Part shown: positions 1-52,142 of the stretch, piece by piece
How the letters are laid out: each line of letters opens with the position of its first letter
How positions within the stretch are numbered: the first letter of the stretch is position 1
Assembly (NCBI GenBank): GCA_012960315.1
Contig: DUBN01000090.1
Location: 1-52,142 of the forward strand
Origin: Acidimicrobiia bacterium
Lineage (GTDB): Bacteria; Actinomycetota; Acidimicrobiia; Acidimicrobiales; Poriferisodalaceae
Length of the DNA: 52,142 nt
Direction: 5' to 3'
Notes under the pieces: model-generated
Database searches by the model: none
Told to the model about the DNA's origin: nothing
Seen by the model: the letters and a program-made list of their open reading frames with translations, nothing else
Made by a program: the position numbers and the translations under genes

Positions 1-39
1 TTATTGTGGCTGGTCGTGGCCCTGTTTTTCTTGTGCTAA
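1..39 (+). CDS. C-terminal end of a membrane protein (partial)
   Basis: The first 12 codons of the window read as a strongly hydrophobic stretch (LLWLVVALFFLC) followed by TAA at 37-39. That composition fits the last transmembrane segment of a protein whose body lies left of the window. The hairpins and terminator that follow on the same strand fit a gene ending here. Only 12 residues are visible, so chance is possible and no family can be named. Confidence 0.4.
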   Translation, partial: LLWLVVALFFLC

Positions 40-48
40 AACAACTGT

Positions 49-74
49 TGGTCGGTTGACCAGGACTTCGGTCC
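49..74 (+). other. Two adjacent short hairpins after the partial gene
   Basis: TGGTC (49-53) pairs with GACCA (58-62) around a GGTT loop. Directly after it GGAC (63-66) pairs with GTCC (71-74) around a TTCG loop, the stable UUCG tetraloop type. No T tract follows, so these look more like 3' end processing or stability structures than a complete terminator. They may act together with the stronger hairpin at 307. Confidence 0.35.
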
Positions 75-97
75 ACCATCATTATCAACTCAAGACG

Positions 98-216
98 ACA
101 CTGAACTTGGGAACACGGAAGCGAAAGCGGAAGTGGGAACACTGAAGTAGGAACACGGAAGCGAAAGCGGAAGTGGGAACACTGAAGTAGGAACACGGAA
201 GCGAAAGCGGAAGTGG
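98..216. repeat. 40-bp purine-rich tandem repeat, about 2.7 to 3 copies
   Basis: A 40-bp unit beginning GAACACGGAAGCGAAAGCGG is present at 111-150, exactly repeated at 151-190 and continued for 26 bases at 191-216. A degenerate copy end (ACACTGAACTTGG) precedes it at 98-110. The unit contains smaller echoes of GGAACAC(G/T)GAAG. Open frames across it are low-complexity translations with no protein character. It lies between the end of a + strand gene and a terminator, so it would be part of that gene's 3' untranslated region. Confidence 0.9.
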
Positions 217-306
217 CGTCGGCTCGAAAGGGTCTGGCAGAGCAGGAGACGGGAAGACTTGTACTGGCAACGAATGGGGTAAACCGATTCGGAAGCTTCT
301 GGGATA

Positions 307-327
307 GGCCCCCTTCGGGGGGTCTTT
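307..327 (+). terminator. Strong UUCG-loop terminator-like hairpin
   Basis: GGCCCCC (307-313) pairs with GGGGGTC-type sequence (318-324) around a TTCG loop, giving a seven-pair GC stem with one G-T wobble, and TTT follows at 325-327. This is a classic intrinsic terminator shape on the + strand with a short T tract. It would stop transcription from the left edge before the convergent NIPSNAP gene. On the minus strand no T tract follows. Confidence 0.6.
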
Positions 328-354
328 CCGCGTCTAGGCAACGCCCAGCAGTTC

Positions 355-687
355 CTACGGTCGAGGACCCCAGGGCGCCGCTTGCATCAACTGAATCTCT
401 TGGCGCTCCAGAAGTGGCCGCAATTGAGCAGCAAAGGCCATGAAGTCCTCGTCGATAAACAAGTTTTTCCAGAATTCGCGACGTTCAGTGTCGCTGCTGA
501 ACCGCCAAATATGGATCAACTGATGTAGCGGACCGGTGTCTGAAACGAAATAGCCGACGAGAAACTTGGAATGACCGCCTGCCTCAAGTGCCGGCCACCC
601 TTCGTTGGAATACAACTCAAGGACTTTGCCCATTTGACCGACCGTCACGTCATAGGTTCGTCGCTCGTAAAGTTCCAAGTTGCTCAC
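355..687 (-). CDS. NIPSNAP family protein
   Basis: This 110-residue protein starts with LELYERRTYDVTVGQMGKVL and has the family's pattern of a first beta strand (YERRTY), a helix, then VGYFVSDTGPLHQLIHIWRF and a run around ERREFWKNL. These are hallmarks of the NIPSNAP fold, a ferredoxin-like dimeric alpha/beta barrel of about 100 residues. Members often sit in catabolic operons with no settled function. The start is a GTG at 687. It ends near the terminator-like hairpin at 307, convergent with the gene at the window's left edge. Confidence 0.85.
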   Translation of the reverse strand: MSNLELYERRTYDVTVGQMGKVLELYSNEGWPALEAGGHSKFLVGYFVSDTGPLHQLIHIWRFSSDTERREFWKNLFIDEDFMAFAAQLRPLLERQEIQLMQAAPWGPRP

Positions 688-752
688 GAACTGACTTTAC
701 TTGCGCGATTCCTCGTTCGCTTTTAAGCAGTTCACTGACCGGCCTCGATGAT

Positions 753-1100
753 TCAAAGTTGATTAAGAGCCTCGAGTAATTCTCGTGGAGCGTTGCGATA
801 AGAAGCGATTTCATTTGAGTCCATGACCTGGACCCAACAATTCCCGTCGAATTGAACAATTGCGGGTAGGGAGTCGATCACGGAAAGTTGTTCAGGGTCT
901 GCTTCGTTCTTATGTAACAGGCCAATTGGAACCTCGAGATCCCCGCATGCTGTCTTCCACGAGGATTTCCCGAAAGGGTTCCAACCGTGAGTCAGGTCAC
1001 ACAAACTGCAAGATGTGCTCTTTGTCAATTTTTCCCACAAATATCGAAGTTCGCCCATGAACGAACTATCAGCGTTGTAAAGACCAACAAACTTCGGCAT
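753..1100 (-). CDS. Small conserved hypothetical protein with a CxxC motif
   Basis: From the ATG at 1100 the protein is 115 residues and begins MPKFVGLYNADSSFMGELRY, then carries CSLCDLTHG. I recognise this opening (a YNAD motif, a GEL-Y segment, then C-x-L-C-D-x-T-H) from small uncharacterised actinobacterial proteins but know no function. The CxxC suggests metal or redox chemistry. A longer reading with a TTG at 1145 adds 15 unlike residues and has no useful ribosome binding site, so I prefer 1100. It is divergent from the isomerase-like gene at 1338. Confidence 0.65.
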   Translation of the reverse strand: MPKFVGLYNADSSFMGELRYLWEKLTKSTSCSLCDLTHGWNPFGKSSWKTACGDLEVPIGLLHKNEADPEQLSVIDSLPAIVQFDGNCWVQVMDSNEIASYRNAPRELLEALNQL

Positions 1101-1173
1101 CAACTTCGCAACCTGAACCCTTTCTAGAATATGGCCACTTTTCAACCTATGGCAGTTTGACTACCTAACCCCA

Positions 1174-1194
1174 TTGTTACTTTAGGTATAACAA
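1174..1194. promoter_or_regulatory. Inverted repeat in a divergent intergenic region
   Basis: TTGTTA (1174-1179) and TAACAA (1189-1194) form a perfect six-base inverted repeat with a nine-base spacer, about midway in the 237-bp gap between the divergent genes at 1100 and 1338. The size and position are those of a dimeric regulator's operator. I see no clear -35/-10 pair, and the repeat is short enough to be chance. Confidence 0.25.
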
Positions 1195-1337
1195 ACAATC
1201 CAGGTTGGGCTTGTTGCGCGTCTCGGTGCCCGATCTACGGCTAGCTCGACATTGGGCCGGGCTGCGCGAACTGAGAAGATCAACGAGCGCGTTGGATGCA
1301 GTCTGTCGTAACGTCCTGCCGTACGACGATTCCAGAT

Positions 1338-2093
1338 ATGGAGGCCAACAACGTGCATGCTGAGGAATACCGGAAAGCCTTTGAGGCTGCTACGACTCGC
1401 ATCGCAGATCTCGCAGCGGGAGATGGTCATCGACGCGTCCCACACATTGCCGGCTGGACGTTGGCCGACGCTGTGACCCACGTGGGACTCGTATTCTCTT
1501 TTGTTGCCAAATCGGTAAGCCAGGGAGGCCCTATCGGCAATACAGGGGTCGCGGCATGGGCGAATGATCCGGATAATCGCCCGCACACAGCTCAGCTTTC
1601 TGAGTGGTTCCAAACAGCCGCAAACGAAGTGGTCGATGTCATATGGCAACACGACTCCAATGATGAAGTCTGGACCTCAAGCCAAAGTACGAACCAGGCC
1701 AAATATTGGATGCGTCGCATGACTCAGGAAGCAACTGTGCATCGCTGGGACATAGAAGCCGTGACAGCGAGCAACACTGCGATCAACGCAGGGATCGCAG
1801 TCGATGGCATCAACGAGTTCTACGACTTCTTTGTGAGCGAACGAATGCCTACGGCGTTCGCAGGTGTCGGGACGATACACCTACATGCCACGGACGCCGA
1901 GGGCGAGTGGATGATTACCCGACACAAGGACGGCATTGACGTCGAGAGCGCTCATGGAAAAGGAGACGTTGCCGCTCGAGGGCCAGCGGGCGATCTTCTG
2001 TTATTGGTATGGAACCGCGTACACCACTCGACTCTTGAAACCTTTGGGAATACGGACTTACTAGATAACCATCAACGACTCTTGCGAGTCTGA
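1338..2093 (+). CDS. Maleylpyruvate isomerase family (mycothiol-dependent type) protein
   Basis: The protein is about 251 residues from the ATG at 1338. It has the DinB-like four-helix N-terminal domain of the TIGR03083 family: HAEEYRKAFEAA, then a GWTLADAVTHVG segment, and later TQEATVHRWDIEA, where the His and Asp/Glu are the usual metal-site residues. A small C-terminal domain follows. Family members with known activity isomerise maleylpyruvate using mycothiol; many others are uncharacterised metal-dependent thiol enzymes. A start at 1296 adds 14 residues without family character. A cupin gene follows in the same direction with a 40-bp gap. Confidence 0.75.
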   Translation: MEANNVHAEEYRKAFEAATTRIADLAAGDGHRRVPHIAGWTLADAVTHVGLVFSFVAKSVSQGGPIGNTGVAAWANDPDNRPHTAQLSEWFQTAANEVVDVIWQHDSNDEVWTSSQSTNQAKYWMRRMTQEATVHRWDIEAVTASNTAINAGIAVDGINEFYDFFVSERMPTAFAGVGTIHLHATDAEGEWMITRHKDGIDVESAHGKGDVAARGPAGDLLLLVWNRVHHSTLETFGNTDLLDNHQRLLRV

Positions 2094-2133
2094 AAGTTGA
2101 TGGTGTGATCAACTAGAGCACAGGAGGGGAATA

Positions 2134-2529
2134 ATGAAATCGACAGCAATGACGGAGTTGTTGTGCCAGCAACTCGCCGACGGCGAATTTGGTAAAACCG
2201 GACGCCGATCATTTTTCGAATACCGAGAGACTGGCCTAAGTGGTCTCACTGATGGCGAATATCGCGCTCAGGTAATGCGTGCCACTGATGTTATGGAGGC
2301 AACCGGTTGGCACTATCACGAATGCGACCTGCAATTCGTATATGTCCTGAACGGTTGGGTCGACCTTGAGTTTGAGGGCGGCCGCTCTGAACGCGTGTCC
2401 GCGGGAGCAGCTCTATCCATCCCATCTGGGATGATCCACAACGAGATTGCATGTTCGCGAGACTTCGAGGCATTAGAGGTTGTGGCGCCAGCCGAGATGG
2501 CGACAGTGCCTTGCGACCCGCCTGAGTGA
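2134..2529 (+). CDS. Cupin domain protein
   Basis: This 131-residue protein has a single cupin barrel. The first motif is visible as GWHYHECDLQFVYVLNGWVD (roughly residues 56-75, two His and a Glu-like ligand set), and the second as a glycine-rich turn, IPSGMIHNE. It is the size of a mononuclear metal cupin acting as a small dioxygenase, isomerase or sensor. A strong ribosome binding site (AGGAGGGG) sits five bases before the ATG. It follows the isomerase-like gene and may work on the same compound. No substrate can be assigned. Confidence 0.85.
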   Translation: MKSTAMTELLCQQLADGEFGKTGRRSFFEYRETGLSGLTDGEYRAQVMRATDVMEATGWHYHECDLQFVYVLNGWVDLEFEGGRSERVSAGAALSIPSGMIHNEIACSRDFEALEVVAPAEMATVPCDPPE

Positions 2530-2536
2530 AAGTGGT

Positions 2537-3805
2537 TTAAGTCAGCCTCGCGGCTGTCGCATCAATAGCTTTGCGGGCGATAGTTACCATTTGATCGATG
2601 TGATCTTCATCCACCACAAACGGTGGTCCGAACATGATCGCGTCGTCAAAGACCCCTGAACCTGACGGGTAAACCCACACTCCATCTTCCAAAGCTGCAC
2701 TTGTCACATTGTCAGCGAATGCCGCTGAACGAGGAAACGGTTCGCCGGTGTCACGGTCGGCTACGAGTCCCAGCCCCTGCAACAGGCCACGTCCCCGGAC
2801 GTCGTCCACATTGGGATGCTCCCGAAACTCTTCGTCTAGTCGATCTCTCAATACGGCTCCCATTTGGGCCGCCCTCTCCACGAGGTTTTCCTCACGGAGG
2901 ATCTCTAAGACCTTCGTCGCCACAGCACAACTCAGATCGTGACCGGCGAAGGTGTAGAACATCAGGGCGAGGTCAGTTTCGCCGATCGGTTCGACTACGT
3001 CAGCGCGGGTATACACACCGCCGATTGGCACGTACCCCCCGCCGAGGCCCTTACCTCCTGCGATGATGTCAGGAGTGAAGTTGAGTGCCTGATGTCCCAT
3101 GACGCTGCCGAGTCGACCAAACCCCGTCATCACTTCATCAGCAATGAGGAGAATGCCGTGATGTGCACAAATCTCCGCGACTTTTGGCCAGTAATCATCA
3201 GGCGGAACGTAGGCCCCTGCTGCGGCTCCAATCACTGGTTCCCCTATAAAAGCGCTAATGGTGTGAGGGCCTTCGATCTCAATAACCTTTTCGAGTTGTT
3301 CTGGGTCGTAATGGCTTGTTTTTGGCATGGCAGGTAGAGCCGATTCCAGGCCTTTTCGACGCCGATCATGTGCACCGACTGCTAGCGCCCCAATAGTTGC
3401 CCCGTGGTATGACACGTCGCGTCCAATTACTTTGTGGCGTTCTGGGCGACCGCACGCCACGTGATGTAACTGAGCAACCCGTATTGCTGCGTCGATCGAT
3501 TCTGATCCGCCACTGACGAAGACACAACGCCAAGATGGGTCTGGGAGCCAGTTGTCAGCAACCTCATTGACTAACGCAACCCGCGACTCAGTGGCAAATA
3601 TTGGAACGACATAATCCAACCGCCTCAACGCGTTAGCCGCGACCTCGGCAATTTCGGGCCGTCCGTGACCGATGTTGGTAACGATCGCACCGCCTCCAGC
3701 ATCAAGTATTCGACGCCCACCGGCTACCTCAAGCCACATGCCCTCGCTACTGGTGACCAAAATTGGTTGGGGGCCCGGGATAAGCGGAAAGCGTGATGTA
3801 TCCAT
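2537..3805 (-). CDS. Class III PLP-dependent aminotransferase
   Basis: The product is 422 residues from the ATG at 3805; a TTG two codons upstream is possible. The class III signature is clear: IADEVMTGFGRLG, with the Asp that contacts the pyridine nitrogen, then IIAGGKGLGGGYVPIGGVY, where the Lys forms the Schiff base with PLP. SGGSESIDAAIRVAQLH is the typical phosphate-binding segment. Relatives transfer amino groups from omega-amino acids, GABA, beta-alanine or diamines to pyruvate or 2-oxoglutarate. It converges on the cupin gene with a 7-bp gap. The amine donor cannot be read from sequence. Confidence 0.9.
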   Translation of the reverse strand: MDTSRFPLIPGPQPILVTSSEGMWLEVAGGRRILDAGGGAIVTNIGHGRPEIAEVAANALRRLDYVVPIFATESRVALVNEVADNWLPDPSWRCVFVSGGSESIDAAIRVAQLHHVACGRPERHKVIGRDVSYHGATIGALAVGAHDRRRKGLESALPAMPKTSHYDPEQLEKVIEIEGPHTISAFIGEPVIGAAAGAYVPPDDYWPKVAEICAHHGILLIADEVMTGFGRLGSVMGHQALNFTPDIIAGGKGLGGGYVPIGGVYTRADVVEPIGETDLALMFYTFAGHDLSCAVATKVLEILREENLVERAAQMGAVLRDRLDEEFREHPNVDDVRGRGLLQGLGLVADRDTGEPFPRSAAFADNVTSAALEDGVWVYPSGSGVFDDAIMFGPPFVVDEDHIDQMVTIARKAIDATAARLT

Positions 3806-3861
3806 GTGCAAAGAGTACGCCTATCCCTGAGTTCAGGGAGGGGTCGTGGTTCACTAAAAGT

Positions 3862-4017
3862 GTGCGTTATCTGAAACGACCTCTAGTTGCGGTACTCGTG
3901 GCCCTGTTCATTCTGGCTAGGGGCGGCGGTGGGCTTGAATTGGCTATCGGAGCGGCGATCTTCGCTTCCATTGATCTGGCATCTCGCCAAGTTCTTAAAC
4001 GTCGAAAAAGGTCGTAA
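3862..4017 (+). CDS. Small membrane protein, unrecognised
   Basis: From a GTG at 3862 the protein has about 51 residues: a short basic start (VRYLKRP), a hydrophobic span (LVAVLVALFILARGGGG), a second apolar stretch and a basic tail (LKRRKRS). That is the layout of a small one- or two-span membrane protein. A GGGAGGGG sequence lies about 18 bases upstream, further than ideal. A longer frame from 3793 would overlap the divergent aminotransferase. The next gene follows 25 bases after its stop, suggesting co-transcription. I know no family. Confidence 0.45.
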   Translation: MRYLKRPLVAVLVALFILARGGGGLELAIGAAIFASIDLASRQVLKRRKRS

Positions 4018-4042
4018 CCGTGGGAAAAGTTAGGGGTATCAA

Positions 4043-4579
4043 TTGACACTTGACCAGATCGCGAACTGGGCGCAAATTGCGGAAGCCGCAATTCTGTCTC
4101 TTTCGATCGTGTTTATCGGTGCTGAAGCTCGCCAGACTCTGCAGCACAGTCGTACACAATTTGGCCATGGGCTTACCGATCGCTTGTATGACAGATATTT
4201 TGCGATCTCTCGCGACCCAAGTTTCAGCCAGTTTTTGATCAAGGACTGGTCGGGCGATGAACTTCAGGGCGAAGAGTACTTCCGCGCTCTAAATCTTCTC
4301 GGCGCGGACCTAATTGACCTTTTTGATACCTATGACGCTTGGAAAGAAGGTCTAGTCGAAAGGGTGCATTTGGAAATGCGGATGCAACTCATCAAGTTGG
4401 GCGCCTTTTTGTCACCGGTTGGACGAGCTACATGGGATCACTGGCGAAGTACACGGGATCAAGAATTTTGTGACTGGTTTGAAACTGAGGTGTATGGCGA
4501 GCCACTCGGGAATGAGGCCTCACAGGGCTCGAACCACGGCGACGACCTCAATCTTGTCCACGATTCCGATAACGACTGA
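4043..4579 (+). CDS. Hypothetical protein with N-terminal membrane segment
   Basis: The 178-residue product starts with TTG, preceded by TTAGGGG at a good distance. Residues about 10-28 (AEAAILSLSIVFIGAEA) form one membrane span. The rest is soluble and helical, with ARQTLQHSRTQ after the span and a DLIDLFDTYDAWKEG segment. The C-terminal 25 residues are acidic and polar. This resembles a loose group of short actinobacterial and marine proteins of unknown role with one N-terminal helix and a helical cytosolic bundle. It is probably co-transcribed with the small membrane gene before it. Confidence 0.65.
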   Translation: MTLDQIANWAQIAEAAILSLSIVFIGAEARQTLQHSRTQFGHGLTDRLYDRYFAISRDPSFSQFLIKDWSGDELQGEEYFRALNLLGADLIDLFDTYDAWKEGLVERVHLEMRMQLIKLGAFLSPVGRATWDHWRSTRDQEFCDWFETEVYGEPLGNEASQGSNHGDDLNLVHDSDND

Positions 4580-5204
4580 ATCGTAAAGAATTATCCAAAA
4601 ACTAGCCTGCGGTATATGAATCTTCGAGAGGGTGCTTCTCGGTAGAGAGGGTTAGGGCCCCGAGAACGGGCCCTAATTGGGCGACTAGGTTGGTGTTGTG
4701 GCACGATCAGGCGAACACAACTCTTGGGATTGGACGAGGGCTGGTCGTCTATGGGGATGGTGGCTGGGTGCCTTTGTCTTAATGATGTTCGTGGGTAGAG
4801 CCTGTGGTGGTGTCTGATCCACCAAACGGAAGAACCCCGAAAATCATTGGTTGCGGTTGTCACAGGATGCGCGGCTGTCGAACTGTGACCCGATTGAAAC
4901 GTCATAGTTGAAACCTGATTCGTCGAGCGCTCAATCCCATTCGACCCGATCGTGAATGGAATGAGGGCTGACGCTCGGTCCGACCCTTTCGCGGAACTCA
5001 ACGATCACCTCGAATTTTGAAATAATTTTGCTGATGCCGGTGCTTGATGGGCAAAACTTGGTTTTTGGCCTGGGCGATCATTGATGCTCGACTTACGCAA
5101 ATAGACCGCAGCCCTGGGTTTCTTGTTACTGTTTGACATTTCCAGACCCTTTCAAGCGCTGATTTCAAGCGTTTTGTTCAGGGTTGCTACTTAGGAGCCG
5201 GCAA
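4580..5204. other. 625-bp intergenic region with a perfect inverted repeat
   Basis: No convincing gene lies here. The longest open frame (minus, 4591-5001) has a composition rich in Arg, Ser and Pro that fits an antisense frame, and no motif. The clear structure is TTAGGGCCC (4652-4660) paired with GGGCCCTAA (4668-4676) around a seven-base loop, a perfect nine-bp stem 73 bases after the preceding stop. It has no T tract. The last part, before 5205, should hold the promoter of the quinone oxidoreductase; I see no clear consensus boxes there. Confidence 0.5.
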
Positions 5205-6179
5205 ATGCGAGCAGTACTGTGCAAACAATTCGGACCGCCGGAGGACTTGTCGGTAGTCGAACTAGATGACCCCGTTCCTGGGCCGGGTGAAATCCTCGTC
5301 GAAGTCAAGGCCGCGTCTGTCACATTTCCGGACACGTTGATGCTGGAGGATAAATACCAGTTCAAAGCGGATCTGCCGTATGTGCCTGGGGGAGAGGTCG
5401 CTGGCACCGTCGCCGCATTGGGCGATGGGGTTGACAACCTTGGACTTGGAGCGCGGGTCCTTTGTCCGCTCGGATCGGTGGGGGGATACGCGGAGCTTGC
5501 AGTTACTCGGGCCTCTGGAGTGCGGGTGCTGCCTGACGGTGTGGAGTTCGCTGATGCCACCGGATTGCTGTACGCGCATGGAACCACCTACTACGGCTTG
5601 AAATACAGAGGTGACCTTCAAGAGGGCGAAACTCTTCTCGTTCTTGGCGCCGGAGGACATGTTGGATTGTCCGCGGTGGAGCTAGGCAAACAAATGGGGG
5701 CGCGTGTCATTGCTGCCGCCTCAACTGAAGAAAAGCTTGATCTCTGTCGAGAACGAGGCGCTGATGAAACGATCAACTACGCGAACGAAGACCTCAAAGA
5801 ACGGGCGAAAGAGCTCACCGACGGCGCTGGTGTAGATGTCATTTACGACGTCGTCGGCGGCGATTACGCGGAGCAGGCGTTGCGAGCAATTGGGTGGAGT
5901 GGACGCTTCTTAGTCATTGGCTTCACCGCAGGCATACCGGCCATACCATTGAACCTGACGCTTTTGAAGAGCTGTCAAATCATCGGTGTTTTCTACGGAG
6001 CTATGACTGCCCGACAGCCCGATTTGGCTAACGAAATAGCCGAAGACCTCTTGGAATGGGTTGCGAACGGCCAACTCCGTCCACATATCTCCGCGAGGTA
6101 TGGGCTAGAACAAGCTTCGGAAGCACTTCGAAGCCTGATCGACCGGAAAGCTATCGGCAAAATCGTCATTGAGCCCTAG
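5205..6179 (+). CDS. NADPH:quinone oxidoreductase-like zinc-independent MDR enzyme
   Basis: The product is 324 residues, typical of the quinone oxidoreductase branch of medium-chain dehydrogenases. It opens MRAVLCKQFGPPEDLSVVEL, has VPGGEVAGTVAALGDGV, and a nucleotide-binding LVLGAGGHVGLSAVELGKQMGARVIA. The Cys and Glu zinc ligands of classical alcohol dehydrogenases are absent from their usual places, as expected for this branch. Such enzymes reduce quinones or enones, or act as crotonyl-CoA-like reductases, using NADPH. The ATG at 5205 is chosen over 5184 because TAGGAG lies nine bases before it. It is transcribed alone. Confidence 0.9.
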   Translation: MRAVLCKQFGPPEDLSVVELDDPVPGPGEILVEVKAASVTFPDTLMLEDKYQFKADLPYVPGGEVAGTVAALGDGVDNLGLGARVLCPLGSVGGYAELAVTRASGVRVLPDGVEFADATGLLYAHGTTYYGLKYRGDLQEGETLLVLGAGGHVGLSAVELGKQMGARVIAAASTEEKLDLCRERGADETINYANEDLKERAKELTDGAGVDVIYDVVGGDYAEQALRAIGWSGRFLVIGFTAGIPAIPLNLTLLKSCQIIGVFYGAMTARQPDLANEIAEDLLEWVANGQLRPHISARYGLEQASEALRSLIDRKAIGKIVIEP

Positions 6180-6212
6180 CTCGGCTTCAAGGGCCAACAA
6201 ACCTGTTTGGTA

Positions 6213-6244
6213 TGAGCAGACTGTTCTTTCGGGTTATCTGCTCA
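6213..6244 (+). other. Hairpin after the quinone oxidoreductase gene
   Basis: TGAGCAGA (6213-6220) and TCTGCTCA (6237-6244) are perfect inverted repeats with a 16-base loop, 33 bases after the stop codon. There is no following T tract, so a terminator call is weak. The remaining bases to the next gene at 6397 carry nothing I can assign, except AAGGAAAAGGTG just before that ATG, its ribosome binding site. Confidence 0.35.
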
Positions 6245-6396
6245 ACGGACGTCGACTGAATAGCATCTAGCGGTCGCGCTGGCACTTAAAGTGGCCTAAA
6301 CCATGTATCGAAGCTAGGTAGGGGATCAGAGGCTCAGATACTCTTTGATGACTTCCTGACATTCGGTGGGGATTTAACTTAAGGAAAAGGTGAATC

Positions 6397-6996
6397 ATGT
6401 CGGTTCTGACTATCGCAGTTACTGCTGTTCAAGATCTCAATGGCTTTGTGGCGGGGAGCAACAGTTTCGCAAAACAGCGGGTTCTCGACATGGGCGCCAA
6501 ACACACCTCCATCGCCAAAATAATTATGGGCGGAGAAGCGGCAGGGCTGTGTGGTGTTTCCTTCGAGTGGGAGTCAGTAGATGCAGCTATCGCTGGATCC
6601 AACGCGATCAACAGTGACAGCGAGATGCTGCAGATGATGGGTGACTGTGGCGTGTCAGTCGTTCGCCGCAGCGTGCTGGAAGTTCTCGCAGAGAGAGGTG
6701 ACGCCAGACCCTCAGGTGGGTTCGGCACCGTTGTCTATATGAGCGGAAACGTGACCGCAGAGGGCATCGACACTGGTTGGGGACACCTGCAGGAAGGAGC
6801 GAACGGGCTCATGACCGCCCGAGCAATCGCTAATGGCGTGGCTCCATGGACAGGGTTAATCATGACATTCGCGGACTCAGTTGACGACCTGCTGGCCGCA
6901 GCAGCTAACGCTTGGGGAGACACCTCGATGCAAGCCATTTCTGCCAAGAACGATGCGAAACCATTGGGTCGAGTTATTACCGAAATAGTCGCTTAG
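6397..6996 (+). CDS. Conserved-looking hypothetical protein of 199 residues
   Basis: A purine-rich ribosome binding site (AAGGAAAAGG) precedes the ATG. The protein contains no membrane span. It appears to hold two similar halves with strand-rich pieces (SVLTIAVTAVQDLNGFVAGS and GTVVYMSGNVTAEGIDTGW) separated by helices, the pattern of tandem dimeric alpha/beta-barrel (stress-responsive or NIPSNAP-like) domains. I recognise no catalytic motif. It stands alone between the quinone oxidoreductase and the cold-shock gene. The fold suggestion is an inference from the pattern only. Confidence 0.65.
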   Translation: MSVLTIAVTAVQDLNGFVAGSNSFAKQRVLDMGAKHTSIAKIIMGGEAAGLCGVSFEWESVDAAIAGSNAINSDSEMLQMMGDCGVSVVRRSVLEVLAERGDARPSGGFGTVVYMSGNVTAEGIDTGWGHLQEGANGLMTARAIANGVAPWTGLIMTFADSVDDLLAAAANAWGDTSMQAISAKNDAKPLGRVITEIVA

Positions 6997-7191
6997 AGGT
7001 CATTTTCGCGGCATCGGGGTGCGCACTATCAAGCTGCCCTATTCTCGCTCTACTTTACATAGCAACTCTCATCAGCGTTTTATGTGGGGGAGTAGCTGGG
7101 GCCTTCAAATCCCTATTTCAGGGCATCATTCCGTACCCTTAACCTTGGAGAAGTCGAAAGCGGCTTCAATTTCATATATGAGGAGGGCCAA

Positions 7192-7392
7192 ATGGCCCAA
7201 GGTACGGTCAAATTTTTCAACGCACAGAAAGGGTTCGGATTCATCGAACGCGAAGACGGCGATGATGTTTTTGTGCATTACTCAAACATTGCGGGTGACG
7301 GCTACAAGTCACTTGATGAAGGTCAACGAGTCGAATTCGATATTGGTCAAGGACGCAAGGGTGATGAAGCTCAGAATGTGCGAGCTGTTTGA
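7192..7392 (+). CDS. Cold-shock domain protein, CspA family
   Basis: This 66-residue protein is the length of a single cold-shock domain. RNP1 is visible as KGFGFIER (residues 13-20) and RNP2 as VFVHYS (26-31), the aromatic residues that stack on single-stranded RNA or DNA. It should act as an RNA chaperone that melts secondary structure at low temperature or during growth. A perfect AGGAGGG lies five bases before the ATG. The 195-bp gap before the start may include the long leader common for such genes, but I cannot identify a defined cold box. Confidence 0.95.
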
Positions 7393-7520
7393 CCGCAACA
7401 ATGATCTGAACAACATCTAATAACGGACACGGTCGGTGGAGCTGTGAGGACTGCGGTCGTTTCGTCGTTTTGGATCTAGGGTCTCAACCTGAGCATTGAC
7501 TGTGAAAGGTGCAAGAGATA

Positions 7521-7814
7521 ATGCCAAAGGCGTACCTGATGGGAATGTTGACGAGTACCAATCCAGAGGGCATGGGTCCATATATGGCGGCGGTACCTGA
7601 AACCATCGCAGAGCACGGAGGACGGTTCCTTGTTCGCCACATGGGCGAGAAGCTCTAAACCGAGGGTGACCCAGGTCCAGTGTCAGTGGTGATTGAGTTC
7701 CCTGATGCAGCAGCGGCAATGGCCTGGAAAAGCGCTGACAACTACCAGGCCATCCTGCCGATGCGTCTCGACAATTCTGAGGGCCCACTCGTTATCTGCG
7801 ACGGTGTCGAATAA
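7521..7814 (+). pseudogene. DUF1330 family protein broken by an in-frame TAA
   Basis: Reading 97 codons from the ATG at 7521 gives a full-length DUF1330 domain: MPKAYLMGMLTSTNPEGM, then ETIAEHGGRFLVRHMGEKL, a stop (TAA, 7656-7658, codon 46), then VSVVIEFPDAAAAMAWKSAD and a C-terminal LVICDGVE. DUF1330 proteins are about 95-residue ferredoxin-like barrels. The frame is otherwise intact on both sides and ends in TAA at 7812. TAA is not a known recoding codon for selenocysteine. It is therefore a very recent pseudogene, a base-call error, or a split gene. Confidence 0.8.
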
Positions 7815-7832
7815 CCCGCTCTTTGGGAACTA

Positions 7833-8228
7833 TTAGTCGGGGTACATGATCTCGAAAGCTCGATCCATTTGATCTGGACCGGCGATAACACCCATAAAGA
7901 TCTCTAAGCGCTCTTCGTCACTGAGTTGATCATCGCGGCTTTCGGCATTCGGGTTTGCACTGGAAGCACGCCACGCGCTGTGCACCAAGTACTTGGCGAC
8001 GCGTTTATGGAGATCGGACTGGGGCGTTGGCCCTATGACTCCCTCGCCCACCCCGGCAGTACGAAACGCTTCGTGCAACAAGGATTCCTGGTCTTGTTGA
8101 CTGAGGTCCGCTGCCATGACTCGGGTAAACCAGTCGGCGCTCTTGTCCGATGCCGCGATACCTCTGACACCTCGGCTCAACCAGTCGCGGTCTTCAGTTG
8201 GCAGCTCGGACGACAAAGCAAAGGACAC
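7833..8228 (-). CDS. Hypothetical protein, paralogous to the fragment at 8808-8990
   Basis: From a GTG at 8228 the product is 131 residues. Residues 1-20 (SFALSSELPTEDRDWL) and a later FTRVMAADLSQQDQESLL...FRTAGVGEGVIG block match the short ORF at 8808-8990 closely, and both copies begin with a GTG at the same place in the alignment, which decides the start. The protein also repeats itself: DWLSRGVRGIAASD and DWFTRVMAADLSQQD look like successive helical units. I know no family. It is the last gene of the minus-strand series, 90 bases after RidA. Confidence 0.55.
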   Translation of the reverse strand: MSFALSSELPTEDRDWLSRGVRGIAASDKSADWFTRVMAADLSQQDQESLLHEAFRTAGVGEGVIGPTPQSDLHKRVAKYLVHSAWRASSANPNAESRDDQLSDEERLEIFMGVIAGPDQMDRAFEIMYPD

Positions 8229-8317
8229 TGAAAGTGTGCGGTCAGTTCCGGGGCTAGCCCTCGATATCGACGGCGTACCCCTGGAAACACTCCAGGGCCA
8301 CCGTCGTCCGGGTGTGG

Positions 8318-8785
8318 TCAACCTAAGTCGCGGAGGAGAAACAGCGCCTCCACCTCGACACAAATATCGAACGGCAGCTCGGCCATCCCCACAGCGGCGC
8401 GGGTGTGCACACCATCGTCACCGAAGACATCAAGAAAGAGCTGAGAGCACCCATCGATCACTGCCGGGGTGTTGTTGAAACCTGGCGCGCAATTCACCAT
8501 GCCGAACACCTTCACCACACGATCCACCGCGTCGAGTGATCCGAGCTCCTCGCGCACGGTGTGCAACATCTGCAGGCCCGTCAGCCGGGCCGCGGCCTGC
8601 GCAGCCTGGAGGTCGACGCCGTCGCCGACCTTTCCGGTGACCATAGATCCGTCATTGCGGACAGGGCCATGCCCGCCAATGTGTAGATGGTTGCCCACTC
8701 TCACCGCGCCCACGTAGAGCCCGGCGGGTGGGTACCCCTCCGGCAACTCGATGCCCGCGTCCGCCATTCGTTGTTCGTGACTCAT
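8318..8785 (-). CDS. RidA/YjgF/UK114 family protein
   Basis: The 155-residue product has the RidA fold of the longer subfamily: an N-terminal region with GLYVGAVRVGNHLHIGGHGP, a helix (AAQAAARLTGLQMLHTVREE) and the ending HTRAAVGMAELPFDICVEVE. The usual Arg in the RAAVG motif, which binds the carboxylate of imines, is present. RidA proteins hydrolyse reactive enamines or imines; this subfamily often lies in catabolic operons as a deaminase or hydrolase. GGGGAGCGG lies upstream of the ATG. By eye its G+C and third-position G/C are higher than those of neighbouring genes, and it sits between two paralogous ORFs, so insertion by transfer is possible. Confidence 0.9.
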   Translation of the reverse strand: MSHEQRMADAGIELPEGYPPAGLYVGAVRVGNHLHIGGHGPVRNDGSMVTGKVGDGVDLQAAQAAARLTGLQMLHTVREELGSLDAVDRVVKVFGMVNCAPGFNNTPAVIDGCSQLFLDVFGDDGVHTRAAVGMAELPFDICVEVEALFLLRDLG

Positions 8786-8807
8786 TCCAACCGCTCCCCT
8801 TGGGCCG

Positions 8808-8990
8808 TTAGGACCCGACGACCTTCAACCTAGTTCTCGTCGTTCCCATGACTCCCTGTCCCACGCCGGCACTACGAAAAGCTTCGAACAAAAGAAGTTC
8901 CCGATCTTTGCTACTGACGTCCGCTGCCATGACTCGGTTCAACCAGTTGGGGTCTTCAGTTCGCAGCTCGCTCGACCAACCAAAGAACAC
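8808..8990 (-). pseudogene. Truncated paralog of the 7833-8228 gene
   Basis: Sixty codons from a GTG at 8990 match the start of the 131-residue neighbour (VFFGWSSELRTEDPNWL against VSFALSSELPTEDRDWL, then RVMAAD, then AFRSAGVGQGVMG). After the matching GVxGxT the reading leaves the alignment (TRLKVVGS) and stops, so it lacks the C-terminal half. It also lacks one internal helical unit present in the longer copy. It may be a remnant of a duplication or a functional mini-version. RidA begins 22 bases after it. Confidence 0.5.
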
Positions 8991-9016
8991 CCTATGGGTA
9001 CCGTCGCCCAGTGTGG

Positions 9017-9364
9017 TTACCCGCCAACAATGAAGCGCTGGTGGGTTCCCTGAGACACCAAGGTGTCCATATGGCTGACCTTTACGTTGAACACCAGCCG
9101 CTTACGGTCGACTTCGGCTAGCTCAGCATCAATTACGACACTTTCTCCCGAAGCGGCAGCCGCTTCGTGGCTTACGCACACATGAATACCTACTGTGGTT
9201 TGTCCCTCATCGAGATGAGGTTGGACGCCAAACAAACAGGTGCCTTCAATAAGTCGGACCATATCTGGGGTTGACAAAACCTTGTTTGGCAGGTGCGGCG
9301 GCGACATGTCGTCCGTCACTTCGACTGTGTCGCTGAAAAGGAGGCCGACTTGAAGTTCACTCAT
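9017..9364 (-). CDS. Hotdog-fold thioesterase, fluoroacetyl-CoA thioesterase (FlK)-like
   Basis: This 115-residue protein matches the FlK-like family in layout: a variable start, then VLSTPDMVRLIEGTC, PHLDEGQTTVGIHVCVSH, and a C-terminal TLVSQGTHQRFIV. The Thr, Glu and His expected in the catalytic set of the family fall at STPDM, LIEG and the VSH segment. It should hydrolyse a short acyl-CoA. The ATG at 9364 is chosen because longer readings run into the preceding gene. It begins ten bases after the lactonase gene stop, in a tight operon, and probably releases an acid from a CoA product of the pathway. Confidence 0.85.
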   Translation of the reverse strand: MSELQVGLLFSDTVEVTDDMSPPHLPNKVLSTPDMVRLIEGTCLFGVQPHLDEGQTTVGIHVCVSHEAAAASGESVVIDAELAEVDRKRLVFNVKVSHMDTLVSQGTHQRFIVGG

Positions 9365-9374
9365 GTTTTCGAGG

Positions 9375-10349
9375 CTAGTACCCACCAAGATTTTGTGATT
9401 GCAGAAACCTTCGTGGTGTGTCCACCAACATCGTTTCGATCTGTGACTCGGTGACTCCAGCCTCGAGGAGAGCGGGTATGACGTCTTTGCTGATGTGCAA
9501 ATAGTGCCAGTTGGGTAAAGGAGCAAGCGGCACTTCACCTTCGATCCAATCGATATAGCAGGAAGCATCGTGACTTAATACCAGTTGATCAGCGTGGCCC
9601 CGCCGACAGAGCTCGGCAACGACTTGAACTCGTTGCTCTGTGGTGAGGTAGCCGTCGATGCCGAATCTGTCCATGCCGAGGATGCTTCCAGCGTCAAGAA
9701 GCTTTTGTAGGTAATCAAGGTCTTGAGAGTCTCCGCAGTGTCCGATCACCACGCGACTCAGATCGACTCCTTCTTCGGCAAAGATTTGTTGTTGATCAAG
9801 CCCTCGTTCTAGTTCGGCGTTTGTGTGGGTTGTGATGGGGCAACCTGTTTCTCGATGGGCTTGAGCGCACGCGCGAAGCACCCGCTCGACGTCAGGGGTG
9901 AGCCCAGGCTTGTCGGTCGCGCATTTTATGACTCCGGCTTTAACTCCGGTATCGGCGAACCCATGAACAATGTCTTGGACAAAGTGAGCTGTGAGGGCAT
10001 CAGTCTTGTTGGCGGCGCGTCTCCGGTAATAATGGGGAAGTTCGTTAAATGTGTAGAGGCCGGTCGCGCAGATGATCTTGAGATCGATTCGGTCCGCGAC
10101 AGCTTGGATTCGCGGGATATAGCGACCGAGTCCAATCGCTGTTGGGTCGACGATGGAGTCGATGCCGTTTGCCTTTAGTTCGGTGAGCCGGTCGACGGCG
10201 TCATCAATCCGAACCTGTTCTTCGCCCCACTCCGTGGGGTAGTTCTGCTGAATTTCGGTAGATATGACGAAAACATGTTCATGCATCAGTACCCGACCCA
10301 GCTCCGAAGCCGAAATGGGTCCAGTCGCTGTTTCAACGGCGGATTTCAT
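9375..10349 (-). CDS. Phosphotriesterase-family metal hydrolase, probable lactonase
   Basis: The 324-residue product carries the complete binuclear metal set of the phosphotriesterase family: HEH at residues 23-25, the Lys that is carboxylated (GVIKCATDK, about 142), His in ITTHTNAE (about 175), His in IGHCGDS (about 204) and Asp in LSHDAS (about 261). Family members in catabolic settings are usually lactonases rather than phosphotriesterases. It overlaps the end of the linalool-dehydratase-like gene by four bases, so translation is coupled. A lactone substrate would fit a Baeyer-Villiger-type monooxygenase encoded nearby, which is an inference. Confidence 0.88.
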   Translation of the reverse strand: MKSAVETATGPISASELGRVLMHEHVFVISTEIQQNYPTEWGEEQVRIDDAVDRLTELKANGIDSIVDPTAIGLGRYIPRIQAVADRIDLKIICATGLYTFNELPHYYRRRAANKTDALTAHFVQDIVHGFADTGVKAGVIKCATDKPGLTPDVERVLRACAQAHRETGCPITTHTNAELERGLDQQQIFAEEGVDLSRVVIGHCGDSQDLDYLQKLLDAGSILGMDRFGIDGYLTTEQRVQVVAELCRRGHADQLVLSHDASCYIDWIEGEVPLAPLPNWHYLHISKDVIPALLEAGVTESQIETMLVDTPRRFLQSQNLGGY

Positions 10350-11851
10350 GTACCTAGTGTTTCACTTAAAGCGGTCAACGTGAATGACGACCCATCAGCG
10401 ACCAACTCAATCTCTGTTGCGCCTCCGACGACATCCCAGGAAGTCAATGTTTCGTCGCTACTTTGAAGAATCCATTCGCCATCGGTGGGTAGACGGCGGA
10501 TAGTCATCGTTGTCCGAGTGCCGTTCGTGGCGCCGTTGCATGGGTCAGCCGCTAGATGCAGCGACCCTTCATCCCAGTGGGCTTGACTCATAGCGACTCG
10601 CGGAAAGTCGACTCCCTCCACGCAAGGTTGGGAGTGCTTCGCGAGATCAGGATTTTCGAATATTTGAGTCCACGCTCCGGGCTGGCAGACCCAGCCGGCC
10701 ATAACTCTGGCGTTGAATTGTCCCCGAGGGTGAAGTTCATTGAGGCCGAAACCGAAGGTGAACTCACCGGAGTCCGGGTTCAACGTGGGTTCGAAGAAAG
10801 TGTCGCATGCTTCCCACAGTTTCTCTTTGATGGCTCTATCGGCGAACTCACCTGTAAACCAGGCCAACATGAGACCATCGCGAGCGTCAGCCATGGCAAC
10901 GTCACTATCTCCCAATAGGCCCATCGCCGTGGCGCCGAACTTCCAAGCTGACTCCGCGACTTCCCTTCGTTGGGGAGCGAGATACCAAGTCGGTGCAATT
11001 AAACCGACCGGAGTTCGAAGATGTTCATCTACAACGGGATCGTAATAAAGGTCCATAGCGACGGCTTCATCTCCGTCCCACGTTATGTAGTTGTCTGACG
11101 CGTACTCCCACCAGTGATCGAAAGCACCATGGTGGTTTGTGTCGAGAAGTTGATCGTGAAGTCTCAGACCGAGACCGGCGCCGGCCAGTCAGTAAGGCCA
11201 TATTTTCGTATTTTCACAATGACAACCCATTTGGCGCCCGTGCCATTGTTCAGCGAGATGGCTCATCACTCCAGAATGAGTCCACGTATAGGCGTGTTCG
11301 CCGTCGCGAATCATTTCAAAGGGGCTGTTCCACTTTGGATCATTTGATACATAACGATGCAGGCCTAGAAGTAAACCGAAGAAGCCTTTGAAGAAGAGCA
11401 TTCCATCGGCCGCCACAGGATCCATCTGAACCCCGTAGGGTTCGATTCCGTTAGCGGTCCACCCAGGCACGTCATAGTCGCCCCACAAAGCTTCTGGAAT
11501 CAGCGGCCGATATTTGTCGGGATAGCTGCTGCGTTCAGGGTCCGGGCCGAACTGGGTCATCCAATCTTCGGCTGCCCACCATGAAGTGTGACGTTCGACT
11601 AATTCGTCGAGCACACGTGCGTAGACCTCACTCCACGCTGGTGTTCGATCGCTCATCAACGCCATGGCGTAGGCAGAATCAATGAGATCAAAACGGTGGA
11701 AAGACGTCATAGGAGGACCAGAGACGTTGTCCCAATGAGGATGCGGATGCCCGTCTCGACTCCAGTTATCTGGCGTTGTGGCTTTTCGATGCAAATAGCG
11801 GAGCCAACCAAGCGAACGCCGGTCAAGCGCGTCGTGCGTCCTAACCGTCAT
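10346..11851 (-). CDS. Linalool dehydratase/isomerase-family protein with in-frame TGA, candidate selenoprotein
   Basis: One frame runs from the ATG at 11851 to the stop at 10346-10348, 501 codons, with a single TGA at 11189-11191 (codon 221). Both sides belong to the linalool dehydratase/isomerase (alpha6/alpha6 barrel) family: W40-D41 near the start, MLFFKGFFGLLLGL (151-164), CENTKIWPY (212-220), then LAGAGLGLRLHD and a C-terminal domain. As I recall, the Castellaniella enzyme uses Cys171 and Cys180, nine apart, at its active site. Here Cys212 is followed nine residues later by the TGA, where homologs carry Cys. A hairpin resembling a bacterial SECIS lies just downstream. The gene overlaps both neighbours (11 and 4 bases). 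The likely role is dehydration, hydration or isomerisation of an alkenol or similar substrate. Without selenocysteine insertion it would be a nonsense-broken gene of 220 residues. Confidence 0.72.
11160..11176 (-). promoter_or_regulatory. Candidate bacterial SECIS hairpin
   Basis: On the minus strand, 12 bases after the TGA, GGTCTC (11176-11171) pairs with GAGACT (11165-11160) through five Watson-Crick pairs and one G-T pair, around a GGTCT loop (11170-11166). The loop begins 18 bases after the TGA. The E. coli fdhF element, as I remember it, has the same GGUCU apical sequence at the same spacing. A G at the start of the loop is a general feature of such elements. Part of the match (a Gly-Leu codon pair) may be fixed by protein conservation, and the bulged U known from E. 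coli is not evident. Confidence 0.55.
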
Positions 11852-12869
11852 TATTTCGCCTTTGCCTAGAAGAGCTATTTGTCAACCGCTCTAGGTGATA
11901 ACGCTTGATCTCCGGAGTTTGACCTTGTACCAGCAAAAAGAGCGACTCTCTTGCTAGGCGTTGCGCTTGGTGTTCAACAAAAAGCGCCGAGCCCCCAGTG
12001 CTGGCCACAAGAGCTGAGGTGGCGCGCACACAAAGATCTCCGAGACGAGCGCGAGCCTCCGGTAATTGATCCGCCCTAGCGGCGTCAATCTGTTGCCTCG
12101 CTTCTGATAGCTGATCATCCAACAGACTCGGTCCCAAAAGACGCATTGCGCGTGCAGCGACGCCAAGAGGGTTGGAACCATTCGATCGTAATCCCCGCCG
12201 GTATCGCTCTTTCCAGTCATTCAACTGTTCCACCGAAGTGACGGCCTTTGTTGCCACAGGATGCCTATCGAAACACAATTCAACCGTCACGGCTGAATCA
12301 ATTGCTGTCAGCGAAAGTCTGCGGCTCGTAAGAGTTTCGCAATCTCTAGCATCAACCATGGCCCAGACAATTGAGTCAGCCCAACGAGCTGCTGTCAGGA
12401 CGACATCTATGTGACCCCACCCGGTTACGAACGGGGCCGTTCCCGAGAACAGCCACCCGTTGCTGCAGGGGTCAGCTTGAAGCATCGGAGAGCCTGGTCG
12501 ATTCAAATGAGCGAATGCGACTCCGCCTCGCGCTTCGCCAGTCGCAAGAGCTTCGGCCCATTGATCTCGCACCGGCCCCGTGGTTTCGACTGCCGCTCGG
12601 CTAGGGCCAGCGTGTTGGGCCCACACGAAACTTGTAGTGAGACATCCACCAGCTAAAGCTTCAAGAACAGCCCACTGAGTTTCAGCTGAAGCACCCAGAC
12701 CTCCGAACTCAATTGGTGAAAATAGCCCGTGAAAACCGGCACCACAGACGAGGTCAAGTGCTGCTGTGGGCACTTCCCCTTTCCCATCGACTGCGAGTGC
12801 ACCCGGGAAAAGGTTGGCGTCGGCTAGCTCAGCGGCCCTCGCAACGATGTCGCCATCGATTTCGCTCAT
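11841..12869 (-). CDS. Acyl-CoA dehydrogenase-like flavoprotein
   Basis: The 342-residue protein follows the acyl-CoA dehydrogenase plan: an N-terminal helical domain (VCGAGFHGLFSPIEFGGLGAS), a middle beta domain with SGTAPFVTGWGHIDVVLTAARW, and a C-terminal helical bundle ending in LARESLFLLVQGQTPEIKRY. It is shorter than the usual 380 residues, and the canonical Glu base position is not obvious, so it may be an FAD protein with a different substrate or an accessory member. It overlaps the preceding dehydrogenase gene by four bases and the following linalool-dehydratase-like gene by 11, so the three are translationally coupled. Confidence 0.8.
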   Translation of the reverse strand: MSEIDGDIVARAAELADANLFPGALAVDGKGEVPTAALDLVCGAGFHGLFSPIEFGGLGASAETQWAVLEALAGGCLTTSFVWAQHAGPSRAAVETTGPVRDQWAEALATGEARGGVAFAHLNRPGSPMLQADPCSNGWLFSGTAPFVTGWGHIDVVLTAARWADSIVWAMVDARDCETLTSRRLSLTAIDSAVTVELCFDRHPVATKAVTSVEQLNDWKERYRRGLRSNGSNPLGVAARAMRLLGPSLLDDQLSEARQQIDAARADQLPEARARLGDLCVRATSALVASTGGSALFVEHQAQRLARESLFLLVQGQTPEIKRYHLERLTNSSSRQRRNNDG

Positions 12870-13750
12870 TCGTCGTCAAACAGTTCGTAGACGACTGGCG
12901 AATAGAAGTGCCCCATTCCCCTGTCCACAATTTCAGAGAAACGTTCTCGAACAAGACGCGCACCTTGGGCATCCACACCGACTTGACTTGCAAGATCTAA
13001 CGCGTAATCGAGATCTTTGAGGGAGTACGTCGTAGGAAATCGGTCCGTGGGGTAGTCGCCACTTGTCATAAAGGAGCCGTGGCGCCGAAGAGCGAAACTA
13101 TCGGCCGACCCTTGACCCAATAAATCGAATACGCGATTACGCGGCACTCCGGCACGCGTCGCAATCGCCATGGCCTCAGCAAGAGCGGAAACATTTTCGA
13201 ATAAGACCATGTTGTTCATCAGCTTCATCACAGTCCCGGTCCCGACAGGACCACAGTATGCAACGTCGGAGCCCATATAACCGAGCCAGGGTGCTATCTG
13301 GTCGAAGATCTCCTCAGATGCTCCTACTGTGATTGAAAGTGTCCCATCGTGGGCGTTCGGAACGCCGCGAGCGACTGGAGCGTCCGCAAAGTGAGCGCCC
13401 TTAGCAGCGAGCGCTTCAGAAACGTCTAAGTTCACTCGAACTGTCGCTGTCGTGCAATCAACCACGATTTGTCCGGCCCTAGCACGATCACAGAGCCCGC
13501 CTTTGGCGAGGCTAATTGACCGGGCTTGTTCTTCTCCAGGCACACAGATAAAGACGATGTCAGCGCGAGATATGTCAGCTAAATCGTTGGCGGCGACGCT
13601 CCCTGAGTTGACCGCCGCCTGAACAGCGTTCGAATCAAGATCGTACGCGAGCACGGGAACCGGTGACTTGCTAGCTAAATTTGTGCACATCGGTCCCCCC
13701 ATCGCTCCAAGACCCACGAACGCGATTAGCTCGACCGAAGAATCAGACAT
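12866..13750 (-). CDS. 3-Hydroxyisobutyrate dehydrogenase-like NAD(P) oxidoreductase
   Basis: From the ATG at 13750 the protein is 294 residues, the normal family length. The Rossmann motif is FVGLGAMGGPMCTNLA (about residues 10-25), the substrate segment is DAPVARGVPNAHDGTLSI, and the catalytic Lys lies in GTVMKLMNNMVLFEN. Such beta-hydroxyacid dehydrogenases oxidise 3-hydroxy acids, or reduce tartronate semialdehyde or succinic semialdehyde. A longer open reading from 13918 overlaps the divergent dioxygenase and is rejected. It is the first gene of the minus-strand series and overlaps the next by four bases (ATGA). Its promoter must share the short gap to 13815. Confidence 0.88.
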   Translation of the reverse strand: MSDSSVELIAFVGLGAMGGPMCTNLASKSPVPVLAYDLDSNAVQAAVNSGSVAANDLADISRADIVFICVPGEEQARSISLAKGGLCDRARAGQIVVDCTTATVRVNLDVSEALAAKGAHFADAPVARGVPNAHDGTLSITVGASEEIFDQIAPWLGYMGSDVAYCGPVGTGTVMKLMNNMVLFENVSALAEAMAIATRAGVPRNRVFDLLGQGSADSFALRRHGSFMTSGDYPTDRFPTTYSLKDLDYALDLASQVGVDAQGARLVRERFSEIVDRGMGHFYSPVVYELFDDE

Positions 13751-13814
13751 AAGAGGATTCTCGCTCACAGCACGTACCCGATGCGGACATCTAGAGTGAA
13801 AGGGGGCGGTGCAC

Positions 13815-14969
13815 ATGCAGACAGCAGAACGAAAATCTGAATGGGGTAACTCCGAATTCCGAGAATATTGTGCTGAAGGTAAGAAAAGAGCTCTCGAGCT
13901 CGGGAATAGAGGACCCATTCGATTTTCGTCCGACGGCCAGCTTGCCTCTGAGATCCTAGAGGCGTACGCGCGCTGCGGATTTTATGTATTCGAGAATGTC
14001 CTTGGTGAAGACGAGTTAGAAGAATGTCGCTCTGAAATTGACGAGTTACTGCAGCGAGCTCCTTGGCCTCATCGGGACTCAAAGACAGATCGACAAGGCC
14101 GAGAGGCTCTTGGATTGGACCTCGCCATCAACCCATGGATCATGACTAGGCCGCTAAGTGACCCCGTGGGAGGCACAACTGAGAACAACGGTCGACACCC
14201 AGTAAAAATGTACGAACCTGAGCCCGCTGCGGACAGCCCCATACACGTTCCGTACTTGGTTGTCGGTTGTCTGCAGCTACTGCCGTCGTTTCTACGGATC
14301 TTCGGTCACCCCGACATCTTGCGAGTTGCTGAAGTCATAAATGGCCCAGACTTCACGCCCTTTACAGAAGTGCTCTTTGTTAAAGAACCTGAGCTAGGGC
14401 CCTCGGTCTCGTGGCATCAAGATGGCCAAATCCATTGGGATCATCCCGACTGGAACTCAAACATTCATGGGTTCAATGTGCAGGTGCAGCTTTATGGAAG
14501 TACCCCAGCAAATGGAGTTTGGGTACTTCCCGGTACACACACTGAAGGCAAAGTAGATATCGCGGATCGAATATCAAAAAATCATGGCTCCGATTGGTTC
14601 GAAGACGCTGTCCCGCTCGTCTGTGACCCGGGAGACGCGTTCATCACTAATCGACAGACAGTCCACGGCTCGTTTCCGAATACCTCAAAAGATCGGCGAA
14701 TAACAGTCAATTTTGGATTCCATCGATATTCGTCGGTGATTGGTCAAACCGGAAAGTTAACCGGCGACGGAAATGTGTACACCGAGGACTACATTCGGCA
14801 GCGCTGCCGTTGCATCCCCTTGGCAATAGACGCTCGAGCTCAACGTTTTCGTGAAGAAGAGCCGTATAGCTATCAGCCGTTTGTGGGGTTAGAGGACCAA
14901 CATCGCTACGAACCTGACACCGCACGAGATATCTTGACCAACTACAACCTCCAAGATTTAGGTATTTAA
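13815..14969 (+). CDS. Phytanoyl-CoA dioxygenase (PhyH) family protein
   Basis: The product is about 384 residues. The Fe(II) site is visible as H-x-D in SWHQDGQIHWDHPDW, with the distal His in TVHGSFPNTSKDRRITVNFG, where the following Arg binds 2-oxoglutarate. FYVFENVLGEDELEECRSEI is the usual N-terminal helix. It should hydroxylate an unactivated carbon using O2 and 2-oxoglutarate. The start is an ATG at 13815 with AGGGGG eight bases before it; a GTG two codons earlier is possible. It is divergent from the dehydrogenase gene by 64 bp, and the monooxygenase gene begins two bases after its stop. Confidence 0.9.
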   Translation: MQTAERKSEWGNSEFREYCAEGKKRALELGNRGPIRFSSDGQLASEILEAYARCGFYVFENVLGEDELEECRSEIDELLQRAPWPHRDSKTDRQGREALGLDLAINPWIMTRPLSDPVGGTTENNGRHPVKMYEPEPAADSPIHVPYLVVGCLQLLPSFLRIFGHPDILRVAEVINGPDFTPFTEVLFVKEPELGPSVSWHQDGQIHWDHPDWNSNIHGFNVQVQLYGSTPANGVWVLPGTHTEGKVDIADRISKNHGSDWFEDAVPLVCDPGDAFITNRQTVHGSFPNTSKDRRITVNFGFHRYSSVIGQTGKLTGDGNVYTEDYIRQRCRCIPLAIDARAQRFREEEPYSYQPFVGLEDQHRYEPDTARDILTNYNLQDLGI

Positions 14970-14971
14970 AA

Positions 14972-16891
14972 ATGAACCTGGACCCTGATCAACAAATCTT
15001 CGCCGACGCAATCGAAGTAGCGAACATTCCAACGCTTCTCATGGTGATAGTCCAACTCACAGGCGAACTCGAATGGTTGGAGGCGCCATACACCCCGAAA
15101 CGACAACCAGGCCTTGGCGATAACGACAGTGGGGGCCTAGACCCTCGACACCAACGCGAGGTTCGAGAAGCTGCGCTTGAAGCGATTTTGGCTTGGCGCG
15201 CCGGACGCGCTGTGGCACTTCCCGAGCCTGACGAAGAACTCATAGTACGCATGCTGAGCGTCTCGATGGCAGAGCCCGTTCCATCTGAATACGGACAATT
15301 CACAGCGGCTCAGCTAGGCCAAGTGAAGTTCTTGGATCACGAACCTGTGAACGCGCCGGCAGATTTCAAAGTTTTAGTTATTGGTGCCGGCGTTTCAGGT
15401 CTGTGCGCGGCCATCAATCTCCAGATGCTTGGCATCAACTTCGAAGTAGTAGAGCGGAACTCAACTGTCGGCGGCGTCTGGTGGGAAAACAGTTACCCGG
15501 GAGCCGGCGTTGATACACCCAACCATCTGTACTCGTATTCCTTCGCTCCGTTCGACTGGAAAAAATATTTTTGTCTCCGCGACGAACTTCATGCATATCT
15601 CGAACACGTATGTGACAACTTTGAAGTACGCGACAACATTCGCTTCGAGACTGGTGTGGAACGCATCGAATACCAAGAGTCGCGACAGAAATGGTTAGTG
15701 ACACTTCGCCTACCCGATGGCACATTGCAACAAACCGAGGCCAACGTCGTTATTAGTGCAACCGGAATCTTTAATCCGCCCGTTTTCCCCGACATCGACG
15801 GACTCGACGAATGGAAAGGCGAAAAATGGCACACAGCGCGATGGCCTAAGGATGCCGATTTGGCAGGGAAGCGTGTTGCGATCATTGGGAACGGTGCGAG
15901 CTGCATGCAGATCGGTCCAGAAATTCAAGATGAGGTCGAGTCCCTGACGATCTTCCAAAGGTCCGTTCACTGGGCTGCGCCGTTTGAACAATTCCGAAAA
16001 GAAGTCCCCGACCCGATACGCGCCCTCCTACGCGAGGTCCCCCTATATCGAAACTGGTACCGCGTTCGGTTGGGATGGACTTTTAACGACCGCATTCACC
16101 CAGCGTTACAAAAAGACCCGAATTGGGGGCATCCTGAGCGATCGCTAAATGCACAAAATGATGCACATAGAGCATATTTCACTCAATACGTCGTCGATGA
16201 ATTAGGCGATAAAGCCCCTGAGTTACTTGAACGCGTACTTCCCACATACCCGCCCTTCGGAAAGCGAATGCTCATGGACAACGGGTGGTACCGCATGCTC
16301 CGTAATCCGAAAGTCACCTTGGTAGATAACCACGTCGAACGAATTGAGCATGACCGTCTCCGCACTGAAGAAGGCACTGAATACGAAGCTGATGTGCTCT
16401 TGTTGGCGACAGGATTTGACGTGCTGAACTTCATCACGACATACGAAGCTGTAGGACGCTCTGGTGCGTCGTTGGCGGATCAATGGGAACAAGACAATGC
16501 TAAGGCGTACCTCGGTACTGTCGTGCCTGACTTCCCGAACTTATTTACCTTGTATGGGCCGAATCTTCAGCCAGGCCACGGCGGGAGTCTTATCTTCGTT
16601 GTGGAGATGCAAGTCAGGTACATCATGGACATGATCCAAAAAATGCTTCGAGACAAAATCGGGGCAGTTGAGATCCGCAAAGAAGTACACGACGCCTACA
16701 ACGACAAGGTTGATCTGGCCCATGAACAAATGGTGTGGGTGCACCCGGGAATGACCTCTTATTACCGCAACGAGCGCGGACGAATCGTCGTGAATTCGCC
16801 ATGGAGGAACGTGGATTTCTATCAGATGACGCGAGAAGCCAACTTAGGGGAATATTTAGCTGAACCAGTGGGCGAACTAATCGCCGATTAG
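14972..16891 (+). CDS. Baeyer-Villiger-type flavin monooxygenase, HAPMO-like with N-terminal extension
   Basis: The 639-residue protein has an N-terminal extension of about 130 residues, as in 4-hydroxyacetophenone monooxygenase, before the FAD Rossmann motif GAGVSG (138-143). The Baeyer-Villiger fingerprint appears as WKGEKWHTARWP (281-292, with Trp in the usual Phe place), followed by the NADPH motif GNGAS (306-310). It should insert oxygen next to a ketone to give an ester or lactone. It follows the PhyH gene with a two-base gap, so both are co-expressed. The substrate is not readable. A lactonase-type hydrolase in the divergent operon would suit its product. Confidence 0.9.
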   Translation: MNLDPDQQIFADAIEVANIPTLLMVIVQLTGELEWLEAPYTPKRQPGLGDNDSGGLDPRHQREVREAALEAILAWRAGRAVALPEPDEELIVRMLSVSMAEPVPSEYGQFTAAQLGQVKFLDHEPVNAPADFKVLVIGAGVSGLCAAINLQMLGINFEVVERNSTVGGVWWENSYPGAGVDTPNHLYSYSFAPFDWKKYFCLRDELHAYLEHVCDNFEVRDNIRFETGVERIEYQESRQKWLVTLRLPDGTLQQTEANVVISATGIFNPPVFPDIDGLDEWKGEKWHTARWPKDADLAGKRVAIIGNGASCMQIGPEIQDEVESLTIFQRSVHWAAPFEQFRKEVPDPIRALLREVPLYRNWYRVRLGWTFNDRIHPALQKDPNWGHPERSLNAQNDAHRAYFTQYVVDELGDKAPELLERVLPTYPPFGKRMLMDNGWYRMLRNPKVTLVDNHVERIEHDRLRTEEGTEYEADVLLLATGFDVLNFITTYEAVGRSGASLADQWEQDNAKAYLGTVVPDFPNLFTLYGPNLQPGHGGSLIFVVEMQVRYIMDMIQKMLRDKIGAVEIRKEVHDAYNDKVDLAHEQMVWVHPGMTSYYRNERGRIVVNSPWRNVDFYQMTREANLGEYLAEPVGELIAD

Positions 16892-17892
16892 TCGCTCAAT
16901 TCGCTGCTAACAGCAGCGAGCACGCTCTTAATATCAGTTTCGCTCACATCTAAGTGCACAACCATCCGGCTGTGATTACCCGACCAGCGTGTTTGCACTC
17001 CTCGCCGCAAAAGGCCTTGTTCCAGTTCAGGTACCTTCTGAGAGGTACGAACGAACACCATGTTGGTGTTCTGAGCTTCAAGTTCAATGCCATCGATCCG
17101 AGCTAAACCCTCGGCCAGCAGTTGCGCATTCTCGTGGTCTTCGGCGAGACGTTCAATGTGGTTATCAAGTGCGTGGCGCCCTGCCGCAGCCAGCAGTCCC
17201 ACTTGACGCATCGCGCCCCCCAACATTTTTCGCCACTTCCTTGCCTCATCTATTAGCGATGCCGAGCCCACTAGCACTGACCCAACCGGTGCACCGAGTC
17301 CTTTGGAAAGGCAAACAGAAACACTATGGAAGGGCGCTGCAATACCTGCGGGGGGTACTTCCAAAGCCACTGATGCGTTCCAAAGCCTCGCTCCGTCAAG
17401 GTGGTAACCGAGGTTATGTCGGTCGGCTAGTTCTCGACCAGCTTTGAGGTCCTCCAAGCCGATCACTTTTCCGTCCGTGGTGTTTTCAAGGCAAAGCAGA
17501 CGAGTGCGCGCAAAATGTGCATCGTCAGGTTTGATTGCTGCCTCAGCGGCTCCGAGATCGAGCATCCCCGAATCAAGCATCGGAACGGTCTGAGGTTGAA
17601 TACTGCCGAGCACTGCGGCGCCGCCTCCCTCAAACATGTATGTATGCGCGTGATCACCGACCAGATATTCGTCACCCCGCTGGCAATGGGCCATGAGGGC
17701 ACACAAATTTGATTGGGTTCCCGACGAAACAAACACAGCAGCTTCTTTGCCGAGGAGTTCGGCAGTATGGCTCTCGAGGTTGCGTACTGTCGGGTCATCC
17801 CCAAACACGTCATCGCCCACTTCAGCTGTTGCCATTGCGCGACGCATCGCTGGAGTTGGTCTGGAAACGGTGTCAGATCTTAAGTCGATCAC
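16888..17892 (-). CDS. ltaE: Low-specificity L-threonine aldolase
   Basis: The 334-residue PLP enzyme has the family opening MIDLRSDTVSRPTPAMRRAM and the segment VGDDVFGDDPTV. HLDGARLWNASVAL holds the Asp and Arg of the cofactor site, and CLSKGLGAPVGSV holds the Schiff-base Lys. It cleaves L-threonine or allo-threonine to glycine and acetaldehyde, and tolerates other beta-hydroxy amino acids. Its end overlaps the end of the convergent monooxygenase gene by four bases. It is a single gene with its upstream end next to a decayed dioxygenase. Confidence 0.92.
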   Translation of the reverse strand: MIDLRSDTVSRPTPAMRRAMATAEVGDDVFGDDPTVRNLESHTAELLGKEAAVFVSSGTQSNLCALMAHCQRGDEYLVGDHAHTYMFEGGGAAVLGSIQPQTVPMLDSGMLDLGAAEAAIKPDDAHFARTRLLCLENTTDGKVIGLEDLKAGRELADRHNLGYHLDGARLWNASVALEVPPAGIAAPFHSVSVCLSKGLGAPVGSVLVGSASLIDEARKWRKMLGGAMRQVGLLAAAGRHALDNHIERLAEDHENAQLLAEGLARIDGIELEAQNTNMVFVRTSQKVPELEQGLLRRGVQTRWSGNHSRMVVHLDVSETDIKSVLAAVSSELSD

Positions 17893-17960
17893 CCTCTTAA
17901 TCTGCCACGTAAATGAACATAGACCTAGCCTGAATCTATGAACGCCATCACTGTTGCCCG

Positions 17961-18318
17961 ATGACCCCTAGAACCGGGGCGGAAATTGAAGAGTAAACCG
18001 TGGTGAAGATCCCAGCGACCAACCGGTTGAGGAAAGTCGAGACGCCAGGCTCAAACAGCGGGTCATTATCTTTCGCGACCAGGAACTTCCCACGAACAAC
18101 ACATAGCTTTCGCCGCCCGCTTCGGTGAACTTCACAGCCACCCCACGGCGCCCCGCCACCATCAACACGCTGAAGTGTTAGTCATACACGCGAACGAAAA
18201 CTCTCGCTATGTCGCCAGCGATGTGGGGTAACAGCTGTGTGCAACATTTAGCGACATGGGATTATTTTCCTGCAACCCGTCACAGTTACAGAGTGACTAT
18301 GAGCGGAGTGAAGCCTAC
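17961..18318 (+). pseudogene. Decayed TauD/TfdA-family dioxygenase fragment
   Basis: Pieces of a TauD-type 2-oxoglutarate dioxygenase can be read in shifting frames: TPRTGAEIE after an ATG at 17961, then in another frame DQPVEES...RLKQRVIIFRDQELPTN (about 18017-18097), then after a shift near 18097-18102 QHIAFAARFGELHSHP and HAEVLVIHANENSRYVASDV (to about 18228). A stop follows at 18229-18231, where intact enzymes have the iron-binding H-x-D. The 3' half of the gene is missing. Remaining text (FSDMGLFSCNP) ends at the convergent carboxyltransferase gene. It is a clear pseudogene. Confidence 0.75.
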
Positions 18319-19920
18319 TTAAGGGCGCACTGCACGTTTAGGGCGATTAGCTAATTCCGCCAACTTGGGTTGAGCTAACTTCACGAACCGGCACGCTAAA
18401 GCTCGCGTTTCACGTGGATCAATGAGGTCCACTACATCTCCCTTGTGCGCGGCCTTAAAGGGAGACCGAAGCCGAAGAAGTCTCTCCTCGATCGCTTCGC
18501 GGTGAGCAGCCGGGTCGTCAGCCGCTTCGATTTCTCGACGATACGCAGCGGCGACGCCACCTTCGATAGGAATGCCACCCCACTCACCCGATGGCCAACC
18601 GAAACGCAAGTTAATGCCATTGGGTAAGCCAATGGAGTTAGGAGCATCAGCAGCGACTCCATAACTCTTGCGGACCATGAACTCAATCTTTGGCACCTGA
18701 CACTCGGCGGATGCGATGAGCGCGCGAGCACCGCGCCGCATGGTGGCTATGCGTTCGGCATGTGACCCCAACATAAAGCCAGGCATGTCAAGGAAAATCA
18801 GAAGGGGCAGGTTAAAACTGTCGCAAAGATCCAAGAAATGGGTGTACTTGTCCGCAGCGTTTCCATCCATCGCACCCGCTTTACTCATCGGATCGCTGCC
18901 AATTACCCCAACTGACCAACCATCCATTCGCGCAAAACCAGTGATGATTCCACTGGCGTAGAGCTTCCTCATCTCGAAGAAATCGCCGTTATCAACGACA
19001 TGGCGAATCAAAGCACGGGCGTCATATCCCTGCCGCCGATTCGTAGGAATTATCTCCAATAATTCTTGTGGCCGACGTTCGGGGTCGTCGCCAGTGTCGA
19101 CCCGCTGAGCGACCTCTCCCACTGTGTTTGGAAGGTAGGAAATGAAGTCGCGGATCTGCTGGAAAGCATCTTCTTCATCCTCAGCCACGTTGTCGATCTG
19201 GCCACTCTGCACGACATGCATCTCCCAGCCGCCAAGCTCTTCTTTAGAAAGCTTCTCACCGATCGCGCGCTCAACGACAGGTGGCCCAGAAGGGAAAATC
19301 TGAGATCTTCCCTTAATCATCACCGTGAAATGAGACAACAGCGCTGCGGCAGCTGGCCACCCGGCAACTGACCCTAAAATTGCTGCAGCCACTGGAACCT
19401 TGCCAAGAAGTTCTACCCCTTGGTGCCAGAGATCACCCTGGGGCAGACCCATATGTCCATCTTGCTCGTCCTGCTTGGATGAATGCCCTACACCTTCGCG
19501 GAGCTGCACGTAGGGGATCCCATATTGCAACGCCAGCGGCTGGGCAAAATGATGTGGCAACTTGTGAACATCGTGAGGGCTTCCCCCGGAAATAGTGAAG
19601 TCATCACCACCGACCGACACAGGGCGACCCGAAATTTCTCCCAGGCCCATCACGTAGCCCCCCGGCGAGAACTCAACCAAGTTCCCGTCGGCGTCATAAT
19701 CGGCCGCGCCCACTAAATGGCCCATTTCCAGAAATGAACCCGGATCGCAAAACTTTTCCATCCGTTCGCGAACCGTGTAACGGCCGCCGTCATGCTGTCG
19801 CTTAACCCGATCTGTTCCACCCATTTCGTCGGCAAGGCCTTTGACGTACTCGACGTCGGCAATGGCTTTTAACCAACCCATACCGGGCTTCCAAAATTCT
19901 CGATTGTGGTCTACGGGCAC
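18319..19920 (-). CDS. Acyl-CoA carboxylase, carboxyltransferase (beta) subunit
   Basis: The 533-residue protein has the two crotonase-like halves of biotin-dependent carboxyltransferases. The N-terminal half has RYTVRERMEKFCDPGSFLEMG and VSVGGDDFTISGGSP; the C-terminal half has LPLLIFLDMPGFMLGSHAE with the oxyanion glycines and RFGWPSGEWGGIPIEGGV. It would move CO2 from biotin to an acyl-CoA (propionyl-, methylcrotonyl- or similar). No biotin carboxylase/carrier subunit lies in the window. It starts with GTG at 19920, three bases after the amidohydrolase stop, with AAGG eight bases upstream, so the pair is an operon. Confidence 0.9.
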   Translation of the reverse strand: MPVDHNREFWKPGMGWLKAIADVEYVKGLADEMGGTDRVKRQHDGGRYTVRERMEKFCDPGSFLEMGHLVGAADYDADGNLVEFSPGGYVMGLGEISGRPVSVGGDDFTISGGSPHDVHKLPHHFAQPLALQYGIPYVQLREGVGHSSKQDEQDGHMGLPQGDLWHQGVELLGKVPVAAAILGSVAGWPAAAALLSHFTVMIKGRSQIFPSGPPVVERAIGEKLSKEELGGWEMHVVQSGQIDNVAEDEEDAFQQIRDFISYLPNTVGEVAQRVDTGDDPERRPQELLEIIPTNRRQGYDARALIRHVVDNGDFFEMRKLYASGIITGFARMDGWSVGVIGSDPMSKAGAMDGNAADKYTHFLDLCDSFNLPLLIFLDMPGFMLGSHAERIATMRRGARALIASAECQVPKIEFMVRKSYGVAADAPNSIGLPNGINLRFGWPSGEWGGIPIEGGVAAAYRREIEAADDPAAHREAIEERLLRLRSPFKAAHKGDVVDLIDPRETRALACRFVKLAQPKLAELANRPKRAVRP

Positions 19921-19923
19921 TTG

Positions 19924-21597
19924 TTACGCCTTGCCGTGGCGAAGCAACCTGCCGGGGAGCGCGGAGCCCGCGGAGACAGAGTCTTCTCCGTTCTGCCTAA
20001 TGACGGTCCCATTCACTACTACCGCGTCGATGCCCTTGGCATCCGAAACCAACCGGTCAGCTCCCGCTGGGAGGTCATACACCCGCCGTTTACCTTCGTG
20101 ACCCACGTTCTCCATATCGAACACGACAACGTCGGCCCACCCACCATCTTTTAAGGTGCCGCGATCTTCAATCCCAAATACTTGCGCAGGTCGTTGCGTA
20201 AGCATGTGAACTGCTTGCTCGAGATCAAAACTTTTTCTCTCGCGAACAAATGTTGAGAGAAACTCTGTGGAATATTTAGCGTCACAAAGCTGACTTGCGT
20301 GAGCACCCGCATCAGAAAGACCGATGACTGTGGTTGGATCATGCAAAAGCTCATCGATCTCGTTCCGGTCATGATTGACCACATCTTGAACTATGCGCAT
20401 GTCCAAATCTGCGTCTAGGGCCATGTCAAGCATCACATCGACGGGGTCCTGACCTAACTCGTCTGCTAACTCCTGAACGTTCTTACCTTCCATCGCTGGA
20501 TCTGGTGGGAACCAAGTAATCTCAGTTCGCGCCCAGCGGTCGCCAATCTTGCCGCCATTACCAGCTTTTTCTTTGAACTGTTCGCGCCAGTCGCGGTCAG
20601 CGTAGTAAGCCTTTCGTCCGTCTATGTCGCTTTGGGCTACGGGCTGAAACACTCGCATCCCCTCGTAGATGAACGGCGCCTTCCAACTCATTTCAAACTG
20701 GATTGGTTGGACTGCCACCTGAGGGAATACCGGAAGCCCGCGCTCAGCTAGTGCGTGGGCTTTCTCAACATCTTTGAGGTGGCTTCCTGGACCAACAGTG
20801 CTTGCCAATAGCGCGGTCCAGCTCACATTTGCACCAGTGGTTTCTGCAATGCGAGCGAATTCGTCGTGGCTTAAGCCGCGACCTTGGGTCGCTTGCATGA
20901 TTCCGCCAACGTCGCCGAGCGCCTGAGCGATCTCAATTATTTCTTCAGAGGTAGCGAGACGACTAGGAACCGGCCGTCCCTCGTATCCAACATGAGTGTT
21001 GGCCCTGCTCGTGGCGAACCCTAAGGCGCCTGCTTCTAGAGCTTCAGTAACCAGTTCGCGTTGTCGAGCGATTTCCTCTTCAGTTGCTTCACGCTCGGTC
21101 GCTTCTTCACCCAGTACATACATGCGAAGGGCTGTGTGCCCAATCATTGCTGCCATGTTGACTGCGCACCCATTGGCGTCCAGAGCATCGAGGTACTCAG
21201 GAAAAGTTTCAAAACCCCAGTCGCCTAATCCGGCCCGTAAGGCGTCAACACTCATCCCCTCGACGTTCTCCAATGTTCGCATGATCAAATCCCGGTGTTC
21301 GGGGCGGGTCGGTGCAACAGAGAAACCACAGTTGCCCATGACGATCGTCGTGACCCCGTGCCATGGAGAACAACTAACTAATGGGTCCCAAAGCACTTGA
21401 GCGTCATAGTGGGTGTGAATATCAACGAAACCAGGCGCAACGATGCGTCCCGTAGCGTCAATCGTTCGTTGAGCCTCTGCGGGTGCGCCGCCCATCGCGA
21501 CAATGCGACCATCCTTTATTCCTAAGTCGCCTAAATATCGTGCGGCTCCTGTGCCATCAACGATTGTGCCGCCCGTGATCTTGAGGTCGTAAGACAT
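19924..21597 (-). CDS. N-acyl-D-amino-acid deacylase-like amidohydrolase
   Basis: The 557-residue protein has the D-aminoacylase pattern: a small N-terminal beta domain (YDLKITGGTIVDGTGA), the metal motif VDIHTHYDAQVLWDP (about residues 58-72), GVTTIVMGNCGFSVAP with the bridging Cys, and a late GLSDAGAHASQLCD where Asp is catalytic. Homologs remove acyl groups from N-acyl-D-amino acids or act on related amides and dihydro-ring compounds. AAGGGGA precedes the ATG. The carboxyltransferase gene follows after three bases, suggesting a common catabolic route, but the substrate is unknown. Confidence 0.9.
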   Translation of the reverse strand: MSYDLKITGGTIVDGTGAARYLGDLGIKDGRIVAMGGAPAEAQRTIDATGRIVAPGFVDIHTHYDAQVLWDPLVSCSPWHGVTTIVMGNCGFSVAPTRPEHRDLIMRTLENVEGMSVDALRAGLGDWGFETFPEYLDALDANGCAVNMAAMIGHTALRMYVLGEEATEREATEEEIARQRELVTEALEAGALGFATSRANTHVGYEGRPVPSRLATSEEIIEIAQALGDVGGIMQATQGRGLSHDEFARIAETTGANVSWTALLASTVGPGSHLKDVEKAHALAERGLPVFPQVAVQPIQFEMSWKAPFIYEGMRVFQPVAQSDIDGRKAYYADRDWREQFKEKAGNGGKIGDRWARTEITWFPPDPAMEGKNVQELADELGQDPVDVMLDMALDADLDMRIVQDVVNHDRNEIDELLHDPTTVIGLSDAGAHASQLCDAKYSTEFLSTFVRERKSFDLEQAVHMLTQRPAQVFGIEDRGTLKDGGWADVVVFDMENVGHEGKRRVYDLPAGADRLVSDAKGIDAVVVNGTVIRQNGEDSVSAGSALPGRLLRHGKA

Positions 21598-21714
21598 TTG
21601 GGTCCCCTTGAGTGGAATATGTCAAAAATAGTTCGATTCGAGCGGCCTTGCTGATTTCTTTGCCGTTACCTTGCTCCGGTAGACTGTTTAGAGAGCTATT
21701 GAAGGGAAATTGGT

Positions 21715-21939
21715 TTGCCGAAACAGAAGGACGACGCCATCTTGCTTGAGGGTAAGACGGTTGAAGCGCTTAAAGGCGGACACTTCCGCATCGAGTTGGA
21801 TAACGGACACGAAGTTCTTGGTCACTTAAGCGGCAAAATGCGTAAGCATCACATCCGCATTCTTCCCGGAGACCGCGTTCAGGTCGAGGTTTCTGCTTAC
21901 GACCTGACTCGAGGGCGAATCACCTACCGCTACAAGTAG
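21715..21939 (+). CDS. infA: Translation initiation factor IF-1
   Basis: The 74-residue protein is a single S1/OB domain with the IF-1 pattern: [58 protein letters not shown] and a TYRYK end. It binds the ribosomal A site during initiation. It starts with TTG, with GAAGGGA seven bases before. It stands alone among catabolic genes and not beside rpmJ and the ribosomal protein cluster where actinobacterial infA is often found. It could be the only copy in this genome or a second one. Confidence 0.95.
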
Positions 21940-21941
21940 AC

Positions 21942-21967
21942 CCACATTCGGTATGTGGTGGGCTTTT
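21942..21967 (+). terminator. Terminator after infA
   Basis: CCACAT (21942-21947) pairs with ATGTGG (21953-21958) around a TCGGT loop directly after the infA stop, followed by TGGGC and TTTT (21964-21967). The stem and T tract fit an intrinsic terminator. It overlaps the end of the convergent gene at 21966 and may serve both strands. Confidence 0.65.
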
Positions 21968-22895
21968 AACCAGTCGTTGGTTGTGTTGACCATTGACAAG
22001 GCGTGAGTACCTGAAGCCAGTCGTAGCTTTCCACCGACACCTCAAAAGTATCTTTCCCTGATACAGATTTGACTGGTCTAACGATCCGCCGGAAATCGTT
22101 GCGCCCAACCTCTTTAATAAAGACTTCTGGAGTGTTCGAACAATCGGGATCCAGTTCGAAGACCCACGTGGTTGCCCCCTCGTTGCACGGGGCGTGACAG
22201 GCGTTGTAAATCCTTAAGTCGCCAATACCTTGTGTGGTCGGAGTCTGTTCTGACCCCACAAAGGTCAGACCTTGCGAGGAAAAAAGCATTAAATCCCCGG
22301 CCTGGGGTGTGTTGCCTGCATCCATTTGCTGATTCCACAGGAAAGCATCAGGAAGGAGATCGATTTCCCAGCCAGCAGTAGCTGTGACAGTTATTTCTTG
22401 GACCTCTTGCGTAATTTCAGTGAGGAAGCGCAGACCTTCAATAGGGGAGTTGCGATCTGAATACCCGAATGAGAAAACCGCAACCTGGTCATCGCCCAGC
22501 AGTTTGATAAGTAGTTCCGAACCTGGGCCAGTTCTTCTGTAGATGACTGTTCGGACATTTGACCACTCGTCTACGGCTATGACCTTGTCTCCGTAGCCGC
22601 TGATTCTTACGGCCCCTTCACCAATAGAGGTGACGGAAACCGGTGGGTTATACATGCTGGTTTGAGGGGAAGGCGAAGTAGTACGTGTGATGGTGGTTGG
22701 GGGAGTCTTAGCCAGCGAGATCGACGTAGGTGCAACGCCAGAATCTGTTGCCGATGTTTCATGAGATGAAGAAGATGATGCCGTTTCAAGATCCACAGGA
22801 TCTGGTGCGTCACCGCCAATTGCCTGAACGATGGCGGCAATAGCTAACAAGAGGCCGACAACTACGACAAGGAGCATTGAACGGTTTGGTGCCAC
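21966..22895 (-). CDS. Membrane-anchored extracellular protein, unrecognised
   Basis: The 309-residue product begins with a hydrophobic span (MLLVVVVGLLLAIAAIVQAI, residues 7-26) with no lipobox. A linker of about 60 residues rich in Ser, Thr and Pro follows (ASSSSSHETSATDS onward), then a strand-rich globular domain containing two Cys-x-x-x-Cys-like pairs near CHAPC and the C-terminal TPCQW. This is the layout of a surface protein tethered by a signal anchor through a flexible, possibly glycosylated stalk. The start is a GTG with GGAGGAA very close upstream. No family is recognised. It is divergent from the CoA-transferase gene. Confidence 0.7.
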   Translation of the reverse strand: MAPNRSMLLVVVVGLLLAIAAIVQAIGGDAPDPVDLETASSSSSHETSATDSGVAPTSISLAKTPPTTITRTTSPSPQTSMYNPPVSVTSIGEGAVRISGYGDKVIAVDEWSNVRTVIYRRTGPGSELLIKLLGDDQVAVFSFGYSDRNSPIEGLRFLTEITQEVQEITVTATAGWEIDLLPDAFLWNQQMDAGNTPQAGDLMLFSSQGLTFVGSEQTPTTQGIGDLRIYNACHAPCNEGATTWVFELDPDCSNTPEVFIKEVGRNDFRRIVRPVKSVSGKDTFEVSVESYDWLQVLTPCQWSTQPTTG

Positions 22896-22996
22896 TTCCT
22901 CCAGAGTAAAGATAAGAGGCCTCCAATGGTGGAATGCTGAGGCCTTTGTGGACGGTTTCGTTACATCGTTGGTGGCTTGAGATCTACGCTCGAAAG

Positions 22997-24247
22997 GTGG
23001 ACAAAACTCAACAAGGACATCAACCCGGAGTCACCCCGTACTTAGAAGGCATCACCGTTCTAGATTTCACCCAATATCTTGCGGGGCCTTCTTGCACGAG
23101 GCTATTAGTGGAGATGGGAGCCGATGTCATAAAGGTTGAATATCCGCCGTACGGTGACCCGGTTCGGCCAAGCCCGCCGAGACGAAATGGGCGCTCGGCT
23201 TATCACGTTCAACAAAACCGTGGAAAGCGAAGTCTGTCGGTTGACCTGACTAGACCTGAAGGCATAGCGCTTATCGAAGATCTAGTTCCCAAGGTCGACA
23301 TCGTTGTCGAAAATTACAGCCCCGGGGTGATGGAACGACGCGGCCTTGGGTACTCGCGGCTCAGGGAACTGAACCAGAGCATCATCATGGCGTCGATCTC
23401 GGGGTTTGGGCAGACTGGTCCACTCTCAGAAAAGACAGCGTTTGACTTTATTGCCCAAGCTTATTCGGGGTTAATGCACATGACTGGCGAGCCCGATGGC
23501 CCGCCAATGCTGATCGGCGCGGGAATTGCTGATACTTCCACAGGAGTTCACGCGTTTGCAGCTCTGGGTTACGCCCTTTATCGCCGCGACCGAACAGGGG
23601 AGGGTTCACATCTTGATATTGGAATGGTGGACGTCATGTACCACATGCAAGAGTCCGCTGTATCGGGCCCTTCGCTATCACCAGACGAAGCTGTCGGGAT
23701 GCGAACTGGTCGACATTACGCCCCAGCGAGCCCAGCAGGTATTTTTAAAGGTCCCGAAGAATGGATCGTAGTTTTCGCCTTAGAAAACCAGATCGCGAAC
23801 CTGTGGGCCGCCTTGGGCCAGCCAGATTTGGCTGATGACCCCCGGTTCACGAACAATCGAACTCGACTCGCGAATCGCGATGCGTTAACGAAAATTATCG
23901 AAGATTGGATGGCTAATTTCGACAATGACAAAGAAGTTGTGGCGGTACTCGAACGACATAGAGTTCCATGTGGCCCTGTCGTTGAGCCGGTGAAACTGGC
24001 GGAGACTCACCCACATTTCCTTGAGCGTGGCACGGTCAGAGAAGTAACGGACCCCCTCGCTGGATCCATGCTGATACCGGGATTTCCCTTACGTTTCTCT
24101 GATGCACCGGATTTGCCAGATCTTGTGGCAGCAGAGGTGGGGGAACACAACCAGGCAGTGCTTGAAGATTTACTTGGAATGGACGCGCAATCCGTAGACG
24201 CGTTGGAGCAAGACGGAGTCTTGTATAGACGACCCCCCCGAGCTTGA
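22997..24247 (+). CDS. CaiB/BaiF family CoA-transferase
   Basis: The family sequence begins at LEGITVLDFTQYLAGPSCTR and includes EMGADVIKVEYP, NRGKRSLSVDLTRPEG, and GPPMLIGAGIADTSTGVHA, where the Asp is the expected nucleophile that forms an aspartyl-CoA thioester. The length from a GTG at 22997 is 416 residues; an ATG at 22934 would add 21 unlike residues and cannot be excluded. It transfers CoA between carboxylic acids and so activates a substrate. An enoyl-CoA hydratase and an acyl-CoA dehydrogenase follow in the same direction, forming a CoA-ester degradation group. Confidence 0.88.
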   Translation: MDKTQQGHQPGVTPYLEGITVLDFTQYLAGPSCTRLLVEMGADVIKVEYPPYGDPVRPSPPRRNGRSAYHVQQNRGKRSLSVDLTRPEGIALIEDLVPKVDIVVENYSPGVMERRGLGYSRLRELNQSIIMASISGFGQTGPLSEKTAFDFIAQAYSGLMHMTGEPDGPPMLIGAGIADTSTGVHAFAALGYALYRRDRTGEGSHLDIGMVDVMYHMQESAVSGPSLSPDEAVGMRTGRHYAPASPAGIFKGPEEWIVVFALENQIANLWAALGQPDLADDPRFTNNRTRLANRDALTKIIEDWMANFDNDKEVVAVLERHRVPCGPVVEPVKLAETHPHFLERGTVREVTDPLAGSMLIPGFPLRFSDAPDLPDLVAAEVGEHNQAVLEDLLGMDAQSVDALEQDGVLYRRPPRA

Positions 24248-24261
24248 CCTAGCTTTTCAGT

Positions 24262-25077
24262 ATGACTATTTCCAGCATGCCTAACGGAGTTGTTCACTTC
24301 GCTCTTGAAGATGGGGTCGGGACCATTACCTTGGACCGTCCTGAATCGCTCAATTCGATGAACGACGATCTCATGCAAGATCTCAGTAGTGCCTTATCAG
24401 TAGTGAAGGAAGACGAAAATATTCGGGTAGTTGTGATCACCGGTAACGGACGTGGGTTCTGCTCGGGTGCGGACCTGAATAATGCAGCAGACCCAGGTCA
24501 GACGATGACGAATGTAACCCCAGCGTTTTCTCCCAACGACTTCTTTAATCCCGCGCTGAAAGCGTTACACCACTGTCCTGTGCCAACCATCGCTCGCATA
24601 AACGGCGTTGCTGCTGGTGGCGGAATGGGAATTGCCCTTGCTTGCGACATAACTATCGCGGTGAGATCCACGTTCTTTGTCGCAACCTTTGGCCCCCGTC
24701 TGGGGATAGTGCCTGATATGGGTTCAACCTGGAGTCTCCCAAGGCGCGCAGGACGGGCTCGGGCTATGGGGATGGCAATGCTTGGTGACCGAATTTCCGC
24801 AGAGCAGGCCGCACAGTGGGGTCTAATCTGGAAATGCGTAGACGACGAACAACTGGATGCAGAGATCGCAGCGGCGACCGAAATCCTCAAAAGAACTAGC
24901 CCAGATGCCATGGTTCGTATTCGTCAGTCAATCGACGGCGCCTCCACAGCAGGGTTTGTTGACCAGCTAGGGGTTGAGATGGACCATCAAGCAGTTCTGA
25001 TTCCGCGAAACATGGCCGAGGGCGCTCAGGCCTTTCTAGAAAAGCGTGAGCCGGAGTTTGACGGCAGCAGAAAATAG
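24262..25077 (+). CDS. Enoyl-CoA hydratase/isomerase family protein
   Basis: The 271-residue product has the crotonase fold. The oxyanion-hole segments are GFCSGADLNN and NGVAAGGGMGIALACDI, and the Glu region is FGPRLGIVPDMGSTWSL. An Asp at the second acid position (PDMGS) resembles 2-(1,2-epoxy-1,2-dihydrophenyl)acetyl-CoA isomerase (PaaG)-type and related isomerases more than the two-Glu classical hydratase. It acts on an unsaturated acyl-CoA. It lies 14 bases after the CoA-transferase and 74 bases before the acyl-CoA dehydrogenase start. Confidence 0.88.
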   Translation: MTISSMPNGVVHFALEDGVGTITLDRPESLNSMNDDLMQDLSSALSVVKEDENIRVVVITGNGRGFCSGADLNNAADPGQTMTNVTPAFSPNDFFNPALKALHHCPVPTIARINGVAAGGGMGIALACDITIAVRSTFFVATFGPRLGIVPDMGSTWSLPRRAGRARAMGMAMLGDRISAEQAAQWGLIWKCVDDEQLDAEIAAATEILKRTSPDAMVRIRQSIDGASTAGFVDQLGVEMDHQAVLIPRNMAEGAQAFLEKREPEFDGSRK

Positions 25078-25151
25078 ATAACACCGCCTTTTTGTGACCG
25101 ACCACTGTTTTGGGCTTGTTCTTTGGGTGCTTCGTTGGCAAGACTGTCAAT

Positions 25152-26378
25152 ATGTCTGAAACAGCCAGCACAACTAGCACGGCAGAAGAGGCTCGCGTTA
25201 CAGCCGCCATCGACGCGTTGTTAGTTGACAACGATCCGAAACAAATGAGCTACAAAGATTTTCGCGGTGCCCAATTTGACCATGGGCTCGCCTGGGTTGA
25301 TTTCGGTGAGGGTGACGGAGGTTTGGACGTAAGTCCGGTTCTGCAAAGACAGGTGGAAGCGCGTCTACGCGAAGCGGGTGCATCACCGATGAAACCGGCG
25401 ATGTTCTTCATGCATCTAGCCGGCCCAACGATCCACACTCACGGGAGCCCAGAATCGAAGAGTCGTTTTTTGAGACCGATGTTCACCGGAGAAGAGCGGT
25501 GGTGTCAGCTGTTCAGCGAACCTGGAGCAGGTAGCGACTTTGCTGGGCTGGGGACGCGTGCCGTGCGTGATGGCGACTCCTGGATCGTCAATGGCCAAAA
25601 AGTCTGGAACACCCTGGCCCATCTCGGTGACCGCGGAATGTTAGTGACCCGAACTGATCCCGAAATGCCGAAGCACCGCGGAATGACCTACTTCGCGGTT
25701 GATATGAAGAGCCCAGGCGTAGACGTTCAACCATTACGACAAATTACGGGTGAAGCTGAATTTAATGAGGTTTTCCTAACTGACGTCGAAATTCCCGAGG
25801 CCGATCGAATTGGCGACATAGGCGACGGTTGGAGAGTTTCTTTGACAACGCTCATGAATGAGCGAAACGCAATTGGTTCTGGGAGCGGCGGCGGTCCGCC
25901 AAAACCAGGATCGGGACCGGTATCGATCCTCACGAAGATGTGGCGTGAAACTCCTGAAGGTCTCCGAAGTAGCGTGACTCGTGATCGAATGATGCAGCTG
26001 TACGTTCGATCGGAAGCGCAACGTCTCACCAACATCCGGGCAGGTCAGAATCGCAGAAAAGGTAATCCAGGACCGGAGATGTCCATAGCGAAGCTGGCGT
26101 TCGCGGAACTCAACCAGGATTTGTTGACTGCAGCCGTTGACATGATGGGAATGGCTGGACAAGTTGACTGCGACTATACGTTTCGCAGACCTGAGGATTT
26201 GTCGGCAGACGGATCCGAACACGGAGTGCAACATGGCTTCTTGAGAGTCCGAGCGAACTCCATTGAAGGCGGGACATCAGAGATCATGCGCAACATTTTG
26301 GGTGAACAGGTATTGGGGCTACCTGGTGAACCCCGCGTCGACAAAGACATTCCTTGGATTGAAGTTCCTCGCGGCTGA
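25152..26378 (+). CDS. Acyl-CoA dehydrogenase
   Basis: The 408-residue product starts at the ATG at 25152; an upstream reading to 25110 adds 14 unlike residues. The FAD and substrate signature is CQLFSEPGAGSDFAGLGTRAVRDGDSW in the middle domain (read in two parts), with KVWNTLAHLGDRGMLVTRTD after it, and the C-terminal domain has SIEGGTSEIMRNILGEQVLG, the typical ADP-contacting end. It forms an alpha,beta double bond in an acyl-CoA, feeding the adjacent hydratase. A glycine-rich loop GSGSGGGPPKPGSG lies in the third domain and is unusual. Confidence 0.9.
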   Translation: MSETASTTSTAEEARVTAAIDALLVDNDPKQMSYKDFRGAQFDHGLAWVDFGEGDGGLDVSPVLQRQVEARLREAGASPMKPAMFFMHLAGPTIHTHGSPESKSRFLRPMFTGEERWCQLFSEPGAGSDFAGLGTRAVRDGDSWIVNGQKVWNTLAHLGDRGMLVTRTDPEMPKHRGMTYFAVDMKSPGVDVQPLRQITGEAEFNEVFLTDVEIPEADRIGDIGDGWRVSLTTLMNERNAIGSGSGGGPPKPGSGPVSILTKMWRETPEGLRSSVTRDRMMQLYVRSEAQRLTNIRAGQNRRKGNPGPEMSIAKLAFAELNQDLLTAAVDMMGMAGQVDCDYTFRRPEDLSADGSEHGVQHGFLRVRANSIEGGTSEIMRNILGEQVLGLPGEPRVDKDIPWIEVPRG

Positions 26379-26404
26379 GGACTTGTTCTCGCCATGCTCT
26401 CGAC

Positions 26405-27454
26405 TCAAATTCCAAGTAAACGACGAATCGTTGGAGCCCAAGTCAACGTGCCTGGCCGGCTGTGAGTAATAGCGCGCCCCAGCGTTTTTGCGGCCGAATG
26501 GCCGCCAGAAACGATCGCTACTTGTTGAGTACATCGAGGGCTTCCGTGGTGGCCCAGAGTTAATGGTTCGCCCCGACCGAACATGCGATTTGGTTCCGTC
26601 CAGGCAAGTAGAACGTTACGGGCAACAAGTATCACGTCTTGAACTCCATCTAGTCGCTTAATTTCGGATTCGACTAGAGCAAACTCTTCACCGGTAACGT
26701 CATGCAAAGCGACCACGGTCGCTCCCGTGCCGTCGTGTCTCACTTGTATAGGCCAACCGGCAATCTCGGCATAACGCTTGAGGTTGACGCATTCGGGGTG
26801 TTCGGTTGGTTCTTGGCAATGATCGCTCACGGTGATGAGGACCGTGTCCCGCCATTCTGAGCTAAGTAGCTCCACCAGCGACCCATACGATGCATCGCTT
26901 TTTCGATACTGGACGAGGGCGGCCTCCGATTCAGGTCCATACATATGCATGGTGGTATCCGATTCGTTCAGATGGAAGAGAAGGAAATCGGCATCGAGGT
27001 CGATGTTCGAGGCTGTTTCGACAACGGCTTGATCTTGGGGGTAACCGTAGGCATCGAGCACGGTCCCCTCGGGAGGGGTACCGGCGGGAGGCCAAGAGTC
27101 ATCAGCAACTAACGCCCCCGTGGTTGCGAGCAGATTGTGATCGCCGACGACCGCGACGGACCGGCGCCCGGCCTCCTTGCAATCATCGAAGACGGTTCGG
27201 CCCCGTGGGCCACTGTCGTAGGTACGAACGAATTCTCCGTCGATCCAAGCCCAGTTCCCCCAATGTCCTGTTTCGGTAGGAGATAAACCGGTCGCGAAAG
27301 CTGCGTGATTTGAGTAGGTGACCGAAAGCATTAGTGATTCACCTCCGCTTGAAGCCATCGCCCCCTCGGTTGCTTGAGCCCATAAGTTCGGCGTGGCGCT
27401 TTCCTGAATGGCTGAATGGGGAAACGCATCAAGAACTGTGAGGACTACTCGCAT
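26405..27454 (-). CDS. Alkaline phosphatase superfamily phosphodiesterase/nucleotide pyrophosphatase-like
   Basis: The 349-residue protein has the alkaline phosphatase superfamily metal set: Asp in VVLTVLDAFPH (about residue 8), a nucleophile region around LSVTYSNHAAFATG, Asp and His in NESDTTMHMYGP, DH in VSDHCQEPTEHP and a late His in GHHGS. It lacks a signal peptide, so it is cytosolic. Relatives hydrolyse phosphodiesters, phosphonates or phosphoglycerate. It is divergent from the enoyl-CoA-isomerase-like gene at 27504 and convergent with the dehydrogenase at 26378. The substrate is unknown. Confidence 0.75.
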   Translation of the reverse strand: MRVVLTVLDAFPHSAIQESATPNLWAQATEGAMASSGGESLMLSVTYSNHAAFATGLSPTETGHWGNWAWIDGEFVRTYDSGPRGRTVFDDCKEAGRRSVAVVGDHNLLATTGALVADDSWPPAGTPPEGTVLDAYGYPQDQAVVETASNIDLDADFLLFHLNESDTTMHMYGPESEAALVQYRKSDASYGSLVELLSSEWRDTVLITVSDHCQEPTEHPECVNLKRYAEIAGWPIQVRHDGTGATVVALHDVTGEEFALVESEIKRLDGVQDVILVARNVLLAWTEPNRMFGRGEPLTLGHHGSPRCTQQVAIVSGGHSAAKTLGRAITHSRPGTLTWAPTIRRLLGI

Positions 27455-27503
27455 AGCTTCACCGTATGCGACACGATGTAGCTGCTCGGTCTACCGTGAT
27501 GAT

Positions 27504-28247
27504 ATGAGCGAATTTCTGACCCTAGAACAGCATGGTCAAGTCAGTGTTCTCACTCTTGATAACGGTGAGAACAGATGGACAACCACCATGGTGCGTGAAA
27601 TCGATAAAGCGTTGAATGAAGTCCAAACCACTGAGGGCCCCCATGCGTTAGTGACCGCTTCCTCGGATCCGAAGTTCTTCTCCAACGGACTCGACCTCGA
27701 TTGGATCACCGGCAGGGGTGAACATGAAGGTGGAGACCGACGGGTCTTCGGTGACGAGGCAATGAAATTGTTCTCGCGACTAATTACCTTTCCAATACCA
27801 ACTATTTGCGCGGTCAACGGTCACGCTTTTGGAGCGGGGTTCATGTGGGCGCTGTGTCACGACCAAAGAGTGATGCGTCGTGATAGAGGAATGATGTGTG
27901 CGAACGAGATCGAAATTGGAGTACCCATCCCTGAAGCGGAGTTAGCCCTCTTTCATCACAAATTGCCACGCCACGCTTTCTACGAAACGGTGCAGTTTGC
28001 TAAGCGTTGGACTGGCGAAGAAGCTTTTTCGGCTGGGTTCGTTCAGGAATTAGCGGACGAAGATGAAGTAACAAGCAAAGCCATAGAACGAGCCCAACAG
28101 CTGTCACGTTTGGGAGCCAACAGGGAACTCTTCGGTTGGCAGAAAGAACACATCTGGGGCTCAGAGGCAGCTATTAACAGAACCGATGGTCCTGCCCACA
28201 TGCTCGCAAACAACGGCGATTATCCCCATCCGCCTCGGAATTCTTAA
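27504..28247 (+). CDS. Enoyl-CoA hydratase/delta3-delta2-enoyl-CoA isomerase-like protein
   Basis: The 247-residue product belongs to the crotonase family, in the branch near eukaryotic ECI/IBR10-type isomerases. LTLDNGENRWTTTMV is the N-terminal piece, KFFSNGLDLDW the first oxyanion segment and VNGHAFGAGFMWALCHDQRV the second; ANEIEIGVPIPEAEL has the acid position. It would shift a double bond in an unsaturated acyl-CoA. The ATG at 27504 begins the conserved part; an upstream reading to 27408 overlaps the divergent phosphodiesterase gene and is rejected. Confidence 0.88.
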   Translation: MSEFLTLEQHGQVSVLTLDNGENRWTTTMVREIDKALNEVQTTEGPHALVTASSDPKFFSNGLDLDWITGRGEHEGGDRRVFGDEAMKLFSRLITFPIPTICAVNGHAFGAGFMWALCHDQRVMRRDRGMMCANEIEIGVPIPEAELALFHHKLPRHAFYETVQFAKRWTGEEAFSAGFVQELADEDEVTSKAIERAQQLSRLGANRELFGWQKEHIWGSEAAINRTDGPAHMLANNGDYPHPPRNS

Positions 28248-28274
28248 ACGCAGCCCTACCGATGTTTCGTATCG

Positions 28275-29150
28275 CTAATTTGCTACGTCTAGTCGATACC
28301 CGTCACCGTCAGGACGCATTGTTCCGGCAGTCGGAGTACCAAAATGGGTTCCAATAATTAACGTTTCTCCATCAGCCCATCTAGCGAACGCCTCCAAGCG
28401 AGTGTTGTGCGCCATATCGGGATCGGAATCGAAGCTTGAGCTCAAATTGGGTTGAGCAATTTGGATGGGGCTGTGCGCCATATCGCCGGTAATTATTGCC
28501 CGATCGTTATTCGACTCAATCAAGACGCTGATGTGTCCGGGGGTGTGGCCGGGGGTGGACTCAAACGACACGCAGTTTCCGATCGAGTGATCCGCCGTGA
28601 CCAGGTTGGCGAGCCCTGCTTCGTGGATAGGGGCAACCGAATCATCGAAAACTGGGTCTCCGAAGAGATCTTCAGTAGATGACCAATGCTCAAATTCGAC
28701 GGCGACGAAGACGTATTCCGCGTTAGGGAATGTTGGCGCCCATTGGCCGTCAACAAGTTGTGTGTTCCACCCAACGTGATCGACGTGAAGGTGAGTGCAA
28801 ACAACATGGGTAATGGAATCTGGGGGGTAGCCCGCCTCGGCTAGGAGGTCTAGGAAAGGTCCTTGTTGTTCGTGCCAGAGAGGATTGCCGCGTTGCTTGT
28901 CGTTGCCAACACACGTATCGACAGCGATGCGTTCTTCGCCGGTGTCAATGATGCAGCAATGAATTTTTTGGAGGAGATGGCCCTTTTCTCCGACAAAAGG
29001 CGTAAGCCAGGGTGATTGTCTTTGTAGCTCAAGGACACCATCCTTATCGATCGAAGAAAACATGAACTTCGGCGAAGTGGGATCCGAAGATTCAGGGACC
29101 GACGTGATCTTCACATCTCCGATTCGCCAGGTAAGGATGTCATTGTTCAT
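28275..29150 (-). CDS. MBL-fold metallo-hydrolase
   Basis: The 291-residue protein carries VVCTHLHVDHVGWNT, the H-x-H-x-D-H zinc motif, a second His in STPGHTPGHISVLI, Asp in ITGDMAH and a last His in IIGTHFG. This is a complete binuclear site of the lactonase or quorum-quenching-like and related branch. The enzyme probably hydrolyses a lactone, thioester or similar ester. About 226 bp separate its start from the end of the next upstream gene; that gap holds its promoter, and I see no other feature there. Confidence 0.88.
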   Translation of the reverse strand: MNNDILTWRIGDVKITSVPESSDPTSPKFMFSSIDKDGVLELQRQSPWLTPFVGEKGHLLQKIHCCIIDTGEERIAVDTCVGNDKQRGNPLWHEQQGPFLDLLAEAGYPPDSITHVVCTHLHVDHVGWNTQLVDGQWAPTFPNAEYVFVAVEFEHWSSTEDLFGDPVFDDSVAPIHEAGLANLVTADHSIGNCVSFESTPGHTPGHISVLIESNNDRAIITGDMAHSPIQIAQPNLSSSFDSDPDMAHNTRLEAFARWADGETLIIGTHFGTPTAGTMRPDGDGYRLDVAN

Positions 29151-29376
29151 GATCCGACGTTAGTGCCCGAGTCATGATCATTCCCGGAAAAACGTTCCCA
29201 GCGTTAGCCTCTCTGCTCTCGGATAACTCGTCGTTGACTGGGTCGATGTCCCTCATTGAATCCGACGATTCAGTTACACCAGATACCTGAAGAGCGCTGC
29301 ATTTCGCGGCGCACCGCTATAGAGAAATACAACAACTGGTTCACACCTGCAGATTTCGCCGGCCAAGCTGCTTTGA

Positions 29377-30441
29377 CTAGAGACCGGTCCAAACCATGGC
29401 ATCTCTATAAGGGTTCGCGTCAAACCCAAAACTTCCATATCTCGCTTCGACGGCATCAATTGTTTGTGCTGTCCAATAGGTGCTGCCGGGCGCAGGAAAG
29501 CCGAGAACGGCTCGCTGATCAGGGTTTAAATTGGCAATGATCCGCTCCATGCGTTGGTCTTGTTTGTACATGGCCCATGCCCAACCGGGGTGAAGTGTGC
29601 TAATCCAATCAGCGGCTATTTTCCGAAAAGTCAGGTTGTGGGCGAGTCGCATCTGCCCAGATTGCAGCGGGGTTCCCCGATGCCAGGTGTCGTGGCGGTA
29701 CAAGAGCACGGAACCCTTGGTGAAATCGGTGTACATCTCTCTCTGGTAAAGATGGGATCGAAAATCGGCCGTGTCCGGACGATGCTCACAAAACCACGCC
29801 TCGGCTCTGGCACGGTCATTAATCCACGGAACATCTCCGATACCAGGCGCCTCCATAATCGGCCACCGGTATGCAGGGTCATTGCGTCCCTCGCGCGGAA
29901 CCACCGCCGTTGCGCCACCGACGTCGACTTGGTCGGACAAGTAGATAACGATCTCAACAGCTTCAGGGTCGTTCCAGGGCGCAGGGTGCGTCAACGTGTG
30001 GTTTGGATAGTCGACATGAATTCGTTGGTCTTGGTTGTCGTAATCTCCGCGATCGCCTTCTCGTCGACCGTATTTGGGCCAAAGGTCTGATTGAGTGAGC
30101 CGCAGTTCGTGAACGGGTACGCCTAGAAGTTGCGACGCGGCTTCTAACAAACGGGGATGCAAGGTGAGTTCGTTGAAGGTGGAGTCTCTATCGGGAAATG
30201 TTATGCCCCCTCCGAAATCGTTAAGGCCGCGAGCCTCATCCGATTCGGGGGTGGGAAACCTGATTTGTGCAGTCTCAATGAGCCTTTGGATAAGAGCGCG
30301 AGGCAGGAGATCATCAACGAGAGCGAAGCCTTGTTCACTCCAATCTCGAATGTGTGTTGTCGTTAATGGAAAATTTTCGGGGAGTGCTGAAGTTGCCTTG
30401 ACGAAGCGGTCATTCGGCGAAACATTCGCCGGAGCGATCAA
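29377..30441 (-). CDS. Phytanoyl-CoA dioxygenase family protein (second)
   Basis: The 354-residue protein has WSEQGFALVDDLLPRALIQR at the start and the iron site in RIHVDYPNHTLTHP (H-x-D) with the distal region YRHDTWHRGTPLQSGQMRLAHN, where His and the following Arg bind iron and 2-oxoglutarate. It resembles PhyH enzymes that hydroxylate aliphatic substrates, but is only distantly like the one at 13815. The start is a TTG at 30441 that overlaps the TGA of the upstream TIGR03086-like gene (TTGA), which suggests translational coupling and explains the weak start codon. Confidence 0.85.
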   Translation of the reverse strand: MIAPANVSPNDRFVKATSALPENFPLTTTHIRDWSEQGFALVDDLLPRALIQRLIETAQIRFPTPESDEARGLNDFGGGITFPDRDSTFNELTLHPRLLEAASQLLGVPVHELRLTQSDLWPKYGRREGDRGDYDNQDQRIHVDYPNHTLTHPAPWNDPEAVEIVIYLSDQVDVGGATAVVPREGRNDPAYRWPIMEAPGIGDVPWINDRARAEAWFCEHRPDTADFRSHLYQREMYTDFTKGSVLLYRHDTWHRGTPLQSGQMRLAHNLTFRKIAADWISTLHPGWAWAMYKQDQRMERIIANLNPDQRAVLGFPAPGSTYWTAQTIDAVEARYGSFGFDANPYRDAMVWTGL

Positions 30442-30995
30442 CTGGGATCTCGCCCAATCATGGCGAGGAAACGTTCCACAGCGTTGGCACCTTCAGGAAC
30501 TTCGGCTTCATCGGCGATCAGTCCCCAACCCGCCAGCGTCTCACGCATTTGCCCTATTACCTCGTGACTAATTTCTGCCAGATCATGAGGAATATGAGCC
30601 TCAACCCCGGTCGCTTTTGCTATATCCCACGCGTGAGTGATTGAGTCCCATTGAACGGCTTGGATCCACTGATCAACTGACATGGGGCCGAACCAAAATT
30701 TTCCTTCCCGTTCAAGAATCCCCGGTGTGTCGAGTGCCTCTAGGACGGCATCTCGAGTTTGTGCCCAGACCATCGCTGGTTCGTCCGCGGATTCAATCGA
30801 TACCGGTGGAACGGTTTCGCCACTCACGAGAGTGGCAGTCATAGCTGTTAAGACCCCGCAATGGTGTCGTAACACGTCTCTGGCGGTCCACTCATCGCAC
30901 GGGGATTGGTTGTCCCAATTCTCATCGGACACGCGATGAACAACAGCGTCAAACGTGTACACGGCTTTAGTGAAGTTACGGAGGTTAAGACTCAT
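30438..30995 (-). CDS. TIGR03086-like metal-binding protein (DinB/mycothiol superfamily)
   Basis: The 185-residue protein has the N-terminal helical pattern SPCDEWTARDVLRHHCGV (His as metal ligand), a middle DSITHAWDIAKATG segment with the other ligands, and the family ending ERFLAMIGRDP. It belongs to the actinobacterial relatives of the mycothiol-dependent maleylpyruvate isomerase, single-domain type. The function is uncharacterised; a thiol-dependent or metal-dependent step is likely. It overlaps the start of the following PhyH gene, so the two should act together. Confidence 0.85.
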   Translation of the reverse strand: MSLNLRNFTKAVYTFDAVVHRVSDENWDNQSPCDEWTARDVLRHHCGVLTAMTATLVSGETVPPVSIESADEPAMVWAQTRDAVLEALDTPGILEREGKFWFGPMSVDQWIQAVQWDSITHAWDIAKATGVEAHIPHDLAEISHEVIGQMRETLAGWGLIADEAEVPEGANAVERFLAMIGRDPS

Positions 30996-31040
30996 AGGAA
31001 ATCGCTCTTCTTAGTTCGCTTTTGCAAAATTAAATTGTAT

Positions 31041-31820
31041 TTAGTCTCGCAGGTAGACCCTGAGGCCGCCAAGAAGTACGAGCTCATCGTTTACGCCACA
31101 ATTTCTTTGTTGGGCTCCCGCTAATACAGCGTCTCGGTCAACGCAGACCACATCAATACCCCCGAGTCCGTCACCCCGCCCGTCAGCGGCTTCCACGAAC
31201 CGAATTGACGCGTTCTCAAACTGAATCGCTGGAGTACCGTTTTCGTCTTCGGCCACCTCTAATTGGGCTATTTGAGCCCAGCGGGCGGCCAGCCGATCGG
31301 GGTCAACAGCCTGGAGTTCCGCAGCGGAGATCCCACTCACGCGTTCGGTTCGAGAAAAGTCAGACCACTGAGACCCAGCGGGCCACCAGGGACCGTCGGG
31401 AACCTCGCTACCTTCGACTTTCATCTGATCCATTTCGAAGAAACTTCCTCCGGTGTCGGCGGGATGTAGCTGGAGGCCTTCAAACCCACCTTTGTCATAT
31501 TCCATGTGATTCGCCACTCGAACCCCTAGCTCTTGGATGTGAGCTAGACGTGAAGCGACATCATCGACCTGATTGATGACCATGTACCCGGAGTCGCCAC
31601 CTCTTCGCTTGATGTAGCGACCCCCGGCGGTGTCTTCGGTCACGGGCGTCACACACTCCAAGAACTGGCTGCCAATCGGCCAAAGGGTGTTCTTGAGCCC
31701 AAAAGTTCCAACGCCAGGATCGGTGTGACACGCCTCAACACCTAAGACCGTTTGAACATCAAGAGCTGTTTTGAGGAGGTCTGAGGTAACTACGGCGATT
31801 TGACGAAGGCGAATCCACAT
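31041..31820 (-). CDS. Glyoxalase-like (VOC superfamily) protein
   Basis: The 259-residue protein starts MWIRLRQIAVVTSDLLKTAL, the usual first beta strand of a VOC module, and continues with GTFGLKNTLWPIGSQFLECVTP and GGRYIKRRGGDSGYMVINQV. It has the length of the two-module glyoxalase-like family of actinobacteria. The Glu and His metal positions are not certain from sequence. It lies 45 bases before the TIGR03086-like gene, likely the same transcript, and is divergent from the VOC gene at 32008. Confidence 0.8.
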   Translation of the reverse strand: MWIRLRQIAVVTSDLLKTALDVQTVLGVEACHTDPGVGTFGLKNTLWPIGSQFLECVTPVTEDTAGGRYIKRRGGDSGYMVINQVDDVASRLAHIQELGVRVANHMEYDKGGFEGLQLHPADTGGSFFEMDQMKVEGSEVPDGPWWPAGSQWSDFSRTERVSGISAAELQAVDPDRLAARWAQIAQLEVAEDENGTPAIQFENASIRFVEAADGRGDGLGGIDVVCVDRDAVLAGAQQRNCGVNDELVLLGGLRVYLRD

Positions 31821-32007
31821 AGTTCCACACTATGGGGATAAGGAACCATCCTGCAGCTTTGTTGGTGATGAGAGAGCAATCGTATCTTCAGACCCGTGAT
31901 CAACTCCTGACACCCAATGAGCCTGTGCTCGCCGTCGAATCCCGGCTTTTGGTTAGCAGTGGGATGAGAGCCGTCATGAGATGCCCGCCGACACGTAGCC
32001 TTGGGCT

Positions 32008-32691
32008 ATGGCCCTTCACCCAAACGGCGTCAACCACCTCGCTATAGCGACTAACGACATGAAAACTCAACTCAGCTTTTTCGCGGAAGTACTCGGGTGC
32101 CCGACGAAGGCTCTGTACTGGATGCATGGGGTGAAAGGCTGCTTCCACGGTTTCGCTGAACTTTCCGAAAGCTCTTATGTTGCCTTTGTCCAGCACCCAG
32201 AAAATGGGGATGAAGTGCAGTGGGGCGTCACACATGCAGGCAACGGGGGTGAACCTGTCACCAAAGGCACCATGCAACATGTTGCTTTCAACGTTGACGA
32301 CCATGAAGAACTTCTGGCGCTTCGAGATCGGATCAGATCTCAGGGAATCCAAGTACTCGGCCCAATTGATCATGGTTTTATCCAATCGATGTATTTCGCT
32401 GGACCAGAAGGGCTGAGCCTCGAAGTGTGCGCCGGAAGCAACATTGATGCGCAGGCTTGGGTGGATCCGGAGGTGCGCGACCTCTGCGGCATCGACGCGC
32501 AGGAGATGGAAGCGCTCAAGAGTCCCACCGAATTCGACGTATTGAGCGAACCACTTCCCAATCCGCCGTTCGATGAGAATAACCCTCACATGCATTATCC
32601 ACCTGGAGCACTCGAGAAAGTGATGGCAATACCTGACGAAGTGGTTTGGGAGAAGTTCAGCGAGACCATTCCGCCAGTTGACATCGACTGA
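32008..32691 (+). CDS. VOC family protein (glyoxalase/dioxygenase-like)
   Basis: The 227-residue product begins MALHPNGVNHLAIATNDMKT, with His in NHLAI as first metal ligand, and has a second strand set in MQHVAFNVDDHEELLALRDR and the Glu-type end PEGLSLEVCAG. That is a complete single VOC module with a C-terminal extension. Related enzymes are ring-cleaving dioxygenases, glyoxalases or epimerases. It is followed 12 bases later by the MFS transporter and then the sulfatase, so the three could be co-transcribed. Confidence 0.85.
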   Translation: MALHPNGVNHLAIATNDMKTQLSFFAEVLGCPTKALYWMHGVKGCFHGFAELSESSYVAFVQHPENGDEVQWGVTHAGNGGEPVTKGTMQHVAFNVDDHEELLALRDRIRSQGIQVLGPIDHGFIQSMYFAGPEGLSLEVCAGSNIDAQAWVDPEVRDLCGIDAQEMEALKSPTEFDVLSEPLPNPPFDENNPHMHYPPGALEKVMAIPDEVVWEKFSETIPPVDID

Positions 32692-32703
32692 TCGCCGAGC
32701 GAT

Positions 32704-33954
32704 TTGCGCGTGGTAGGCGAGGAGCGTCGCCCTAAAGTTTTTGTCGTTCAGCGAGATGAATTCGTTGACTTAGATGATGATCTGAGTCAACCGTTGCTAA
32801 CCCCCCACTTTCTGGTGTTGTGCGTATCGTCGCTGTTTTCTGCTCTGGGCTTTTCATCGGTGATACCAACGATTGCCAGATTCGTCGCAACCGACCTCAA
32901 CGGAGGCGATCTGGAGGTTGGCATCGCCCTCGGAGTCTTTTCCTTCTCTGCGGTCCTCGCTCGACCATGGATAGGACGCCTCGGAGATCGCAGAGGACGA
33001 CGGGTGCTGATCGCCGGCGGTTCGTTTGTGACTGCGGCCGTTCTCGCCTGCCATGTTTTCGCTGACACTTACGGTTGGCTACTAGTTGCTCGATTAGCGA
33101 TGGGGGCCGTTCAAGGCGCGTTTTTCGTCGGCACGGTGACTTTAACTACCGACTTAGCGCCTGATCATCGAAGAGGTGAAGCTGCAAGCTATTTTTCGGT
33201 AGCGATCTACGGAGGGATGGCATTCGGTCCTTGGTTGGGGGAGTGGGTTGTTAGTCGTTGGGGCTTCGACGGCGGATTCCTCGTTGGCGCCTTGTGTATG
33301 GCAATAGCCGCCGTAGTGGCGTGTTGGCTCCCTGACTTTGTTGGCTCAAACGGACCGAACATGGGTTCCGCCTCGGACCCCGAACGTCGTCGAGTTCTGT
33401 TGTACCGAACCGCGGTTTGGCCTGGAATTGTCCTGGCGCTTGGGATCATGATTTTCCCTGCGCTACATGGGTTTATGCCGAAGCTGATGGATGAACGGGC
33501 GTTGGGCGATGCGGGCCCTATTTACGCTCTCTATGGCCTTCTTGTCTTAGCTTTGAGGCTCGCGTGCAGCCGCCTACCGGACACCCTAGGAACCACCAAA
33601 ACGGCGGCTCTTGCGTTGACGGGATCTGCAATTGGGATGTTCGTCATGGGCAGCTTCGTCAGCCGGCCAGGGATGTTCGCAGGAGCAGCAATTCTCGCCA
33701 TTGGAGGATCGTTGCTTTACCCCGCTCTAATGGTCGCTGCGGTGGAGGGAGTACCCGCCAACGAGCGAGCTCAAGCAATGAGCACCTTCACTATGTTTTT
33801 CGAATTGTCAGGAGGAATAGGTGGTCCAGTATTGGGCCTAGTTGCTTGGATGTCAGGCACCACGGTGGCAGCCTTCTTCGGTGCTTCACTCATTGCCACA
33901 GCGGGACTACCGGTTCTCTTACTGTGGAAGAGAAGGAACCCTGCGATCACGTAG
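32704..33954 (+). CDS. MFS transporter
   Basis: The 416-residue protein has twelve hydrophobic spans. The loop motif between spans 2 and 3 is present as RPWIGRLGDRRGRRVLIAGG, matching the family's G-x-x-x-D-R-x-G-R-R pattern. It looks like a drug/organic-acid proton antiporter of the set related to CynX or YfcJ. The first 30 residues are charged; the true start may be any of several codons (TTG at 32704 as reported). It lies between a VOC protein and a sulfatase and could carry their substrate or product. Confidence 0.88.
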   Translation: MRVVGEERRPKVFVVQRDEFVDLDDDLSQPLLTPHFLVLCVSSLFSALGFSSVIPTIARFVATDLNGGDLEVGIALGVFSFSAVLARPWIGRLGDRRGRRVLIAGGSFVTAAVLACHVFADTYGWLLVARLAMGAVQGAFFVGTVTLTTDLAPDHRRGEAASYFSVAIYGGMAFGPWLGEWVVSRWGFDGGFLVGALCMAIAAVVACWLPDFVGSNGPNMGSASDPERRRVLLYRTAVWPGIVLALGIMIFPALHGFMPKLMDERALGDAGPIYALYGLLVLALRLACSRLPDTLGTTKTAALALTGSAIGMFVMGSFVSRPGMFAGAAILAIGGSLLYPALMVAAVEGVPANERAQAMSTFTMFFELSGGIGGPVLGLVAWMSGTTVAAFFGASLIATAGLPVLLLWKRRNPAIT

Positions 33955-33975
33955 CTATCGGTACCCGAGACGCTT

Positions 33976-35559
33976 GTGGTCGGTAATGATGCATGGGTGA
34001 CCAATGTTTTATTCTTCATTACTGACCAACAACGCGCCGACCACGTCGGATTTACGGGAAACGAAATAGTTCGTACTCCGAACCTTGACGCGATCGCTGA
34101 GCGTGGCATGGTCTTTGATGAGGGATGGGTGGCGAATCCCATCTGTATGCCGAACCGATCCAGCATCATGACTGGTCGGCTTCCGAGCGCTCATGGGTGC
34201 ATCTTCAACGACCGTTCCTTGGACTGGAACGCCAACACTTTCGTTAAACGGTTTCGCTCTGCGGGCTATCGCACCGGTCTGGTAGGCAAATCACATCTTC
34301 AGCACGGACCTAGTCGTAACTCGGTTGCCCCGGTCCGTTCGAGTGGCATGTTGGCGACACCTCACCACCACCAAGGATGGGACCAACTAGAAGATTTCGA
34401 GAATTACCTTGATGGAAACGAACCAGATATCGAAGACTTTTATGGCTTTGACCATGTCGAGTTTGCTCTAGAGCACGGCTCGTCGGTTTTGGGGCATCAC
34501 TTGAACTGGGCTCTTAGTCGAGGAGGCCGAATCGAAGATCTGGTGGTTCCGATGTCGGAGGCGGCACCCGGCCTCGATCGGTCGACACGTTGGTGGCAGA
34601 TTTACCGGGCTCCCTACGACTCGGAATTTCACTCAACGACGTTTGTTGCTGATCGCACGATCGCGTTTATCGAAGAGGCCGTAGGTCAAGAGAAACCATT
34701 TTTGGCTTGGGCGTCCTTCCCGGACCCTCATCACCCGATGGCCCCACCAGGTGTGTGGTTTGATCGACACAACCCCCACAACATGCCAGTACCTGATTCC
34801 ATTGATGACCCGTCCGACTACATGCCCCAACATCTCAAGGAGGCTCACGGGCGACACCCGAAGGATCAACGTTTCTGGGTTCAGCCGTGCGGCGTCGGGG
34901 GCGATCATGCGCTTGTCAGAGAAGCAATATCGGCGACCTACGGAATGATCGAGATGATTGACGAGGCAATCGGACGTGTTGTGTCAACGCTAGATCGACT
35001 GGGGCAGACAAAGGACACCATCATCGTTTTCACATCCGATCACGGTGACATGATGGGCGAGCATGGACTGATGCTGAAGGGTTACATGCCGTTTCGGGGA
35101 ACTCAACAAATTCCTTTGCTGATTTCGGCTCCGAAGTGCCCGCCTGGCCGCACCGACTCCCTGGCTTCGAGCATGGATTTGGGACCGACGCTCATGGAAC
35201 TGTGTGGGATCGACGCGTACGACGGGATACAGGGCGTAAGTCTCACTCCGATCTTGAGTGACCCCGCCGTCAGTGTCCGAGACCATGTTCTGATCGAAGA
35301 AGACTTTCCCGACTTTTTGGCTTCTGTGACGTCAACGCCGTCAAAAACCCGAACGTTGGTCACTAGAGACACTCGGTACACCCGTAACAGCGATGGACAC
35401 GAAATGATGTTCGACAAGATCACTGACCGCGATGAGCGTCGCGAGATTACAAATTCGGATCAGCCTCGCCGCAGCGAAATGTTAGAACGGTTAACAGATG
35501 CGTTAATTGCTAGTGCAGACGCCGCTCGCGGCGCTCCCACTGATCCGAGTTATGACTAA
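33976..35559 (+). CDS. Type I sulfatase (formylglycine-dependent)
   Basis: The protein is 527 residues from the GTG at 33976, or 520 from a GTG at 33997. It opens with VLFFITDQQRADHVG (two Asp metal ligands). The maturation motif CMPNRSSIMTGRLP (C57) matches C-x-P-x-R, so the Cys would become formylglycine. FTSDHGDMMGEHGLMLKGY gives the later Asp, His and Lys. It hydrolyses a sulfate ester, or a related phosphonate. There is no signal peptide, so the substrate must be taken up. It ends by overlapping the convergent hydrolase by four bases. Confidence 0.92.
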   Translation: MVGNDAWVTNVLFFITDQQRADHVGFTGNEIVRTPNLDAIAERGMVFDEGWVANPICMPNRSSIMTGRLPSAHGCIFNDRSLDWNANTFVKRFRSAGYRTGLVGKSHLQHGPSRNSVAPVRSSGMLATPHHHQGWDQLEDFENYLDGNEPDIEDFYGFDHVEFALEHGSSVLGHHLNWALSRGGRIEDLVVPMSEAAPGLDRSTRWWQIYRAPYDSEFHSTTFVADRTIAFIEEAVGQEKPFLAWASFPDPHHPMAPPGVWFDRHNPHNMPVPDSIDDPSDYMPQHLKEAHGRHPKDQRFWVQPCGVGGDHALVREAISATYGMIEMIDEAIGRVVSTLDRLGQTKDTIIVFTSDHGDMMGEHGLMLKGYMPFRGTQQIPLLISAPKCPPGRTDSLASSMDLGPTLMELCGIDAYDGIQGVSLTPILSDPAVSVRDHVLIEEDFPDFLASVTSTPSKTRTLVTRDTRYTRNSDGHEMMFDKITDRDERREITNSDQPRRSEMLERLTDALIASADAARGAPTDPSYD

Positions 35560-36446
35560 GAGATTGAGCTCCCGCTCGGGTGGTGGCGGGTCAAGAACTC
35601 TGCGACCGCTTCGGTAAAAGCATCGTTGTCGTCTCCCGCCACCATGTGCCCCGTGCCAGCGACATCCACAAACTCCGCTTCGGGCACTAGGTCTCGAAAA
35701 CCGCGCACAGCTTCGGGAGTTACCAGATCAGACTGCCCTCCTCGCACCAGGAGCATCGGCACGTTGACGGCTTGCGCTCCTTCGCTCATGATCCGACTTG
35801 TCAGTTCCATATGAGCGGCCATGTCGTTCTCGTTGTCGGAACCAAATCCAGGCTTTGAAGTGACATAAGCAGGGTCCCATCGCCACACCCAACGACCATC
35901 GGGACGTTGTCGCAGAACGCGTGTTAACCCTGAAGCGTCAGCGGGGCGCGGCCGGTGGGGGTTGTACGCCGCGATGACATCCGCAGCTTCATCCAGATCG
36001 GCAAAACCGTCAGGATTACCTGACATAAAAGAGATAATTCGCCTGGCGCCTCCCGGATCGAAGTGAGGAGTGATGTCAACCAAAATGACGGCGCTATACA
36101 GCTGGCGAGTGGCGGTTCTTTGCGCGGCCAAGCTCGCCATTCCACCCATCGACGCCCCAACTATCGCCGGAGGCCGGTCGAACCTTTTAAGAAGGGCGAC
36201 GATGTCACGTCCATTGTCTTCGGAGTCGTAGTGCGCTTCGGTGGACCAGTCACTGTCACCATGTCCTCTTGCATCTACCGTTGTAACGAACCAGCCGCGA
36301 CCAGCGAGCGTGTCGGCAGTGTTTTTCCACGCATGCCGATTTTGTCCAGCTCCATGACACATAACAACAGGGGCCCCCGAAGGGTTACCCCACTCGTCAG
36401 CGGTGAGTTGAAGGCCCTCCGTTGCTGCAATTCTTATGGTACGCAC
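35556..36446 (-). CDS. Alpha/beta hydrolase
   Basis: The 296-residue protein has the classic alpha/beta hydrolase pieces: VMCHGAGQNRHAWKNTAD with the oxyanion turn, VGASMGGMASLAAQ with the nucleophile Ser, LLVRGGQSDLVTPEAVRGF with the acid, and GTGHMVAGDDNDAF with the catalytic His. It should hydrolyse an ester, lactone or C-C bond. It begins with GTG, 40 bases after the SDR gene stop in the same direction, so the two may be an operon. Confidence 0.9.
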   Translation of the reverse strand: MRTIRIAATEGLQLTADEWGNPSGAPVVMCHGAGQNRHAWKNTADTLAGRGWFVTTVDARGHGDSDWSTEAHYDSEDNGRDIVALLKRFDRPPAIVGASMGGMASLAAQRTATRQLYSAVILVDITPHFDPGGARRIISFMSGNPDGFADLDEAADVIAAYNPHRPRPADASGLTRVLRQRPDGRWVWRWDPAYVTSKPGFGSDNENDMAAHMELTSRIMSEGAQAVNVPMLLVRGGQSDLVTPEAVRGFRDLVPEAEFVDVAGTGHMVAGDDNDAFTEAVAEFLTRHHPSGSSIS

Positions 36447-36486
36447 GACGGGCGATCCTAGGTCGGGCGTGGCCTCTCATGTCGTG

Positions 36487-37176
36487 TTACCAGGGATGAG
36501 TCGACCCATCCCAACACAGGAACGAGCCGCTGTCTTTAGGACCAAGTTGTTCCAGCGTCGACAAGATCCCTCCCGCAGATTCTTCAGTACTGATATCTGC
36601 TTGTGGGCCACCCATATCGGTACGAACCCAACCCGGATGAAAAGCCACCACGCTGATGCCCTTGTCGCGTAGTTGTGACGCAAGTTGCACTGTCACCATG
36701 TTCATCACTGCTTTCGAGGTCGAATAGGGCAGATCATCAAATCTCGCACCTACGACCATCGAACCAATTTGGCTCGTGATGTTGGCGACTTGACTTCCTT
36801 CGCCCAAACAATCCAGAAGGCCTCGAGTCATGCTCGCAGCACTCAACCCATTGATTCGTATGAGATCGAGCGTCAGATCGACCGGAGCGTTAAGGACTCC
36901 AGCCGAGCCGCGTTCTAAACCCAGGTTGGTTGCGCTCGTTCCTGCATTGTTGATCAGGACATCCACATGATCGTCGATGGCTGCGGCGAATTGCTCGATC
37001 GATTCCTCGTGACCGACGTCGAGGCTGAGAATCTCGGCGGGCCCTAACGCCTTGAGGTCCTTTGCCTCAGCGGGGTTCCGACAGCCAGAAATTACCTTGT
37101 CGCCTCGATCTAAACACTGGCGAACAAATTCGAGACCTAGACCTCTATTGGCTCCTGTAACGACTGTGGTTGTCAT
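36487..37176 (-). CDS. Short-chain dehydrogenase/reductase
   Basis: The 229-residue protein has TGANRGLGLEFVRQC (NAD(P) glycine motif), NNAGTSATNL and the YSTSK catalytic pair in the third part, with the end AFHPGWVRTDMGG. It is the C-factor-like or sniffer-like small SDR type with a G-x-x-x-G-L-G motif. It oxidises a hydroxyl or reduces a carbonyl with NAD(P)H. It is divergent from the M20 hydrolase gene with a 55-bp gap and lies upstream of the alpha/beta hydrolase. Confidence 0.9.
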   Translation of the reverse strand: MTTTVVTGANRGLGLEFVRQCLDRGDKVISGCRNPAEAKDLKALGPAEILSLDVGHEESIEQFAAAIDDHVDVLINNAGTSATNLGLERGSAGVLNAPVDLTLDLIRINGLSAASMTRGLLDCLGEGSQVANITSQIGSMVVGARFDDLPYSTSKAVMNMVTVQLASQLRDKGISVVAFHPGWVRTDMGGPQADISTEESAGGILSTLEQLGPKDSGSFLCWDGSTHPW

Positions 37177-37231
37177 GTTTGCTCCGATGTTGAAGTCAAT
37201 GCCACGGTAGATCGCCGTCTAGCCTCAATGC

Positions 37232-38425
37232 ATGACCCTTGACCCTAAAGAGATAGTTCGCTCTGACAACACCGCAGCTGCTGACGTCGTCGTTGATTTG
37301 TCTCATGCGGTGTGGGACACCCCAGAGATCGCCTTCGAAGAGTACAAAACAGCTGAGATGACATCGCGAGTGTTAGCCGATGCAGGCTTCGAAGTTAAAA
37401 CTGAGATTGCAGACCTTCCGACTGCATGGAGCGCCACCTACGGAAATGGCGAATTGACGGTCACGATTTGCGCAGAACTCGACGCTCTCCCCGATATCGG
37501 CCATGCGTGTGGCCACAACGTAATCGCAGCGGCTGGAGTTGGAGTTGGCTTGGCACTCCAGAACGTGGCCGATGACCTTGGCATCACCATTCGTGTACTG
37601 GGAACGCCTGCGGAAGAACAAGGCGGTGGAAAGATTCTGATGCTTGAAAGAGGCGCTTTCGACGGCACCCATATGGCGATGATGGTTCACCCTTCACCGA
37701 ATGAAGGGGATCGATTTCCCACGCTCGCTATCTCTCAATGCGACTTCCACTTTCATGGCCGAACAGCCCACGCTTCGGTGACGCCGCACCTGGGTGTTAA
37801 CGCTGCGGACGCGATCACGGTCGCGCAGGTCGGCTTGGGGCTATTACGACAACACCTTGATCCAGAAGATCAAGTGCACGGAATTGTCACCAAAGGAGGA
37901 GAAGCAGCGAACATTGTTCCAGGCAACGCAACAGCGCGCTATTTCTACCGAGCCCCAGACCTTGAGGCGCTATCTCGGCTAGAGCCTCGAATAAGGGCAT
38001 GCTTCGAAGCAGGGGCAATGGCGACCGGCGCTACTTTAGAAGTCGAACCTTTAGGGCCTCCTTACTCAGAGTTCGCCCATGACCTAGACCTAGTTGCCAA
38101 ATACCGGAACAACGCCGAAGCCTTGGGGAGAACCTTTGACTCAACGCCTCGGCGAGGTGCGGGATCCACGGACATGGCCAACGTTTCGCTTCTCATGCCG
38201 ACTATTCATCCGATGCTTGGTCTGGATTCCGGGTCCGCTGTAAATCATCAACCCGAATTCGCGGCTTACTGTCGAACACCAGTGGCGGATAAGGCGGCCG
38301 TGGAAGGCGCATTGGCGATGGCTCTTACTGCTGTTGACGCTGCAACAGATGAGAGTACAAGGGCACGCCTATTGAGCCACGAGACCTCGTACAGCGGAGC
38401 GGAAGCGTACCCTTGGAGCTTCTAG
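37232..38425 (+). CDS. M20 family amidohydrolase (aminobenzoyl-glutamate/peptide hydrolase type)
   Basis: The 397-residue protein has the M20 metal pattern: ICAELDALPDIGHACGHN (Asp, His), GTPAEEQGGGKIL (Glu as general base) and later VNHQPEFA with the last His. A second small domain with SRLEPRIRACFEAG is the dimerisation part. Homologs release acids from N-acyl amino acids, amidohippurate or p-aminobenzoyl-glutamate. It is transcribed alone; the divergent SDR starts 55 bp away. The exchanger gene converges on it. Confidence 0.9.
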   Translation: MTLDPKEIVRSDNTAAADVVVDLSHAVWDTPEIAFEEYKTAEMTSRVLADAGFEVKTEIADLPTAWSATYGNGELTVTICAELDALPDIGHACGHNVIAAAGVGVGLALQNVADDLGITIRVLGTPAEEQGGGKILMLERGAFDGTHMAMMVHPSPNEGDRFPTLAISQCDFHFHGRTAHASVTPHLGVNAADAITVAQVGLGLLRQHLDPEDQVHGIVTKGGEAANIVPGNATARYFYRAPDLEALSRLEPRIRACFEAGAMATGATLEVEPLGPPYSEFAHDLDLVAKYRNNAEALGRTFDSTPRRGAGSTDMANVSLLMPTIHPMLGLDSGSAVNHQPEFAAYCRTPVADKAAVEGALAMALTAVDAATDESTRARLLSHETSYSGAEAYPWSF

Positions 38426-38433
38426 CTACCTTG

Positions 38434-39378
38434 TCAAATCACTGCAAGAACCACATTGGCGAGGGCGTAAAGAGTTAGCAGCAGCAGTGCATCAAAGCGA
38501 CTAATGCACGATTTTCGAACCCCGAGACAATAGGCCAACACAACGACGACCAACATTGATCCGATCCCAAATCCAGTAAGGGACGGGTCATTGATCTGTT
38601 CGGCTCCAACCAGTCCCATAGCACCAGCGACAGCGAGGGAGTTGAAGACATTAGAGCCGAAGAGGTTGCCAATTATTAAGCCGGTTTCCTTTTTGCGTGC
38701 CGCCACTATAACGGTGATTAGTTCAGGAAGAGAGGTTCCCACAGCCACCAGTGAGAATCCGATGAAACCACCGCTCAACCCCCATTTTTGGGCCAAAGTT
38801 GTCGCACCTGATACGGCGAACTGTGCTCCGGCTAAGACCCCAACTAGGCCCGTGCTTGCTATAAGCAAACCTCTGCGGACGCTGAGTTCTACTTCAACGG
38901 TGTCAGAAGGAGACCGAACGAGTTCAACGGTGTCAGAAGGAGACCGAACGAGATAGACAATCGTGGCAATTAGCAGTGCGCTCAAGATGACGCCGTCGGT
39001 GCGACTCAACCGTCCATCCATAACAAACAACGCGAACACTGCCACTGAAGCGATCGATAGCGGGGCCTGGCGACGAACGACCGAAGGAGGCAGCTTCACT
39101 GTGGTTATAAGGGCAGCGCAGCCCAAAATCAGACTCAAATTGGCGACGTTGGAGCCCACGATGTTCCCGACCCCAAGGGCAGGGTTCCCCCTCCATGCAG
39201 CGATCGTCGACACCACCAGCTCAGGGGCGGAGGTACCGAAACCCAAAACCACGGCCCCGACCACTACCGGGCTCAGGTTGAGAGATCGGGCCAAAGAAGC
39301 GGAACCGTCAACGAGCCAAGTTCCGGACTTAAATAAAATGGCTAAGCCGATGATTAGGAAAACTGCTGCGATGAACAC
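38434..39378 (-). CDS. Sodium/calcium exchanger family membrane protein (YrbG-like)
   Basis: The 314-residue protein has about ten hydrophobic spans with the two inverted alpha repeats GVGNIVGSNVANLSLILG and LIIGNLFGSNVFNSLAV, and GTSAPELVVSTI / GTSLPELITVIVAA, which hold the ion-binding Glu residues. It is the cation/Ca exchanger (CaCA) type. The loop between the halves holds two exact copies of a ten-residue sequence, SPSDTVE-containing, encoded by a 30-bp duplication. It begins seven bases after the IlvD/Edd-type dehydratase stop and may supply or remove metal ions. Confidence 0.92.
   Translation of the reverse strand: MFIAAVFLIIGLAILFKSGTWLVDGSASLARSLNLSPVVVGAVVLGFGTSAPELVVSTIAAWRGNPALGVGNIVGSNVANLSLILGCAALITTVKLPPSVVRRQAPLSIASVAVFALFVMDGRLSRTDGVILSALLIATIVYLVRSPSDTVELVRSPSDTVEVELSVRRGLLIASTGLVGVLAGAQFAVSGATTLAQKWGLSGGFIGFSLVAVGTSLPELITVIVAARKKETGLIIGNLFGSNVFNSLAVAGAMGLVGAEQINDPSLTGFGIGSMLVVVVLAYCLGVRKSCISRFDALLLLTLYALANVVLAVI
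38893..38952. repeat. Exact 30-bp tandem duplication inside the exchanger gene
   Basis: The sequence starting TTCAACGGTGTCAGAAGGAG is present at 38893-38922 and again at 38923-38952 without any difference. It keeps the reading frame and adds ten residues (LVRSPSDTVE) to the loop between the two halves of the exchanger. Exact identity suggests a very recent slippage event or an assembly artefact; the loop probably tolerates it. Confidence 0.95.
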
Positions 39379-39385
39379 GCGACCT

Positions 39386-41236
39386 CTAGTGGTTGTTTCG
39401 TGGCGGACCGAATCTGCGAGCGGTGTCCTGGTATTTCACAGCTGGTTTAAGCACCATTCCTTCGTCGAACTGCGCGACCATGCTTCGTTGTATCTCCTGC
39501 CATGGAGTATGGCTTTCAGGAAACGCAAAGCCCCCTGTTTCTTCGAGATCTTGTCGCCTTGAGTGCAGCTCCTCATCAGAAATCAGCATGTCGGCCGTAC
39601 CAAGCCTCAAATCAATCCTGATTCGATCCCCAGTGCGAAGAATCGCCAAGCCGCCTCCGGCTGCTGCTTCGGGAGCTGCATTGAGAATCGATGGCGATCC
39701 CGAAGTGCCTGACTGTCGCCCATCGCCGATGCAGGGTAGAGAGTGAACTCCACGGATTAACAACGCCGAAGGAGGTTGCATGTTTACGACTTCGGCGCCA
39801 CCGGGGTATCCGATAGGACCTGTTCCGCGCACAATGAGCATTGAATATTCATCAATTTCAAGTGATGGGTCATCAATCCGATTGTGGTAGTCCTCTGGCC
39901 CTTCAAAAACGACCGCCCTGCCCTCGAAGGCATCAGGGTCATCAGGGTTAGATAAATAGCGGCCTCGGAATTCCTCGCCGATAACACTCGTCTTCATGAT
40001 TGCACTATCGAACAAATTTCCGGACAGGTGAACAAATCCTGCGTCTGCAACGAGCGGAGCCTCGACGGGCCATATCACCTTGGAATCGAGAACTTCGGCG
40101 GTCGCGCAATTGGCCCCAATAGTGGAGCCGTTGACCGTCATCGCATCTGAGTGAGGCAACAAACCAGAATCCATTAGTCGTTTGACGACCGCTGGGACTC
40201 CGCCAGCATGAAAGTAGTCCTCACCCAGATATTCGCCTGCTGGTTGCATGTTGACGAGAAGAGGAATGTGTAACCCGAGTTCTTGCCAGTCGTTGTTGTT
40301 CAGCGGAACATCGAGATGTCGCGCAATCGCGTTGAGATGAATCGGGGCGTTAGTCGATCCACCAATAGCTGAATTGACCACAATCGCGTTCTCGAATGCT
40401 TCTCGGGTCATGATGTTGGAGGGCCGCACATCGTCATGGACCATTTCAACAATACGGAGACCAGTTTTGTATGCGACCTGGGCCCGTTCGCGATACGGAG
40501 CGGGTATCGCGGCTGAGCCAGGTAACTGCATACCAAGAACCTCAGCGAGAGAGTTCATGGTCGTTGCGGTTCCCATTGTCGAGCAGTAGCCCGTTGACGT
40601 AGCAGAGGAGGCAACCAGGTCGGCGAATTCTCCGTCGTCGATTTGACCGGCCGCATGCAACTCGCGCGCTTTCCACACGATCGTTCCTGATCCGGTCCGT
40701 TCTCCTTGATGCCAACCATTGAGCATTGGGCCGACTGATAGGGCGATCGCCGGAATGTTCACTGTTGCTGCGGCCATAAGGCAGGCAGGAGTCGTTTTGT
40801 CGCAGCCGATAGTGAGCACAACTCCGTCAATCGGGTATCCCTGAAGGATCTCAACCAATCCGAGATAAGCCAAATTGCGGTCAAGTGCCGCTGTCGGTCG
40901 TTTCCCTGTTTCTTGAATTGGATGGACAGGGAATTCAAAGCAAATTCCGCCGGCCTCTCTGATGCCCTCTCGGACACGTTTCGCGAGTTCCAGGTGATGT
41001 CGATTGCAGGGAGAGAGGTCTGAACCCGTCTGGGCGATGCCAATGATTGGTTTACCCGACTGCAGTTCGTCTCGCGTCAAACCGAAATTGACGTAACGTT
41101 CCAAATAGAGCGCAGTCATTAACGGATCACCGGGAATGTCAAACCAAGCTGCTGATCGTAATTTCAATTCGTCGTTGTTCTGCACGACACCCTCCACTGC
41201 GTTGGCTTGAATTGGTTCTAGCAGTCGCGAGGTCAC
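39386..41236 (-). CDS. IlvD/Edd-family dehydratase, sugar-acid type
   Basis: The 616-residue protein has three Cys in the positions used for a [2Fe-2S] cluster: SPCNRHH (C77), [10 protein letters not shown] (C145, followed by the carbamylated Lys) and [11 protein letters not shown] (C218). It is longer than biosynthetic dihydroxy-acid dehydratase and has the sugar-acid dehydratase features of arabonate/xylonate dehydratases ([16 protein letters not shown]). It would dehydrate a polyhydroxy acid to a 2-oxo-3-deoxy acid. A branched-chain role is less likely because no other ilv gene is near. The exchanger gene follows after seven bases. Confidence 0.9.
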
Positions 41237-41478
41237 TCCTTGACGTCGAATCGCAAAAGCGCTGCCTAGATAGAGCAGAATCAGCCACTAAGTTGCCTGA
41301 ATTTGAACGATTGACCGACCCCTCACATGGTTTCGAGTATTAAACATTGCCTTATGGACTATGAATTTAGGAGAGGCGAACCCTACAGAACAGGCCTTGA
41401 CCCCTATGTGTCTCCTCGGTCTTTGGGCCTCCAGGAGCGAAGGTAAATTGACAGCGACGACGGTTTAGGAGCTCGATT

Positions 41479-43158
41479 ATGGGTGACGCAAGTGTGAAGA
41501 TTTTTACTGCCAAGAAGATCATCACCATGAACCCTGCGTTGCCTTTCGCTCAGGCAATCGCCGTACGAGGTGACCGAATTCTTGGTGTGGGAACAGTCGA
41601 AGATCTCGCGCAATGGGGTGATCATGAACTTAGTGAACAGTTCAAAGATCACATTTTGATGCCAGGTTTTGTTGAAGCTCACACTCATGTCATGGCCGGC
41701 GCTGTTTGGGAATTCCCCTACGTCGGGTTTTATGACCGCGCCGACCCGGCAGGTCGCACCTGGTTGGGTTGCCAAACTATTGCGTCGGTAGTTGACCGAC
41801 TCGCGGAGTGTGAACGAGACCTCAACGACCCAGACCAGACTTTGGTCGCTTGGGGGCTTGACCCCATCTTCCTCAAAGGCGAGCGGCTCGTCGCAAAACA
41901 TTTAGATCAAATTTCAACCACGCGACCAATCTTCGTGTTCCACGCGAGCGGGCATCTAGCGACCGTCAACTCAGAGATGATGCGCCGATCCGGCATCGAT
42001 CGCCACACCCCAACGCCGGGTGTAGCTAAAGACGCTGACGGGGAACCGAACGGAGAACTCCAGGAACCTGCGGCTATGTCACTCGCTCAAGACGGATTCG
42101 CCGCGATTGGGGTTGCAATGATGTCACCCAACGCGAAATGGAACTATGCGCGTGAAGCACGTAACTGTGGGGTCACAACCATTGCCGATCTCGGTACCAC
42201 CCGCTTGGCGATGGACGGCCAGCTCGAGGCTTGGCGTCAAGCGACAGATGACCCCAGTTACCCCGCACGAGTAGTGGTGGCTGTTGGACACTCTGACTTC
42301 GGTTCAGAAAACAAAGACTCAAATCCAATGGTGTCACTCGCGGTGCGGCTGCGTGACGAGGAAGAAACGGCCAAGCTCCGGTTTGGAATAGTGAAACTGG
42401 TCCTTGACGGATCCATCCAAGGTTTCACGGCGCGAATTTCATGGCCTCACTACGTCAATCCGCCCCCGGGCCACCCAGGAAATGGATTGTGGCTGATCCC
42501 GCCCGAACAACTGGCCGACATTGTGAGTTCATACCACGAAGCTGGTCTTACGGTTCATTGCCACTGCAACGGTGATGAGGCGGCACAAGTTTTCATCGAC
42601 GCCGTTGAAACAGCACTGCAACGGCACCCTCGGTGGGACCACCGGCATACGGTTCAACACTGCCAACTGACTACGACAGCCCAATACAAAAAAATGGCCG
42701 CGCTCGGAATGAATGCAAATATTTTCAGCAACCACATTTTCCACTGGGGTGACCAACACGCCTCCATCACCGTTGGAGAGGAGCGCGCGGCGCGGATGGA
42801 CGCATGCGCGACTGCCCAGCGAGAAGGAGTAAAATTTTCTGTCCATAGTGACGCGCCCATCACCCCGATGGGTCACCTGCACACGGCGTGGTGCGCTGTC
42901 AACCGCCTCACCGCTTCTGGCAGAGTCCTAGGCCCCGAGGAGCGAATAAGTGTCGCCAAAGCGCTTGAGGCCTGCACTCTTGGTGCTGCGCATCAACTTA
43001 GGTTGGATCATGACATTGGGTCTCTAGAAGCAGGCAAACTCGCGGATTTTGCTGTACTGGAGAAAGACCCTTTTGAAGTGAGCCCTGAAGAACTCAAAGA
43101 CATTCCCGTGTGGGGCACCGTCGTGGGGGGCACCCCGCACGTTGCTGGCTCGACGTAA
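41479..43158 (+). CDS. YtcJ-type amidohydrolase
   Basis: The 559-residue protein opens with VKIFTAKKIITMNPALPFAQ and carries the amidohydrolase site MPGFVEAHTHVMAG, the long YtcJ-type central part, TVHCHCNGDEAAQVFIDA with a His pair and the late Asp in FSVHSDAPITPMG, and the closing AGKLADFAVLEKDPF strand. Substrates are unknown for most family members (amides or cyclic imides). TTAGGAG lies eight bases before the ATG. The GTPase gene of the COG0523 family begins nine bases after its stop, consistent with metal loading. Confidence 0.88.
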   Translation: MGDASVKIFTAKKIITMNPALPFAQAIAVRGDRILGVGTVEDLAQWGDHELSEQFKDHILMPGFVEAHTHVMAGAVWEFPYVGFYDRADPAGRTWLGCQTIASVVDRLAECERDLNDPDQTLVAWGLDPIFLKGERLVAKHLDQISTTRPIFVFHASGHLATVNSEMMRRSGIDRHTPTPGVAKDADGEPNGELQEPAAMSLAQDGFAAIGVAMMSPNAKWNYAREARNCGVTTIADLGTTRLAMDGQLEAWRQATDDPSYPARVVVAVGHSDFGSENKDSNPMVSLAVRLRDEEETAKLRFGIVKLVLDGSIQGFTARISWPHYVNPPPGHPGNGLWLIPPEQLADIVSSYHEAGLTVHCHCNGDEAAQVFIDAVETALQRHPRWDHRHTVQHCQLTTTAQYKKMAALGMNANIFSNHIFHWGDQHASITVGEERAARMDACATAQREGVKFSVHSDAPITPMGHLHTAWCAVNRLTASGRVLGPEERISVAKALEACTLGAAHQLRLDHDIGSLEAGKLADFAVLEKDPFEVSPEELKDIPVWGTVVGGTPHVAGST

Positions 43159-43166
43159 GGCAAACA

Positions 43167-44072
43167 ATGCAGCCCTCTGAAGGCTTAATGGAGGTATCTG
43201 TCATTGGCGGGTACCTCGGGGCCGGAAAAACAACACTCGTTAACCACATTTTACGTCAAGCGTCGGAACGCGTCGCCGTAATGGTGAACGACTTCGGAGA
43301 AATCAACATCGACCAATCCTTAATTGATTCGAGAAGTGACAACACCATCAGCTTGACCAATGGATGCATCTGTTGCTCTCTCGTGGATGGTTTCGTCTCG
43401 GCACTAGAATCTGTAACGTCTTTTCGTCCGAAACCCACTCGCTTGGTGATTGAAGCAAGCGGCGTAGCTGACCCAGGAGCCGTAGCCGCGTACGGGCACG
43501 GTCCGGGCTTAGCGCTCGACGCTGTTGTCGTTGTGACCGATGCATTTAGGTTGTGCGAACAGATCGCAGATCCGCTCATTGGGCAAACGGTGGTCAGCCA
43601 GATAGGTGCAGCAGACGTAATCGTGCTCAACAAAATTGACCTGGCCGACAATTTGACAGCCGCGAAAACCGAGTTGGCTAAGTTGAACCCCGATGCCCTC
43701 TTGGCTTATGCGAGCCATGCGGAGGTGAACCTTGACCTCTTCTTCGGTCGAGAAGTAGTGAGGACAAGCGATCCTACGAGTCATGTAGGAAAGTTCGAGT
43801 CGCGCACCCATGAATCAAGTCAACCAATACCGAGAGCCGCACTCGAAGCTCTGGTTGAGAACTTGCCACCAGAGATCCAGCGCGTAAAAGGTATCGTCCG
43901 GCTTGCCGAAGCCCCTCACGTTGCCATGGTGTTTCAACTGGTTGGACGAAACTGGGAACTGCGCGCGCTAGCCGACCGGAACAACTCTCCTGATGGCAAC
44001 CGGCTCGTAGTGATAGGGCCGAAAGGATCCGTACCAATGGAGTGGGATAATGCTCTCAACTCAGGGAAGTAG
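43167..44072 (+). CDS. COG0523 (CobW-like) metal-handling GTPase
   Basis: The 301-residue protein from the ATG at 43167 (a start at 43188 is also possible; 43110 would lie inside the previous gene) has the Walker A motif GGYLGAGKTT, the zinc-binding NGCICCSLVDG, and NKIDLAD for guanine recognition. Family members insert Zn or Co into target enzymes. The C-terminal domain is short and may lack the His-rich loop. The adjacent amidohydrolase, a metal enzyme, is a natural client. AAGG sits seven bases before the start. Confidence 0.9.
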   Translation: MQPSEGLMEVSVIGGYLGAGKTTLVNHILRQASERVAVMVNDFGEINIDQSLIDSRSDNTISLTNGCICCSLVDGFVSALESVTSFRPKPTRLVIEASGVADPGAVAAYGHGPGLALDAVVVVTDAFRLCEQIADPLIGQTVVSQIGAADVIVLNKIDLADNLTAAKTELAKLNPDALLAYASHAEVNLDLFFGREVVRTSDPTSHVGKFESRTHESSQPIPRAALEALVENLPPEIQRVKGIVRLAEAPHVAMVFQLVGRNWELRALADRNNSPDGNRLVVIGPKGSVPMEWDNALNSGK

Positions 44073-44096
44073 ATGGGTGCGCTACGCCCGCCAGCA

Positions 44097-45299
44097 TTAG
44101 TGCCCACCATCCGATGCCATGTCCATGATTTGAGCTAAACGCTGCACCCCTTCTCGAATCGATTCTGCAGAGGGATTACCAAAGCAGAGACGCATCTTGT
44201 TGGCACCCCAATGAGGATCGACTGACCACCCGGCGCCAGCATTGAATTCAACCCCACTCATAGCAGCTTGGGTTGAAAAGGTGGCGGTATCGACTCCTTC
44301 TGCGAACGTGAGCCACATGAAGATTCCGCCCTGTGGCATTTCAAAATGAACCGAGTCGCCAAAGTGTTGTTCTAATGCTTCACCCATAACTTCAGCCTTA
44401 GCTTTCAACACAGACGTCAAACGGTCCGCGTGTTTGTCAAAATGAGCACTCGCATACTCAGCAACGACCATCTGTTCAAGCGCCCCGGACCCGGCATCAG
44501 TTTTTAAGGAAAGGATCTGCTGAAGCACAGGTGACTCCGCGACGATGTACCCAACTCGTAAGGCTGGGGCAATAGATTTCGAAAAAGAACCGCAGTAGAT
44601 GACCCGTCGATTTGGACCATCTAATTCCCAAAGAGTGGGAGGCCGATCGCAGCCCCACAGCAAATCGGCGTAACAATCATCCTCAAAGATGGCAGTTTGC
44701 TGGCCCTCCATCGCCTCTAAAATCTCGACCCGCCGTTCCACAGGCATGCAAGAACCGGTCGGGTTTTGGACCGTTGGAATTGTGTAGAGGTATTTAGCCG
44801 GACGTCCTTGGGAGGAACATTGTTCAAGAAGCTCGGCAAGGTGATCAGGTCGCACGCCACTCTGGTCAAGACTCACACCATGCACCACGGCACCTAAACG
44901 CGTTAACCGACTGATCATCCCACCATAAGTTGCCTCTTCAACGATCACGTTGTCGCCCGGGACCAACAACAAATCGTTGACAAGGTCTAAAGCTTGCAAT
45001 GACCCTGAAGTAATTAGAACTTCGTCGGGGTCGACGTTGGTGGACGCCCTCACCCCGAGTTTCTGACAAATAAAGCTGCGCAGGTCTTCGTGCCCTAGGG
45101 GACTGCCTCCCAGGTTGTACACCGCCAGCTTCCGTCCCTCGCGCTGAAGTACCCGGGTGACAGCCTCAGTAAGGCCCGCAACAGGTACGTTTTCTTCATC
45201 GTTGTTCCCGCCGACGAAACTAAACGCCGGAATGCCGCCCCATTGGGCCTCAGCGGGTGGCAGGTCTCTTCGATACAACTCGCTAATTTCGAAACTCAT
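44097..45299 (-). CDS. PLP-dependent aminotransferase, MocR-domain type (without HTH)
   Basis: The 400-residue protein is a class I fold aminotransferase. LYTIPTVQNPTGSCMP holds the phosphate/aspartate region, FEDDCYADLLWGCDRPP the Asp that protonates pyridine nitrogen, and YCGSFSKSIAPALRVGY the Schiff-base Lys. It matches 2-aminoadipate transaminase/MocR C-terminal domains but lacks a winged helix at the N-terminus. It is likely a transaminase for an alpha-amino acid. GAGGGG precedes the ATG. It is divergent from the metallo-hydrolase gene. Confidence 0.9.
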   Translation of the reverse strand: MSFEISELYRRDLPPAEAQWGGIPAFSFVGGNNDEENVPVAGLTEAVTRVLQREGRKLAVYNLGGSPLGHEDLRSFICQKLGVRASTNVDPDEVLITSGSLQALDLVNDLLLVPGDNVIVEEATYGGMISRLTRLGAVVHGVSLDQSGVRPDHLAELLEQCSSQGRPAKYLYTIPTVQNPTGSCMPVERRVEILEAMEGQQTAIFEDDCYADLLWGCDRPPTLWELDGPNRRVIYCGSFSKSIAPALRVGYIVAESPVLQQILSLKTDAGSGALEQMVVAEYASAHFDKHADRLTSVLKAKAEVMGEALEQHFGDSVHFEMPQGGIFMWLTFAEGVDTATFSTQAAMSGVEFNAGAGWSVDPHWGANKMRLCFGNPSAESIREGVQRLAQIMDMASDGGH

Positions 45300-45403
45300 T
45301 GGTTCCCCTCGGCCAAATTATGATCCGCATCGTAGGGCCGAAAAGGCCGACCAGCGCCACTAGCGTGGTTTTGAGCCTTACGTGGCTGAACAGAGAGGGT
45401 CCG

Positions 45404-46186
45404 GTGACTAACTACGAGGTCCACGCGATCAAGTACGCCGAACGCGACGCCGTCCGTGCCGAACATTTTATTGGCGGAGACCCACATGACAATGCGCCGA
45501 TGCCCATGGACTATTTCATTTGGTTGATTCGCAGCAGCAGTGGACAAGAATGGGTTGTCGACACCGGCTTTGAACAAGATGATGCTCAGTCTCGCAACCG
45601 AACTCTGCTGCGAACAGCAGCAGAAGGGGTTGCGTTATTAGGTGTGGACTCCGACACCGTGTCGGATGTGATCATGACTCACTTCCACTATGACCATGCT
45701 GGGGGAGTAAACCAGTTCCCCAACGCGACATTCCACGTCCAGGACGACGAGATGTCCTTCGCTACTGGACGCGACATGACCCACAAGGCGTATAGACACG
45801 CCTTCAATGTCCGCCACATCAAAGATTTCGTGGATCGGGTCTTCTCCGAAAGAGTTACGTTCCATGCAGGAGATGCAGAACTTTCACCTGGGCTGACGCT
45901 GCACCACATCGGCGGCCACACCCGAGGTCTACAAGTAGTTCGCATTGACACCGGTAGCAGCGTGGTAGTTCTTGCCTCAGATGCCAGCCATTACTGGGCC
46001 AACATGGACGAGGGCCGCCCGTTTCCTATCGTCGATGACCTATCGAAAATGATCCAAGGGTGGGAGACCCTCCGGTACCTAGCCGGCTCCAATGGCGTAA
46101 TCGTTCCTGGACACGATCCTCTGGTATTCGAACGGTTCCTACCGTCGTCTCCAGAACTCGAAGGAGTAGCTGTTCGCTTGGGTTAA
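45404..46186 (+). CDS. MBL-fold hydrolase, N-acyl homoserine lactonase-like
   Basis: The protein has 260 residues from the GTG at 45404, which has GAGAGGG upstream; a longer reading from 45299 adds 35 residues with no family resemblance. DVIMTHFHYDHAGGVNQF is the H-x-H-x-D-H zinc motif, HHIGGHTRGLQVV the third His, VLASDASHYW the Asp and VPGHDPL the last His. The set matches the AHL lactonase branch. It may cleave a lactone in this cell's own catabolism or a quorum signal; neither can be shown here. Confidence 0.85.
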   Translation: MTNYEVHAIKYAERDAVRAEHFIGGDPHDNAPMPMDYFIWLIRSSSGQEWVVDTGFEQDDAQSRNRTLLRTAAEGVALLGVDSDTVSDVIMTHFHYDHAGGVNQFPNATFHVQDDEMSFATGRDMTHKAYRHAFNVRHIKDFVDRVFSERVTFHAGDAELSPGLTLHHIGGHTRGLQVVRIDTGSSVVVLASDASHYWANMDEGRPFPIVDDLSKMIQGWETLRYLAGSNGVIVPGHDPLVFERFLPSSPELEGVAVRLG

Positions 46187-46212
46187 GCCGGTGCGAGCGA
46201 TTTATCGCAAGG

Positions 46213-47361
46213 CTAGAACGCTGGATCCCCAGCTTCGAGGCCGAGCAGCACTCTGCCAGCCGTGTCGATCTGGTAGGAACCAACCATAAAATGCCCAGCG
46301 ACAGCTCTAGCGTCGTCAAGTAAACCCATCAGTCCTGAAGCTTCAAAATTGGCGGTGCTTCCTGCCGCATCCACCAAATGTTGGATAGCACTGATCGCGT
46401 TCTGCACCGACCAAGAGCACGCCAAGCGAACTCGCGCGTGAAGGTTGACATCAACAGGCTGACCGTTTTTTGCTGCCTCCCATATCGAGTCGAGTTGTTC
46501 ATGCACCCACGATTGTCCTGCTCCGGCCAGAGCCTCGGCCCTTGCGATAGCGGAAGCGGCGTCAGGTCGCTCATGAAGAGGACGCTTTGAATTAAGTGGT
46601 TGTTTCGCCCCTGCTAATAGCTTGAAATCGGTTATGGCTCTGCGAGCTAAGCCGGAGGCAACTCCTGTCTTAGGAAACGGAAACCTCAACGCAGATGGCA
46701 ACCGGTAGAACGGTAAATCGGGAAGCGGCAAGGAATTGTTTGGGACGACTCCACACCAAGCTTCATCCACGAAGAAGTCTTCAAGCACAACGTCATTGGA
46801 GCCGGTTCCTCTCAAGCCGACGGTGTGCCAAGTGTCCTCGATGAATTGGGGGTCGGCGTCCACCACAGCAAAGCAGAGCTCGATCGGTGAGCTCCCTTTG
46901 ACCACGTTGTTTAACACCCACTTACTCGCGGCTGTGCAGCCACTAACAAAATTCCATCGGCCACTGATACGCCATCCACCGGGCGCCTGAATAGCGCGTC
47001 CTCGAGGTACACCCGACCCAGCGATGACTAGCTCAGGGCTATCACGCCAAATTTGACGACACGTGTCGGGTGGTAGGTAAGCCGAAACCAATTCGGCCTC
47101 CTCGTTGCAGGTCATCGCTACCCAAGCGGTAGATCCATGTATCTGAGCTACTTGTGCCGTGAATTCGATGAGATCAGCGGGATGAACTTCATCGCCGTTG
47201 TACTCCTGTGGCACCAAAAGCTTCATTAAGCCAGCTTTTGCCAGAGCCGCGATCACTTCTGGATCCGGCCGACGAACTTCGTCTGCCTGGTGAGCGCGTT
47301 CGGAAATCAGATTTTCGATATCAGCGGTGAGTCGCTCGAACATCAGGGAGGCCTTTGCCAT
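46213..47361 (-). CDS. Flavin-dependent acyl-CoA dehydrogenase-like hydroxylase (HsaA type)
   Basis: The 382-residue protein has the fold of two-component flavin monooxygenases: VIAALAKAGLMKLLVPQEY, FTAQVAQIHGSTAWVAM, GGWRISGRWNFVSGCTAASKW and TWHTVGLRGTGSNDVVLEDF. It resembles HsaA/HpaB-like oxygenase components that hydroxylate phenols with reduced flavin, rather than acyl-CoA dehydrogenases, and it lacks their catalytic Glu. The start is an ATG at 47361, with a later possible start six codons in; no clear ribosome binding site precedes it, and a small hairpin covers it. It converges on the lactonase-like gene. Confidence 0.82.
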   Translation of the reverse strand: MAKASLMFERLTADIENLISERAHQADEVRRPDPEVIAALAKAGLMKLLVPQEYNGDEVHPADLIEFTAQVAQIHGSTAWVAMTCNEEAELVSAYLPPDTCRQIWRDSPELVIAGSGVPRGRAIQAPGGWRISGRWNFVSGCTAASKWVLNNVVKGSSPIELCFAVVDADPQFIEDTWHTVGLRGTGSNDVVLEDFFVDEAWCGVVPNNSLPLPDLPFYRLPSALRFPFPKTGVASGLARRAITDFKLLAGAKQPLNSKRPLHERPDAASAIARAEALAGAGQSWVHEQLDSIWEAAKNGQPVDVNLHARVRLACSWSVQNAISAIQHLVDAAGSTANFEASGLMGLLDDARAVAGHFMVGSYQIDTAGRVLLGLEAGDPAF

Positions 47362-47367
47362 AAAGGC
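47351..47367. other. Perfect hairpin over a start codon
   Basis: On the minus strand GCCTTT, a five-base loop ATGGC and AAAGGC form a six-bp perfect inverted repeat. The loop begins with the ATG of the hydroxylase-like gene at 47361. It would present the start codon in a loop, or act as a DNA-binding site in the 44-bp gap between this gene and the divergent CoA-transferase gene. Confidence 0.4.
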
Positions 47368-47405
47368 AAACTATCGTCTGGAGTCGCTAGTGAAGGAGGG
47401 GCTCA

Positions 47406-49892
47406 TTGAATTCAACCAATCCCAGCACCGCCAGCACAAGTGCTGAAGAGTTGAGCACTACGCGACCCCTCGCAGGTATTCGAGTGATCGATCTCACCGA
47501 TCACCGCGGCGACATCGGCCCGTGGATGCTGGCCGAATTAGGAGCAGATGTCATCAAAGTCGAGCCCCCCAACGGTTGTCCAACTCGAGCGCTGCAACCC
47601 ATTCGTGATGACGACACCTCAGATCTACGCAGTCTCCACTTTTCGGCATACGCGTCGAATAAGCGATCCATACAACTTGACTTCGACGACAAAAGTGATC
47701 GAGAAACCTTTTTGAGACTCGTCGAAACCGCCGACTTTCTTTACGAGTCTGGTTCGCCTTGCCAGACCTTCGATGCTGGCCTCGACCGTTCTCAAATTAG
47801 TGAACGCAACCCGAGAATTGTTCATGTAATGGTCACCCCTTTTGGGGCCGACGGTCCTCGGGCAAAAGATTCCAGCAGCGAGTTATCGATTGCATCACTT
47901 GGCGGTTCTACGAACTTGCAAGGCGTACGGCAGAGACCGCCGGTCAAGGCGTCCATTCCTCAGGTCTGGCGACACGCAGGAGCTGAATCAGCGGTAGCGG
48001 GACTAGTCGCACATTCTCGAATGTTGACAACTGGTGAAGGACAGTACGTCGTTGTTTCAGCGCAGGCATGCATGACTTGGACCTTGCTCAACGCTATGGA
48101 GGCTCACGCGATCCAGGGCGCTGACGTCCACAGATCAGGAACCCTGATCCGTCTTACTGAGATACCGCTGCAGATTCGAATCGAAGCGTCAGATGGATGG
48201 CTCATAGCGTTGAGCAGAGGAGACACAGCCAAGGCTCTTGGCCCCTGGTTGATCGAAGAACACCTGGTTGAGCCAAGTTGGTTAGACGAAGACTGGGACA
48301 CCCTGGATCACAGAGTCCTCAGCGGCGAGGACACCGGTCACACATTTTCAGACATCTTCGACGCGGTAAGCGCCTTATGTCTGCGATACCCACGTGACGT
48401 GCTCATGCGTCGAGGCCTCGAGCTAGGCGTGACCTTGGCGCCCATCAACGATGTCCAAGATCTGTTGAACTTCGACCATCTGGAACTTCGGCGTTTCTGG
48501 CGAACAGCCGCTGACAATAGAGGTTTCACAGATGAGCGAATCCCAGGTGGTTTCTTATCTTTCGATGGGCAACGGTTAGCAGGACACCGACGACCACCAC
48601 ACTTAGATGAACACCACGAAGAGATACGTAGCGAACTGGACGGCGTCCAACAGACACCGAAGAGGCGAACCGTTCGCGCTTCGGGACTTCCGTTAGAGGG
48701 ACTTAAAGTCGCGGATTTTAGTTGGGTGGGAGTAGGGCCGATCACGGCGAAAGCGTTAGCAGATCATGGGGCAACGGTGGTGCGAGTGGAGTCCGGTGGG
48801 CGCCTAGACCCTCTTCGAGTTAATGCCCCCTTTAAAGACGGAATTTTTGGTGAGAACAGATCGCATTTTTTTGGGACATTCAATACTTCGAAGATGAGCA
48901 TTGACATCGATTTAAAGCATCAGAGCGGGATTGAAATCGCCCAAAAATTGATTGCATGGGCCGACGTTGTCATTGAGTCTTGGAGCCCTGGCGCTTTTTC
49001 CCGGGCGGGCTTAAGCGATGAGGTCATCAACTCGTTGAACCCATCAGCGATCGTGGTCCACACCTCGCTGTTGGCCAGCGGTGGTCCGCTCTCACCGTTG
49101 GCTGGATACGGCTATCACGCTGCCGCAATTGCTGGCTACTACGAGGTAGTTGGCTGGCCGGACCTTCCGCCCGATGGGCCATACCTGGCCTATACCGACA
49201 CTATCTCCCCGCGGTTCATCACCCCAGCGGTGTTGGCAGCAATCGACCGGCGGAGACAAACCGGCAATGGTTGTGTAATCGAGGCAGCTCAGCTTGAATG
49301 CGGGCTGCAGTTGATGGCACCCGAACTACTCGATTTTCAAGTGAATAATCGCAAAGCGACCCGAAGAGGGAATCGCGACCTCGACATGGGACCACAAGGT
49401 GTGTATCCGGTTCAGGGAGAGGACCGGTGGATAGCGATCACGGTACAAAGCGATGAAAATTGGGTTGCACTTCAAACGCTTATGGGCACGCCGCAATGGG
49501 CTGCAGAGAAAAGATTCGAGACAACGTCGGGACGAATCGACGCCCATGACCTTCTCGATAGAGGAATCAGCGAATGGACTGCCGAACTAGACGGCCACGA
49601 TCTTGAAACCAAGCTTTTGGCGCAAGGAGTCCCAGCAGGTTTGGTGGCACGAAGCAGCGACCTACTCGCAGATCCGCAGTACCACCACTTGGGATTTTAT
49701 CGGTGGCATGATCACCCGGAGATGGGTCGAGTCCCATACGCCGGTCACCAGTACTCCATCGAAGGATACGATCACGGCCCCCGAGCAGCCGCACCGCTTC
49801 TAGGTGAACACACCTTCGAGGTTCTATCTGATTTCCTCAACTTCGATGCTGATGCGATCGCTCAGCTAGCAATTGACGGAGCATTGGGATGA
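47406..49892 (+). CDS. Tandem fused CaiB/BaiF CoA-transferase
   Basis: The 828-residue protein contains two CaiB-like domains. Domain 1 has VIDLTDHRGDIGPWMLAELG, GADVIKVEPPNG and NKRSIQLDFDDKS, but the region where the catalytic Asp should lie is degenerate. Domain 2 begins near residue 420 with LEGLKVADFSWVGVGPITAK, has NTSKMSIDIDLKHQSG and a later PVQGEDRWIAITVQSDENW. Single proteins form interlocked dimers, so a fused copy may be a pseudo-heterodimer with one active half. TTG is the start, with GGAGGGG four bases upstream. The CinA gene overlaps its stop (ATGA). Confidence 0.9.
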   Translation: MNSTNPSTASTSAEELSTTRPLAGIRVIDLTDHRGDIGPWMLAELGADVIKVEPPNGCPTRALQPIRDDDTSDLRSLHFSAYASNKRSIQLDFDDKSDRETFLRLVETADFLYESGSPCQTFDAGLDRSQISERNPRIVHVMVTPFGADGPRAKDSSSELSIASLGGSTNLQGVRQRPPVKASIPQVWRHAGAESAVAGLVAHSRMLTTGEGQYVVVSAQACMTWTLLNAMEAHAIQGADVHRSGTLIRLTEIPLQIRIEASDGWLIALSRGDTAKALGPWLIEEHLVEPSWLDEDWDTLDHRVLSGEDTGHTFSDIFDAVSALCLRYPRDVLMRRGLELGVTLAPINDVQDLLNFDHLELRRFWRTAADNRGFTDERIPGGFLSFDGQRLAGHRRPPHLDEHHEEIRSELDGVQQTPKRRTVRASGLPLEGLKVADFSWVGVGPITAKALADHGATVVRVESGGRLDPLRVNAPFKDGIFGENRSHFFGTFNTSKMSIDIDLKHQSGIEIAQKLIAWADVVIESWSPGAFSRAGLSDEVINSLNPSAIVVHTSLLASGGPLSPLAGYGYHAAAIAGYYEVVGWPDLPPDGPYLAYTDTISPRFITPAVLAAIDRRRQTGNGCVIEAAQLECGLQLMAPELLDFQVNNRKATRRGNRDLDMGPQGVYPVQGEDRWIAITVQSDENWVALQTLMGTPQWAAEKRFETTSGRIDAHDLLDRGISEWTAELDGHDLETKLLAQGVPAGLVARSSDLLADPQYHHLGFYRWHDHPEMGRVPYAGHQYSIEGYDHGPRAAAPLLGEHTFEVLSDFLNFDADAIAQLAIDGALG

Positions 49893-50383
49893 AGCTGATC
49901 ACATTTGGAGACTTAACCGAAGCCGGAAAGGACCTCGCAGAGGCGTTGCGGGCCCAGCAGGAATCGGTTGCGGTTTCGGAATCAGCAGCGGGGGGATTAA
50001 TTAACGCAGCACTCGTCGCCGTCCCAGGCGCTAGCGATTTCTACAAAGGAGGAATGATCGTCTACACCAGTGCTGGAAGGAACCTTCTAGCGACTAACGA
50101 GCCGTTGCCATCGAACCTGCGTGGCGCCACTGAGGCTTTCGCTGTGGTGCAAGCGAATCGAGCGAAACAGATGTACGAGGCGGACTGGGGCATAGGCGAG
50201 ACTGGTGCCACCGGGCCTTCAGCAAACCCCTATGGCGATCCAGCAGGCTTCGGGTGGGTGGCGTGCAACGGAAAGTCGGAAACGACTCTTCAGTTACAGA
50301 CCGAAATCGACGACCGGGTGGCCAACATGCACGCTTTTGCGTTGGCGGCATTGCAACTCGCTGTTGAGACTATTAGGGCGTAG
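49889..50383 (+). CDS. CinA C-terminal domain (nicotinamide-nucleotide amidohydrolase family) protein
   Basis: The 164-residue protein is the stand-alone CinA C domain: VAVSESAAGGLINAALVAVP, YKGGMIVYTSAGRNLL and GETGATGPSANPYGDPAG. The family usually has E-S-C-T-G-G at the first motif; here it reads E-S-A-A-G-G, so the usual Cys and Thr are Ala. Known members deamidate NMN in pyridine nucleotide repair. The changed residues, and the location between a CoA-transferase and a flavoenzyme, suggest a different substrate. It overlaps the upstream gene by four bases. Confidence 0.85.
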   Translation: MKLITFGDLTEAGKDLAEALRAQQESVAVSESAAGGLINAALVAVPGASDFYKGGMIVYTSAGRNLLATNEPLPSNLRGATEAFAVVQANRAKQMYEADWGIGETGATGPSANPYGDPAGFGWVACNGKSETTLQLQTEIDDRVANMHAFALAALQLAVETIRA

Positions 50384-50389
50384 ATTTTA

Positions 50390-51427
50390 GTGGTGGATTC
50401 CATACCGTTATCGGTTCTCGATCTAGCGACTGTCGCCAGTGACGCTACGAGTTCACAGGCCCTTACCGAGGCGACTCTCGTCGCCCAACGGGCTGAAGAA
50501 CTGGGATATTTCAGATTTTGGGTGGCTGAGCATCACAACATGGACACCGTGGCCAGCACCTCGCCAGCAGTACTTATCGCTCACGTAGCGGCATCAACTA
50601 AACGAATTAAAGTGGGCTCAGGCGGCGTGATGTTGCCCAACCACGCACCACTAGTTATTGCGGAACAATTCGCTCTCCTTGAGGCACTGCATCCTGGCCG
50701 TATCGACTTGGGCATAGGCAGGGCACCTGGCAGCGACCGTCAAACCATGGCGGTGATTCGAGGATCCGCCGCAGCCCTGTCTGTTGAAGACTTTCCCCGC
50801 GATCTCATTGATTTGATGGGCCTGCTGGGTGACGTACGAACTGACCACGGATTGTGGAACAAGTTCTCAGCGACTCCTGTGGCTACCTCCTCTCCGGACG
50901 TGATTCTTCTTGGCTCAAGCGGATTTAGCGCCCAATTGTCAGGGGTGTTAGGCCTCCCCTTCACTTTCGCAAACCACTTCGACACCGGAGGCACCTTCGA
51001 AGCTGTTCAGATGTACCGCGAAGCTTTCCGGCCGTCACCGATTCTGGATGAGCCCTACACCATTGTTTCGGCATCAGTAATTGCTGCCGGCACCAGGGAG
51101 GAGGCAGAAAAACTTGCCGCTCCAAGTCGGTTAAGGAAATACGGGATGCGGACTGGACGGTTTCTGCCGCTGTGTGCACCTGAAGAAGCGATCTCACATC
51201 CCGAATGGGAACGAGCGGCAGCGATGCCGAGCAATGCGATTAACGGAACCGCAGACCAAGTTGTTGCTGGCCTCAGCCAACTTGTCGAACAAACCCAAGC
51301 GAATGAACTCTTCGTTTATGGCGCCACCTACGGGATTGAAGAACGCATCATGAGTCTCGAATTGATCGCTAAAACGTGGGGACTCGAACCCAGCGCAATA
51401 GATGTGGGAGGCAAAGTTTCTAAATGA
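50390..51427 (+). CDS. LLM-class flavin-dependent oxidoreductase
   Basis: The 345-residue protein has the luciferase-like pattern: ELGYFRFWVAEHHNM near residue 40, VGSGGVMLPNHAPLVIAEQF, LHPGRIDLGIGRAPGSDRQT and a late LFVYGATYGIEERIMSLELI. This places it with the MsnO8-like group of FMN or F420 oxygenases. Its partner should be a flavin reductase elsewhere. It begins with GTG six bases after the CinA stop, and its stop overlaps the molybdopterin gene start (ATGA). Confidence 0.9.
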   Translation: MVDSIPLSVLDLATVASDATSSQALTEATLVAQRAEELGYFRFWVAEHHNMDTVASTSPAVLIAHVAASTKRIKVGSGGVMLPNHAPLVIAEQFALLEALHPGRIDLGIGRAPGSDRQTMAVIRGSAAALSVEDFPRDLIDLMGLLGDVRTDHGLWNKFSATPVATSSPDVILLGSSGFSAQLSGVLGLPFTFANHFDTGGTFEAVQMYREAFRPSPILDEPYTIVSASVIAAGTREEAEKLAAPSRLRKYGMRTGRFLPLCAPEEAISHPEWERAAAMPSNAINGTADQVVAGLSQLVEQTQANELFVYGATYGIEERIMSLELIAKTWGLEPSAIDVGGKVSK

Positions 51428-52142
51428 CTGACACCAAAACCACTGCGGTGGGAACACACTTCGGTCCGTATCGAGTAGACACCCGCGGAAACAAGATTGT
51501 CGCTGTAAGGGGTCACGAATTTGACCCGCACCCCTCGCTCATTGGACAGGCGTTCCTCCACAGCAACGAGCTTCGTATTATGCGTCCCGCTGTTCGCCGT
51601 TCCTGGCTCGAAGACGGCCCCGGATCGCGCAACGAGCTCCGCGGAAGTGAAGCCTTCGTCGAAGTTGAGTGGGATGAAGCAATTGGCCTTGCCTCGAGTG
51701 AGTTGAAGCGAATGCATGCCGATTACGGACCAGAATCAGTGTTTGCTGGGTCGTACGGCTGGGGATCCGCTGGCCGAGTTCATGCTCCAAGCGCGTTGTT
51801 ATTCAGATTGTTGCGCATGTACGGCGGCTACACCGATGTGTGGGGCACCTATTCTTCTTCGGCCGCTGAAGCGATCGTGCCATATTTCTTGGGAATGAGA
51901 TACCACGCTGCCATCGGCAAAGGCACCAGTTGGTCAGTGGTTGCGAAGCACACCGATCTGTTTGTGTCTTTTGGCGGGCTTCGACTTTCCAACACCGACG
52001 TTACCTACGGAGGGCAAGGCACCCATCACACCCAAGACTGGATGACGAAAGCACACCAAAACGGAACCGAGTTTCTTAACGTCGGACCACTTCGTGACGA
52101 CGTGCACTCTGGCGTCAGGCCACGCTGGCAACCCATTCGGCC
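51424..52142 (+). CDS. Molybdopterin oxidoreductase, DMSO/biotin sulfoxide reductase type (partial)
   Basis: The reading is open from the ATG at 51424 to the end of the window, 239 codons, so the 3' part lies outside. IRMPAVRRSWLEDG-like and WDEAIGLASSELKRMHADYG sequences and SYGWGSAGRVH match the N-terminal part of TorA/BisC-type enzymes; the Ser in GWGSAG is the expected molybdenum ligand. No iron-sulfur Cys motif is present at the N-terminus, as in that group, and no twin-arginine leader is seen, so it is cytoplasmic like BisC. It would reduce an S- or N-oxide. It overlaps the LLM gene. Confidence 0.88.
   Translation, partial: MTDTKTTAVGTHFGPYRVDTRGNKIVAVRGHEFDPHPSLIGQAFLHSNELRIMRPAVRRSWLEDGPGSRNELRGSEAFVEVEWDEAIGLASSELKRMHADYGPESVFAGSYGWGSAGRVHAPSALLFRLLRMYGGYTDVWGTYSSSAAEAIVPYFLGMRYHAAIGKGTSWSVVAKHTDLFVSFGGLRLSNTDVTYGGQGTHHTQDWMTKAHQNGTEFLNVGPLRDDVHSGVRPRWQPIR

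Follow-up and report, generated by a model that had tools for sequence, protein, structure and literature searches.

The window analysed here is a stretch of 52,142 nucleotides, positions 1-52,142 of contig DUBN01000090.1 in assembly GCA_012960315.1, a draft genome of an Acidimicrobiia bacterium (2.8 Mb, 96.6% complete). It contains a run of minus-strand genes, one of them an Ldi-family gene with a TGA within its frame, next to a divergent pair of genes on the plus strand. The features are as follows.

12866..13918, minus strand: 3-hydroxyisobutyrate dehydrogenase-like (beta-hydroxyacid dehydrogenase) gene; Pfam NAD_binding_2/NAD_binding_11; syntenic; the true start may lie further in
11841..12869, minus strand: acyl-CoA dehydrogenase-like gene; Pfam Acyl-CoA_dh_N; overlaps the start of the selenoprotein gene (putative operon); syntenic in close relatives
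10346..11851, minus strand: predicted Ldi-family selenoprotein gene; 501 residues with Sec221; terminal TGA at 10346-10348
11216..11218, minus strand: Cys212 codon; position of LDI Cys171; invariant C/U column
11189..11191, minus strand: in-frame UGA, predicted to be read as Sec221; position of LDI Cys180; conserved TGA, TGC/TGT in Cys forms
9375..10349, minus strand: phosphotriesterase/lactonase-family hydrolase gene; Pfam PTE, 346.6 bits; syntenic
9017..9568, minus strand: FlK-type (hot-dog) thioesterase gene; Pfam FlK, 97.2 bits; syntenic; start uncertain, overlaps the previous gene
13809..14969, plus strand: PhyH-type dioxygenase gene; Pfam PhyH; divergent; mostly kept in close relatives
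14972..16891, plus strand: FMO/Baeyer-Villiger-type flavin monooxygenase gene; FMO-like, NCBIfam PtlE below cut-off; mostly kept in close relatives

Read on its own strand, the Ldi-family gene runs from an ATG through 220 codons to a TGA at codon 221, then through 280 more codons to its terminal TGA. Apart from codon 221 the frame is fully open, with no other stop or frameshift. Cys212 lies nine residues ahead of the TGA, within HCENTKIWPY-TGA-LAGAGLGL. The upstream gene, ending at 11841, runs into the start of this one, whose terminal TGA in turn shares bases with the start codon (ATG) of the gene at 9375-10349. The original prediction for this DNA had placed the gene correctly at 10346-11851 but had omitted the strand, which is minus; its reading of a single TGA at 11189-11191 in a 501-codon frame, and of start/stop overlaps with the neighbours on both sides, agrees with ours. 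No second copy of the gene was found in the source genome.

Beyond the PhyH and Baeyer-Villiger-type genes, the 13809-21597 part of the window holds threonine aldolase, carboxyl transferase and amidohydrolase genes, and most of this set adjoins the selenoprotein gene in close relatives. In the source genome's own family the gene lies among catabolic genes, a setting that fits the breakdown of an alkenol or terpenoid-like compound, or of some cyclic or branched one, without naming it. Outside the close relatives the catabolic cluster is not kept and no shared partner gene was found, so the distant neighbourhoods gave no substrate.

TGA221 is kept in about 40 homologous loci of 49-92% identity, Myxococcota genomes included. 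It is conserved across genomes of the same genus, of the same family and of other families; the relatives compared were mostly titled as Acidimicrobiales/Acidimicrobiaceae MAGs, and nearly all genomes were MAGs. The full-length homologs read in the order all share this TGA codon or, as in three genomes, replace it by Cys; L072 is the single exception. TGA is also found at this codon in L091, from the same phylum but outside the order. L061 comes from a Myxococcales-titled MAG; in the class of that MAG three genomes have a TGA homolog, two of which (L097, L099) were read at the codon. Eight homologs carry Cys at the TGA position: L034, L037 and L040 in the order, all with TGC, and L100-L104 in the Myxococcota, with TGC or TGT. 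The gene has an in-frame UGA that aligns with Cys in homologs and is itself kept in several species, the pattern sought in selenoproteins.

The exception, L072 (G040:C20), is a distant homolog with Ser and His at the two Cys/Sec positions (HSENTKVWPEHLAMAGLGLL), in a genome that has tRNA-Sec and SelA; its catalysis has possibly been changed or lost. In the second phylum (L097-L104) Sec and Cys versions both occur, and the Cys versions are of a distinct type (GPHCENTKVWPYCLSAAGLGLQ) without the SECIS codons. A second TGA, at codon 490-493 in L023 and L024, was considered as a further Sec codon and set aside as probably an ordinary stop.

Purifying selection extends beyond TGA221: in a same-genus pair dN/dS is 0.080 upstream of the TGA and 0.096 downstream, and in the other estimable pairs it lies between 0.04 and 0.30. 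A sequencing error, or a nonsense mutation in a decaying gene, usually shows itself as a single in-frame stop, but here either is scarcely credible, given an identical TGA in two phyla and in dozens of assemblies that come from separate studies, no further stops or frameshifts, and a downstream dN/dS well under 1.

The source genome has a tRNA-Sec (65.1 bits, above the Rfam cut-off; ARAGORN call SeC(tca)), SelB (284 bits) and SelA (396 bits) adjacent on contig C58, and SelD (370 bits), the four components looked for in the host of a bacterial selenoprotein. SelD carries an in-frame TGA of its own (GAGUACK), as does an FdhA-like gene (NRTUHAP), so that, with the Ldi gene, at least three selenoprotein genes are present. 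The two others lie at G000:C4:3866-4801 (SelD) and G000:C45:61160-61723 (FdhA-like).

In a first set of genomes tRNA-Sec and SelA were present in 27 of 27 TGA genomes, and neither was found in the three Cys/Cys genomes (Fisher p 2.5e-4, kinship ignored). A second set had tRNA-Sec in 8 of 11 TGA genomes, which brings the tRNA-Sec tally to 35/38 TGA genomes versus 0/3 Cys genomes (p 0.002). The three MAGs in which a TGA homolog but no tRNA-Sec was found (L058/G763, L049/G768 and L091/G625) are probably incomplete or mis-binned; completeness is 84% for G625. The MAG of L058 carries the title Gammaproteobacteria.

Downstream of the UGA lies a selenocysteine insertion signal (SECIS), a feature that the original prediction had not sought.

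11160..11176, minus strand: bacterial SECIS stem-loop GGUCUC-GGUCU-GAGACU; 6 bp; apical loop 11166-11170; 18 nt after the UGA

Among the 157 degenerate codons conserved in the gene family, synonymous change is most restricted at the five codons 228, 227, 229, 230 and 222 (z from -15 to -9, where the others average -0.9). CTC-GGT-CTG in the hairpin is identical in 33 of 33 sequences, despite the six codons available for Leu and the four for Gly. All 174 of 174 stem cells are paired (29 distinct sequences), and the single pair that is free to vary shows covariation, alternating C-G with U-A through a U-G intermediate. Of the Sec rows, 40/40 (36 distinct, four being duplicates of the same assembly) have the exact GGUCU hairpin, against 0/3 of the Cys rows from the order. 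The hairpin codons have drifted in the Cys forms of the Myxococcota, for example to TTG GGC CTC CAG, where Gln replaces Arg230.

Published bSECIS limits are G at the first two loop positions, a distance of 16-37 nt after the UGA, a stem of 4-16 bp and an energy of -7.5 kcal/mol (PMC13188914). The hairpin of the Ldi gene (GGUCU, 18 nt, 6 bp) is within those for loop, spacing and stem. As an isolated 17-nt stem it has -6.5 kcal/mol here, which misses the energy limit, while the C-G version has -8.6 and meets it. Folded in isolation, the 37-nt stretch from the source genome has as its MFE structure a competing hairpin in which the UGA takes part; the 5' half of that stem would be covered by a ribosome whose A site holds the UGA. 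MFE z-scores downstream of the UGA were unremarkable, because Cys-coding homologs are similarly GC-rich. Chance alone yields a hairpin of this general kind in 7% of synonymous shuffles of the gene, and one follows 13% of its codons, so that finding one in a single gene would be weak evidence. The specific version, GGUCU at 18 nt, appears in 0.8%. The synonymous-site constraint and the contrast between Sec and Cys forms were the informative tests.

Recoding of TGA to Trp or Gly, genome-wide or in this gene, would account for the open frame and for nothing more, and can practically be discounted, since the homologs align Cys and never Trp or Gly at codon 221, the Ldi gene and its neighbours terminate in TGA, and the full Sec machinery and a SECIS are present. 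TGA221 might also be a true stop that divides the gene into two polypeptides, the second starting at an in-frame ATG at 11056. This is very unlikely, if slightly less so than recoding: residues 222-265, ahead of that ATG, include the highly conserved GAGLGLRLHD and the constrained hairpin, and the Cys forms run continuous through the same region.

Machinery, conservation, Cys pairing, SECIS and selection are thus five agreeing lines in favour of TGA221 as a Sec codon. During translation SelB with Sec-tRNA would bind the GGUCU hairpin 18 nt past UGA221, and the UGA would be read as selenocysteine to give a protein of 501 residues. Selenium is almost certainly incorporated at residue 221. The original prediction, that Sec takes the place of an active-site Cys, is strongly supported. 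It had named several ways to check itself, and the computational ones all went in its favour: Cys aligns with the TGA in the eight homologs listed above, the sister species keep the TGA with signs of decay absent, and selA, selB, selD and tRNA-Sec are all in the genome. It had also excluded genome-wide recoding, rightly, TGA being the terminal stop of the Ldi gene and its neighbours.

Pfam PF18566 (Ldi) is the sole Pfam family that matches the protein (36.5 bits against a gathering cut-off of 26.1), and 30 of 30 homologs match it; none of the NCBIfam models (June 2026) do. A phmmer search of the single protein against PDB gave chance hits only, and an alignment profile was needed. An AlphaFold (AF2) model built from 30 sequences (pLDDT 85.1, pTM 0.90) matches LDI 5g1u with Z 32.8 and rmsd 2.6 over 324 residues. 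LDI entries score Z 32-33, and the next folds, the (alpha/alpha)6 barrels of GH105, GH76 and an epimerase, reach Z 18.7 at most.

The profile alignment pairs GCHCENTKIWPYU with GIVCEPDNYFVQC, so that Cys212 corresponds to LDI Cys171 (the Cys of CEP) and Sec221 to LDI Cys180 (the Cys of VQCNS). The Cys171/Cys180 pair named in the original prediction thus matches Cys212 and TGA221 column for column. The two active-site Cys positions nine residues apart that go with Ldi membership are filled by Cys212 and Sec221, and both are kept as C or U throughout the Sec clade and its Cys forms. The N-terminal part, including the region of LDI Asp38/39 and Tyr44/45, has no sequence alignment to LDI. As judged from sequence and model the gene product is an Ldi family member, from which the identity of a linalool dehydratase does not follow.

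Some homologs have TGA at both 212 and 221 (twelve rows, eleven distinct; GCHUENTKIWPFULAGAGLGL).

Double-TGA loci, codons 212-231: L031, L032, L033, L035, L038, L039, L041, L043, L044, L045, L047

In the tree these intermingle with Cys212/Sec221 members within one well-supported clade, to which the same-family genomes G184 and G132 also belong. The source gene falls into the second large Sec clade, and the Cys/Cys forms branch off separately. For the double-Sec genes RNAalifold predicts a pair of hairpins in tandem. One is the canonical SECIS belonging to UGA221; the other, an 8-bp stem that follows UGA212, encloses UGA221 in its loop and lacks a GGU loop. Codon 224, which contributes to this second stem, is GGA in 11 of 11 double-Sec genes.

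The overall explanation, which we hold to be very probable, is a cytoplasmic selenoprotein of the Ldi fold in which UGA221 is read as Sec. Sec221 would stand in for the second active-site Cys (LDI Cys180), near Cys212 (LDI Cys171). Sec has a pKa near 5, and the selenolate surpasses Cys both as nucleophile and as leaving group; Sec221 would thus be largely selenolate at neutral pH. Given Sec, we favour with modest confidence that Sec221 and residue 212 form a catalytic pair, acting as nucleophile or as acid/base, in LDI-type hydration, dehydration or isomerisation of an alkenol/terpenoid-like substrate. In LDI itself, where the same two cysteines are also numbered 170 and 179, both are essential and must be reduced, Ala and Ser variants being inactive, and the enzyme is oxygen-sensitive (PMC6600392). 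Acid/base and covalent thioterpene mechanisms have both been proposed for it, and calculations disfavoured the covalent one (PMC6600392).

The main rival is that Sec221 and Cys/Sec212 form a redox pair, as a selenenylsulfide or diselenide, in an oxidoreductase or redox-regulated protein on the Ldi scaffold. Redox proteins are the majority of known selenoproteins (PMC13188914), a dozen homologs have Sec at both positions, and the LDI catalytic His is not kept; the oxygen sensitivity of LDI and its need for reduced Cys point the same way. Yet the protein has neither a motif of the CxxU/UxxC type nor a thioredoxin fold, its (alpha/alpha)6 barrel resembles that of LDI and has the Cys pair where LDI has its active site, and a redox partner gene is absent from the conserved cluster. 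We regard a redox pair as possible but doubtful.

Within the preferred reading of an LDI-type catalytic pair, a more tentative proposal is that selenolate, with Sec for one or both Cys, carries out redox-neutral C-O/C=C chemistry on an unactivated alkene or alkenol. It would act as nucleophile or acid/base, possibly through a seleno-ether intermediate. If this is true, Sec would be used outside redox chemistry, and the double-Sec members would have a Sec-x8-Sec active site.

The original prediction knew of no selenoprotein in the Ldi family, and we have come across none. Ldi/PF18566 or linalool dehydratase is absent from the 119 prokaryotic selenoprotein families of a May 2026 catalogue (PMC13188914), and Ldi is not among the nine new families of deep-Sep. 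A literature search, with supplements, subscription papers and raw NCBI annotations outside its range, found nothing that joins linalool dehydratase and selenocysteine. With the hypothetical protein GOS_A of the GOS survey (PMC2398784) left out of the comparison, we class this as a new selenoprotein family, the selenium form of the Ldi family. It spans two phyla, and some of its members have Sec at both active-site positions. Gene callers that take TGA as a stop would truncate or split such genes, so the family is easily missed.

Research on Ldi enzymes aims at the production of alkenes and alcohols from terpenes, and it has been debated whether their Cys mechanism is covalent or non-covalent. 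The natural Cys/Cys, Cys/Sec and Sec/Sec versions offer a ready comparison for this debate.

Several known systems can be set beside the Ldi selenoprotein. The formate dehydrogenase alpha subunit (FdhA), a classic bacterial selenoprotein in which Sec ligates Mo/W, is unrelated to it as a protein. The FdhA-like gene of the same genome nevertheless has the same GGUCU loop, 18-nt spacing and 6-bp stem, and the SECIS of E. coli fdhF likewise has a GGUCU loop. In common with the 119 catalogued families (PMC13188914) are the UGA/Cys pairs, the SECIS and the presence of SelA, SelB and tRNA-Sec.

The linalool isomerase (Lis) of Thauera linaloolentis and the LDI-like membrane-anchored proteins (grouped as L086-L094, of which L091 appears separately as a TGA locus) share the Ldi domain and a Cys pair nine residues apart. 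The catalytic part of Lis faces the cytoplasm (PMC4791888). The membrane-anchored proteins found have Cys only, most with a long N-terminal extension, whereas the Sec protein is soluble-looking and has no extension.

LDI (LinD) of Castellaniella defragrans (EC 4.2.1.127; PDB 5G1U/5HLR), which interconverts myrcene, linalool and geraniol, has the fold, the Pfam family and the CE-x7-C/U pair in common with the Sec protein, at about 15% identity. The assignment to the linalool dehydratase/isomerase family in the original prediction stands as regards the Pfam Ldi match and the fold, but not as regards several LDI hallmarks. Phe157 is at the position of the catalytic His128/129 (KGF for KGH), so LDI chemistry cannot be assumed. 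The first Cys of the Sec protein is residue 210, so the capping disulfide Cys48-Cys101 of LDI is absent. LDI is periplasmic, whereas no signal peptide is apparent here, MTVRTHDALDRRSLGWLRYL having by eye no hydrophobic N-terminal stretch. The Sec protein also has an extra, strand-rich C-terminal part. In the active site itself, it would differ from LDI in having Sec for Cys180, and some homologs in having Sec for Cys171 too.
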